In this document: positions 1 to 43,119 of the stretch, piece after piece
Position numbering within the stretch: the stretch's first letter is position 1
Layout: each line of letters begins with the position of its first letter
Assembly (NCBI GenBank): GCA_022842285.1
Contig: JALHPV010000024.1
Span: 482 to 43,600, forward strand
From: Kofleriaceae bacterium
GTDB taxonomy: Bacteria > Myxococcota_A > Polyangia > Haliangiales > Haliangiaceae
Direction of reading: 5' to 3'
Length of the DNA stretch: 43,119 bases
Program-made: the position numbers and the translations under genes
The notes under the pieces: model-generated
Told to the model about the DNA's origin: nothing
The model's input: the letters and a program-made list of their open reading frames with translations, nothing else
Database searches by the model: none

Positions 1-2189
1 CCGTCGGCGGCGACGAGGCGGACCTCGCCGTTGCCGGCACCGAGGAGGAGCCACGCTCCGTCGCTGGTGATCGCCGCTTCCTTGCAAGGACTCGCCGTGA
101 CGATGATCGGCGCTGCAACGAGCGTGTCGCCAGCGACTTGCCAGCGCGCGATCGACCCGTCTTCGAGGACCGCGACCAAGGCCTCGCCGGTGAACGCGAG
201 CAAGATGGCCTCGTGAGCGATGGGCGCTCGGGCCACGAAGCCACGGCTGGGCTCTCCGAGCTGGACCTCGGTCGCCGTCGCGATCGCGAGGTGCGTGCTG
301 TCGCGGGACCACGCGACGGCACCTATCGCCGGTCCCGTGTCGACGAGCGTCCGAGATGTCCCATCGGCCGGCACGGTGATCACCATTCGACCCGCGTCAT
401 CGCCGGCGGCGAGCCAGGCGCCGTCGGGCGACCAGGCGACATGCTCGACCTCACCGGTTAGATCCGACACTCGCGTGACCGCCGCTCCTGCCTTGTCGAC
501 GATCGCGAGGCGACCGGCATCGGCGCCGATCGCGAAGCGCTGTCCGTCCGGTGACACCCGCACCACATGAACTCGCTGGGGTTGGCGCACGAGCTCGATC
601 GGATCCGGACGCCCGATGACCCAGCGCCGAGCCACGCCGTCATATCCTCCGGTGACATACCCATCGGAGGTCGCCTCGACCCACCGGAGCTCGTCGGCGT
701 GGGCGGCCTGTACGTTGGTCGCCGCGCCGCGCCCACGCGCTTCGTCAGCGATCGCCCATGCCACCGCAGGGTCGACCCGCAACGGTGTCAGCGTGCTCAG
801 CGCCGCGAGTGCCGCCGTCGGATCGCGAGACACAAGGGTGCGCGCTTGGTCGAGCACGAGCTGATTGGTTCGTTCCTCCAGCCGACGATTCGCCATGACC
901 ACGCGCGCTCGCTCGGCGTCCGTTCGGGCGCGCGCATCGCGTGCTTCGAGGTACAGCGCAGTCACGACCACAGCGAAGAGGGCCGAGGTCACGATCGCGC
1001 CCACGATCGCCGCCGCGATTCCGGGGCGCCGCCGCGCGAACCGACGCACCTGCTCGATCGCCCCCGGCACGCGGGCGGTGACGGTCGCACCCTCGAGGTA
1101 GCGCCGTACGTCGTCGCCGAGCGCTGCCGCCGATGGATACCGGTGCTCTGGGGCCTTGGAGAGTGCGCGATCGCAGATGGCTTCGAGATCGCCGCGCCAT
1201 CGGCGGTCGAGCTTGCCCAGGGGCGTCGGGGGCTCGTCGCAGATCGTACGTGCGACTTCGATCAACGACCTGCCTCGCACGGGGTACGGCAGCTCGTTGG
1301 AGATGAGCTCGTACAGGATCACGCCAAGCGTATAGACGTCGGATCTCGCGTCGACCTCGTCGGGTCGAAGCCTGGCCTGTTCGGGGCTCATGTACACCGG
1401 CGTGCCGATCAGCTCGCCGGCATGGGTCTCCGCCCCGGTTGCGTCCGCGCGCGCGATGCCGAAGTCCAGCACGACCACGCGGCCCCCCTCGCGGACCATG
1501 AGGTTCGAAGGCTTGAGGTCGCGGTGGAAGACGCCCTTCACGTGGGCGTGGTGGATCGCCTCGCAGAGGCCAACGAACAGCGACAGCCGAGCGGCGACCG
1601 GCGCCCTGCGCGCGAATACGTCGAGGAGCTCGCCGTCGATGCGCTCCATCACGAAGTACGGGTGCCCGTCCGCTTCCCCAGCCTCGAGGACCTTGGCGAT
1701 GCCGGGGTGATCCAGTCGCGCCATGATCTCGGCCTCTGCCCGGAATCGCCGCAGCGCGCCCAGCGCATGGGCATGGAGGACCTTGATCGCGACGGGGCGA
1801 CGTGGAGCGTCCTGCTCGCCGGCCCACACCGTGCCCATCCCACCCTCGCCGAGCTTCTCGAGTAACCGAAAGCCAGGGATCTCGATCCGGCGTGGGTGGG
1901 TCGCCGCGGCCAGGCCGGCAGCGTTCGCCGGCACGCCGATGGTGTCGGCGCTCGCCGCGTCGGCGTTGGGACTCTCCGGGGCGGTCGCGGCTGCGAGCGC
2001 GCCCGTCACGAAGTTCGGGTCCGATCGGGCATCGGCCTCGAGGAGCCCGGCAAGCTCCGTCGCGAGGCCAGCTTCCATCTCGTTGACGCGCGCGAGAAGG
2101 GCGAGCCGATCCTCTGCCGGAAGCCCCAGGGCCTCGGCGAAGAGCTGGGTCAACCGGGCATGGCGGTCCGTGCTCGATGCGTCACCCAT
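1..2189 (-). CDS. Transmembrane Ser/Thr protein kinase with WD40-like sensor domain (C-terminus cut by window edge)
   Basis: The minus-strand frame is open from an ATG at 2189 to the left edge of the window, about 729 codons, with no stop, so the C-terminus is missing. After about 100 N-terminal residues comes a PknB-type kinase domain. It has a Gly-rich loop GEGGMGTVWAGE, ATP-binding Lys in VAIKVL (about residue 136), catalytic HRDLKPSN (about 222-229), DFG (242-244), activation segment GTPVYMSPEQ and DVYTLGVILYEL. A hydrophobic segment near residues 389-414 (IAAAIVGAIVTSALFAVVV) is a likely single membrane span. The rest reads as beta-propeller repeats with WSPDGAWLA- and TSDGAWLL-type motifs. 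The predicted topology is a cytoplasmic kinase joined to an extracytoplasmic propeller sensor. The ATG overlaps the end of the upstream sigma-factor gene by 8 nt (ATGGGTGA), which implies translational coupling. The substrate cannot be told from the sequence. Confidence 0.93.
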   Translation of the reverse strand, partial: MGDASSTDRHARLTQLFAEALGLPAEDRLALLARVNEMEAGLATELAGLLEADARSDPNFVTGALAAATAPESPNADAASADTIGVPANAAGLAAATHPRRIEIPGFRLLEKLGEGGMGTVWAGEQDAPRRPVAIKVLHAHALGALRRFRAEAEIMARLDHPGIAKVLEAGEADGHPYFVMERIDGELLDVFARRAPVAARLSLFVGLCEAIHHAHVKGVFHRDLKPSNLMVREGGRVVVLDFGIARADATGAETHAGELIGTPVYMSPEQARLRPDEVDARSDVYTLGVILYELISNELPYPVRGRSLIEVARTICDEPPTPLGKLDRRWRGDLEAICDRALSKAPEHRYPSAAALGDDVRRYLEGATVTARVPGAIEQVRRFARRRPGIAAAIVGAIVTSALFAVVVTALYLEARDARARTDAERARVVMANRRLEERTNQLVLDQARTLVSRDPTAALAALSTLTPLRVDPAVAWAIADEARGRGAATNVQAAHADELRWVEATSDGYVTGGYDGVARRWVIGRPDPIELVRQPQRVHVVRVSPDGQRFAIGADAGRLAIVDKAGAAVTRVSDLTGEVEHVAWSPDGAWLAAGDDAGRMVITVPADGTSRTLVDTGPAIGAVAWSRDSTHLAIATATEVQLGEPSRGFVARAPIAHEAILLAFTGEALVAVLEDGSIARWQVAGDTLVAAPIIVTASPCKEAAITSDGAWLLLGAGNGEVRLVAAD

Positions 2190-2820
2190 GCGACGCTTCG
2201 AGCTCCAGGGTGCGCACAAGCCAGGCGCGCGCGAGCCGCCACTCGGAATGGACGGTGCGCTCCGAGGTTCCGAGCGCTTCCGCGGTCTCCGGGACCGTAA
2301 GCCCGACCAAGCACCGCAGCTCGACGATCCGCGCTTGTCGCGGCGAGAGGGTCTCCAGCTTTGCGAGGGCCGACGTAATGGCGACGAGGTCGAGGCCCGC
2401 CGCGGCCCCAGGGACCTCGGCGAGGCTCACCCGTTCTACGTTGCCACCACGCCGGGCGGCTGAGCGTCGCCGGGCCCGATCGACCAGAATCTGCCGCATC
2501 GCCAACGCCGCCACGGCGAAGAAGTGTTTCCGATCACGAGCGTCGAGCCGCCCGCGCGACAACCGCTCGTACAGCTCGTGAACGAGGCCATGTGGCTCGA
2601 GGGTCACGCCGGGCCGTCTCGCGTACGCTTCCGCGATCTGCTCGAGATCTCGGTACACGAGGGGTACGAGCGCGTCGCGCGCGCGGGTGTCCCCCACTCG
2701 CATGAGCTCGAGGAGCTGCGTGATGTCCCCCCCATCACTCCCGCGGCTCGTCATGACGTGATGATCGATGGACGACCGCCGCGTGTCTATCGCGCGGTTC
2801 ACCACGTTCCTTGGCGTCAC
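2182..2820 (-). CDS. ECF-like RNA polymerase sigma factor, TIGR02999-type
   Basis: The 212-residue protein has the sigma-70 ECF layout. Region 2 contains ITQLLELMRVGD, LVHELYERL and HFFAVAALAMRQILVDRARRR. Region 4 is LSPRQARIVELRCLVGLTVPETAEALGTSERTVHSEWRLARAWL, with the DNA-binding helix at TSERTVHSEW. The block FFAVAALAMRQILVDRARR is characteristic of the TIGR02999 family, whose genes often sit beside Ser/Thr kinases, as here. I chose the GTG at 2820 because GGGAG lies about 8 nt upstream. The ATG at 2754 also starts a complete domain but has no visible Shine-Dalgarno. The stop overlaps the kinase start by 8 nt, so the kinase probably regulates this factor or is expressed with it, and no separate anti-sigma gene is seen. 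The ~170 bp upstream (2821-2991) holds no gene. Confidence 0.9.
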   Translation of the reverse strand: MTPRNVVNRAIDTRRSSIDHHVMTSRGSDGGDITQLLELMRVGDTRARDALVPLVYRDLEQIAEAYARRPGVTLEPHGLVHELYERLSRGRLDARDRKHFFAVAALAMRQILVDRARRRSAARRGGNVERVSLAEVPGAAAGLDLVAITSALAKLETLSPRQARIVELRCLVGLTVPETAEALGTSERTVHSEWRLARAWLVRTLELEASHG

Positions 2821-2991
2821 GGCCCAAACTCCCGTGGGGGTTCCTGCGCCTCATCGCGATCGGATACCCGGAGATCTGCTGGCCGGACCAGTCCGCGAAG
2901 ACTCCCGGACCCGGTCAATGTGTGGATGCGCCAGCATCGGTGATGCGCCGCACGGCGCCCCCTGACCTCGGCCACCGTGCTGCGTCCGACG

Positions 2992-3756
2992 TCATTCGTC
3001 CGCCGGATGGGTCACGGTGACGCGATGTTCCGGGGGCTCGGCCCAAAGCCGTCGGTCTGGCCCGCGGAAGAGCAGCCGACCCTCGAGCTCGAGCTCGTCG
3101 ATTGGTCCCGGTTCGTGAAGGCGCAACAAGATGCCAGTCCCGCGCTCGGTCCGCAGGGGTGTCGACTCCTGCAGACGGAGCGGGGGGCCGCCCTTCGCTC
3201 TTACGACCAGCTGAGTCGGATCGATCGAGTCGAACGAGCCGCGGCTCGCGGCCTGTGACGATCCTGTCTCGGCCTCGAGCTTCAGATCGATGAACCCATC
3301 GTGCTGCACGGCCTGCCAGGTCACCCCGATGTCAGGTGTGTTGACCTCGACATACGCCGGCGCACGCGCTCGATACATTGGACTCCGGTCGCTGTTGATG
3401 ACGACCACGTACCCGTCCAGCTGCAGGTACTGGACACGCTTGGCGCTCTCGAGCTCGACGATCACATCGGCCCCCTCGGCCGCCCCTCCATGTCGCTCGG
3501 CCACGACCCCGAGCGGCACTCCATCCCCGAGCACGACGAGATCGTCGGTGATCGCCCCCGGAAACGAGACGAGGTCGAAATCCGTCGGCACTCCATGACG
3601 TGCCTGCAGCACGAGCTCGATCTCGTCGCCACGTTGAATCGCACGGGCGGACACGACGACCGGCGGCGCTAGCGGGTCGAAGGGAGGATTTCCCTTCGGA
3701 ATGAAATCGCACCCCGTGACCTGAAGTGCCGCGAGCAACGCCAGCTTGGAGGTCAT
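2992..3756 (-). CDS. Lipoprotein of unknown function
   Basis: This 254-residue protein begins MTSKLALLAALQVTGCDF, a short signal peptide with a lipobox-like LQVTGC, so it is probably a lipoprotein anchored from about residue 16. The mature part is mostly predicted beta strand (VVVSARAIQRGDEIELVLQA, RVQYLQLDGYVVVI, VEVNTPDIGVTWQAV) and shows no catalytic motif I recognise. The last 80 residues contain several strand pairs ending RRLWAEPPEHRVTVTHPADE. It lies 20 nt downstream of gsk on the same strand and is probably co-transcribed with it. The longer open frame extending to 4515 is the antisense-free shadow of gsk in another frame, so the ATG at 3756 is the sensible start. Function unknown. 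Confidence 0.75.
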   Translation of the reverse strand: MTSKLALLAALQVTGCDFIPKGNPPFDPLAPPVVVSARAIQRGDEIELVLQARHGVPTDFDLVSFPGAITDDLVVLGDGVPLGVVAERHGGAAEGADVIVELESAKRVQYLQLDGYVVVINSDRSPMYRARAPAYVEVNTPDIGVTWQAVQHDGFIDLKLEAETGSSQAASRGSFDSIDPTQLVVRAKGGPPLRLQESTPLRTERGTGILLRLHEPGPIDELELEGRLLFRGPDRRLWAEPPEHRVTVTHPADE

Positions 3757-3776
3757 GAACACCCGCTCGCGCTCGC

Positions 3777-5078
3777 TCACATCGCCCAGTACGCCTCGTC
3801 CTTCAGGCTCTCCTCGCGCTCGGGCAACGAGCGGGTCAGCCGCGGGGCCGCCTGCGAGAGCACCTCGAAGCTGACGCGGTTCGCGTAGCGGCAGACCTGC
3901 GAGAGCGACGAGTACGTGAGGAACTTGCGGACGTGCTTCGACGAATTCGGGACGCGCGCACGATGGTAGAGGTTGGCGCTCATGTCGTGGAGGAGGGCGG
4001 CGAGGGCGGCGTCGCCGGCGCCGTTCGTGCTGGTGATGCGCTCGGGGCCGCCCATGAACGGCGCGATGTGAGCGAAGACCTTGATCGGCCGCTCGCAGTC
4101 CTTGCGCAGGATCGGGCGGCTGAACTCGTGGCGATTGAACTCGGCGATCGCGCCGGGGAGCAGGGGGTAGCGCGTCTGGCGCTTCACTTCGTCGTCGGTG
4201 TAGCCGGCGAAGTAGAGGCCGATCGGGCCCGCGGTGCAGAGGACGAGGTCGGCCCACTCGAGGGCGCGATCGCAGGCGACGAGCGGATCGGGGGAGCCGG
4301 TGAGCGCTTCGCCTTCCTCCTCGTTCATGGCGAGGACATCGACATTCTCGGCGATGAACTCGCGCCAGAAGTCGGGGCGCTCGGCGATGAGGAAGCGCGT
4401 GCCGAGCGTGAGGACGACCGGGACGCCCTTCGCCTTCGCGAGGCCGATCGCGTGGCGCGTGGCATCGGCCATCGTGCCGTCGCCGCGCATGAGGTAGGCG
4501 GAGATCAGCAAGCACGACGCGTGGTCGAGCACCGCGGGCGGGATGCTCTCGGGGCGCAGGTCGTTCATCTTGCCGGCGCTGATGGCGAAGGTGCGTTCGC
4601 CGTCGGGCGTCACGAGCGCGAAGCAGCGACCGATGGGGCCGTCGACGGGCTGGAGATAGTCGAGGTTGACGCGGCTCGAGGTGTTCGAGAGATAGCGATA
4701 GCCCGAGGTGCCCACGCGGATCGACTCGCTCATCACGCCGAGGAGGATCGAGCCGTCATCGGCGAGGAGCGAGTAGTTGTGGAGCGTGTTGCCGACGGTG
4801 CCGCCGGCGAACTCGTACTTGATGAGCTGCTCGGAGAACAGCGTGTCGTAGAGCCGCGCCGCGCGCTCGTTGTCGATGAGCGTGGAGCCACCTTTGGGCA
4901 GGCCGAAGGCGGTGATCAGCTCGGGAGAGACGCGTGCGTCGATATCGACCAGCGTCTGATCGATACCGACGACGTGGAGCTTCTGCTCGGGCGCCGCGCG
5001 TCCCGCGTGGTGGACCAGCGGATCGCGCTCGTGAACCGGAAAGTAGTGCTTGTGCTTACGCCGGCCGGGGAATCGCAT
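3777..5078 (-). CDS. gsk: Inosine-guanosine kinase (PfkB family)
   Basis: This 433-residue protein matches Escherichia coli Gsk almost end to end. Shared blocks are FPGRRKHKHYFPV, VVGIDQTLVDIDA, FAGGTVGNTLHNYSLLADD, LQPVDGPIGRCF, VPVVLTLGTRF, LAMNEEEGEALTG, LVLCTAGPIGLY, LLPGAIAEFNRHEFSR, MGGPERITSTNGAGDAALAALLHD and LTRSLPEREESL. It phosphorylates guanosine and inosine to GMP and IMP with ATP in purine salvage, in the cytoplasm. The PfkB signature 2 is STNGAGDAA, containing the catalytic Asp. The ATG at 5078 was picked because MRFPGRRKHKHYFP aligns with the E. coli N-terminus and gives the family length (434). The open frame runs further upstream but that part is not family-like. The lipoprotein gene follows 20 nt after the stop. 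Confidence 0.96.
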   Translation of the reverse strand: MRFPGRRKHKHYFPVHERDPLVHHAGRAAPEQKLHVVGIDQTLVDIDARVSPELITAFGLPKGGSTLIDNERAARLYDTLFSEQLIKYEFAGGTVGNTLHNYSLLADDGSILLGVMSESIRVGTSGYRYLSNTSSRVNLDYLQPVDGPIGRCFALVTPDGERTFAISAGKMNDLRPESIPPAVLDHASCLLISAYLMRGDGTMADATRHAIGLAKAKGVPVVLTLGTRFLIAERPDFWREFIAENVDVLAMNEEEGEALTGSPDPLVACDRALEWADLVLCTAGPIGLYFAGYTDDEVKRQTRYPLLPGAIAEFNRHEFSRPILRKDCERPIKVFAHIAPFMGGPERITSTNGAGDAALAALLHDMSANLYHRARVPNSSKHVRKFLTYSSLSQVCRYANRVSFEVLSQAAPRLTRSLPEREESLKDEAYWAM

Positions 5079-5095
5079 CCGCGGCCAGCATCGCG

Positions 5096-5383
5096 CTAGC
5101 GCATGCCCTTGTCGACGACTTCGACGATCTTGCCGCCCTTCCAGCACCCATCGTACGTGCGGACGGTCATGCCCGCCTTCGCCTCGAAGGTGGAGCAGTC
5201 GTTCTCGCCCTCGTGGCCGGTCGTCTTCGGCGGCGCGAGGTCGTAGATGCCGGGCCCCTTCCGTGGCGCTGCGGGCCGCTTCGTCCGACGTTCCGCACCC
5301 CACCCAAGAGGGCAGCTGCGACAAACGCGATCGTCGAAACACTCGTGAAGGTCTTCTTCTGCGTCCGTGCGTGATGTCAGCAT
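5096..5383 (-). CDS. Small hypothetical protein, possibly frame-disrupted
   Basis: The reading frame encodes 95 residues. The C-terminal 55 look like a real protein (GIYDLAPPKTTGHEGENDCS, FEAKAGMTVRTYDGCWKGGK, IVEVVDKGMR) and end 17 nt before gsk. The N-terminal 40 residues are Cys/Arg-rich and implausible. In the next frame the same DNA reads KKTFTSVSTIAFVAAALLGG, which resembles a signal peptide, but that frame has no start codon. The gene may carry a frameshift near 5290-5310, or the N-terminus may be wrongly placed. The only ATG in frame (5383) overlaps the divergent plus-strand gene by 10 nt. Function unknown; two Cys in the C-terminal part could pair if it is exported. Confidence 0.4.
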   Translation of the reverse strand: MLTSRTDAEEDLHECFDDRVCRSCPLGWGAERRTKRPAAPRKGPGIYDLAPPKTTGHEGENDCSTFEAKAGMTVRTYDGCWKGGKIVEVVDKGMR

Positions 5384-5871
5384 CGGCGACCGTCGTGAAG
5401 AAGGCCTTGCCGAGTCCAGGTTGGTACATCGTCGGTGGGGGCCTCCTCATGATCGCCGCCGCCCTCGCTGGGATCGGGTTCACGCAGGCCGCCTCGACGG
5501 TGCAGGATATGCAGCGGGCGTCGATGCCCGGGGTCGTCGATGTGGTGCTGCCTCCCGGACCGACCACCTTGTACGTGGAGGGAACCGCCCCGGACGTGAC
5601 GTGCTCGATCACCGGGCCGGCACCGGTCGTCCAGCGCCCCTCCGAGGCCCGCACCTACGACTCCGAAGGCTTTCGGGGACGCGCGGCGTTCGACCTCGAC
5701 GTGGCAATGGGCGGCACATACACGTTCGCGTGTCGCGGCGCGGACTCGTTTCAGATCGCGGTGGGGCAGGGAGCCGGCGCGGCGCGGGTGCTGATGCTCG
5801 CCGCCCTCCTGCCGGCCCTCGGCGGGCTCATCGCGTTCTTCGTCGTGTGGCGCAAGCGCCGCGCTGGTTAG
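5374..5871 (+). CDS. Hypothetical membrane protein with two terminal transmembrane helices
   Basis: A 165-residue protein is encoded from the ATG at 5374 (an in-frame GTG lies 3 nt upstream). Residues about 15-38 (GWYIVGGGLLMIAAALAGIG) and about 138-161 (ARVLMLAALLPALGGLIAFF) are strong membrane spans. The intervening 95 residues form a beta-rich loop, probably outside the cytoplasm, with VVLPPGPTTLYVEG, a Cys in DVTCSITG and a second in YTFACRG that could form a disulfide. The C-terminus VVWRKRRAG fits the positive-inside rule. No family recognised. It starts divergently from the doubtful small ORF and precedes the PAP2/lipoprotein run by 100 nt. Confidence 0.7.
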   Translation: MSASATVVKKALPSPGWYIVGGGLLMIAAALAGIGFTQAASTVQDMQRASMPGVVDVVLPPGPTTLYVEGTAPDVTCSITGPAPVVQRPSEARTYDSEGFRGRAAFDLDVAMGGTYTFACRGADSFQIAVGQGAGAARVLMLAALLPALGGLIAFFVVWRKRRAG

Positions 5872-5971
5872 TCCCTCCGTCTCGACGCGGAGGCCGACGC
5901 CCGTATGACCATGCCCTCGTCTTGATCAAAGCTCCACGTGCCTCTTGCACACGGCGCTGGATGGTGGCCGG

Positions 5972-6127
5972 ATGGAGAGGCTATCGATGTTCCTGGCAAT
6001 CCATGCAGCGCTGACTGTCGTGGCCTGTAGCCGCAGGCCAGCGTCGCCGACCACCGCCCTCGCCCCGGTGGCCGAGGCAGAGCTCGTCAAGAGCGAGCCC
6101 GCCACCGCCCCGGACACCGACGACTAG
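5972..6127 (+). CDS. Small putative lipoprotein
   Basis: The 51-residue product starts MERLSMFLAIHAALTVVACS, a compact signal peptide with a lipobox-like TVVAC. It is followed by a short Pro/Ala/Glu-rich tail ending APDTDD. Its stop codon is 4 nt before the next ATG (PAP2 gene), so it is probably the first gene of that transcript. An alternative in-frame ATG at 5945 adds nine residues and would weaken the signal peptide. The size and composition fit the small envelope lipoproteins common in this type of genome. There is no recognisable domain, and the gene could be a chance ORF. Confidence 0.5.
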   Translation: MERLSMFLAIHAALTVVACSRRPASPTTALAPVAEAELVKSEPATAPDTDD

Positions 6128-6131
6128 ACCG

Positions 6132-6893
6132 ATGCGCGCGATCGCCGTCCTCCTCGTCGTGCTCGCCGCACGCCCGGCCGCGGCCGAGGCCGAGGAGAAT
6201 GTCTCTCGCAAGCGCACGCTGCGCCTCGTGGTGGCGGGCGCGGGGATCGCGACCTACACCCTCTCCGAGACCCTCCTCAAGGAGCCGCTGACGACGGATC
6301 TGTGCCGCTGGTGCTCGAGCAACCCGATCGACAACGCTGCCCGAAACGCGACGGTGTGGGGCGATCCGGAGCTGGCTCACGACATCAGCAATGGCACCGC
6401 CTTCGTGCTCGCGCCGATCGGGCTTCCGGTGCTGCTCGCCGCATCGTCGCGCGCGAACTTCCTCGACGATTTCGTTCCGGTCCTCGAAGCGGCGACGTAC
6501 AGCGCCCTCGCGACGCAACTCCTCAAGATGACCTTCGGGCGATCGCGGCCCTTCGTGCTGTTCCGCGATCCCGCCGTGCCCCCTGACGTCGATGACAACA
6601 CGTCCTTTCCGTCGGGCCACACGACGCTCGCCGCCAGCATCGCGGTGTCGGCGGGTGTGGTCGCGCATCGGCGCGGCTATGCCCTCGAGCCCGTGATCTG
6701 GGCCACCGGGATCACGCTGACGGCGGCGACCGCCTACCTGCGGATGGCCGCCGACCGGCACTACCTGAGCGATGTCTTCACCGGCGCCGCTATCGGTACG
6801 CTGGCGGGCTTCTTCATTCCGCGACTTACCGGATCGTTGCCGGTCAGCATTTCTCCGACGACGAATGGCATCGTCGTGAGCGGCGAGCTGTAA
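6132..6893 (+). CDS. PAP2-superfamily phosphatase (first of a pair)
   Basis: This 253-residue protein has an N-terminal signal sequence (MRAIAVLLVVLAARPAAA) and the three phosphatidic-acid-phosphatase-type-2 motifs in order: KMTFGRSRP (C1), FPSGHTT (C2, general-acid His) and RMAADRHYLSDV (C3, nucleophile His plus Asp). The family removes phosphate from lipid phosphates or pyrophosphates, such as undecaprenyl-PP or phosphatidate, at the periplasmic face of the inner membrane. Several hydrophobic helices (GTAFVLAPIGLPVLLAA, FTGAAIGTLAGFFI) fit membrane association. It follows the small lipoprotein by 4 nt and precedes a second PAP2 gene by 37 nt. Its low identity to that neighbour argues against recent duplication. 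The substrate is not determinable. Confidence 0.93.
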   Translation: MRAIAVLLVVLAARPAAAEAEENVSRKRTLRLVVAGAGIATYTLSETLLKEPLTTDLCRWCSSNPIDNAARNATVWGDPELAHDISNGTAFVLAPIGLPVLLAASSRANFLDDFVPVLEAATYSALATQLLKMTFGRSRPFVLFRDPAVPPDVDDNTSFPSGHTTLAASIAVSAGVVAHRRGYALEPVIWATGITLTAATAYLRMAADRHYLSDVFTGAAIGTLAGFFIPRLTGSLPVSISPTTNGIVVSGEL

Positions 6894-6930
6894 CGCAACC
6901 GTCGCCGCGCGCCGCTGTCACCGATCGCAG

Positions 6931-7752
6931 ATGAAGTACCTGGCTGCGGTGCTGCTGGTGACGGCACTGTCTGGAACCGCGTTCGCCGACGACGCCTTCA
7001 CGCTGGCGCCGTCGTCGCTCCTCGCCGAGGACGCTGACGGACTGAACCTCTCCTACCTGATCGACGGGGGCATGATCCCGTTCTTCTGGGCCCCGATGGC
7101 GGGGAGCCTCGCGCTGGATCGGTGGGTCGAGCCGCGGTCGACCCCGCTGATGTTCAGCCCCACCGAAGGGGGAGCTCCGGTGGCCTCGTGGGAGGTGCCC
7201 TCGACCGCGGTGTCAGTGGTCGCGATCGGCGTAGGCCTCGGGTTGGTGATCGGCGGTGACGAGTCGAAATGGTTTCACCTCAAAGGATTCGGCGAGTCGA
7301 TCATGAGCAGTCAGTTCGTGGTCGGCGGGCTCAAGGCCACCTTCGGCCGGCATCGCCCCGACTGGACCGCCGAGGATCTCGACCCGGACCAGGCCCGCTC
7401 GTTTCCCTCCGGGCACTCGACCCTGGCCTTCTCGACCGCGACCTACGCGGCCCTGTACCTGCGCGACCATGTCTTCGACGAGGAGACCAGCGCTGTGGTC
7501 AAGGTGGTGGCCTACGCGGGCCTGGGCCTCGGCGCGTCGGCCATCGCTGCGGAGCGGGTCTGGCACAACCGGCACAACGTCTCGGACGTTGCCGTCGGCG
7601 CCGCTCTCGGCATGGCGAGCTCGTACCTGTTCTACCGGTTCCAGGACCGGCGCTTCGAGAGGGACCAGGAGCGGCGGGCCATCCAGAACCTCATGATCTC
7701 ACCGTCGGTGACCAAGGAATCGACGACGATCGGGCTCTCGTTCGATTGGTAG
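6931..7752 (+). CDS. PAP2-superfamily phosphatase (second of a pair)
   Basis: The 273-residue protein has a cleavable-looking signal peptide (MKYLAAVLLVTALSGTAFA) and all PAP2 motifs: KATFGRHRPD (C1), RSFPSGHSTLAF (C2) and ERVWHNRHNVSDVAVG (C3). Between them are hydrophobic helices such as VSVVAIGVGLGLVIGG and VAYAGLGLGASAIAA. The C-terminal ~45 residues (DRRFERDQERRA to LSFDW) end in an amphipathic strand with a terminal aromatic, as if contacting the outer membrane. The layout, with an N-terminal extension and a beta-like tail, differs from the upstream PAP2 and suggests a different substrate. The gene lies 147 nt upstream of the metallophosphoesterase block, with which it may share a role in clearing phosphate esters in the periplasm. 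Confidence 0.93.
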   Translation: MKYLAAVLLVTALSGTAFADDAFTLAPSSLLAEDADGLNLSYLIDGGMIPFFWAPMAGSLALDRWVEPRSTPLMFSPTEGGAPVASWEVPSTAVSVVAIGVGLGLVIGGDESKWFHLKGFGESIMSSQFVVGGLKATFGRHRPDWTAEDLDPDQARSFPSGHSTLAFSTATYAALYLRDHVFDEETSAVVKVVAYAGLGLGASAIAAERVWHNRHNVSDVAVGAALGMASSYLFYRFQDRRFERDQERRAIQNLMISPSVTKESTTIGLSFDW

Positions 7753-7822
7753 CGGCCTATCCGGGTGAGCGCTGCGGCACGGTGGGCGCGAACAACGAGC
7801 ACCAGCATTCTCGACATTTACG

Positions 7823-7843
7823 TTCGACTAGCGTTAGGTCGAA
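7823..7843. promoter_or_regulatory. Inverted repeat upstream of the metallophosphoesterase gene
   Basis: TTCGAC and GTCGAA are separated by 9 nt (TTCGAC-TAGCGTTAG-GTCGAA), with a weaker internal CTA/TAG pairing. It lies in the 147-nt gap 57 nt before the start codon at 7900, where an operator or promoter element would be expected. No regulator is known. The 12-mer TACGTTCGACTA overlapping the left arm recurs at 42631-42642 upstream of the RRM gene. Confidence 0.25.
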
Positions 7844-7899
7844 GGAGGCCGCGCAACGGTCATCCATCCCCGCTGCTAGGCTGCCAGTCCAACGAAACA

Positions 7900-9072
7900 A
7901 TGCGCTCGGTCCTCGCCCTTGCTGTCGCCACGACCCTCGCCGCCGCGGGCTGCGCGCAGAACTTCCTCGAGTGGGATGACCCGGAGCCGAACGGGCTGCT
8001 GACGGGGCCATACGTTCTCCTCACCGGCCCGGACTCGGCCATCGTCGGCTTTCGCGCCCCGGGCAGCCAGCGGGCCGAGGTTCGCTGGACCGCGACCGAC
8101 GGGCAGAAGGGCACGGCCAACGCGGGGAGCCGGAAGGATCTGTTCTCGGCCCAGCTACGCTCGCTGCCGCGTGGTCCGATGATCGACTACGACGTCGTCG
8201 TCGACGGCAGGGTGATCACGAAAGGGCAGTTCCGCGTGTCGAGCGCGCCCGACGAGAAGCACATCCGCTTTGCCGTGTTCGGCGATACCCGCAACGGCCA
8301 TGCGGTGCATCGCGACGTGATCATGGGCATCACGCGCGAGCAGAAGGTCGACTTCGTCCTGAACACGGGCGACATGGTGCAGAACGGCGGCAAGCCGAAC
8401 GAGTGGATCACGTTCTTCCAGATCGAGCGCCCCCTGCTCGCGAAGATGCCGATGCTGCCGACGACGGGCAATCACGACGTGTCGGGCCGCGAGTACTACG
8501 AGCGCTTCTTCTTCCTCGACCAGTGGTCAGGCGGCAAGCGGTACTTCGCCCACGACTGGGGCAACCTCCGCGTGATCGCCCTCGACAACGGCATCGAGTG
8601 CAATCGCGCCTGCGCGCAGTTCAACTACGTCCGGCAGGCCCTCGCCGACGGCGCGAAGCAGAACAAGTTGATGGTGATGTTCCTCCATCACTCGCCGTAT
8701 TCGTCGGGCTATCACGGCGTGGACGTCGGTGTGGCCCAGGCGATCGGCGAGCTCGCGGAGACGTACGGCGTGGAGCTGGTCGTCAGTGGTCACGATCATC
8801 ATTACGAGCGTACGAAGCCGATCAAGGGCACCACGTACGTGGTCAGTGGATCGTCGGGCGCGCCGATCCGGCCCGTCCGTCCGCACGAATGGACCGCGCA
8901 CGCCCGCACCGAACCCCACTACGTGCTGGTGGACGTCGATGGTGAGCGCATGTCGATGCGCGCGGTGAACCTGCGCGGCGAAGCCTTCGACAGCGGTGTC
9001 ATCGAACCGAATCCGCCGATGTCCACGCAGGCTCCGGCCGTCACGCCTCCGGCCCCCGCGGCCTCGCCATGA
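7900..9072 (+). CDS. Lipoprotein metallophosphoesterase (calcineurin-like / purple-acid-phosphatase-like)
   Basis: This 390-residue protein starts MRSVLALAVATTLAAAGCAQ, a lipoprotein signal (LAAAGC). After an N-terminal Fn3-like beta region typical of purple acid phosphatases (IVGFRAPGSQRAEVRWTATD) comes a metallophosphoesterase core: FAVFGDTRNG, NTGDMVQNG, TTGNHDVSG, FLHHSPYSSG and SGHDHHYERTKP. Together these give the Asp, Asn and His ligands of a two-metal site. It should hydrolyse phosphomonoesters or diesters in the periplasm or on an envelope membrane. The tail is Pro/Ala-rich. I chose the ATG at 7900 because it places the lipobox correctly; the open frame extends further upstream. The stop overlaps the next start by 4 nt (ATGA), so it is coupled to the D15-like barrel. 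Confidence 0.93.
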   Translation: MRSVLALAVATTLAAAGCAQNFLEWDDPEPNGLLTGPYVLLTGPDSAIVGFRAPGSQRAEVRWTATDGQKGTANAGSRKDLFSAQLRSLPRGPMIDYDVVVDGRVITKGQFRVSSAPDEKHIRFAVFGDTRNGHAVHRDVIMGITREQKVDFVLNTGDMVQNGGKPNEWITFFQIERPLLAKMPMLPTTGNHDVSGREYYERFFFLDQWSGGKRYFAHDWGNLRVIALDNGIECNRACAQFNYVRQALADGAKQNKLMVMFLHHSPYSSGYHGVDVGVAQAIGELAETYGVELVVSGHDHHYERTKPIKGTTYVVSGSSGAPIRPVRPHEWTAHARTEPHYVLVDVDGERMSMRAVNLRGEAFDSGVIEPNPPMSTQAPAVTPPAPAASP

Positions 9073-10457
9073 CGGGCCGCGTCGTCGCGCTTGTCGTGGT
9101 GATCGCGGCGACAGGGATGGCTCGGGCAGAGGAGCCCGCCGCCGTGCCGCCGGCCGCGGCGCCCGGGCTGGACGCTCCCCGCGGAGGGCCGGTGGTCGTC
9201 GATCCAGTGGCGCCCGTCATCGCCCCGTCCCCGGGCGATGGCCTGACGACCGACGTCTTCCAGGAGGAACCCAACCTCGATCTGCACTGGAAGCTACTCA
9301 ACATCCCCGAGCGCGTCGTCGAGCTCGCCTTCGCCCCGGTGGGATTGCTGGTGGCCGTCGTCGAGGACAAGCGCCTCGACAAGCGCGTGAAGGAGCTGAT
9401 CTCCTTCTGGGACGGTCGCATCAAGCTACAGCCGCGGTTCAAGCTGGCGTTCGGCGACGGTCTGGGGCTCGGCATCCGCGCGAAGGGGAAGTCGAAGACC
9501 ACGCGGCGAACGGAGAGCAAGCTCGGCTTCGTGTACCGCCTCGACGGCGACTACGAGATCGACGGCGAGCTCGAGCAACCCTTCGGCTCGCTGAATGACC
9601 GGGTCGTGCGCGTCAATGGCGACATCGAGGTCGACAAGAACGAGCGCTTCTACGGCCTCGGCGGCGGCAGCACCGAGGATACGCGGCGCGTGCTGCGCAG
9701 CGACCACCAGCTCGTCGATGTGAGCATGGATCTGCAGCCGAAGGATTGGTACGACTACGCGGGGCGCGCGGCGGTCGGCTTGTACCGGCAGACGCTCGCG
9801 CCCGGAACGTCGGCGTCGACGCCGGCTGTTGGAGCCATGGTCGATGACCCGGCCGGGGTTCCGCCGGGATTCGGCACCACCATCACCTACGCGACGGCGT
9901 ATCTCTCCGGGCACTACGATACGCGCGACACCTTCGGTCGACCCTCGCGCGGTCTGGTGGCAGACATCAGTGCCGACGCGAAGTTCAGTCTGCAGGACGC
10001 GGACCTCGCGGGCATTCGCTTCAAGGCGTCAGCGCGCTGGTACCTGCCGATCCTGCCCGAGGCGCGCGCCTTGAGTCTGGCCGCGGGTGGTTCGGCCGCC
10101 TTGCCGCTGTATCCGGGCGCGACGATTCCGCTCGAGACCCTCGCCTTGCTCGGCCGCGAGCAGCATCTACGAGGCTACGACCGCGCGCGCTTTCGCGACA
10201 AGTACGCCTTCTGGGGCGCCATCGAGTACCGCTTCCCGATCTACGAGTATCTGAACACCGACGTCGGGCTGGATCCGTACGTCTTCGCCGAGGCCGGCAC
10301 CACCTTCGGGATCGATGCCCTGCAGCTCGATCGCATGCGCTGGTCGGCGGGCGGCGGCTTGCGGCTCGCGCACGAGACGACGCTCGTGATCGACAGCTTC
10401 CTCGCGTATTCGCCCGAGGGCATCCAGATCATCTTTGGTGGAGAGGCAGACTTCTAG
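9069..10457 (+). CDS. Omp85/D15-like outer membrane beta-barrel protein (paralog A)
   Basis: A 462-residue protein with signal peptide (MTGRVVALVVVIAATGMARA), a short Pro-rich linker, and a C-terminal barrel of the bacterial surface antigen (D15/Omp85) type. The diagnostic part is HLRGYDRARFRDKYAFWGAI followed by EYRFPIYEY, the region of the conserved RGF/Y loop, with alternating strands and a C-terminal Phe (FGGEADF) as in BAM-inserted proteins. No POTRA repeats are evident, so it is more like passenger-linked D15 barrels than BamA. In several bacteria D15 barrels are fused to phosphatase or lipase domains; here the metallophosphoesterase is a separate gene overlapping by 4 nt. The next gene starts directly after the stop. 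Confidence 0.88.
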   Translation: MTGRVVALVVVIAATGMARAEEPAAVPPAAAPGLDAPRGGPVVVDPVAPVIAPSPGDGLTTDVFQEEPNLDLHWKLLNIPERVVELAFAPVGLLVAVVEDKRLDKRVKELISFWDGRIKLQPRFKLAFGDGLGLGIRAKGKSKTTRRTESKLGFVYRLDGDYEIDGELEQPFGSLNDRVVRVNGDIEVDKNERFYGLGGGSTEDTRRVLRSDHQLVDVSMDLQPKDWYDYAGRAAVGLYRQTLAPGTSASTPAVGAMVDDPAGVPPGFGTTITYATAYLSGHYDTRDTFGRPSRGLVADISADAKFSLQDADLAGIRFKASARWYLPILPEARALSLAAGGSAALPLYPGATIPLETLALLGREQHLRGYDRARFRDKYAFWGAIEYRFPIYEYLNTDVGLDPYVFAEAGTTFGIDALQLDRMRWSAGGGLRLAHETTLVIDSFLAYSPEGIQIIFGGEADF

Positions 10458-12167
10458 ATGCGTTCGCTTGTCCTCGTTCTTGCTGTCGCCGCCTGCACTC
10501 CGCACTGGAAGGGCACGCCGCATGATCAGCTGTTCCAGCGCGAGCCGATCGTCGAGCTCGTGAAGCAACCGATGTCACGCTCACCATCGGACTGGTGGGA
10601 CCGCGGCACGCAGACGCTGGTGCGCCCCCTCGGTCGGGCGCTGAGCCCGGGGCGATGGCTGGCGCGAGCGATCGGCGGCCGCGCCGCGCAGGATGTGAAC
10701 GCGTTCGGTCAGGTGCCAGACTCGGAGTGGTACGAGAACCGGATCGCGCGGCGGCCGTTCACGGCGAACGATGCGTTCCTGGGCGCGGCGCGCTCGACCG
10801 GACCGGCCACCGGCGTCCTGCGCGTGATCAGCGGCAAGCTGAACGGCGCCAGCCCCGGCTTCGTCGTGCGCGATATCGCCGGCGTGACCTGGTACCTGAA
10901 GTTCGATCCGCCGGCCTCGCCGGAGCTTTCGACGAGCGCGGAGACGATCACGTCCCGCCTCCTCTGGCTGGCCGGGTACCACGTGACGGAGGTGTTCGCC
11001 GTCGACATCGAGCCGAAGCGATTCGTCCTCGACGCGAACGCCAGGACGAAGGACGGGCACTCCGGTAAGCGGCAGATGCTGCAGGAGGACCTCGACGCGC
11101 TCGTGTCGCCGCTCAACACGGATGCAGGCGGACGCGTGCGCGTGCTGGCGTCGCGCGAGCCGGATGGGATCGTGCTCGGGCCGTTCGACTACGGCGGCGT
11201 CGCGACCGACGATCCGAATGATCGAATCCCGCACGAGCATCGTCGAAGCTTGCGCGGGTTGTGGGTGTTCTCGGCGTGGCTGAACAACACCGACACGCGC
11301 AATCAGAACTCCCTCGACGTATGGCGCCCGGTGTCGGACGACGGGCGCGGAATCGTGCGGCACTACCTCCTCGACTTCGGCAACTCCCTCGGTGCGACCG
11401 GCACGCGCGAGAAGACGGCAGGGGAGGGCTACCAGTACGTCGTCGACTGGGGACAGATGCTGTCGAACCTCTTCTCCTTCGGCCTGCGGTATCCACCGCG
11501 CTTCACGCGTAGTCCGTATCGGTCGGTGGGCCTCTTCGAGGCGAAGCTGTTCGACCCCGACGATTGGAGCCCGGAGTTCCGGAATCCGGCCTTCGACGAA
11601 GCCACCCGCGACGACACCTTCTGGGCGTGCTCCGTGCTGGCGCGCATCCAGCCCGATCACGTGCGCGCCGCCGTGACCGCGGGTCGCTATCACGAGGATG
11701 GCGCGACCACCTACGTCATCGAGACCCTCCTCGAGAGGCGTCGCAAGCTGCTGAACTACGGCTTCGCCGGCTACCTCGAGGTCGACCAGCCGCGCGTGCG
11801 CGCATCCTTGCTGCTCCTCGACGATCTACGCGCCCTCGGAGGTCTGCCATCGCTCGGCCCGATCCACTGGCGCGTACGCTGGAACCACACCCGTGGCCGC
11901 GACCGCGATCTCGCCACCGGCACCCTGACGCCCTCCACGCCTGCGACCCCGACGCCGACGAGCACCGGCGAGCTCCCCGAGGCGACCGCGGCCATCATCA
12001 CGGAGCTCGAGATCGACCTCGCGAGCGCCCTCGCCGCGGCCAAGCAGCTCGACGGCTTCGCCGATGACCCCTTCCTGACCGTCGAGCTCGAGCGGCACGG
12101 CGTCGATGTCGCGGTCCACCTGCGGGTCGCCGGTGACCGCCTCATCCCCGTGGCCCTGGAGCGGTAG
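10458..12167 (+). CDS. Lipoprotein with atypical kinase-like (HipA/CotH-like) motifs
   Basis: The 569-residue protein has a lipoprotein signal (MRSLVLVLAVAACTPH; Cys13). I know no family by sight, but kinase-fold signatures appear in the right order. GVTWYLKFDP has a candidate ATP-binding Lys148. AETITSRLLWLAGY has a candidate alpha-C Glu162. FSAWLNNTDTRNQNS has an N-x-D-x4-N pattern (N277, D279, N284) as in HipA/CotH catalytic loops. HYLLDFGNSLGA has a DFG-type metal Asp306. The C-terminal 200 residues include a Thr/Pro-rich linker and an alpha/beta tail. It is wedged with zero spacing between two D15-like barrel genes (stop-ATG before, stop-TTG after), so it acts with them in the envelope. 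The kinase call is inference; an ATP source outside the cytoplasm would be needed. Confidence 0.65.
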   Translation: MRSLVLVLAVAACTPHWKGTPHDQLFQREPIVELVKQPMSRSPSDWWDRGTQTLVRPLGRALSPGRWLARAIGGRAAQDVNAFGQVPDSEWYENRIARRPFTANDAFLGAARSTGPATGVLRVISGKLNGASPGFVVRDIAGVTWYLKFDPPASPELSTSAETITSRLLWLAGYHVTEVFAVDIEPKRFVLDANARTKDGHSGKRQMLQEDLDALVSPLNTDAGGRVRVLASREPDGIVLGPFDYGGVATDDPNDRIPHEHRRSLRGLWVFSAWLNNTDTRNQNSLDVWRPVSDDGRGIVRHYLLDFGNSLGATGTREKTAGEGYQYVVDWGQMLSNLFSFGLRYPPRFTRSPYRSVGLFEAKLFDPDDWSPEFRNPAFDEATRDDTFWACSVLARIQPDHVRAAVTAGRYHEDGATTYVIETLLERRRKLLNYGFAGYLEVDQPRVRASLLLLDDLRALGGLPSLGPIHWRVRWNHTRGRDRDLATGTLTPSTPATPTPTSTGELPEATAAIITELEIDLASALAAAKQLDGFADDPFLTVELERHGVDVAVHLRVAGDRLIPVALER

Positions 12168-13478
12168 TTGCGCACAGCGCTCGTGCTCGTCGCGGCCTCC
12201 GGCTCGGCCCTCGCCGATCCGGCAGCCGACGCCGCAAGCGCTGGCCTGTCCTTGCCCGGACCCACCCCCGACACCGATCTCGTCGCCGCCTACTACCACC
12301 ACGAGCCTCCCGTCGAGCTCCCCTGGGTGATCCTCAATCTCCCCGAGCACGTCGTCACCTCCGTCTTCATGCCCTTCCAGCTCGGCGTGCGCGCCATCGA
12401 AGGCAAAGGCGCCGACCAGCCCTTTCGCGGCACGCCATCGCCCATCGGCCGCATGAAGCTGAAGTTTGCCCCCCGCGTCTCTCTCACCGAGAACGACGGC
12501 CTCGGCCTCGGCCTCGGCCTCGCCGCTCGCGGCCCCTCCCTTCCCGCCACCCTCTCCGCCGGCGCCACCATCTGGCTCGACCGTGACTGGCTCGTCGACG
12601 CTCAGGCCGCACGCTCCTTCGGCGGCTTCGAGAACCGTGTCGCCCGCCTCTCCTTCCGCGCCGAGCACGACGCCGACGAGCGCTACTACGGCCGCTCCGG
12701 CCAGGCCCCCCGCTCCTCCGTCCGCGCCCTCGAGAACAACGACCAGTCCCTCGCCCTCCAGGCCGACCTCCATCCCTCCGACCGCTTCGACCTCTGGGGC
12801 TACATCCAGGCCGGCGTCGAACGCCAGACCCTCGACGGCGGCACCGAAGCTCCCCCTGTCGCCGCCACCGACCCCGACGCCCCTCCCGCCTTCGCCGCCA
12901 CCACCTACTACGGCACCCTCACCGCCGCCCTCCGCACCGACACCCGCGACACCATCGGTCGCCCCTCCCAAGGCAAGGTCATCGAGCTCGCCGCCGCCCT
13001 CCGTTCCGACTTCGCCCGCGCCGACCTCGCCGCCGCCACCCTCCGCCTCCAGGCCACCTGGTACCTCCAGGTTCTCCCCGAGTCCCGGGCCCTCATCCTC
13101 ACCGCCGGTGCCGCCGCCGCTCTCCCGCTCTACCCCGACGCCACCATCCCGCTCTCCTCCCTTCCCCAGCTCGGCCGCAACGCCCACCTCCGCGGCTACG
13201 ATCGCGCCCGCTTCCGCGACACCTACGCCACCTGGGCCTCCATCGAATACCGCTGGCCCGTCTACGAGTACCGCAACTCCAACGCCGGCCTCGACGCCTT
13301 CCTCTTCGTCGACTCCGCCACCGCCTTCGGCGACGCCACTCTCGAAGTCGACGCCATCCGCTACAGCACCGGCGGCGGCTTCAAGATCGCGCACGAGACC
13401 ACCGAAGTCGGCGCCTTCACTGCAGGCTGGTCCCCCGAAGGCTGGCAGCTGACGTTCGTCACGACCTACGTCCGCTAA
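12168..13478 (+). CDS. Omp85/D15-like outer membrane beta-barrel protein (paralog B)
   Basis: This is a 436-residue paralog of the barrel encoded at 9069-10457. It shares LNLPEHVV, IGRMKLKFAPR, NAHLRGYDRARFRDTYATWA, SIEYRWPVYEYRN and FKIAHETTEV. The signal peptide is short (MRTALVLVAASGSALA). The start is TTG, immediately after the TAG of the kinase-like gene, so translation is probably coupled. Codon use differs strongly from paralog A: Leu is nearly always CTC, Pro CCC or CCT, Ser TCC, and third positions are overwhelmingly C. The repeat cluster begins 4 nt after its stop. It probably forms an outer-membrane pore or assembly barrel with its operon partners; cargo unknown. Confidence 0.87.
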   Translation: MRTALVLVAASGSALADPAADAASAGLSLPGPTPDTDLVAAYYHHEPPVELPWVILNLPEHVVTSVFMPFQLGVRAIEGKGADQPFRGTPSPIGRMKLKFAPRVSLTENDGLGLGLGLAARGPSLPATLSAGATIWLDRDWLVDAQAARSFGGFENRVARLSFRAEHDADERYYGRSGQAPRSSVRALENNDQSLALQADLHPSDRFDLWGYIQAGVERQTLDGGTEAPPVAATDPDAPPAFAATTYYGTLTAALRTDTRDTIGRPSQGKVIELAAALRSDFARADLAAATLRLQATWYLQVLPESRALILTAGAAAALPLYPDATIPLSSLPQLGRNAHLRGYDRARFRDTYATWASIEYRWPVYEYRNSNAGLDAFLFVDSATAFGDATLEVDAIRYSTGGGFKIAHETTEVGAFTAGWSPEGWQLTFVTTYVR

Positions 13479-13482
13479 CGCC

Positions 13483-13690
13483 AATGGGCCAGGGCTATTT
13501 CGAAAATGGGCCAGGGCTATTTCGAAGATGGGCCTGGCCCATTCTTCCGGAACGGGCCTGGCCCATTTCGGAACGGGCCAGGCCCATTTCGAACCCGGTC
13601 GGCTATTCCGGAACGGGCCTGGCCCATTTCGGAATGGGCCAGGGCTATTTCGAAAATGGGCCAGGCCCATTTCGAATCCGGTCGGCTACT
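13483..13690. repeat. Palindromic repeat cluster 1 (REP-like), upstream of the RAYT transposase
   Basis: There are eight cores in about 208 bp, each a perfect or near-perfect palindrome around GGGCCWGGCCC. The best form is AAATGGGCCAGGCCCATTT, nine base pairs around one central base. Five cores are GGGCCWGGCCC and three are the variant GGGCCAGGGCT. Cores are joined by TTCGAA/TTCCGGAA-type linkers, and a second short motif (CCGGTCGGCTA) occurs twice. The same core recurs at 14399-14417, 18343-18432 and 22350-22619. Read as codons the repeats give Gly-Pro-rich peptides (NGPGPF, MGLAHF), but these look like non-coding by-products. Confidence 0.93.
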
Positions 13691-13765
13691 GGTGTCCGAG
13701 TTTCGGACACACGGAGAGGCGCGCCGAACGTCAGAGCTACGCGGTAGTTGGTGGCGAACAACCGC

Positions 13766-13770
13766 GGAGG
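13766..13770 (+). promoter_or_regulatory. Shine-Dalgarno of the RAYT transposase
   Basis: GGAGG lies 5 nt upstream of the GTG at 13776. This decides the start: the open frame continues upstream through the palindromes, but only this codon has a good ribosome binding site and begins the transposase domain. Confidence 0.7.
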
Positions 13771-13775
13771 GTGTT

Positions 13776-14423
13776 GTGCCGAGAGCGCGTCGTGATGTTC
13801 AGCCCGGGGCTGTCTACCACCTGATCTCCAGGTTCGTGGGACGCGAATGGTTCATCAAGACGGAGGCGGACCGCAGCCGGTACCTGGCCTTGCTGGGGCG
13901 AGCGCTGCGGATGTCGGACTGGATCTGCGTGGCGTATGCGATCATGAGCAGCCACATTCATCTGGCGCTCCAGGCCGGTACATGCGCGTTGACCGATTGG
14001 CTTGGCGCGGCGCACCAGCCGTTCGCCGAAGAGATCAACGAACGGTACAAGCGCATTGGGTCCGTCTTCGTGCGGCCGAAGCTCTTGCACGTGCAGACTG
14101 CGGAGGGGTTGGCGAAGGTGGTCGGGTACATCCACGCGAATCCGGTGCGGGCTGATGTCGTGTCACGAGTCGAGGACAGCACGTGGACGAGTCACGCCGC
14201 ATACGCTGACCGACAGACGGGGCCGAAGTGGCTCGATGCACAGCGTGGGCTCGAGCTGATGCAGTTCGCGAATGGGGGCGGGCTGGATGCTTGGGTGGCG
14301 AGGAGGTCGATCACGCGTGAGGATCTCGAGGCGGAGCGCCTGTTGCCGCGGCGAAAGGCAGGACGCCCGAAGGCGGTAGCGGCGCACAAGGGCGACCCAA
14401 AACGGGCCTGGCCCATTCTCGAG
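13776..14423 (+). CDS. REP-associated tyrosine transposase (RAYT, IS200/IS605-like Y1 HUH family), 3' end ill-defined
   Basis: From the GTG at 13776 the protein begins MPRARRDVQPGAVYHLISRF and shows the Y1-transposase pattern: the HUH motif in MSSHIHLAL (His60, His62), and the catalytic Tyr118 in VVGYIHANPVRADVV, whose Y-x-H-x-NPVRA form is typical of RAYTs. These enzymes nick and join single-stranded DNA at palindromic REP hairpins, usually without moving as classic insertion sequences. It sits beside a REP-like cluster upstream and a single core downstream, so these palindromes are its probable substrates. The core at 14399-14417 lies inside the frame (KRAWPI). There is no in-frame stop until 16178, deep inside the convergent gene, so the native C-terminus seems lost; I end the feature where that gene begins. 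Confidence 0.88.
14399..14417. repeat. Single palindromic core at the 3' end of the transposase
   Basis: AAAACGGGCCTGGCCCATT contains the GGGCCTGGCCC palindrome of cluster 1. It lies between the converging transposase and helical-repeat genes, 7 nt before the latter's stop codon. With cluster 1 it brackets the RAYT gene. Confidence 0.85.
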
Positions 14424-17400
14424 TCAGCGCTTCGCGAGGCCGGCTGCGATCTGGGGGCCGAGAGTGGGATCAGCGGCGAGTGCCGCCGACCACAAGCGGG
14501 CGACGTCGAGGTAGGAGGCGGGGTCGAGGTCGAAGGAGCGGAGCGCTTCGGAGGGCGGGAGAGCGGCGAGGTCCTTGAGCAGGGCGACGTAGTCGGAGAT
14601 GCGGGAGATGGTCGAGCCTTCGACGACGGTGCGGTCCGCGAAGGCGATGGGGGCGGGGAGGGGGGTGGGAGCCTGGCCCGAGCGGGTCGTGAAGTCGCCG
14701 AGGAACGCGGCGCGCGGGGTCAGTGTTCCGAGGCGGGGGATGGGGTCGCGCGGGAAGTGGGCGTGCTCGCGAAGTCGGAGAGCGAGGATGCGGCAGAGGA
14801 TGGGGTCACGGTCGACGAGACCGTCGGTGGCGGCAAGCATGGTGGCAGCGGCGGCGCGGGCTCGTGGAGTGACGTCCATGTCGGATTCGGCCGCCGTGCG
14901 GTGAGCGGTGGCAGCGAGGGCGGCCCGGCGGGCCCTCCAGTTGGGATCGCGAAGGGAAGCGGCGGCCTTGGGCAGGTCGCCGGCGGCGAGGGCGAGGAAG
15001 GCGGGGACGTCAGGCGAGGAGGAGATGACGGCCGCGGAGGGGCGCGCTGCGGGCTCGACGGAGGGACGAGCGTCGGTGAGGGGCCCGGTCGGACGCGAGA
15101 GGTGGCGTTCGGCGAGCGCGGCGTCGAAGAGCTCGGTCGAGCGAGCGGAGGTAGCGCGCGTGAAGTGGTGCATCGCGTCGAAGAGCTTGGATTGCTCGGT
15201 GAGGACGAGCGCGAGCTTGCGGTGGTGATCGGGAAGCGGCGCGAGCGCGACGAGCCAGCGGCCGAGTTTCTCGGCCCGCGGCCAGTCTTTGGCGGCGAGG
15301 GCGTCGTCGAAGGCCTTGATGGCGGCCGTGCGGTCGAGGGGGACGGAGACGGAGGCACGTTGCCAGGCGTCGGCGAAGGGCGCGAGGGCAGCATCGAGGT
15401 CCGAATCGTGGGCGGGGAGCGCCGCCGTGAGGAGCGCGAGAGCGGACGGGCCGCGGCCGGCATCCAGGAGGACCCGCGCGCAGTGCATGGCAGGGTGCGC
15501 GCTGCGGCCCTCGGCGAGGTACGCAGCCGTGTGCAAGGCGTCGATCGCGTCGTCAAAATCGATCGCCTTCTTCGTGAGTTGAGCGACGACAGCGTCGGCC
15601 AGCTCGTCGACGCCCGCATGGCCCGTGTGAAGCGCAAGGCGAATGCCCTGCGCGGCCGTGGCAGATTCCCAGCCGTCGAGGCGCTCGCGGTGGAGCCGCG
15701 CGACGGACGTGGCGAGGACGGCCAGCTCCTCGGGGCCGAGAATGCGCGCGGCCACGGTGGCATGGTCGCGCGCGAAGCCTGCCACGTCACCGGCCGAACG
15801 TTCGTCGAGGGCACATGCCCGCTCGACCGCCGCGAGCCACGCCATGCCGATCCAGCGGTCCACCTTGCGCAGGAGCGGCTCGAGAGCGCCGAGGAGCGCT
15901 CTGACATCGCGGTCTCCGAGCCAGTCGCAGTGACGCCGCACGAGCGCGAGGGACTCGGAGGCAACGGTGCGGAGCGCGCCCGCGATCGGCGATGGCGCTG
16001 TCGTCGTTGCCGCGAGGTAGCGCGCGAGCGTCTGCGCGGCCACGTACGCGGCAGCGTGAACCAGACGCGCTGGATCGTCCTCGCTTGCCCCCGTGTACAC
16101 GACCTCGATCCAGCGGTCGACGAAGCGGTCGGCGCGTACGAGGACGTCGCCGTCGCCGACGAGGTCGGACAGCAGTGAATCCACGGCTCGACGCATGCGA
16201 GGTTCCGCCGGGAACGCCGCCAGCGAAGCGGCGTCGGGCTCTATCGCGGCCGTCGTTCCGAGTGCGCGCATGATGATCGAGCTCTTGCTCGCGCCCGGCA
16301 TGAAGTCCGCGATGTCGCGCGCCATGCGTCGTGCGAGGCCATGCGCACCGGCGGCGACGCGCTCCGCGAGGGCCGCTTCCGCAACTTCCAGCGGCATGCA
16401 CGACATGAGGAGGCCGCAGTGCGCTACCTCGACCTGATCGTCGCGACAAGGATCGCCGAGGGAGACGCGCCACAGCTCCTCGAGTCCGCGCCGCCACTCG
16501 CCTGCGGCCATGAGGCACCGGGCCGCGGCGAGACGCGCCACCGAGCCATCGTGACCACGCCCAAGCCCGTGATGCGCCCACGCGAGTGGCACCTCGTGCT
16601 CGCGTCCCAGCAGTACCAGTGCATCGAGGAGCATCGCCACATCGAGGGAATCGCGCGGGTCCCCCTTCGCGAAGCCCTCGACGACGCGCGCCGGATCGCC
16701 TCGGTAGTAGCCCTCGCGGGCATACGCCCATGCGGCGAGCCGCGCATCGCTCTGCCACGTCGAGAGGAGCCTCACGTGTCGCGGCCAGGTCGCCTCGCGC
16801 CCGGCGAGCCGGTTCGCCCGCAACGCGATCGCCTCGTCGAGCCGCCCCACCGCGAGCAACGCGTCAGAGAGCCACAAGTCGATCTGGATCTGATCCGGGT
16901 ACCACGGCAAGACCGGGTCGAGCGGGCAGCCATGCAGTCGCGACGACCGCTGTGCCTGCGCGAGCCACGCTCCAGGCCGCTTCGTCGATGCGTGCCCGGC
17001 CAGCAGCGCCAGATGTGCCCGCTCCGCCCGCGGCGTGCTCGTGATCGCGAACCGATCATGCAACCGCACGCCACGCTCGAGGAGCCGCAGCCCCTCATCC
17101 GGACGACCGTCCTCGCGTAGCATCGATGCCGCACGCTCGATAACGTCGAAGTTCGCCGGTCGGCACAGCGCCGCGATACCTGCCCCGGCGACCGTCTCGA
17201 GCTCCGACGGAACAGCGTCCCCCGGATACTCATCATCGTCGAGCGCGAGCTCGCCATACGCCCGCGCGAAACCGGGAGCGGCCGCTATCACGCGCCGGAG
17301 CAACACGAAATCCCGCCGTCGCTGCAGCTTCGCCACGAAGCGTGCGAACAACGACTGGGGATGCTCGGGGTCAACAGCGAGGATCGTCTCCTTCAGCGAC

Positions 17401-18326
17401 TCACCGAGCGCGAGCTCGAGCAGGCGTAGCGCGGGCACTTTCAGCGTCGCCGGCAGCCGGTTTGCTAGGGCGCGCGACAGCACCGCCGATGGTGCCCGCG
17501 ACAGCGGGATGATGATCGAGTGCTCGGCGGTGTCCTCGACCATTCGCGCCGCCTGCATGTCGATCTGGATGCCTGCCTTCGCCAGCGCAGCCACGGTTCG
17601 ACCTACTCGCCGCACATCCGCCTGATCGACCTCCCCGCGGGGACGCGGCGCATCGGTTCCCCGCTTCGACCGACGCGGCGGCTCGAAGTCGATCCCCGGG
17701 TCCGTGTCGTACTCCGCCGGCATCGTCTCGGCAGGATTGACCGCATTCGCCTCGTCGATGTCGTCACTCGGACCTTCGCCGTCGCTCCCGTTCCACGCCC
17801 GTGCCACCCATGCCCGCGCTTGCTCGCCGAGGGCCGGGGCTATTACGCGCACCACCCCCAGCACCTGTTCGGCCGTTGCTGACTCGAAGCGCCGGGGTAG
17901 CGGTGGCAACCCACGCGCGGCCAGCCACACAGTCAGCACCTGGTTGATCTGATCCCCGACGTTCGCCCCGGCTGCATCGAACGTCTCGCGCTTCCCGTCC
18001 GACGCGATCGAATGCAGCCGGACGTTGCCCGCCCTCAGCAGCGCGAGCTCCAGCCAGATCAGCTCGTCGCGTCGTGTCGTCAGCCAGAATGCATCGTTCG
18101 GCGTCGCCCCCACCGAGGCGTGCTGCGGCGCGAAGTGGCCATCGACGGGCACCAGCGGCGTCGACTCCGGATCGTAAAGGGCCAGGCCCATATGGCGCTG
18201 GCATGCCTCGATGCAAGCCACCCAGAGCAGGACAGCCGCCTCCCGTTCGTGCGCCGCGTCGACGCCCTCGACGGTCAGGTCAGGCTCGAGGATGCCGATG
18301 CGATGAGGTTTGCGCAGCGCCGGCAT
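14424..18326 (-). CDS. Very large helical-repeat (TPR/solenoid-like) protein of unknown function
   Basis: The 1300-residue protein starts MPALRKPHRIGILEPDLTVE, with no signal peptide and no clear membrane span, so it is probably cytoplasmic. It is almost entirely alpha-helical and Ala/Leu/Arg-rich. TPR- or Sel1-like pairs include DEGLRLLERGVRLHDRFAIT, WLSDALLAVGRLDEAIALRA, VAMLLDALVLLGREHEVPLA and AKDWPRAEKLGRWLVALAPL. An acidic/Pro-rich linker (DGEGPSDDIDEANAVNPAET) lies near residue 195. Such solenoids are usually scaffolds; no enzymatic motif is visible. The ATG lies in a 29-bp duplicated segment beside a tandem array, and ancestrally followed the TAG of the HEAT-BRCT gene directly. The 3' third has an extreme C-ending codon bias. 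It converges on the transposase. Confidence 0.8.
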   Translation of the reverse strand: MPALRKPHRIGILEPDLTVEGVDAAHEREAAVLLWVACIEACQRHMGLALYDPESTPLVPVDGHFAPQHASVGATPNDAFWLTTRRDELIWLELALLRAGNVRLHSIASDGKRETFDAAGANVGDQINQVLTVWLAARGLPPLPRRFESATAEQVLGVVRVIAPALGEQARAWVARAWNGSDGEGPSDDIDEANAVNPAETMPAEYDTDPGIDFEPPRRSKRGTDAPRPRGEVDQADVRRVGRTVAALAKAGIQIDMQAARMVEDTAEHSIIIPLSRAPSAVLSRALANRLPATLKVPALRLLELALGESLKETILAVDPEHPQSLFARFVAKLQRRRDFVLLRRVIAAAPGFARAYGELALDDDEYPGDAVPSELETVAGAGIAALCRPANFDVIERAASMLREDGRPDEGLRLLERGVRLHDRFAITSTPRAERAHLALLAGHASTKRPGAWLAQAQRSSRLHGCPLDPVLPWYPDQIQIDLWLSDALLAVGRLDEAIALRANRLAGREATWPRHVRLLSTWQSDARLAAWAYAREGYYRGDPARVVEGFAKGDPRDSLDVAMLLDALVLLGREHEVPLAWAHHGLGRGHDGSVARLAAARCLMAAGEWRRGLEELWRVSLGDPCRDDQVEVAHCGLLMSCMPLEVAEAALAERVAAGAHGLARRMARDIADFMPGASKSSIIMRALGTTAAIEPDAASLAAFPAEPRMRRAVDSLLSDLVGDGDVLVRADRFVDRWIEVVYTGASEDDPARLVHAAAYVAAQTLARYLAATTTAPSPIAGALRTVASESLALVRRHCDWLGDRDVRALLGALEPLLRKVDRWIGMAWLAAVERACALDERSAGDVAGFARDHATVAARILGPEELAVLATSVARLHRERLDGWESATAAQGIRLALHTGHAGVDELADAVVAQLTKKAIDFDDAIDALHTAAYLAEGRSAHPAMHCARVLLDAGRGPSALALLTAALPAHDSDLDAALAPFADAWQRASVSVPLDRTAAIKAFDDALAAKDWPRAEKLGRWLVALAPLPDHHRKLALVLTEQSKLFDAMHHFTRATSARSTELFDAALAERHLSRPTGPLTDARPSVEPAARPSAAVISSSPDVPAFLALAAGDLPKAAASLRDPNWRARRAALAATAHRTAAESDMDVTPRARAAAATMLAATDGLVDRDPILCRILALRLREHAHFPRDPIPRLGTLTPRAAFLGDFTTRSGQAPTPLPAPIAFADRTVVEGSTISRISDYVALLKDLAALPPSEALRSFDLDPASYLDVARLWSAALAADPTLGPQIAAGLAKR

Positions 18327-18342
18327 CTACTCGATGCCCTCC
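18314..18342. repeat. Direct repeat copy A flanking the 18-bp array (carries the start of the helical-repeat gene)
   Basis: This 29-bp segment matches 18446-18474 at 28 of 29 positions; the only difference is G versus A at 18322 and 18454. On the minus strand it reads GAGGGCATCGAG, TAG, ATGC, that is, the end of the HEAT-BRCT frame directly joined to the start of the next gene. In this copy the ATG (18326) is in use. Confidence 0.92.
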
Positions 18343-18432
18343 CCGAAATGGGCCAGGCCCCCGAAATGGGCCAGGCCCCCGAAATGGGCCAGGCCCCCGA
18401 AATGGGCCAGGCCCCCGAAATGGGCCAGGCCC
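18343..18432. repeat. Tandem array, five perfect 18-bp units of the palindromic family (cluster 2)
   Basis: Five exact copies of CCGAAATGGGCCAGGCCC run head to tail, each with the GGGCCAGGCCC palindrome. The following 13 bp (CGCTCGGGTGTGT) separate the array from direct repeat copy B. With no spacers this is a minisatellite-like tandem repeat, not a CRISPR. On the minus strand the units read in frame as LAHFGG, and the 132 bp between the two candidate ATGs is a multiple of three. Confidence 0.95.
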
Positions 18433-18445
18433 CGCTCGGGTGTGT

Positions 18446-18474
18446 GCAGCGCCAGCATCTACTCGATGCCCTCC
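18446..18474. repeat. Direct repeat copy B flanking the 18-bp array (carries the stop of the HEAT-BRCT gene)
   Basis: This is the partner of 18314-18342. In this copy the TAG at 18459-18461 is the working stop of the HEAT-BRCT gene. The ATG beside it would open a 43-codon frame (MLALHTPERGLAHFGG and onward) through the array to the TAG of copy A. Confidence 0.92.
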
Positions 18475-20279
18475 AGCTCGCCCCGACGGATCCGGCGTGC
18501 CCCCTGATGTTCGAGCTGGGCGATCGTCTGAGCGAGGCAGTTGTCGCCGTGTACGTAGTAGTCGGTGCCGGGACAGGGGCCGGCCACGAGGCGCGCGCCC
18601 GCTCGCTCGAGGGCGGCCGCGATCTTGTCGCGATTCACGGACTTGAACTCGCCGGCCAGGTAGACGGTCGAGCCGGCGAGTCCACGGCTCAGTCGCTGCT
18701 CGACAGCGGCGATCGGATCGAGCGACGTCAGGTCCGGATCGGCATCGTGCGGAGCGCCCTTCGCGAGAGCGAGGACGGCGGTCAGGCCGCTCGCGAGTGC
18801 ACCGTGGACCGGATCGTGTGCGTGCTCGATCAACCATTGCTCGTTCGAGCCCGGATATGCGCTTGGCTGGTCGCCTGCGATCTCCGGGGGCGGAAGGTCT
18901 TCGGCGAGAAGACGCTCGGTCAGGTCCGGCCGCCCCGCACGGTAGCAGGCCAAGGCCCGCGCACACGCAAGCTCGGCTGACTGGATCCGCTCTGTCGAGG
19001 CGAGGGCGAGAGCCGCCAGGGGCCGACCCCAGATCGCGAGCTGGAGAGCGCCTTTCGCGATGAGGCCATTCGCGTGCGCCGCGGACGAGGTCTGCGCGAC
19101 CTTGCCGCGACGCGCGAGGTCCTGGATGTAGAGGTCTCCGACGAGCTTCTGTGCGTCGGGATACGCGGAGACAAGCGTAGTGGCTCGTGCCGGATCGTTG
19201 GCGCCGCGCACCATCCAGCTCCAGAGCGTGTACACGTACGACTCGGTGTAGCGGGCGAAGCGGGGCAGCGTCGCGAGATCGTCCGCCGCTTCCGCACAGC
19301 GCAGGGCTCGGTTTGCCGGCGCGATCACCGCCGTCGTTCGAGCCACACGCAGGCCGCGCACCGTCGGGACCACGCCGGGATTCGCGAGGTGCCACTTCGC
19401 GCGTTCGCGCACGCGGTCGCCAACTCCGTGCCGCCCGTCGGCTCCGGGAGGCGCGCCGGATCGCAGCGCATCCTCGAGGCGCGGCAGGTGTTTCTCGCCG
19501 CCGAGCGCGACCGCCAGGAGCAGCATCTCGATGCGCTGTTCGGGCGCGGCGGCCCGAGCTCGCGCTACCAGGAGTGGCACGGCCTCGGGCCCCAGCGTCG
19601 CAGCGATCAGCCGCAGGACGCGGACCCGGTGCTGGGGCGGAATGTCGTCGATCGAGACGAACAGGACGCGCGCGAGGGGCACCGTCGCAAACGACTCGAG
19701 CGCTGCTCCCCAGAGGCCAGGCGCCCGAGCGAACACGGCGGCCACGAAATCAGCCTGGACATGCCGAAGCGCCTGGGGAAGCTGATCGGAGGCGATGGTG
19801 CCGTAGGTCGTGGCGGCGTCGGCAAGCTTGTAGAGCGCCTCGTCGGCGAGCTGAACCGCCTCGGCAGGCCAGTGCGTCTTGGGATGCAGCGCACGCTGTT
19901 GCCGGTACCCGAGCGACCAGATGGCTTGTTCGCGGATCGGGGCTGGTGTCGAGCCGTTGGTCGCGAGGGCGGCCAGACGCTTCACCGTCTCCACCGTCGG
20001 GAACATCGTGAGCCACATACAGCCACGCCGACGTATCTCGACGGGTTGGCGCGACTGGATCATCCAGTAGCCCAGCTCCGCGAGCCCGGGCTCGGCGGGG
20101 AACCACGGTTCACCCTCCTCCATGACGCGGGCGAGCTCCCCCGTCTTGACCGCCTCGGCCAGCCGATAGCGGAGGGCCGGCGGGACCGAGCCGAGGGGCC
20201 CTAGCGCCGGGGGATTCTCCGCCACCCTGCGAGCATAACTGCGATTGTCTGCGGGTGCGCCGGGTGGCATGGTGAACAT
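18459..20279 (-). CDS. HEAT-repeat protein with C-terminal BRCT domain
   Basis: About 606 residues from the ATG at 20279 (MFTMPPGAPADNRSYARRVA); a longer frame to 20363 would overlap the divergent gene. Residues about 25-500 are paired helices of HEAT type (RYRLAEAVKTGELARVMEEG, VETVKRLAALATNGSTPAPI, IREQAIWSLGYRQQ). The last ~75 residues resemble the BRCT domain of bacterial DNA ligase LigA: LAGSTVYLAGEFKSVNRDKI, AAALERAGARLV, TDYYVHGD and RIRRGELEGI. BRCT domains bind phosphopeptides or DNA ends, and a HEAT-BRCT fusion is unusual in bacteria, where BRCT is mostly confined to LigA. It probably shares a transcript with the downstream solenoid protein; stop and start were adjacent before the array arose. 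Function unknown, perhaps a DNA- or protein-scaffold role. Confidence 0.8.
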   Translation of the reverse strand: MFTMPPGAPADNRSYARRVAENPPALGPLGSVPPALRYRLAEAVKTGELARVMEEGEPWFPAEPGLAELGYWMIQSRQPVEIRRRGCMWLTMFPTVETVKRLAALATNGSTPAPIREQAIWSLGYRQQRALHPKTHWPAEAVQLADEALYKLADAATTYGTIASDQLPQALRHVQADFVAAVFARAPGLWGAALESFATVPLARVLFVSIDDIPPQHRVRVLRLIAATLGPEAVPLLVARARAAAPEQRIEMLLLAVALGGEKHLPRLEDALRSGAPPGADGRHGVGDRVRERAKWHLANPGVVPTVRGLRVARTTAVIAPANRALRCAEAADDLATLPRFARYTESYVYTLWSWMVRGANDPARATTLVSAYPDAQKLVGDLYIQDLARRGKVAQTSSAAHANGLIAKGALQLAIWGRPLAALALASTERIQSAELACARALACYRAGRPDLTERLLAEDLPPPEIAGDQPSAYPGSNEQWLIEHAHDPVHGALASGLTAVLALAKGAPHDADPDLTSLDPIAAVEQRLSRGLAGSTVYLAGEFKSVNRDKIAAALERAGARLVAGPCPGTDYYVHGDNCLAQTIAQLEHQGARRIRRGELEGIE

Positions 20280-20309
20280 CCCCGCTGAGGGGCCGTCCAA
20301 CGGGGCCGA

Positions 20310-21041
20310 ATGATTCGTATCCTCTCTCTCCTTGCCGTCACCGCTGCCGCGCTTCCCGCCCATGCGGAGGTGACCGCGCCGAAGCCGGCCGTGCCGAAGC
20401 CGGCTACGGGTTCGATCACCGGCACGGTGCTATTCGAGGGGGAGCCGCCGTCGCGCGACGAGATCGTGCGGGACAGCGACCCCTACTGCGAGAAGGTCAA
20501 GAAGACCACCGAGGACGTCATCGTCACGAAGGGCAAGCTGAAGGACGTCCTGGTCCGCATCAAGAACGGCACCGGCGGGACGTTCACCGCGCCCACCACG
20601 CCGGTCTTGCTGGATCAGAAGGACTGCATGTACACGCCGCGCGTCGTCGGTGTCATGGTCGGGCAGAAGCTCGCCGTGCGGAACAGCGACGGGACCTTCC
20701 ACAACGTACGCGGCACGGTCGGCGGCAAGCAGCTCTGGAACAACGCGCAGCCCAAGAAGGCCGCCGATCTCTCCCTCGACGCTGGCCCCAAGGCGGGTGA
20801 TGTCGTCGATCTCGTGTGCGACGTGCATCCGTGGATGCATGCGTACGCGGTCGTGCAGGACCACCCGTTCTTCGCCGTCACCGGTGAGAATGGGGCCTTC
20901 ACGATCGCCGGGCTCCCGCAGGGCTCGTATGTTCTCGAGGCGTGGCACCCGCAGCTCGGCAAGAAAGAGCTGAAGGTGAAGATCGGCAAAGGCAAGAAGG
21001 CCGCTGTCACCGCGCGGTTCTCGTACAAAGCAACGGAGTGA
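20310..21041 (+). CDS. Secreted cupredoxin / carboxypeptidase-regulatory-like protein
   Basis: This 243-residue protein has a signal peptide (MIRILSLLAVTAAALPAHA) and a Lys/Pro linker. The core resembles plastocyanin-like 'methylamine utilisation' proteins: ITGTVLFEGEPPSRDEIV, CEKVKKTTEDVIV, LLDQKDCMYTPRVVGVMVGQ, KLAVRNSDGTFHNVRG, DLVCDVHPWMHAYAVV, then a carboxypeptidase-regulatory-like end, GENGAFTIAGLPQGSYVLEA, WHPQLGKKELKV. The His in FHNVRG and the Cys-x-His-x4-His in CDVHPWMH could bind copper as in cupredoxins. It is probably periplasmic or extracellular. It is divergent from HEAT-BRCT (30 nt) and followed after 4 nt by a DUF1877 gene. The electron-transfer or substrate role is unknown. 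Confidence 0.8.
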   Translation: MIRILSLLAVTAAALPAHAEVTAPKPAVPKPATGSITGTVLFEGEPPSRDEIVRDSDPYCEKVKKTTEDVIVTKGKLKDVLVRIKNGTGGTFTAPTTPVLLDQKDCMYTPRVVGVMVGQKLAVRNSDGTFHNVRGTVGGKQLWNNAQPKKAADLSLDAGPKAGDVVDLVCDVHPWMHAYAVVQDHPFFAVTGENGAFTIAGLPQGSYVLEAWHPQLGKKELKVKIGKGKKAAVTARFSYKATE

Positions 21042-21045
21042 ACTG

Positions 21046-21567
21046 ATGGGTATGGATGCGATCCTGTGCTCTCTCTCCCCGAAGCGTCTCGCGATGCTCC
21101 AGGAGGATCCCGAGGTGCTCAGCGATCTGATCGAAGCGCGCCTCGAGTCCGAAATCCCCGGCCTCCTGGATCTCGGCAACACGTGGCACGCCCTCGACGT
21201 GCTTCTCGGCGAAGGCAAGAACGCCATCCTCGGAGATGCCGTCCTGATTCGCACTGGCGAAAAGCTGCCAGGCTCGCTCAAGGCGCGCCTCATGCCGCCG
21301 GCTCGCGTGGCCGAGGTCTCCAAGGCGCTCGGCACCCTCACGCCAACCCACGTCCGCGACAAGTTCAAGACGCTCGCCGGCAAGGGCGTCCACGGCAACT
21401 ACGGGGACGACCCGGGCGCTGACGACGACCCCGCCTACTTGAAGGAACAGGTCTCCAAGCGCCGGAACGAGGAAATGAAAGAGCTCACCGAGGCGTTGCG
21501 CTCTCTGACGGCGCTCTATGCTGACGCCGCCAAGGGCAAGCACTCGATGTTGATGGTGATCGTCTAG
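21046..21567 (+). CDS. DUF1877-family (YfbM-like) protein
   Basis: The 173-residue cytoplasmic protein begins MGMDAILCSLSPKRLAMLQE, with the MGM start typical of DUF1877. It continues with the family block DLGNTWHALDVLLGEGKNAI, then a Lys/Glu-rich helical C-terminus (RRNEEMKELTEALRSLTALY). E. coli YfbM is the known member; its biochemical role is unestablished. It starts 4 nt after the cupredoxin-like gene and ends 3 nt before the lysozyme gene, so the three are probably one transcript. Nothing in the sequence links their functions. No catalytic motif is evident. Confidence 0.85.
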   Translation: MGMDAILCSLSPKRLAMLQEDPEVLSDLIEARLESEIPGLLDLGNTWHALDVLLGEGKNAILGDAVLIRTGEKLPGSLKARLMPPARVAEVSKALGTLTPTHVRDKFKTLAGKGVHGNYGDDPGADDDPAYLKEQVSKRRNEEMKELTEALRSLTALYADAAKGKHSMLMVIV

Positions 21568-21570
21568 GTC

Positions 21571-22326
21571 GTGCGCAAGAAGCAGCGGCGCGCGCTGGTC
21601 GTGCTGACCGCGGTGCTGGTCGTGACGACCGCGGCGGTGGTGGCGGCCGTGAAGTGGCCGCGCCGCGCCCCACCGGTGCTGGCCCCGTCCTGCGGCGGTG
21701 CGACGGTGAAAGGCATCGACGTCTCCTACTACCAGGGGACGGTCCAGTGGCGCCGGGTCCGCAAAGCCGGGGTGGTGTTCAGCTTCGTCCGTGTCTCGGA
21801 CGGAGCCACTCTCGCCGACCCTCGCTTCGCGGCGAACTGGAGGGATGCGAAGGCGGCCGGCGTGTTGCGCGGTGCGTACCAGTACTTCCGGCCCAACGAG
21901 AACCCAGAAGCCCAGGCGGACCTCCTGATCGCGGCGCTGAAGAAGGACCGCGGCGACCTGCCTCCGGTCCTCGACATCGAGACCTCCGGCGGCGTGAAGC
22001 CAGCAGTTCTCGCCGAGCGCGCGCAGCGCTGGCTCGAGCGCGTGCGGGATGCGCTCCACGTCGAGCCGATCGTCTACACCGCGCCGCTCCTCTGGCGCGA
22101 CCTCGCCGGGAGCGGCCGCGAGTTCGGCAAGCAACCGCTCTGGGTGGCGCACTACACGGACGGCTGCCCGCTCGTCCCCGCACCGTGGACCGCATGGCAC
22201 TTCTGGCAGTACTCCGATCGTGGCGAGGTGCACGGTATCGACACTCCCGTGGACCTCAATCTCTTCGCCGGGACATACGAGGAGCTCGAGCACTTCGCGC
22301 GTCGCACGCGCATCGCGTATGACTGA
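21571..22326 (+). CDS. Membrane-anchored GH25 lysozyme (muramidase)
   Basis: The 251-residue protein starts at a GTG 3 nt after the DUF1877 stop. Residues about 8-28 (ALVVLTAVLVVTTAAVVAAV) form a signal anchor. The catalytic domain is glycoside hydrolase family 25: KGIDVSYYQG (catalytic Asp50), LPPVLDIETSG (Asp135 and Glu137), YTAPLLWRDLAG, HFWQYSDRG and IDTPVDLNLF. The family cleaves the beta-1,4 bond between MurNAc and GlcNAc in peptidoglycan. Its location and anchoring suggest a role in cell-wall remodelling or, in a predatory bacterium, prey lysis. The C-terminus is followed within 24 nt by repeat cluster 3. The length is normal for a single-domain GH25. Confidence 0.94.
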   Translation: MRKKQRRALVVLTAVLVVTTAAVVAAVKWPRRAPPVLAPSCGGATVKGIDVSYYQGTVQWRRVRKAGVVFSFVRVSDGATLADPRFAANWRDAKAAGVLRGAYQYFRPNENPEAQADLLIAALKKDRGDLPPVLDIETSGGVKPAVLAERAQRWLERVRDALHVEPIVYTAPLLWRDLAGSGREFGKQPLWVAHYTDGCPLVPAPWTAWHFWQYSDRGEVHGIDTPVDLNLFAGTYEELEHFARRTRIAYD

Positions 22327-22349
22327 GAATCTCGCCTGTGCGCGCCGGC

Positions 22350-22619
22350 GAAATGGGCCCGGGCGAAATGGGCCCGGGCCGTAGGCGAAATGGGCCAGGC
22401 CCATTCTGCGGCGGCGAGGCCCGGGCGAAAAGGGCCAGGGCCGTAGGCGAAATGGGCCAGGCCCCTTCTGCGGCGGCGAGGCCCGAGGCGAAAAGGGCCA
22501 GGCCCATTCTGCGGCGGCGAGGCCCGAGGCGAAAAGGGCCAGGGCCGTAGGCGAAATGGGCCAGGCCCCTTCTGCGGCGGCGAGGCCCGGGCGAAAAGTA
22601 GGCGAAATGGGCCAGGCCC
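22350..22619. repeat. Palindromic repeat cluster 3 with composite units
   Basis: This 270-bp block lies between the converging lysozyme and 98-residue genes. It is made of GCGAAATGGGCCAGGCCC cores, GCGAAAAGGGCCAGG variants and a GC-rich linker TTCTGCGGCGGCGAGGCCCG. The larger unit is about 62 bp and begins with GTAGGCGAAATGGGCC at 22381, 22443, 22547 and 22599. GTAG is the tetranucleotide that classical RAYTs recognise next to REP hairpins. The last core abuts the stop codon of the following minus-strand gene. No gene was found inside. Confidence 0.93.
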
Positions 22620-22916
22620 CTACGTGGGGTAGCGGGACCGGAGCGCTGCGATGGAGGGGGTGGGGTCGGTGAGGCCGAAACAGGCCGTGAGGAGGGCGGA
22701 TAGCTCGGCGTCGGTGCCGGACTGGACGGCGGTCCGGAGGGACATGGCCTTGGGCATGAAGGCGGGATCCTTCATTTGATCGGCGAAGTGAGCGGTCGCG
22801 GTGGCCGCCTCGGGGTCGGGGAGGGCGAGGAGGGTGGAGAGGACGGAGGAGGCTCGTGTCCGGTCGCCGGACATGATGGCCGCGGCGAAGTCGCGGAAGG
22901 TGAGGGCGGTGGTCAC
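22620..22916 (-). CDS. Small hypothetical protein, coupled to the SDR gene
   Basis: This 98-residue, mostly helical protein (ALTFRDFAAAIMSGDRTRAS, SALLTACFGLTDPTPSIAAL) starts at a GTG that overlaps the stop of the SDR gene by 4 nt (GTGA), so translation is coupled. No domain is recognised and there is no signal peptide. Its final codon and TAG touch the last palindrome of cluster 3. Codons are strongly C-ending, as in the neighbouring SDR. It may fold as two or three helices and could bind the SDR product or be a partner subunit, but nothing shows this. Confidence 0.6.
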   Translation of the reverse strand: MTTALTFRDFAAAIMSGDRTRASSVLSTLLALPDPEAATATAHFADQMKDPAFMPKAMSLRTAVQSGTDAELSALLTACFGLTDPTPSIAALRSRYPT

Positions 22917-23662
22917 GAGGAGGAGACTCCGCCGTCGACGGTGAGGACGGAGCCGGTGGTGTAGGAGGAGGCGTCGGAGAGGAGGTAGAGGGCGGCGCCG
23001 GCGATCTCGTCGGGGGTGGCGGGGCGGCCGAGGGGGGTGCGGGCCATGATGGCGTCTTTGATCATGGGGGTGTTGATGATGGCCGAGGCGAAGCGGGTGT
23101 CGACGAGGCCGGGGGCGATGCAGTTGACGCGGATCTTCGAGGAGGCGAGCTCGTAGGCGAGGGTGCGGGTCATGGAGATGACGGCGGCCTTGGTCATGCC
23201 GTAGGTGCCTTGCATGGGGGCGGCCTGGGAGCCGAAGACGCTGGCGATGTTGACGATGGTGGCAGGGGCCGTGCGGCTGCGGGCGTGACGGACGAGGGCG
23301 CGGGTGGCGTAGAGGTAGCCCTTGATGTTGACCTCGATGGTCTTGTCGAGGGCGGCATCGGGGGTGTCGAGCATCGGGCCGAAGTAGGGGTTGGTGGCCG
23401 CGTTGTTGACGAGGCCATCGATGTGGCCGAACTTGGCGGCGGCGGCCTCGAAGAGGGCGTCGACGTCGGAGGCCTTGCCGGTGTGGCAGGCGAGCGCGAG
23501 GACACGGTCGGGGGGGAGGGCGGCGGCGACGCGGTCGAGGTCAGGTTGCTTGCGGGAGGCGAGGACGACGGAGGCCCCGGCGCCGAGGGCGGCGATGGCG
23601 ATGGCCTCTCCGATGCCGCGCGAGGCTCCGGTGATGACGATGACCTTGTCGGTGAGCTGCAT
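22913..23662 (-). CDS. Short-chain dehydrogenase/reductase (SDR)
   Basis: This 249-residue classical SDR has the cofactor loop ITGASRGIGEA, the NNAA motif in GLVNNAATNPYFGP, the Ser in VNIASVFGSQAAP and the catalytic Tyr-x3-Lys in GTYGMTKAAV. It ends with the usual RVNCIAPGLVDTRF, GRPATPDEIAGAALYLLSDA and GSVLTVDGG. The Arg after the glycine motif and the RKQ in ASRKQPD suggest possible NADP preference. Members reduce or oxidise a wide range of alcohols and ketones, so no substrate can be named. It lies 11 nt after the propeller-lipoprotein gene and overlaps the small downstream gene. Third codon positions are almost all C, unlike most neighbours. Confidence 0.95.
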   Translation of the reverse strand: MQLTDKVIVITGASRGIGEAIAIAALGAGASVVLASRKQPDLDRVAAALPPDRVLALACHTGKASDVDALFEAAAAKFGHIDGLVNNAATNPYFGPMLDTPDAALDKTIEVNIKGYLYATRALVRHARSRTAPATIVNIASVFGSQAAPMQGTYGMTKAAVISMTRTLAYELASSKIRVNCIAPGLVDTRFASAIINTPMIKDAIMARTPLGRPATPDEIAGAALYLLSDASSYTTGSVLTVDGGVSSS

Positions 23663-23673
23663 GGGCAGCGAGC

Positions 23674-25698
23674 CTACTCCGGGCGGTGCGGTGACGGGGC
23701 GACGCGGGTGAAGCTGCCAGAGGTATCGAAGTAGAGGGCGTCGGCGGTGGGAAAGAGGTGGTTGGCGGCGCTCGCGAGGTCAGGGAGCTCGACCTGGATC
23801 CAGCCACGGTCGTCGCGGTGGTACATGGCGAGGGAACCGAGGGCGTAGAGATCGTCGGGGCTGGTGCCGGCGATGAGGTCGAGAGCGCTGACGGGATCGA
23901 GGACGTGGGTCCAGGCGCCGTTCACGATCTCGAAGAGGCCGGCAGTGCCGACGGCGAAGGCGCGTCCATCGGGGAAGGCACGCACGGAGAAGAAGGCGGA
24001 CGTCGGCGGGAGGCCGAGGTTGCTGAAGATGACGGTCTGGCCGTCGTAGTGTCCGATGGTGCCGCTGGGCCCGACGAAGTAGACATCGTCGGGGGCCGCG
24101 ACGGCGAGGTCCGTGAGCGGTGGCAGGGTCACCGGGACCTGCGACCAGGATGTGCCGTCGAAGTGGTGGAGCTGGGTCGGGGGCTCGGTCAGCGCCCAGA
24201 CGTCGGAGGCGGAGCTACCCTCGAGGTCGGCGAGGCGATTGGTGCCGATCGGATAGGTTGCGCAGCCTAGACGCGTGCAGCGATTGGTCGTCGGGGCGCC
24301 GTTCTCGTTGCCGCGTACGACGAACACGATCGGCCCCTCCTCGGGATCGACCGTGCCCCACGCGAGGCTGCGCTTGGCTGGATTGGCATCGAGGACGGAT
24401 TCGTTGAGGAACAGCATGTCGTCGCGGTTGATCCACACGGCGTCGTCGGTGGCCCACAGGATCCTCTCGGACCGATCGCTCACGCGTAGGGGCGCGAGCT
24501 GGAGCTTCTGGCCACTCGCCAGGGTCATGCGCCCGGCCATCGTGATGCCGGCCTCGGCGATCTCCGTCGTGCTCACGACGCTCGGCGTGCGGAGCTTGGT
24601 CCAGGTCAGGCCGTCGTACTCGTAGGCGTCAGCGAGGTTGGTGAAGGCGAGGAAGCGGCCGTCGCCAAGCGCGCGGATCCGACTCGCGGCGATCCGTGGC
24701 GACTCGATCACGAGCGCGCCGTCGCGGATGCGGTAGATGGCGTCGCCGACCGCGAACGACGTCGTGCCGTCCGAGGCCACGTCGGTGATCCTGGTTCCGC
24801 CCGGCGGGGAGATCCAGGTGCCGCCGTCGCGGATGACGAGACCGTCTCGGCCCACGATGAAGATCTCGTCGTTCGACGCCGCCATGCGGGCCGCGTTGAT
24901 GTCGCTGACCGAGAGCGTCCAGCTCGTTCCATCCCAGGTCGCGACCTTGAGGAGTCCAAGGTCCATCCCCTGGACCACCACGCGTGTGGGCGAGGTGACC
25001 GTGATCAGCCGGTGCGTGTCGAGGCCAGTCGCGACGGGCGCCCAGGTCGCGCCATCGAAGTGGGCGAGCTGACCGTCTGTCACCAGCCACACATCCGATC
25101 GGCTGGTTCCGGCGAGCGTGCCCTCCGCGCTGCCGACGAGCTGCGGCCACCGGTTCAGCTCGCCGGTGGTGTCGACCTCGATGACGTCTCCACCCTCGAG
25201 CCGCAGGAAGTATCGGTCGCCGAGCCAGGTCGCGCTCACGATGGGCGCATCGGCCGTGTACGCGACCTGCCACCCGAGGTCGAGGCAGGGGGCCTTCGAT
25301 GGCTGACAGTCGCTGCCGCAGCTCGCGCGGCCGAACGACGAGCCGAGCTCGAAGCAGCTCGTGGTCGTGGAGCCATCGCACTGCTCGACGGGATCCAGCG
25401 TGCCGTCGCCGCAACGGCCGGTACAGCTCGACGTATCGAGCCCGCATTCCGCGGAGCACGCGAGCTCACCGCCGTAGAAGCCTTCGCTCTGACACGTGGC
25501 TTCGCCGAGCGCGCTGCCGTCGCACGTCTCGCCGTTCGCGAGGAAGCCATCGCCGCATCGCAGGTCCGACGTGGTGCAGCGGCCGTCGCCGACACAGACG
25601 TAGCCGACGGGACACGTGGTGACGCCGTCCGCGCAGACGACGAGCTGATCTTCGATGCAGCCGCTGACGGCGACGAGCACGAACACCGCGCGCAGCAT
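23674..25698 (-). CDS. Lipoprotein with Myxococcus-type Cys-rich repeats and a beta-propeller
   Basis: The 674-residue protein starts MLRAVFVLVAVSGCIEDQ, a lipobox-type signal with an acidic +2 region. Residues about 20-140 are cysteine-rich: VCADGVTTCPVGYVCVGDGR, CGDGFLANGETCDGS, CGDGTLDPVEQCDGS. These are Myxococcus-type cysteine-rich repeats, probably disulfide-bonded outside the cell. The remainder shows repeated WLGDRYFLRLEGG, FDGATWAPV, WDGTSWTLSVSD, YDGLTWTKL and FDGTSWSQVPV strands, fitting a Kelch-like beta-propeller. It is probably exposed on the cell surface. The start at 25698 gives the lipobox the right spacing. It lies 10 nt after the ATP-grasp-like gene and 11 nt before the SDR. 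No activity is suggested. Confidence 0.85.
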   Translation of the reverse strand: MLRAVFVLVAVSGCIEDQLVVCADGVTTCPVGYVCVGDGRCTTSDLRCGDGFLANGETCDGSALGEATCQSEGFYGGELACSAECGLDTSSCTGRCGDGTLDPVEQCDGSTTTSCFELGSSFGRASCGSDCQPSKAPCLDLGWQVAYTADAPIVSATWLGDRYFLRLEGGDVIEVDTTGELNRWPQLVGSAEGTLAGTSRSDVWLVTDGQLAHFDGATWAPVATGLDTHRLITVTSPTRVVVQGMDLGLLKVATWDGTSWTLSVSDINAARMAASNDEIFIVGRDGLVIRDGGTWISPPGGTRITDVASDGTTSFAVGDAIYRIRDGALVIESPRIAASRIRALGDGRFLAFTNLADAYEYDGLTWTKLRTPSVVSTTEIAEAGITMAGRMTLASGQKLQLAPLRVSDRSERILWATDDAVWINRDDMLFLNESVLDANPAKRSLAWGTVDPEEGPIVFVVRGNENGAPTTNRCTRLGCATYPIGTNRLADLEGSSASDVWALTEPPTQLHHFDGTSWSQVPVTLPPLTDLAVAAPDDVYFVGPSGTIGHYDGQTVIFSNLGLPPTSAFFSVRAFPDGRAFAVGTAGLFEIVNGAWTHVLDPVSALDLIAGTSPDDLYALGSLAMYHRDDRGWIQVELPDLASAANHLFPTADALYFDTSGSFTRVAPSPHRPE

Positions 25699-25708
25699 GC
25701 GTTCGAGG

Positions 25709-26485
25709 TTATCGCGTGATCGCACGCCGCTGCAGCAAGAACAACTCGCCTTCCTCGAAGGCCCACTCGATGTCGTGCGGGCGACCGTCGGGGTAGGCCC
25801 CATCGCACCGCGTGGCGAGGGCATCGAGCGCACGTAGGTCAGCATCGTTCAGGCACGGCGCACGCCGCTTGGCTTCGGGGACGGCCACTTCCTCGGTATG
25901 CGTGCCGGCAAGACGGATCGCGATCGCCTTGTCGGCGATCACCCGTTCGATCACGGCTCCTCCGCGCGCGACCCGGAAGCGATCCGGATCGACGATGCCC
26001 TGCACCACCGTCTCCCCGAGGCCCCACGCCCCCTCGATGACCCGCACGTCCTGCGTCGTCACGGGACAGCGCGTGAACATCACGCCGGCGCAAGTGGCAT
26101 CGATCATCCGCTGCACGACCACGCCGACGCGCGGAGCGCCGCTGACGCTCAGCTTGGCGCGGTAGGCGAGCGCACTCGGGGCGTGACCGGAGTCGCGCAC
26201 GGCCACGATCGCCGCGATGAGCTCCTCGGGGGTCTGGACGCCGAGGATCGTCGCGTGCTGGCCGGCGAAGCTCGCCGCGGCGCTGTCCTCGCCGACCGCA
26301 CTCGAACGCACCGCGTACCGGCCGTCGAGCACGAGGTCGCACCTGCGCTCGACGACGATCCGCTCGACCGTCTCGTGATCGAGCGCCCAGCCGCCTGGGA
26401 CCGGCAACCCCGCCCGCAGCGCCGCTCCCAGCTGCACCGCCTTGCCGCCGAAGCGGCCCTCATCGCTGGCGTCGATCAGCATCAT
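25709..26485 (-). CDS. PEP-synthase-type ATP-binding domain protein (split half B)
   Basis: These 258 residues correspond to the N-terminal nucleotide-binding (PPDK_N, ATP-grasp) domain of PEP synthase and related dikinases: GGKAVQLGAALRAGLPVPGG, YAVRSSAVGEDSAAASFAGQ, GVVVQRMIDATCAGVMFT, EGAWGLGETVVQG and DIEWAFEEGELFLLQRRAIT. In known enzymes this domain uses ATP to phosphorylate a His on a swivelling domain. Here that His domain is encoded upstream (26482-28164), so the enzyme is split and the order reversed relative to fused forms. The start overlaps the upstream stop by 4 nt (ATGA). The product is probably cytoplasmic. The substrate could be pyruvate, an antibiotic (rifamycin phosphotransferases use the same three modules) or something else. 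Confidence 0.9.
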   Translation of the reverse strand: MMLIDASDEGRFGGKAVQLGAALRAGLPVPGGWALDHETVERIVVERRCDLVLDGRYAVRSSAVGEDSAAASFAGQHATILGVQTPEELIAAIVAVRDSGHAPSALAYRAKLSVSGAPRVGVVVQRMIDATCAGVMFTRCPVTTQDVRVIEGAWGLGETVVQGIVDPDRFRVARGGAVIERVIADKAIAIRLAGTHTEEVAVPEAKRRAPCLNDADLRALDALATRCDGAYPDGRPHDIEWAFEEGELFLLQRRAITR

Positions 26486-28164
26486 GCGATCACGCGTACC
26501 GTGCCGGCATCACCGTCGAGCTCGACCATCGCCCCGTCGGGGATCCGCGCCGTGGCATCGCCGGCGCCGACCACGGCCGGGAAGCCATACTCGCGGCTCA
26601 CGATCGCCGGGTGCGAGAGCAAGCCACCGCGATCGGTGACGACGCCGCCGAGCAGCGGGAGGATCACGTTGTAGACGGGGGTCGTGATCGGCGCGACGAG
26701 GATGTCCCCCTGCTCGAGGCGCGCGAAGTCAGCCGCGGTGCGCACGAGGCGCGCGCGCCCGATCTTCTTGCCGGGGCTCGCGCCGAGGCCCTTCACGACG
26801 TCGGCTTTCGCCGTGGCCGGGGCGCCGCTCGACGTCTGACCGAGATACACGCCCAGTGCGCGCTGGACGCGGGCCGCACCGGCGGGGAGCCACTCGGCCG
26901 GCGGGGGCTCGCTGGGCGTACCACCGATGACGGCGGGGGCCTCCTCGATCGTGGTGTCCCGGCGCGCCTTCGCCCGGGAGGCGAGCGCCGCGGCCGCTGG
27001 CCCGTTCCCCTGGATCAGAGCACGCACCTCGTCGGGTGTGCACTCGAACACGTGCGTCGCCTCCTGGAGGCGTCCTTGCCCGACGAGCTTCGTGCCGATC
27101 GCCAGCAAGCTACGCCGCAGGACGCTGAGGGCCCAGAAATCGATCCCCGTCCGCGCATCGCGCAGGGGATAGGCCGCCCGTGCGTCGGCGAGGAGATCGT
27201 CGAAGCGCGCGCGGTCTGTCATGGGCACCCGCTCGCGCAGCGTCGCGGCCACGCGCTCCGCCGTCGCCCGCGCATCATCGGCCGTCGCCGGTGTCCTCAC
27301 GTGGGCGCGCAGCGTGGCCACGGCGAGCCCCGGCATCTCGACCAGCGAGAGGTCCACGAGGTCGTGCCCGCTGATCGCGACGTCGCCGTACCGACCGAGC
27401 AAGGTCTCGACGGCCGGGCCCGCGGGTGCAGGCATCGTACGCAGCGTCGCGAGGATCTCGGTGGCGGGCCGATCCGACATCAGAACGTCGCGCGCGGCCG
27501 GTAGGGCGGCGATCCCGACGGCCGCATCCACCATCGCCCGTGTCCCGCCCGTCGACGCCGGAGAATGGCCACGCAACGCGCCCAGGGCTTCGCTCGGGGG
27601 TGCTCCCGTCCACGTCTGGACGTGCGCGAGAAAGTCACCGACCGGCACCATCGTCGCGGAAGCGAACGTGAAGTGCTCGAGGATCCGCTGCGCCGCGAGC
27701 GCGTGGCACGACTCCCAGTGGGCGACCAGGGCCGCGTCGTCGAGGGCGGTCAGATCGACGTCGGCGAGCGCGGTGATGCGCGCCTCCGCGGCGGGAACCT
27801 CGCGCCAGAACTTTGCGATGTCGGTGCGCCATGGCCGCTCGACGAACACCTCGGTCGCTCGCTTGCAGCGCTTGCGCAGCGCGGGATGGAGCGCGACGAG
27901 CAGCTTGAAGATCAGCTTCGGGGGCGTGCCCTTCGCGTCGGGAGGTGCGCCGAGCGGACGGACGGCGAGGTACGGGAATCCACCGATGGCCGCGTACTCG
28001 ATCGTGTCGAGCAGGGCGCCATAGCGGGCAAAGCCGGCCCGGAAGCCGGCGGTGTACTGCGCGCTGAACAGCGCGTGCAGATACGTGCTGCGCGGGCGCT
28101 CGCAGTGCCCGTGGTCGAGCATCCATACGCCGGGCCGCGGTGCCGTGAACGAGGTCCCTGTCAT
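26482..28164 (-). CDS. PEP-utilising-enzyme mobile (His) domain protein with large substrate-type domain (split half A)
   Basis: A 560-residue protein from the ATG at 28164 (MTGTSFTAPRPGVWMLDHGH). The N-terminal ~450 residues carry the WMLDHGHCERP and YGALLDTIEYAAIGGFPYLA patterns seen in the middle domain of PEP-synthase-like enzymes and rifamycin phosphotransferases. The last ~85 residues are the swivelling phospho-carrier domain: GDILVAPITTPVYNVILPLL, GGVVTDRGGLLSHPAIVSRE and PDGAMVELDGDAGTVRVI, with the expected His in LLSHPAI near residue 516. Together with the downstream ATP-binding protein it forms a complete three-module system on two polypeptides. The ATG overlaps the mini-TetR stop by one base (TGATG). 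The function is probably transfer of phosphate from ATP to an unknown acceptor. Confidence 0.88.
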   Translation of the reverse strand: MTGTSFTAPRPGVWMLDHGHCERPRSTYLHALFSAQYTAGFRAGFARYGALLDTIEYAAIGGFPYLAVRPLGAPPDAKGTPPKLIFKLLVALHPALRKRCKRATEVFVERPWRTDIAKFWREVPAAEARITALADVDLTALDDAALVAHWESCHALAAQRILEHFTFASATMVPVGDFLAHVQTWTGAPPSEALGALRGHSPASTGGTRAMVDAAVGIAALPAARDVLMSDRPATEILATLRTMPAPAGPAVETLLGRYGDVAISGHDLVDLSLVEMPGLAVATLRAHVRTPATADDARATAERVAATLRERVPMTDRARFDDLLADARAAYPLRDARTGIDFWALSVLRRSLLAIGTKLVGQGRLQEATHVFECTPDEVRALIQGNGPAAAALASRAKARRDTTIEEAPAVIGGTPSEPPPAEWLPAGAARVQRALGVYLGQTSSGAPATAKADVVKGLGASPGKKIGRARLVRTAADFARLEQGDILVAPITTPVYNVILPLLGGVVTDRGGLLSHPAIVSREYGFPAVVGAGDATARIPDGAMVELDGDAGTVRVIA

Positions 28165-28400
28165 CACTCGTGTCCCTCTCTGGCGAGGTTCGCCGCCTCG
28201 AACACGGCCGCCCGGCTCGGGATGTGCCGGTAGATGGTCGGCTCCGAGCACTTCGCGCTCGTGCTCGTCACCACGTCCGCATCACGCTCCCTCGACAACG
28301 CGACCACGGCGTCGACGATCCGCGGCCAGGTCCCTGCGGCCTGCTCCGAACGAAGCGAGTTGCCCTTCGACACCGCGTCACTATTGGCAATACGAATCAT
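28164..28400 (-). CDS. Mini TetR-like regulator consisting of the HTH domain only
   Basis: This is a 78-residue protein from the ATG at 28400. Residues about 25-75 match the TetR-family DNA-binding domain: WPRIVDAVVALSRERDADVV, STSAKCSEPTIYRHIPSRAA, VFEAANLAREGHE. The recognition helix is at SEPTIYRHIPS. Family members are usually about 190 residues, with a ligand-binding domain that is absent here; the stop overlaps the next ATG by one base, so the short form may be real. The ATG lies inside an operator-like palindrome and has no Shine-Dalgarno. A GTG at 28373 (69 residues) sits almost exactly where a promoter at 28380-28408 would begin transcription and is a plausible alternative, possibly leaderless, start. 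It probably represses its own operon. Confidence 0.75.
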   Translation of the reverse strand: MIRIANSDAVSKGNSLRSEQAAGTWPRIVDAVVALSRERDADVVTSTSAKCSEPTIYRHIPSRAAVFEAANLAREGHE

Positions 28401-28408
28401 ATTGTCAA
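28380..28408 (-). promoter_or_regulatory. Promoter and TetR-type operator for the mini-TetR / split-PEP operon
   Basis: On the minus strand a perfect -35 (TTGACA, 28408-28403) is followed by 17 nt and a -10-like AATAGT (28385-28380, four of six matches). An inverted repeat of 9-7-9 overlays the promoter: TTGGCAATA (28384-28392) and TATTGTCAA (28400-28408), matching at 8 of 9 positions. A dimer bound here would block RNA polymerase. The A/T-rich stretch stands out in the GC-rich surroundings. It lies between the MoxR stop (28419) and the mini-TetR gene. Confidence 0.65.
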
Positions 28409-28418
28409 GACATGAAGC

Positions 28419-29561
28419 CTATCCCGATATCATCTCCTCGGGAATCGGGACCTTGTGCTCCGCGAGCGTCTTGCGAACGAGGGCCCAGACGGCGCCGGCG
28501 TCGGTCGTCAGATCGTCCCAGCGGCCGGGGAAGCGACCGCAGAACGACGTCTTCAGGACCTCGGGGAGCGCGCGCTTGCCATCGTCGGCGAACAGCGGGT
28601 GCTCGAGGTACACGCACGCCTCGTCGGTCGCTCGCACCGAGAGGCTCCCGGGTAGATCGCCCGCGCGGCGGATGGCATCGGCGACTGCGATCACCAGCTC
28701 GAGCGTGCCCTTCGGCACCGACGGGTGCCGCTTCGCGAGGATCCCGAGCTCGGCGGTCGGCGGCGGGTAGTCCATCTGCAGCGGCGCGAAGCGATCGAGC
28801 TGCGCGGCGTCGATGCTGAACGTGCCCGTGAACTCGCGGCCTCGGTTCACGGCGGCGATGAACTGAACGTTGTCCGGGATCGGGATGAACGTGTTCTCGA
28901 TCGGGTGGAACACGCGGCGCGTCGAGTCCAGCGCCGGCATGAGCGCGTTGCGTGCGCTCTCCTGGCACCGGTTCAGCTCGTCGAGGAACACCAGGAACTT
29001 CGTCTCGGGCCGGTCGCTGGCACGCTCGAGCGCGAGCAGGATGTCGGTCTTCACGAAGTCGGTGACCGGCGCACCGGACTCGGACGCCCGCACCTGGATG
29101 CTCACGAAGAAGTCGCTCGCCTCGACGACGGCACCGCAGTTGAAGAACACGAACTCCATGCCGAGGCTATCGGCGATGGAGCGCGCGAGCACCGTCTTGC
29201 CGCAACCCTGCGGACCATCGAGCAGGATGTTGAGCCCGCCCTCGAGGAGCACCTGCAGCTTCTTGCTGACGACCGGATCCAGGTACACGCCTTCGATCCG
29301 GAACGGGGCGCGCCCCATCCACTCGACCTCGATCCGCCCGCGGTCATCGCGCTCGGGCTTGTGCACCGCGAGGATCCGCACCGTGCACGGCACACCGGGG
29401 ACGATCCGATCGTCATTCGACAGCACGACCTTCGGCGCGCGCCGTCCGTCGAGGTGGGTCGCGCGCAACTTGAACGCGCTGCCCTCCACGTCATTCGGCC
29501 AGAACGTCGCCTCGACGGTCCGGCCCGGCGTCAGCTCCTCGACAGTCCACTTCGTCGGCAC
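28419..29561 (-). CDS. MoxR-type AAA+ ATPase
   Basis: The 380-residue cytoplasmic protein has an N-terminal ~90-residue beta-rich extension, then a MoxR/NorQ-like AAA+ module: Walker A GPQGCGKT (116-123), Walker B FLVFLDELNR (about 189-198), sensor-1 region FIAAVNRG (Asn239) and an arginine finger in AQLDRFAPL. After this comes the helical lid and a C-terminal domain with ALPEVLKTSFCGRFPGRWDD. MoxR ATPases usually work with a von Willebrand A protein to remodel or activate a client. Here the large VWA protein lies at 34227-39110 on the same strand, with two TULIP-like lipoprotein genes between. It starts 18 nt after the upstream stop. Clients are unknown. Confidence 0.92.
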   Translation of the reverse strand: MPTKWTVEELTPGRTVEATFWPNDVEGSAFKLRATHLDGRRAPKVVLSNDDRIVPGVPCTVRILAVHKPERDDRGRIEVEWMGRAPFRIEGVYLDPVVSKKLQVLLEGGLNILLDGPQGCGKTVLARSIADSLGMEFVFFNCGAVVEASDFFVSIQVRASESGAPVTDFVKTDILLALERASDRPETKFLVFLDELNRCQESARNALMPALDSTRRVFHPIENTFIPIPDNVQFIAAVNRGREFTGTFSIDAAQLDRFAPLQMDYPPPTAELGILAKRHPSVPKGTLELVIAVADAIRRAGDLPGSLSVRATDEACVYLEHPLFADDGKRALPEVLKTSFCGRFPGRWDDLTTDAGAVWALVRKTLAEHKVPIPEEMISG

Positions 29562-29579
29562 GCGCCGACTATATCTGTC

Positions 29580-31472
29580 TCAGGGCTGCGGCGCGGCCAG
29601 CTCGAGGTTCGCTCCGAGGCCGAGGTAGCCGCTCGTCGCCGTCGCCGGCTGGCGGGTGACGAGCTCGAGCATCGAGTTCATGAGGCCGGGAGCGATCTCG
29701 CCGAGGCCGAGCGCATTCAGATCGGGCAACGGCAGCTCGATGCTCAGGTTCTCGCCAATGGCGCCGAACAGCTCGGGCCAGACGAGCTCGGCGACGAGGC
29801 CCTCGACACTCTCCGTCGTGAGCGAACCGCTTCCGCGCTCTAGCTCCCATGCGTGCACCGTCGGCACCTCCTGGATCTTCAGCGAGACGTTCGAGCCGTT
29901 CACGACCACGCGCGCCCCCGCGGAGGCCGAGATCGCGAAGCGCTGGCCGAAGTCGGGCAGCCCGACCTCGACCTGTCCGAGCTGCAGGATCAGATCGCAG
30001 CGCTCGCCTTCGAGCACGCAGTTCGTGGCCAGCGGGGTGGGCAGCACGACCGGTGAGAGCTTCGCGGCCACCATCGCCGTGAGGCCGCCGACCGTCGTCT
30101 GGCCATCGAGGAGACCGCTGTTCCAGAGCGAGTGAAGGAGGGAGTTGAGGAGATCCTGAGACAGTGCGAGGTGGAGCGCGGAGCTCGCACCCGACGGACG
30201 GACCGGACTCGCCTCCACGCGTGGCGCGCCGCGCGACGTCATGTGCAGCGGCTCCGAGAGCGTGCGGACTGCGAGATCCTGGCGCACCGTCACGTGGCCC
30301 GGCGAACCGCCGACGGGCGGACCGGCGACGACATCGAGGCCGCCCACGAGCCCGTCGAGCTGCAGCGTCACCGGGGTGCCGAGGGTCGCATCGAGCGTGA
30401 ACTCGACGTTGTCCAGCACCGAGTTGGTCGCTCCCAGCAGTGACTCGAGCAGCGGCGGCACCATGTCCGTGAACGCGGGCACGAGCTCTTGCACGACGAG
30501 CCCTTCAACCAGCGTGCGGAACTGGCTCGAGCCGAGCGTGATGAAGGCGTCGAGCTCGTCACCATCGGGGCCCGTGAACGCGGGCACGAGCGGCCCGACC
30601 GTCGCCGTCACATCGACGGCTTCGACGGCGATCTCGCCGGTGACTTCGTCCTGGCGCAGCGTGAGGCGTGCGGAGGCGTGCATGTCGGCGGAGATGCCGC
30701 CGTCGATCTGATACGTCGTGTTCTGGAAGACGAACTGGCCATCCGTCGCGAGGAACACGCCGAGCAGGTCGATCTCGAGATCCAGCGATGAGACCGGCGA
30801 ATTCACGATGGTGCCGTCGACGATGATCTTCGCCGGCGTGGCGTCCGCGATCATCAGGTCGAGCTGCGCGGCGCCCTCGCCGAACTGGATGCCTTCGGCC
30901 GGCAGGAGCTGCGCGAGGTTCACGTGGTAGAGGACCAGCTCGAGCACGGCGGCCAGATCGGTGGCGACCACCGGATCCTGCGTGATGTCCAGCGTCGTAC
31001 CCGACAGGCGCCCGTCGAAGAACTTCTGCCCGAGCCGAAGCTCGAGGGCGCCTTCGAGATCGAAGCCCGTCGTCCCGGCGAGCGGCGGCAGATACGCCGG
31101 GGCCCACATGACATCGAGCTCGCTCGGCACCAGCGGCCCGGTTCCATCGCCGCCCTCGACGACGATGTGGTTGATCCCGAGGCTCGGCTCGATTGCGTAC
31201 GAGAACGAACCGTCGGCGTCGAGGATCACCGGTCGGCCGTTGACCCAGCCCTCGAGCGTGCCCTCGGTGCTCGAGGACTCGATCTTTCCGGTGACGATGA
31301 TCATCGGCGTCTCGTCGGCGAGGAGCTCTTCGCCGGCCGTCGGCGACGTCACGGTGACGGTGATCGTCGCCGGCATAGGCAGCATGTCGTCGGCGTCGGC
31401 GCCGTCGGCATCGGTGGACGTGTCATCGCCGCCGCACGCGGCGAGCAGGGCGAGCAGTAGGTAGCGCTTCAT
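29580..31472 (-). CDS. TULIP/BPI-like lipoprotein, second of a pair
   Basis: The 630-residue protein begins MKRYLLLALLAACGGDDTST, a lipoprotein signal followed by an Asp-rich linker. Residues about 35-120 are an Ig-like beta module (ITVTVTSPTAGEELLADETP, GWVNGRPVILDADGSFSYAI). The rest is amphipathic beta/helix with ALSQDLLNSLLHSLWNSGLL and a C-terminal PDLNALGLGEIAPGLMNSML, LGLGANLELAAPQP. These patterns resemble the lipid-binding TULIP (BPI/LBP) superfamily, in which an 'LN.LL..LW..G' helix lines the cavity. It would bind lipids or hydrophobic compounds in the periplasm or at the outer membrane. Its ATG directly follows the TAG of the first paralog. The fold call is inference from motifs, not from alignment. 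Confidence 0.7.
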   Translation of the reverse strand: MKRYLLLALLAACGGDDTSTDADGADADDMLPMPATITVTVTSPTAGEELLADETPMIIVTGKIESSSTEGTLEGWVNGRPVILDADGSFSYAIEPSLGINHIVVEGGDGTGPLVPSELDVMWAPAYLPPLAGTTGFDLEGALELRLGQKFFDGRLSGTTLDITQDPVVATDLAAVLELVLYHVNLAQLLPAEGIQFGEGAAQLDLMIADATPAKIIVDGTIVNSPVSSLDLEIDLLGVFLATDGQFVFQNTTYQIDGGISADMHASARLTLRQDEVTGEIAVEAVDVTATVGPLVPAFTGPDGDELDAFITLGSSQFRTLVEGLVVQELVPAFTDMVPPLLESLLGATNSVLDNVEFTLDATLGTPVTLQLDGLVGGLDVVAGPPVGGSPGHVTVRQDLAVRTLSEPLHMTSRGAPRVEASPVRPSGASSALHLALSQDLLNSLLHSLWNSGLLDGQTTVGGLTAMVAAKLSPVVLPTPLATNCVLEGERCDLILQLGQVEVGLPDFGQRFAISASAGARVVVNGSNVSLKIQEVPTVHAWELERGSGSLTTESVEGLVAELVWPELFGAIGENLSIELPLPDLNALGLGEIAPGLMNSMLELVTRQPATATSGYLGLGANLELAAPQP

Positions 31473-34112
31473 CTAGCGAACTCCGAACGCGCCGGTCAGC
31501 ACGTAGTGAGGAGAGGTCGTGGATAGCTGGGGATTGAGGATACCGAGCTCGGCGCCCGCGGGCAGACCGTAGGTCGCCGCCGCCGGGGGCAGCGTGAACG
31601 TCGGGATGGGGAACGCGGGCAGACCGTCGTTAAGGGCGCTGCCGAGCACGTCCTGGAGGACGTCTCGAAGGAGCCCCTCGAGCGCGTTGCGCTGCGTCTG
31701 CGTCAGCGACACGTCGAACGATACGAACAGCGTATCGAGCACGAGGTTGCCGAACGCGAGGTCATCGCCGGAGAGGCTCACGTTGGCGGTCGCGTTCCCG
31801 CCGAACGTCACCGCGATCGGATCGTTGATGACGCCGGGGATGGTGATGGTCGCGCGGACGCCGCCGAGCATCAGCTTCGCCTGGTTGTTCGTCGTGATCG
31901 CCGCGACCGGGGGCAGGGCGGCATCGATGGTCGCCGTCCCGCTTCCGAACGACAGCGTTCCCTGCATGAAGCCCCCGCGCCAGAGACCGTGCAGCAGCTC
32001 GTTCAGTACACCCTCGTAGAACGCCAGGCCGACCGGTCGCGCCGTGGTCGTGCCGGGCGGATCGAGGAGCGGCGTGGCCGTGCGGCGGGCGACGCCGAGG
32101 CTGGGGCGCGAGTGCGCCAGCTGCCCGGGCGTGAAGAGCGTGCCGATGCCCAGCAGGAAGCGGGTGGGCGTGATGCTCAGCGACGAGAACGCGAGGCCAA
32201 AGCCCAGCGACACGTTGCCCGTCCCATCGAGGCGCGGCACCTGGAACGTCGTGCCGAGCGAGTTGATGTCGAGGCTCGAGACGACCTGATCGAGCAGCGG
32301 GCCGAGGTTGCTGTTGATGAAGCTGGTGAGCGCGTCACGCACCGCGCCCCGCACCGTGCCCGTCAGGAAGCCCTCGATGACATCGATGAGGAACCCGCAA
32401 AAGCCGCTGCCATCGAGGGCGACGCTGCCCACGGTGACGGTCGGGCTCCCCGCCAGCGCGGCGCGGAGCTGTCCGCCCTGCAGGTTGAGGTTGAAGTTGA
32501 TGGTGGCGGTGATGGAGCTCGTCGTGACGACGACGTTCGAGCCGCCGATGCAGCACGTCGTGCCGCACGCCCGGACCGTGAGCCGGACGTTCGGCAGGGT
32601 CACGGTGGTCGTCAACCCGCCATCGCGGAGCGCAACCGTGCTGGTCGGGGTCCCCCACGAGATGCTGTTATTGTTGTAGTCGACGTCGGGCTCGCAGGCG
32701 AAGACGCCGCACGAACCGTTGTTGATCGGGTTCGCGGCGACGAGGCCGTTGTTGACGAGGGTGCGGAGCTGCGGGCTCACCAGCACGGCGTGCAGGATGT
32801 CGTTGAGGCTGTTGATGGGACCGGTCGTCGTCGGGTCACCGACCGCGCGGTTATCGAGCCGCAGGGCAAGCGCGCCTGGCATCGTGGCGTCCTCGGCGGT
32901 GTAGGCCGATGCGGCGAGGATCGTGCAGGTGGTGCTGTTCTCGGCCCCGAGCGTGTCGGTGGCGACCACATCGATGAAGTTCATGCCGAAGCCGATGGGC
33001 ACCGCCGCGCGATAGTTACCGCTCGCGCCATCGAAGGTGGCCGGGACGCCGGCGATGGTCACGCTCCCCACGTCGAAGGTGTCCTCGACGCGCACGGGCA
33101 CCAGCAGCGAGCCGGGACCCTGTTGCAGCATGTAGGCATCCGACACGGTGCCGGGCGAGTTGGCCTGCATGCAGTTGATGAGCGGGCCACGCGTGTTCAC
33201 GAGCGCCGTGACGGAATCGTCGAGCGGGACGCTCTGGTAGGTCTCCGAGGTGATGTTGGCGCCGAGCTCGAAGGTGCCGTCGTTGTTGAACCGGAAGCGC
33301 GAGAGGGTGGGCGAGGGGACGGTCGGCGACGCCGCGTAAGCGTAGGTCGCGTCATCGACCAGGTTCGCGAAGCGGTCCGTGGCCTGCGCCACGACGGCCA
33401 CCTCGTCGGAGATCGCGTAGAACGGGCGCTCGGGCGACAGGCTCACCGCCAGTGACGACGGCAACGCCGGCAGCACGAGCAGGAACGCCGTCTCGACCTG
33501 GCCCGCGCCGGACACGACGCACGAGACCTCGTAGTCCCCGACCTTCTCGGCCATGACGCTGTCGGCCCCGATGGTGCTGCCGGTGGTCGTCGGCGAGAGC
33601 GCGAACGTGTACTCGAAGACCGGCACGGGATTGTCGAAGGCATCGAAGGCGATGCAGGTCACGCCGACGGGGTCGCCGGCGCGCGTCTGGTCGGCGGCGA
33701 GCTGCGTGAAGACGCGGGCCGCGGTACCGGGACCGATGGTCAGCTCGATCGGCTCCGAGGTGAGCCCGAGGCTCGGGGCCTGGCACCGCACGGTGGCGGT
33801 TCCGACGCGGCGCACGATCACCTGGTCCTCGTCGTCGCGCGCGAACGAGTCCTCGTGCGTGTAGACCACGGTCATCTCGGTCGTCGACGCGATCGGGTTC
33901 ATGTTCTCATCGAGAATGGCCTCGCCGTTCTCGTCGACGATGTCGCACGTCGCGTTCACGCGATCGCCCGCGGCGAGCGTCGTCACCGGTACGCGCGCGA
34001 TGACCCGCGGCTCGCCAGGAAATGGCACGCCGTCATCGGTAGGTGGAGTCAGGTTGTCTCCGCAGCCCGCCGTGAACGCGAGCGCGGATAGCAGTACGAA
34101 TCGCATGGACAT
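31473..34112 (-). CDS. TULIP/BPI-like lipoprotein, first of a pair, with Ig-like N-terminus
   Basis: The 879-residue protein starts MSMRFVLLSALAFTAGCGDN (lipobox AFTAGC); an AGAGG-type ribosome site lies upstream of the ATG at 34112. Residues about 30-330 carry three or so Ig/big-like beta modules (AGDRVNATCDIVDENGEAIL, AGDPVGVTCIAFDAFDNPVP, RFANLVDDATYAYAAS). The C-terminal part contains AFYEGVLNELLHGLWRGGFM and GLPAFPIPTFTLPPAAATYG, then LTGAFGVR, like the lipid-binding TULIP pattern of the next gene. Cys pairs (CGTTCCIGG) suggest disulfides. It probably works with its neighbour to bind or shuttle hydrophobic ligands. It is 114 nt downstream of the VWA gene and directly abuts the second TULIP gene. 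Confidence 0.75.
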   Translation of the reverse strand: MSMRFVLLSALAFTAGCGDNLTPPTDDGVPFPGEPRVIARVPVTTLAAGDRVNATCDIVDENGEAILDENMNPIASTTEMTVVYTHEDSFARDDEDQVIVRRVGTATVRCQAPSLGLTSEPIELTIGPGTAARVFTQLAADQTRAGDPVGVTCIAFDAFDNPVPVFEYTFALSPTTTGSTIGADSVMAEKVGDYEVSCVVSGAGQVETAFLLVLPALPSSLAVSLSPERPFYAISDEVAVVAQATDRFANLVDDATYAYAASPTVPSPTLSRFRFNNDGTFELGANITSETYQSVPLDDSVTALVNTRGPLINCMQANSPGTVSDAYMLQQGPGSLLVPVRVEDTFDVGSVTIAGVPATFDGASGNYRAAVPIGFGMNFIDVVATDTLGAENSTTCTILAASAYTAEDATMPGALALRLDNRAVGDPTTTGPINSLNDILHAVLVSPQLRTLVNNGLVAANPINNGSCGVFACEPDVDYNNNSISWGTPTSTVALRDGGLTTTVTLPNVRLTVRACGTTCCIGGSNVVVTTSSITATINFNLNLQGGQLRAALAGSPTVTVGSVALDGSGFCGFLIDVIEGFLTGTVRGAVRDALTSFINSNLGPLLDQVVSSLDINSLGTTFQVPRLDGTGNVSLGFGLAFSSLSITPTRFLLGIGTLFTPGQLAHSRPSLGVARRTATPLLDPPGTTTARPVGLAFYEGVLNELLHGLWRGGFMQGTLSFGSGTATIDAALPPVAAITTNNQAKLMLGGVRATITIPGVINDPIAVTFGGNATANVSLSGDDLAFGNLVLDTLFVSFDVSLTQTQRNALEGLLRDVLQDVLGSALNDGLPAFPIPTFTLPPAAATYGLPAGAELGILNPQLSTTSPHYVLTGAFGVR

Positions 34113-34226
34113 CGCCTCTCCCCGGGAGGTGGTGTAGCGGCGACGATACTACGAGCCGCGGAAGACGCGGCGCGGCATTATCGACGGCCAGCGGGGGGGC
34201 GTGCGGGGCGGCGGACGCGACCTGCG

Positions 34227-37200
34227 TCACGAACCCAGTACGCGGCGCGCGAGATCGCCGATCAAGCGCCCGAACTTTGCGACTGACACGTCGACCTGCG
34301 CGTCGTCGAGCAGGACGTGGTGCGGGAAGCAGTCCTCCTCGATCGGCCGCACCGCGACCTGGGCGCAGACCACGCCCTTGCGCTTGGTCAGGGTGGTCGC
34401 GAGGGTCTTCAGGGCGGCCACCGAGCACTCCGTGGGCAGCCCGTCGCTGATCATCACGACGACCTTGGCCTTTCGCTTCGAGGTCATCGCGGCCGCGGCG
34501 GCGTGAAAGAGGGCGGCCGCATCATTGTTGCCGCCCTCGGACTCGAGCCCGGTGACATGACAGGACTGGGCGTCGCCCGCGTCGTAGATGGTCGAGTCGG
34601 TGAAGCCCCAGAACCGTGCATCCACGCCCCGCAGCGGCTTCACGGCCTCGGCGATCAGGATCGCGAACTTGCGGGCGCGCTCCAGGTTGTTGCCCGCGGC
34701 CATCGAGCCCGAGCAGTCGATCACCGTGCCGAGGAACAGGTCGGTGCGGCGAATCGGCGTGCGGGCCTGCAGGATGCGCGGATCGCCCCGTGTGACGAGC
34801 GGACGCAGCCGCGTCTTGTCGATGGAGCGACCCTGGATCCGCGCGCGTGCTGGCTCCCAGCGCAGGCCGAGCTCGTCGAGCAGCATGCCGAGGCGACGCG
34901 AGTGGCGCGCGACCTCGTGCGCGAGCTTGCCGTGTTCCTCCGGGTTGCCGCGCACCTTCCGGACGTCGTGGATCCGGTTGAACTCCGCGTCGGGGTTCAC
35001 GTTGATCTGGAGCCGGTCCGTCGGCCCCAGGCGCCCGGTCTTCTTGCCTCGCTTCGGATCGAGGATGCGCTCGACCTCGCGCTGGAGAATGTCGTCGTCG
35101 ATGCCGGCGCCGAAGACCTGCTCATCGCGCTCGCTGGACGAGAGCCCCTCGGGGCCGCCGAAGACCTTCGCGAGCGCGGTCGCCCCGCCGAACAGCTGCG
35201 CGAGCTGCTTCGTGATGGCGTAGAGCCCGGGCATCTCCTGCTTGCGGAGGTCGCGACAGAGAGCGAGCGCGTGCTCGATGACGGGATCCCGGTGGCGATT
35301 ACCGAGGCCCATACGCAAGGCGCGGGCGAACCGCGCGACCAGGTGACCTGCCTTGTCGAGCTCGGCGAGCACGGCCCCACGGCGAATTCGCACCGCGTCC
35401 TCGTCGAAGGCGACGTCGAGTGGCGTGGTGACGAGGGCGCGCGCCGCGTGGGCCCGCAACGAGTCGAGCAGGTACGACACGTTGATCTCCTGCGGAGCGT
35501 GCTGGAACGCGTACGCATCCAGGCGCTTGAGCCGGTCGCCGTACTCGCCGTTGAGCGCGCGCAGGTTACGCTCGAGGTGCTCGTCGGCGATCAGGTTCAG
35601 CAGGTGGCCGAGGCCGACCTCGTGCGCCTCCTTCCACAGGGCCCGGTCGCGCTCGCTCGCGTGATAGACGTGGTGGCCGATCTCGTGCAGGACGAGGCCC
35701 TCGACGATGTCGCGACCATGCGGCTCGCCACGCAGCATCGGCAGGGCACTCACGAAGATCTGGTTGCCGTCGAGGTACGTGTGCCCGAGGTCCGCTTCGC
35801 CCGCGGTGAGGTGCATGCGCAGGATGCGTCCGGACAGCTCGAGCCCGCGCCGCACGCCCCACGCGAACACCTCGGCGACCTGTGTGATGCGCTGGTCGGT
35901 GGTGGCCGCGGAGACGACGAACGGCACGGCTTCCTGCCGGGCCGCGCTGCTGGTCGCTTCTTCGAGCAAGCGAGTGCTGAGCGTACGGTTCGTGTCCTCG
36001 CCGAGGCGAGCGAACGTGCGTAGCTCGGAGAGCACGTTCATCATGCGGCGTTCGGTGCAGCACAGATGGCCGCCGACGAGCGCGGCGTCGACGATGCCCT
36101 CCGCGAGCGCGGTCGCGAGTGCGGCGGGGAGGACGACGTGCGGGACCTCGCCCTTGGCGTCGATCAGCTCCTCGAGGATGATCGGGAGGCCCGTGAAGTC
36201 GCCGCGGCCATAGGCGAGGTCGCGCGCCACGGTGCGTCGCAGCTCGATGGGACGCTCGGCGTCGATCTCGAGAAAGCGGCGCAGCGCATCGGCGGCCACG
36301 GCGTCCTCGGCCGGTCTCGCGAGCAAGACGTCGACGCTGCGCTTGTAGGCATGGTGATGCGGCGACTCGACGAGAGCGAGCGCACACGAGAGGGGATCCG
36401 CGTGCGCGACGAGCGTGTCCCAATCGGCCCGGCGAAACCACGTCTGGTCCGGTGCCCGCGCGGCCGCAAGGGCGCGGTCGAGCTGGCCCCGATCTCCGAG
36501 GACGTGGAGCGCGAGGGAGAGGTGGTACTGCCACGCGTTCGGCAGCGTGCCGCTCGCCGCGAGCTCGCGCGCGATGACCAGGGCCGACGGCGCATCCCAC
36601 AGGATCACCGTCTGCACGACGGGCAGCGGCGCGAGCAGCTTGTCGGGGTCGCGCACCAGCTCGGCGAGGCGCAGCTGTCCGCCCTGACCGAGCATCACGA
36701 GGGCGAGCGCGGCCTCCTGCACGATCGCCGGCGACGGCTCGTGGCACCACTCGACGAGCTTGTCGAGATCGCGGCACGCGCGGATCTGGTCGACGACACT
36801 CGGCGGTGGCGGCGGCTGCATGATGCGCGGTGGCTCCGGCATGCCGTCGAGACGAATGATCCGGGCGAGCTGCTCGCGGGTCTCCGCGCTGGCATCGGGC
36901 GTGCGCTCGAGGAGCTCGGCGCGAACCTCGGCGAGCGGTACCTGCCGGCCTTCGACGGCGTGCAGGATGATGCGGGCGGCCGCGCGGCCGATGTCACGAT
37001 CGACGCGCTCGCTGCAGTAGCGCGCAGCGGCGATCGTGGCGTGGCGTTCGAAGGCGGGCCGATCGCGATAGCGCAGGAGCGCGAACGCCTCCGCGAGGCC
37101 ATGCCACAGCGTGCGCGCGGCGAGGCGGCCGGGCAGTTGATCGGCGAGCTCGAGCGCCGCCTGCAAGCCTCCCGCTCGCTCCATCCAGGCGAGCAGCGCG

Positions 37201-39110
37201 AAGCCGTGCTGCTCCCAGCGCCACAGTCGGGCATGCGCGAGGACCGCGATGTCGCGCTCGTACAACCAGCAGGCGGACGCAGCCTGGCTGAGCTCCTCGT
37301 CGAACGCCGGATCGACCCGCGCGAAGCGATCGAGCTGCCGTGCGACCTCGGGCAGGTGATCGGCGCAGCCGAGGAGGGCGACACACGCCTCGAGCGAGAT
37401 CGAGGACGAGCGCTCGCGGAGCGCGGCGGTGAGGCCCGTCACCGAGGTCGAGAGTGCCGGCGCGAGGGCGGTCGGCAGATCGCTGCGCGACGCGGAGACG
37501 ATCGTCGCCCGTTCCGCCGAGGTCAGCTCGCGTTGACCGGTCTCGCGCGGCGCCACCACGGTGGGAGCGGGCGCCGCGGGCTGCGTGATGCGCTCGACCC
37601 AGTCGGCGATGGCCGGCTCGGTGCGCACCTTCCAGGCCAGGGCGATCGCGAGCTCCCGGCTGCGCGGGACGGGCTCCGCGTCGAGGAGCTCGATGAGCTG
37701 TTCGGCCTGCCGATCCGTCAACGTCTCGACGGCGACGCCGAGGCCGCGCGGCTCGAGCTTGCGCACCATCGTGAGCGCGAGGGCCACCCCCGGACCCTCG
37801 AGGATGTGCCCCAGCGCGGTGCCGATGGCGGCGAAGTTCAGGTGCGATGCGACGGCCTCCACCAGGTCGCCGACGGAGTCGACGTCATGCGAGATGGGGC
37901 GGGCCGCGAGCTCGACGAGGATCGGCCCGTGGTGCTGGAGCACCACCATGAGCTTCTCGCGGCGCTTCGGCGCGAACTGCAAGAGCGCGGTGGTGGCGAG
38001 CTGCACGTAGCGCGGGATGTCGTCCATCATCGCGAGCCACCGGAGCTCGAGGTTGGGAGCCTCCGGGGGGAGGTTCAGGATCTCGCGCCAGCCGTGATCG
38101 GACGCGCGCAGCGCCTCGAGGATCGCGGCCTGTCCGAAGCTCTTCGCCAGCGTCTTCAATCGCTTCGCCGGGAGGTGGCCGGCGATCGCCGCGCCGAGCG
38201 CGAGATCGCTCCGCACGGCCGGGAGGGCGAGGAGACGCTGGAGCTCGGGCACGCTCGGCCGCACGTACGCCGCGAAGCCCGGCATCCCGGGTCCGACCCA
38301 GCGCGTGAGTCCGGCGATCGCCGCGGGGATGTGCTCGGAGGTGAAGGCCGGACTCTCGATGGTCATCGGCACGAGCGCGAGGTAGGCGCCCTGCATGGGC
38401 GCGGGGAGCGTCGTCCAGCCCAGCTCGCGAAGACCCGCCGTGATCCGGTCGAAGATGACCCGGTCCGCCACGGCGAACTGCATGATCGCGGCGAGCGGCT
38501 CGCCGTACGCCTCGGCACCTACGATCGCGCGCAGGAACTGGCGTGTGTGGAGGCCGGTCTCGTCGGCCTGCAGCGTGGACTGCACCTGGCCGCGCTCGCG
38601 GGCGATCTGATCCGCGAGCTCGGAATCCGTGAACGCACCCTGCGCATGGAGATCGAGGGCGAGCTCGAACGGGCCGGCGAACGGGATCGCCGCGGCGAGG
38701 TCCGCGCACGCAGGATCGGCGCGGAGATAGACCGCGAGCTCCGTCGCACTCGCGGGGACCTCCGTGAGGGCCAGGCGGCGTACGTCGAGACGCTCGTGAA
38801 ACAACGCATGCAGATAGCGTCGCGGGGCATCGAGGGCGGTGCGGCGGAGTGCGCGCACCCCCGCGGCGCGCACCCCGGCCTCGTCATCGTCGAGGGCGGC
38901 CACGAGCACCCGGACGCCCGGCACGCCCCGCACACCCGCGAGCGCGTCGAGGGCAGCCGCCCGCAGGCGAGGATCCTCGTGCTGGGCCAGCGCGACGAGG
39001 CCGCGGAGGAACGGCGCGCGCCGTGTCAGCGATTGGATCGAGAGCGCGACGATCTCGCCAGGCTCCACCGAGCCTGTCGCCAGTCGCCGCCATAGATCCA
39101 GATCGCGCAT
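34227..39110 (-). CDS. Giant HEAT-repeat / HExxH metallopeptidase-like / VWA-domain protein
   Basis: The 1627-residue protein starts at 39110 (MRDLDLWRRLATGSVEPGEI); the frame upstream is not protein-like. Residues about 40-850 are HEAT-type paired helices (EDPRLRAAALDALAGVRGVP, DDDEAGVRAAGVRALRRTAL). Near residue 1140 is a zincin motif, VLHEIGHHVYHA, followed by LLNLIADEHLERNLRALNGE, giving a likely third ligand Glu or Asp, as in DUF2201-like metallopeptidases that accompany VWA domains. The C-terminal ~175 residues are a von Willebrand A domain with MIDAS motifs FLGTVIDCSGSMAAGN, LESEGGNNDAAAL and MISDGLPTE. With the MoxR ATPase it forms a MoxR-VWA pair; the HEAT part could recognise the client. 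It is probably cytoplasmic. Confidence 0.87.
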   Translation of the reverse strand: MRDLDLWRRLATGSVEPGEIVALSIQSLTRRAPFLRGLVALAQHEDPRLRAAALDALAGVRGVPGVRVLVAALDDDEAGVRAAGVRALRRTALDAPRRYLHALFHERLDVRRLALTEVPASATELAVYLRADPACADLAAAIPFAGPFELALDLHAQGAFTDSELADQIARERGQVQSTLQADETGLHTRQFLRAIVGAEAYGEPLAAIMQFAVADRVIFDRITAGLRELGWTTLPAPMQGAYLALVPMTIESPAFTSEHIPAAIAGLTRWVGPGMPGFAAYVRPSVPELQRLLALPAVRSDLALGAAIAGHLPAKRLKTLAKSFGQAAILEALRASDHGWREILNLPPEAPNLELRWLAMMDDIPRYVQLATTALLQFAPKRREKLMVVLQHHGPILVELAARPISHDVDSVGDLVEAVASHLNFAAIGTALGHILEGPGVALALTMVRKLEPRGLGVAVETLTDRQAEQLIELLDAEPVPRSRELAIALAWKVRTEPAIADWVERITQPAAPAPTVVAPRETGQRELTSAERATIVSASRSDLPTALAPALSTSVTGLTAALRERSSSISLEACVALLGCADHLPEVARQLDRFARVDPAFDEELSQAASACWLYERDIAVLAHARLWRWEQHGFALLAWMERAGGLQAALELADQLPGRLAARTLWHGLAEAFALLRYRDRPAFERHATIAAARYCSERVDRDIGRAAARIILHAVEGRQVPLAEVRAELLERTPDASAETREQLARIIRLDGMPEPPRIMQPPPPPSVVDQIRACRDLDKLVEWCHEPSPAIVQEAALALVMLGQGGQLRLAELVRDPDKLLAPLPVVQTVILWDAPSALVIARELAASGTLPNAWQYHLSLALHVLGDRGQLDRALAAARAPDQTWFRRADWDTLVAHADPLSCALALVESPHHHAYKRSVDVLLARPAEDAVAADALRRFLEIDAERPIELRRTVARDLAYGRGDFTGLPIILEELIDAKGEVPHVVLPAALATALAEGIVDAALVGGHLCCTERRMMNVLSELRTFARLGEDTNRTLSTRLLEEATSSAARQEAVPFVVSAATTDQRITQVAEVFAWGVRRGLELSGRILRMHLTAGEADLGHTYLDGNQIFVSALPMLRGEPHGRDIVEGLVLHEIGHHVYHASERDRALWKEAHEVGLGHLLNLIADEHLERNLRALNGEYGDRLKRLDAYAFQHAPQEINVSYLLDSLRAHAARALVTTPLDVAFDEDAVRIRRGAVLAELDKAGHLVARFARALRMGLGNRHRDPVIEHALALCRDLRKQEMPGLYAITKQLAQLFGGATALAKVFGGPEGLSSSERDEQVFGAGIDDDILQREVERILDPKRGKKTGRLGPTDRLQINVNPDAEFNRIHDVRKVRGNPEEHGKLAHEVARHSRRLGMLLDELGLRWEPARARIQGRSIDKTRLRPLVTRGDPRILQARTPIRRTDLFLGTVIDCSGSMAAGNNLERARKFAILIAEAVKPLRGVDARFWGFTDSTIYDAGDAQSCHVTGLESEGGNNDAAALFHAAAAAMTSKRKAKVVVMISDGLPTECSVAALKTLATTLTKRKGVVCAQVAVRPIEEDCFPHHVLLDDAQVDVSVAKFGRLIGDLARRVLGS

Positions 39111-39456
39111 CGAGAACGTGCCGCCGCAAGAGTATCGGCGTCGCGGCCCAACTGCAGCGCGGGGCTGGTCAGGATGTGGCTCGGAAGTGGCACGTCGGAC
39201 GGGTGCTGTCCTCGATGCCGTATGAGCCGTCATCCTGGCGAGCCCGCGCCTCCGCGGCGGAGTCGCTGACCCGCGACGTTCACATCGTCGGACCCTCTAC
39301 CTTGCGGTAGCCACCGATGACACGAGGTCTGCGGGCAGCGAAGTCGATGGCGCGAGACGGTGGTGACCCCGAAGGCACCGCTGATGGAAGGGGGCGCAGT
39401 GCCGGGTCTCGCGCCCGTCTGCTCCCACCAGAGGAGTCGTCGCGCAGGCGCGCGTC

Positions 39457-39477
39457 TAGCCGGCGAAGGGCCGGCTA
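39457..39477. terminator. Perfect 8-bp hairpin, possible terminator or structured-RNA element
   Basis: TAGCCGGC and GCCGGCTA are separated by the 5-nt loop GAAGG. No T-run follows on either strand, so it is not a classical intrinsic terminator. Confidence 0.3.
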
Positions 39478-39593
39478 ATCATCATGCTCCGTTGCGGAGT
39501 GCGGTCAGGCCGCGACGCGTGATTCATGGTGAAACCTAACGACGAGCCGTCCCTTCTAAAGGTCTATCGACGATGGCTCAAGCAGAAAGTCGC

Positions 39594-39640
39594 TTGACGC
39601 ATCGCATCAGGACGGCCATAAATGAATGACGGTTCATTCA
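39594..39640 (+). promoter_or_regulatory. Promoter with FadR-like operator upstream of the acyl-CoA dehydrogenase gene
   Basis: A -35 TTGACG (39594-39599), 17-nt spacer and -10-like CATAAA (39617-39622, four of six matches) are followed directly by TGAATGACGGTTCATTCA (39623-39640), a perfect 7-4-7 inverted repeat. The arms TGAATGA/TCATTCA are those of the Bacillus subtilis FadR box, a TetR-family repressor of fatty-acid degradation genes released by long-chain acyl-CoA. The operator covers the expected start site, so binding would repress. Confidence 0.75.
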
Positions 39641-39737
39641 CCATGGCTACTCGAACCCACGAGCGAAGCGAGTACCGGGGCGTGGACCTGGGCTGGCGGT
39701 GCGGGCGGCACGAGACATCGAACCGGAAAAAACACCG

Positions 39738-41561
39738 ATGAACCAGAACTACTACAAGGCCAACCTTCGCGACCTCTCCTTCCTCCTGTTCGAGCAGTTC
39801 CACCTGGAAGAGCTGCTCGGCAAGGAGCCATACGCCAACTGGGGTAAGGACGAGGTGAACGCCGTCCTCGAGGAGGCGTACGGCTGGGTGCAAAAGCACA
39901 TGGGCCCGTACAACGCGAGCGGCGACAAGGAAGGCTGCCGCCTCGAGAACGGACAGGTGAAGGTCCCCTCGGGCTTCCGCGAGACGTGGAAGGCGCTGTT
40001 CGAGGCCGGCTGGCGCACGCTCGCCGTCGAGGAGAAGCACGGCGGTCAGGCCGGACCGTTCACCCTCGCGATGATGGTCGAGGAGTTCATGTGCGGCTCC
40101 AACACGTCGTTCAACATGTACCCGGCGCTGACGCAGGGCGCGGCCGACGTGATCGTCGCGTTCGGCACCGCGGAGCAGCAGGCCACGTACGTCCCGAACA
40201 TGTTCAACGGCACGTGGGCGGGCACGATGTGCCTGACCGAGCCGCATGCTGGCTCGGACGTCGGTAGCGCGAGCACGACTGCCACCCGGCGCCCCGACGG
40301 CAAGTACGACCTGCGCGGCACGAAGATCTACATCTCCGGCGGCGATCAGGACATGACGCCCAACATCGTCCACATGGTCCTCGCCCGCACGCCCGACGCG
40401 CCCGCCGGCACGAAGGGGCTCTCGCTCTTCATCGTCCCGAAGGTCCGTCCCGACGGCACGCCGAACGACGTCGCCGTCGCCGGCATCGAGCACAAGATGG
40501 GGATCAAGGCGTCGTCGACGGCCCAGCTCGTCTTCGGCGAGAACGGTGGCTGCATCGGCGAGCTCGTCGGCACCGTCGAGAACAAGGGCATGTCCCAGAT
40601 GTTCCACCTGATGAACTACGCCCGCATCGGCGTGGGTCTGCAGGGCCTCGCGCTCGCGTCGTCGGCGTACCTGAACGCGCTCGACTACGCGAAGGATCGC
40701 AAGCAGGGCAGCTCCATCAAGCAGTGGAAGGATGCCTCCGCGCCCCGCGTCGCGATCGTCGAGCACCCCGACGTGAAGCGCATGCTCCTCGACATGAAGT
40801 CGCGCGTCGAAGGCATCCGCGCCCTCGCCGTGAAGCTCACGATGCACATCGATCGCGAGAACATGCTCGCGAAGACCAATGGTGATCAGGCCCAGCGCGA
40901 CTACCACCAGGGCCAGGTCGACCTGCTCGTGCCGCTACTCAAGGCGTACGGCTCGGACCAGGCGTTCGCCATCTGCACGACGGCGATCCAGGTCTACGGT
41001 GGCGCGGGCTACCTCAAGGACTGGCCGGTCGAGCAGTACGCGCGCGACTCGAAGATCTTCTCGATCTACGAGGGCACGAATCACATCCAGGCGATGGACC
41101 TCGTCGGTCGCAAGCTCATGCAGCGCGGCGGCGCCAACGTGCAGGCCTTCGCGAAGGACGTCACCGCGTTCGTCACCGCGAACAAGGAGCACGCGACCCT
41201 CAAGGACTCCGTGCTCGTGCTCGCGCAGGCGCTCGAGGCGCTGAACGGCACCGGCGCGAAGTTCGCGATGTGGTTCGGCGGGGGCAAGATGGAGATGGTC
41301 CCGACCGTCGCCAATCGCTTCCTCGAGATGATGAGCGAGACGGTCCTCGGCTGGCTCCTCCTCGAGCAGGCCGTCATCGCCGAGGCCGCACTCGCCAAGC
41401 TCGGCGCCGATCACCACGACCGCCCATTCTACGAGGGCAAGAAGTTCGCGGCCGTCTACTTCGCGAACAACGTCCTCCCGGGGGTCGCGGCGAAGGCCGC
41501 CCTTGTCGCGCGCGAGGATCGCAGCGCGCTCGATATCCCCATCGCCGCGTTCGCTCCGTAG
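39738..41561 (+). CDS. Acyl-CoA dehydrogenase (long form with C-terminal extra domain)
   Basis: The 607-residue flavoprotein starts MNQNYYKANLRDLSFLLFEQ, matching the N-terminal extension of the long proteobacterial acyl-CoA dehydrogenases. Domain order: N-terminal segment, helical domain (EKHGGQAGPFTLAMMVEEFM), beta domain (MCLTEPHAGSDVGSAS, LRGTKIYISGGDQD), C-terminal helical domain (GAGYLKDWPVEQYARDSKIF) and the catalytic-Glu motif IYEGTNHIQAMDLVGRKL near residue 443. Then comes an extra ~150-residue C-terminal domain. It catalyses FAD-dependent alpha,beta-dehydrogenation of acyl-CoA in the cytoplasm, passing electrons to ETF. The FadR-like operator 98 nt upstream suggests induction by fatty acids. 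It converges on the anti-sigma gene with 5 nt between. Confidence 0.95.
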   Translation: MNQNYYKANLRDLSFLLFEQFHLEELLGKEPYANWGKDEVNAVLEEAYGWVQKHMGPYNASGDKEGCRLENGQVKVPSGFRETWKALFEAGWRTLAVEEKHGGQAGPFTLAMMVEEFMCGSNTSFNMYPALTQGAADVIVAFGTAEQQATYVPNMFNGTWAGTMCLTEPHAGSDVGSASTTATRRPDGKYDLRGTKIYISGGDQDMTPNIVHMVLARTPDAPAGTKGLSLFIVPKVRPDGTPNDVAVAGIEHKMGIKASSTAQLVFGENGGCIGELVGTVENKGMSQMFHLMNYARIGVGLQGLALASSAYLNALDYAKDRKQGSSIKQWKDASAPRVAIVEHPDVKRMLLDMKSRVEGIRALAVKLTMHIDRENMLAKTNGDQAQRDYHQGQVDLLVPLLKAYGSDQAFAICTTAIQVYGGAGYLKDWPVEQYARDSKIFSIYEGTNHIQAMDLVGRKLMQRGGANVQAFAKDVTAFVTANKEHATLKDSVLVLAQALEALNGTGAKFAMWFGGGKMEMVPTVANRFLEMMSETVLGWLLLEQAVIAEAALAKLGADHHDRPFYEGKKFAAVYFANNVLPGVAAKAALVAREDRSALDIPIAAFAP

Positions 41562-41566
41562 CCCGC

Positions 41567-41935
41567 TTAGAGCGAGCCGGTCATCGACGAGCGCAGCACC
41601 CATCCGAGCGCGACGAGCGCGACGAGCGCGATGACGAGCAGCACGCCGAAGGGGACGCGGTCCCCGAGCGTGCGGCGTCCGAAGAAGCGACCCGCCGAGC
41701 GCTTGTGAATGAGGCCGGTGACATCCTCGACGAAGGTCTCTCGCGCACGCGCCTTCTGGAGACCCGAGAGCGCGTCGCGCGTCTCCTGCATCTCGGCGTA
41801 CACGCGCTGGTACGCCGGGTCCGACTTGAGCTTCGCCTCGATGGTCGACTTCTCGTCGGGCGGCAGCACACCGTCCAGGTAGTCGGAGACCTTCGCGATG
41901 ATCTCGTCGTCGGCGTCGTCGATGAGCTCAGACAT
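41567..41935 (-). CDS. Anti-sigma factor (zinc-free type, one C-terminal membrane span)
   Basis: The 122-residue protein has an N-terminal anti-sigma-like domain (KVSDYLDGVLPPDEKSTIEA) and a transmembrane segment at about 96-114 (FGVLLVIALVALVALGWVL). The Cys pair and His of the zinc-binding HxxxCxxC motif are missing; KLKSDPAYQRV takes their place, so it is a non-zinc variant. It should hold the cognate ECF sigma factor at the inner membrane until a signal releases it. The start (41935) overlaps the sigma gene's end by 8 nt, strongly supporting pairing. The soluble domain faces the cytoplasm, and only a short tail (RSSMTGSL) is outside. Confidence 0.87.
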   Translation of the reverse strand: MSELIDDADDEIIAKVSDYLDGVLPPDEKSTIEAKLKSDPAYQRVYAEMQETRDALSGLQKARARETFVEDVTGLIHKRSAGRFFGRRTLGDRVPFGVLLVIALVALVALGWVLRSSMTGSL

Positions 41936-42500
41936 GGCGTTGCAGCTTCTTTCTCAAAGCGAGGCGGGCGCGGTGCAAGCGCGACTTCACCGTGCCGTCC
42001 GGCAAACCAGTGATGTCACAGATCTCCTCGATGGACAGATCCTCGATATCGCGGAGCACGACGACGATGCGGTGCTCCTCGTCGAGCGTCGCGACGGCCT
42101 CCTGTAAGAGGACCTCCATCTGCGCGCCCTCGACGGCGCGATCCGGCGCCCGCGTGAGCGGCGGACTCGCATTCACGCCATTGCCCGAGTGCGCGGTCTC
42201 GTCGAGCTCGTCGCGGTCGCGGTCGTGACGGCGGGCGAGGTACTTAATGCGGTTCTTGCAGTGATTGACAGTGACTCGATAGAGCCACGTCGAGAACTTG
42301 GCCTCTTCCCGGAACGTATCGATCGTCTTGAAGACGGTGATGAACACTTCCTGAGCGACGTCCTCGGCCTCCGCGCGATTGCCGAGCATGCGAAACGTGA
42401 TGTTGAACACCCGATCGCGGTGCTCGGAGATGAGCTCGCGAAACGCGCGTTCGTCTCGCTCTCTGAGCCGGCGCAGGAGCTGTCGCTCGGGCTCAGTCAT
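41928..42500 (-). CDS. ECF RNA polymerase sigma factor (RpoE-like)
   Basis: The 190-residue sigma factor has region 2 (AFRELISEHRDRVFNITFRM, AEDVAQEVFITVFKTIDTFR, FSTWLYRVTVNHCKNRIKYL) and region 4 (LDEEHRIVVVLRDIEDLSIE, EICDITGLPDGTVKSRLHRA), separated by an Asp/Arg-rich linker. It should direct transcription of an envelope- or stress-response regulon, and is probably controlled by the overlapping membrane anti-sigma factor. The ATG at 42500 gives a full domain. The ~280 bp upstream contains no obvious autoregulatory -35/-10 pair that I can call. It diverges from the RRM gene. Confidence 0.95.
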   Translation of the reverse strand: MTEPERQLLRRLRERDERAFRELISEHRDRVFNITFRMLGNRAEAEDVAQEVFITVFKTIDTFREEAKFSTWLYRVTVNHCKNRIKYLARRHDRDRDELDETAHSGNGVNASPPLTRAPDRAVEGAQMEVLLQEAVATLDEEHRIVVVLRDIEDLSIEEICDITGLPDGTVKSRLHRARLALRKKLQRHV

Positions 42501-42779
42501 GCGTCGCCAGCATACTCAAGTAGCCGATCGGACACCGATATCGCCGTCTGGTTTCCCGTTTTTCCGGTAGTGGATCCGCGATCTTGTGGCGCCGCACGAA
42601 GATCTGGTGGCGTTCCTTTTCGGCCAGGAGTACGTTCGACTACGTCACGCTAGTCACCGTTCGTCGGGTCTTGTCCGGTGCTCAGTGGGTACGTGGTTTC
42701 CCCCAGAACCCGCTTTGAAGCACCATGGCCCCCTTCGGGGCGGGTTGACTGCGCACAGGGCCAGATCGAGCACGAAGGC
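42501..42779. other. Divergent intergenic region between the sigma factor and RRM genes
   Basis: There is no coding region in 279 bp. It contains CCCCCTTCGGGGCGGG, a possible small hairpin about 40 nt before the RRM start, TTGACT (possible -35) just downstream of it, and the 12-mer TACGTTCGACTA at 42631-42642, which is also found at 7819-7830. The promoters for both genes should lie here, but I cannot place them confidently. Confidence 0.5.
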
Positions 42780-43119
42780 ATGAACACTCGTCTGTACGTC
42801 GGAAATCTCTCGTTCAACACCAATGCTGATGGCGTTCGCCAGGCGTTCCAGGAATTTGGAACTGTTAGCGACGTCCACCTTGTCACCGATCGCGAGACAG
42901 GCCGCTCGCGCGGCTTCGCCTTTGTGACCATGGGTACGCCCGAAGAGGCGACCAAGGCGATCGAGGGCATGGACGGTCGTACCCTCGACGGTCGCCCGCT
43001 CCGCGTCAACGAGGCCGAGCAGCGCCAGCAGCGCGGCGGCGGTGGCGGCGGCGGCTTCGGCGGTGGTGGCGGCGGTGGTTATCGCGGCGGTGGCGGCGGC
43101 GGTCGCGGCGGCTTCGGCG
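42780..43119 (+). CDS. Glycine-rich RNA-binding protein with one RRM (C-terminus cut by window edge)
   Basis: Frame open to the right edge, 113 residues seen. Residues about 3-82 are a single RNA recognition motif with RNP2 (LYVGNL, residues 5-10) and RNP1 (RGFAFVTM, residues 44-51), each carrying the conserved aromatic. A glycine-rich tail starts near residue 88 (RGGGGGGGFGGGGGGGYRGG). Bacterial RRM proteins of this type bind single-stranded RNA and often act as RNA chaperones in the cold. The ATG at 42780 follows AAGG by 2 nt, a weak ribosome site, but it is the only start giving the complete motif. The Gly-rich tail continues beyond the window. Confidence 0.93.
   Translation, partial: MNTRLYVGNLSFNTNADGVRQAFQEFGTVSDVHLVTDRETGRSRGFAFVTMGTPEEATKAIEGMDGRTLDGRPLRVNEAEQRQQRGGGGGGGFGGGGGGGYRGGGGGGRGGFG

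Follow-up and report, generated by a model that had tools for sequence, protein, structure and literature searches.

How can a tandem repeat array come to lie between two genes that leave no spare room between them? The question is raised by a locus in the window, i.e., the whole 43,119-nt stretch of a Kofleriaceae genome that we analysed. There, a gene for a 634-aa protein is followed by a gene for a 1300-aa protein, and the TAG-ATG junction between them occurs twice, as a direct repeat. Read along the minus strand, the locus consists of the upstream gene, copy B (GGAGGGCATCGAGTAGATGC...CC), CGAGC, (GGGGCCTGGCCCATTTCG)x5, GG, copy A and the downstream gene. The coordinates are collected in Table 1.

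Table 1. Features discussed in the text; positions are those of the window unless another locus is named.
Feature	Position	Strand	Remarks
Upstream gene, 634 aa	18459..20363	-	weak HEAT_2 match; stops in copy B
Downstream gene, 1300 aa	14424..18326	-	no Pfam family; starts in copy A
Junction copy A	18307..18342 (29-bp core 18314-18342)	-	start codon and Shine-Dalgarno-like GGAGG of the 1300-aa gene
Junction copy B	18439..18474 (29-bp core 18446-18474)	-	stop codon used by the upstream gene
CGAGC (5 bp)	18434..18438	-	from copy B to the first REP, between duplication and array
Tandem array (REP1)	18341..18433	-	5.2 copies of the 18-bp unit GGGGCCTGGCCCATTTCG, 100% identity
Mini-ORF, 43 codons	18327..18458	-	spans the array, from the copy B ATG to the copy A TAG; MLALHTPERGLAHFG...EGIE, stop
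RAYT-like Y1 HUH transposase gene	13776..about 14420 (14423)	+	4 kb from the array; HIH motif and tyrosine conserved
REP1 cluster, 5' side of transposase	13483..13688	+	exact unit GGGCCTGGCCCATTTCGG at 13554 and 13615
REP1 copy, 3' side of transposase	14404..14414	+	forward; opposite in orientation to the nearest 5' copy (13658, reverse)
Third REP1 cluster of the window	22347..22619	-	possible donor; has the array's exact 18-bp unit at 22448, 22552 and 22603
REP1 sequence, putative transposase substrate			CGAAATGGGCCAGGCCC and its complement
Duplicated junction and insert in a relative	L091:4748-4940		
Long outside duplications at second-family REP loci	L210; L172; L105; L160		62 bp; 33 bp; 27 bp; 14 bp

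The duplication is confirmed in coordinates and in sequence. The sequence-only reading had reported two 29-bp copies identical at 28 positions, correctly so, and the match in fact extends to 36 bp (33/36 identical). The 20-bp core of the duplication occurs at these two places only in the window (0.01 expected), and the flank similarity at the locus scores 57, against a maximum of 28 in 380 cross-locus pairs. All three differences between the copies lie past the stop codon of copy B, where coding constraint is absent, while the coding part of copy A matches that of relatives (MPALRKPHR and VPALRKPHR, respectively). The CGAGC between copy B and the first repeat is possibly a decayed end of the duplication; a search for a donor by means of this left flank gave no exact match beyond the locus itself. 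As the same reading had it, both genes are intact despite the duplication: copy B provides the stop of the upstream gene and copy A the start of the downstream gene, and the ATGs of the two copies are 132 bp apart, in frame.

That reading had also pointed to the site in relatives, and nine same-genus relatives indeed carry a single stop/start junction at the same gene pair (GELEGI/V-TAG-(G)TG), i.e., an empty site. The pair is kept in the genus with the downstream gene directly after the upstream one: the latter ends with GELEGI or GELEGV (variants in two), and the next gene starts at once, also in more distant relatives. The named relatives are metagenome-assembled genomes of Kofleriaceae or Myxococcales, compared at one genome per species, and their upstream gene product is at most about 65% identical to that of the window. 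Since the relatives have a single junction and copy A agrees with their coding (PALRKPHR), the extra copy and the array, 132 bp in total, were gained in the lineage of the window. Intermediate states, with two junctions devoid of REP or with one REP unit, were not seen at this locus in the available relatives.

In a tenth relative (MAG MGR_bin64; L091, which is locus L011 from G004), the same junction is duplicated over 68 bp (67/68 identical), and the 57-bp insert between the copies holds no REP. It does hold a 20-bp reverse-complement copy of the sequence just upstream, which overlaps the beginning of the duplication. In 5000 simulated inserts, a match of 20 bp was never reached, and a search of the L091 genome gave, apart from the locus itself, full identity over 20 bp at that neighbouring place alone. 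Since its boundaries are different and its two copies almost identical, we take the event to be independent of the one in the window, and recent. A direct duplication with an inverted filler of local origin between its copies is the trace of a template-switching replication fork, and the sequence of L091 suggests that its duplication arose by local template switching. Two copies without the array in relatives had been proposed as evidence against the sequence-only reading. L091 comes partly to this, but as an independent event with other boundaries, it separates the duplication from the array, of which it has the former without the latter, rather than disproving that reading.

The array had been described as a series of five perfect 18-bp palindromic repeats. 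The perfection holds (5.2 identical units, a copy number that may be collapsed in this fragmented draft of 550 contigs, probably metagenome-assembled), but the units are not 18-bp palindromes: each consists of an 11-bp palindrome (GGGCCTGGCCC) with an ATTTCG tail. Nor does the array stand alone, as its unit is a dispersed, genome-wide REP repeat, here called REP1. The window has 17 copies of the GGGCCTGGCCC core, where 0.08 are expected; the draft genome (7.9 Mb) has 87, compared to 15 of the reversed control, and with an ATT tail, these genome counts are 46 and 0. A 14-mer present in 46 copies here occurs once across 15 other genomes of the genus, and GGGCCTGGCCCATT is nearly confined to this genome. 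An alignment of 63 copies gives the consensus GGGCCTGGCCC-ATTTC(G/C), with a variable left side. REP1 forms tandem clusters with cluster-specific spacers in many contigs. We identify the array as a tandem cluster of REPs that belongs to a RAYT/REP system, because its unit is genome-wide, clustered, nearly absent from the other genomes of the genus, and flanks a RAYT-like gene. A CRISPR was rejected, since the units are identical and lack unique spacers, and no Rfam match to a known structured RNA was found within the window. A scan of the named genomes, a set to which the window's own genome perhaps does not belong, yielded no paired REP1 copies.

The exact 18-bp unit of the array is also present 4-5 kb away on both sides, in both neighbouring arrays. 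The three REP1 clusters lie less than 9 kb apart around the transposase gene, and the chance of at least two others being so near is ~7e-4. The spacers in REP1 clusters resemble the left (5') host flank (permutation p = 4e-5; clusters C49, C67, C75, C99 and C119), also when both REP families are pooled; as copies of the 5' host flank, they imply that REP growth here drags neighbouring DNA along.

Other repeats occur beside REP1 or together with it. An inverted repeat of the GTGTCCGAnnnTCGGACAC type lies at 13693-13712 of the window and also occurs at L049, L059, L062, L024 and L036; it adjoins many REP clusters as well as both transposase genes, and appears to be a separate palindrome or terminator family. 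Elsewhere in the genome, at least 20 units of 15 bp lie directly beside a REP1 copy (L060:1077-1586, contig C307), probably a coding repeat, and a signal-peptide gene apparently contains two REP1 copies in its N-terminal region (L051, ~1063-1097, contig C47), with a 12-bp direct repeat on each side of the pair.

The HxH motif (HIH/HVH/HLH) and the tyrosine of YIHxNPV are kept in 14/14 aligned transposase sequences. The window's transposase matches NF047646 with 41.5 bits (E 1e-10), below the curated cut-off of 80, and scores 21 for Y1_Tnp, where the cut-off is 23; being below both thresholds, it is labelled RAYT-like. The gene may not be intact: its frame (13506-16178, plus strand) has no stop of its own at the expected end, and continues open, in antisense, across the 3' part of the 1300-aa gene. 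A REP lies inside its last codons. In G010 (L024), a 50% identical transposase gene also has GGGCCTGGCCC beside it. The second RAYT-like gene of the window's own genome (contig C87, L036) is flanked by another palindrome, GGGGTCGGACCCC, which is present in 100 copies here, 64 in G005 and 32 in G014, and is absent from 11 of the 16 genomes; the G005 transposase is likewise flanked by GGGGTCGGACCCC. Judging by these sequences, every transposase of the genome is paired with a palindrome family of its own, and the palindrome follows its transposase among genomes. Such pairing is a hallmark of RAYT/REP systems (PMC2817692, PMC6006769). The REP repeat is thus most likely mobilised by the transposase encoded 4 kb away, and an HUH enzyme very probably has a part in the repeat's presence, even if this enzyme did not make the duplication.

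REP1 resembles the REP/BIME elements of known RAYT (TnpA-REP) systems (Nunvar 2010, PMC2817692; TnpAREP study, PMC8266576; HuH survey, PMC6006769) in being a short palindrome in tens of copies that are clustered, lie mostly next to gene ends, and flank a single-copy Y1 HUH transposase gene in inverted orientation. Unlike canonical REPs, it lacks the conserved GTAG/GTGG at the foot of the hairpin, its conserved side being ATTTCG/CGAAAT, and unlike curated RAYTs, the transposase is below the REP_Tyr_transpos cut-off. Text searches of PMC2817692, PMC8266576 and PMC6006769 found no mention of myxobacteria, the group to which the host belongs. Tandem REP/REPIN clusters are known to reiterate REPs together with adjacent host segments of variable length (Bertels and Rainey 2011, PMC3116915; Di Nocera 2013, PMC3733652). 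Here, in contrast, the copies of the flank lie outside the five-fold array, at the stop/start, and the array itself contains no flank DNA.

How, then, did the duplication and the array come together? We favour, with a probability of about 0.62, a single event of template switching or slippage at a replication fork that duplicated the junction (~36 bp) with a REP copied in between, the array having been expanded later by slippage. In such an event, the fork would leave the tight TAG-ATG junction of the two operon genes, copy a REP from a neighbouring array as a filler template, re-enter upstream of the junction and copy the junction again, so that duplication and REP capture would most likely be one event; the single REP would later grow to five identical units by slippage. 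We infer that the event was nearly neutral, because the duplicated segment covers the Shine-Dalgarno sequence, the stop and the start, i.e., all that either gene needs. Slippage or templated repair had been deemed the likelier source of the duplication by the sequence-only reading, and this view gains its best support from L091; that reading had not recognised the array as a REP cluster that belongs with a RAYT-like HUH transposase.

Like duplications made by template switching or slippage, the locus has a direct repeat that encloses a short insert templated elsewhere, as in L091, where the filler includes an inverted local copy. It differs from those with a filler of adjacent DNA in that its filler is a REP, found in arrays kilobases away. 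The window locus itself has no inverted filler, and template switching is carried over from L091. Within the array, 0 of 90 bp are changed, compared to 3 of 20 in the unconstrained part of copy B (Fisher p = 0.005), from which it follows that the array is younger than the duplication. This comparison is compatible with a duplication that came first and with one that arose together with the REP, and we infer the latter. In the same genome, a 90-bp direct duplication (98% identity) with 129-bp spacing has no REP cluster between its copies (L067:585-803, contig C20), by which spaced local duplications are not restricted to REP loci.

Instead of a switching fork, the transposase might have made the duplication: RAYT-catalysed insertion of a REP would leave a long target duplication of variable length, for instance by an HUH nick and a distant second nick that are filled in. 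We hold this to be possible, though unlikely, and do not favour it. In three genomes, REP loci of the second family show host DNA, a REP and the same host DNA again in succession (lengths in Table 1), and the DNA copied in L105, L172 and L210 is the 3' end of the neighbouring gene. These loci with long flanking duplications fit a by-product of transposition as well, which counts against the fork account. For REP1, on the other hand, the similarity of left to right flanks does not exceed that of shuffled pairs when the window's locus is excluded (p = 0.56), and we have rejected flanking duplication as a general property of this family. For both families together, the excess over background windows is weak (3/119 versus 15/2685, p = 0.04) and disappears when overlapping background windows are merged (p = 0.7), so that this nominal enrichment is not robust enough to make it a general property either. 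A constant, characteristic duplication length was not found: most REP loci have no duplication, and the others have 14 to 62 bp. Moreover, larger target duplications are not among the products of known IS200/IS605 enzymes (PMC2817692), and in L091 this very junction was duplicated without a REP. The flank match at L185 was discounted, as it contains another palindrome repeat. In L210, L172 and L105, the copies of the gene 3' end lie on the far side of the REP2 element, some of them with internal deletions.

More generally, RAYT-driven insertion of REPs might as a rule involve a replicative intermediate in which some 10-150 bp of the target are copied again, but this appears doubtful to us. If true, such a replicative pathway would leave duplications that are long, vary in length and do no damage to the end of the adjacent gene, and the locus described here would join L210, L172 and L105 as snapshots of an otherwise unknown pathway.

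Just as doubtful is the succession of two unrelated events, an ordinary tandem duplication of the junction into or between whose copies a REP was inserted later. L091 demonstrates a duplicated junction free of REP, and an array younger than the duplication is what this order predicts; a late, homogenising expansion of one original REP would explain the age gap equally well, however, and a bare duplication was not present among the relatives compared, all of them distant from this species.

That the array is a coding repeat, the mini-ORF with its GLAHFG repeats being a functional leader or linker peptide that couples translation of the two genes, is highly improbable: the frame is open, its length is a multiple of three, it has its own GGAGG and ATG and ends exactly at the TAG before the downstream ATG, but the 18-bp unit has no stop in any frame, the divisibility of 132 bp by three has a chance of 1/3, and other clusters of the repeat have frame-breaking unit lengths (e.g., 20, 23, 25 and 26). 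The mini-ORF is in frame with both genes, and the stop-to-start spacing is the same at both copies, so translational coupling through the array could occur; the mini-ORF itself is probably incidental, as the other REP1 clusters do not keep the frame. REPs in operons can influence messenger stability, termination and gyrase binding. The RNA fold of the array region is slightly better than that of shuffled sequences (z = -2.0).

We thus return to the single event at a replication fork as the preferred origin of the locus. The spread of REP elements is still called poorly understood (PMC8266576), and the locus offers a polarised example of it: relatives show the empty site, possible donors lie a few kb away, and a REP-free control event occurred at the same junction. 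It suggests a rule, namely, that where genes meet without a spacer, duplication of the stop/start segment on either side of an insertion allows the insertion to persist. Each ingredient was already known; the case illustrates how REPs can land in a junction that has no spare room. With its two RAYT-like/REP pairs, this Kofleriaceae-like genus extends the range of hosts looked at here.
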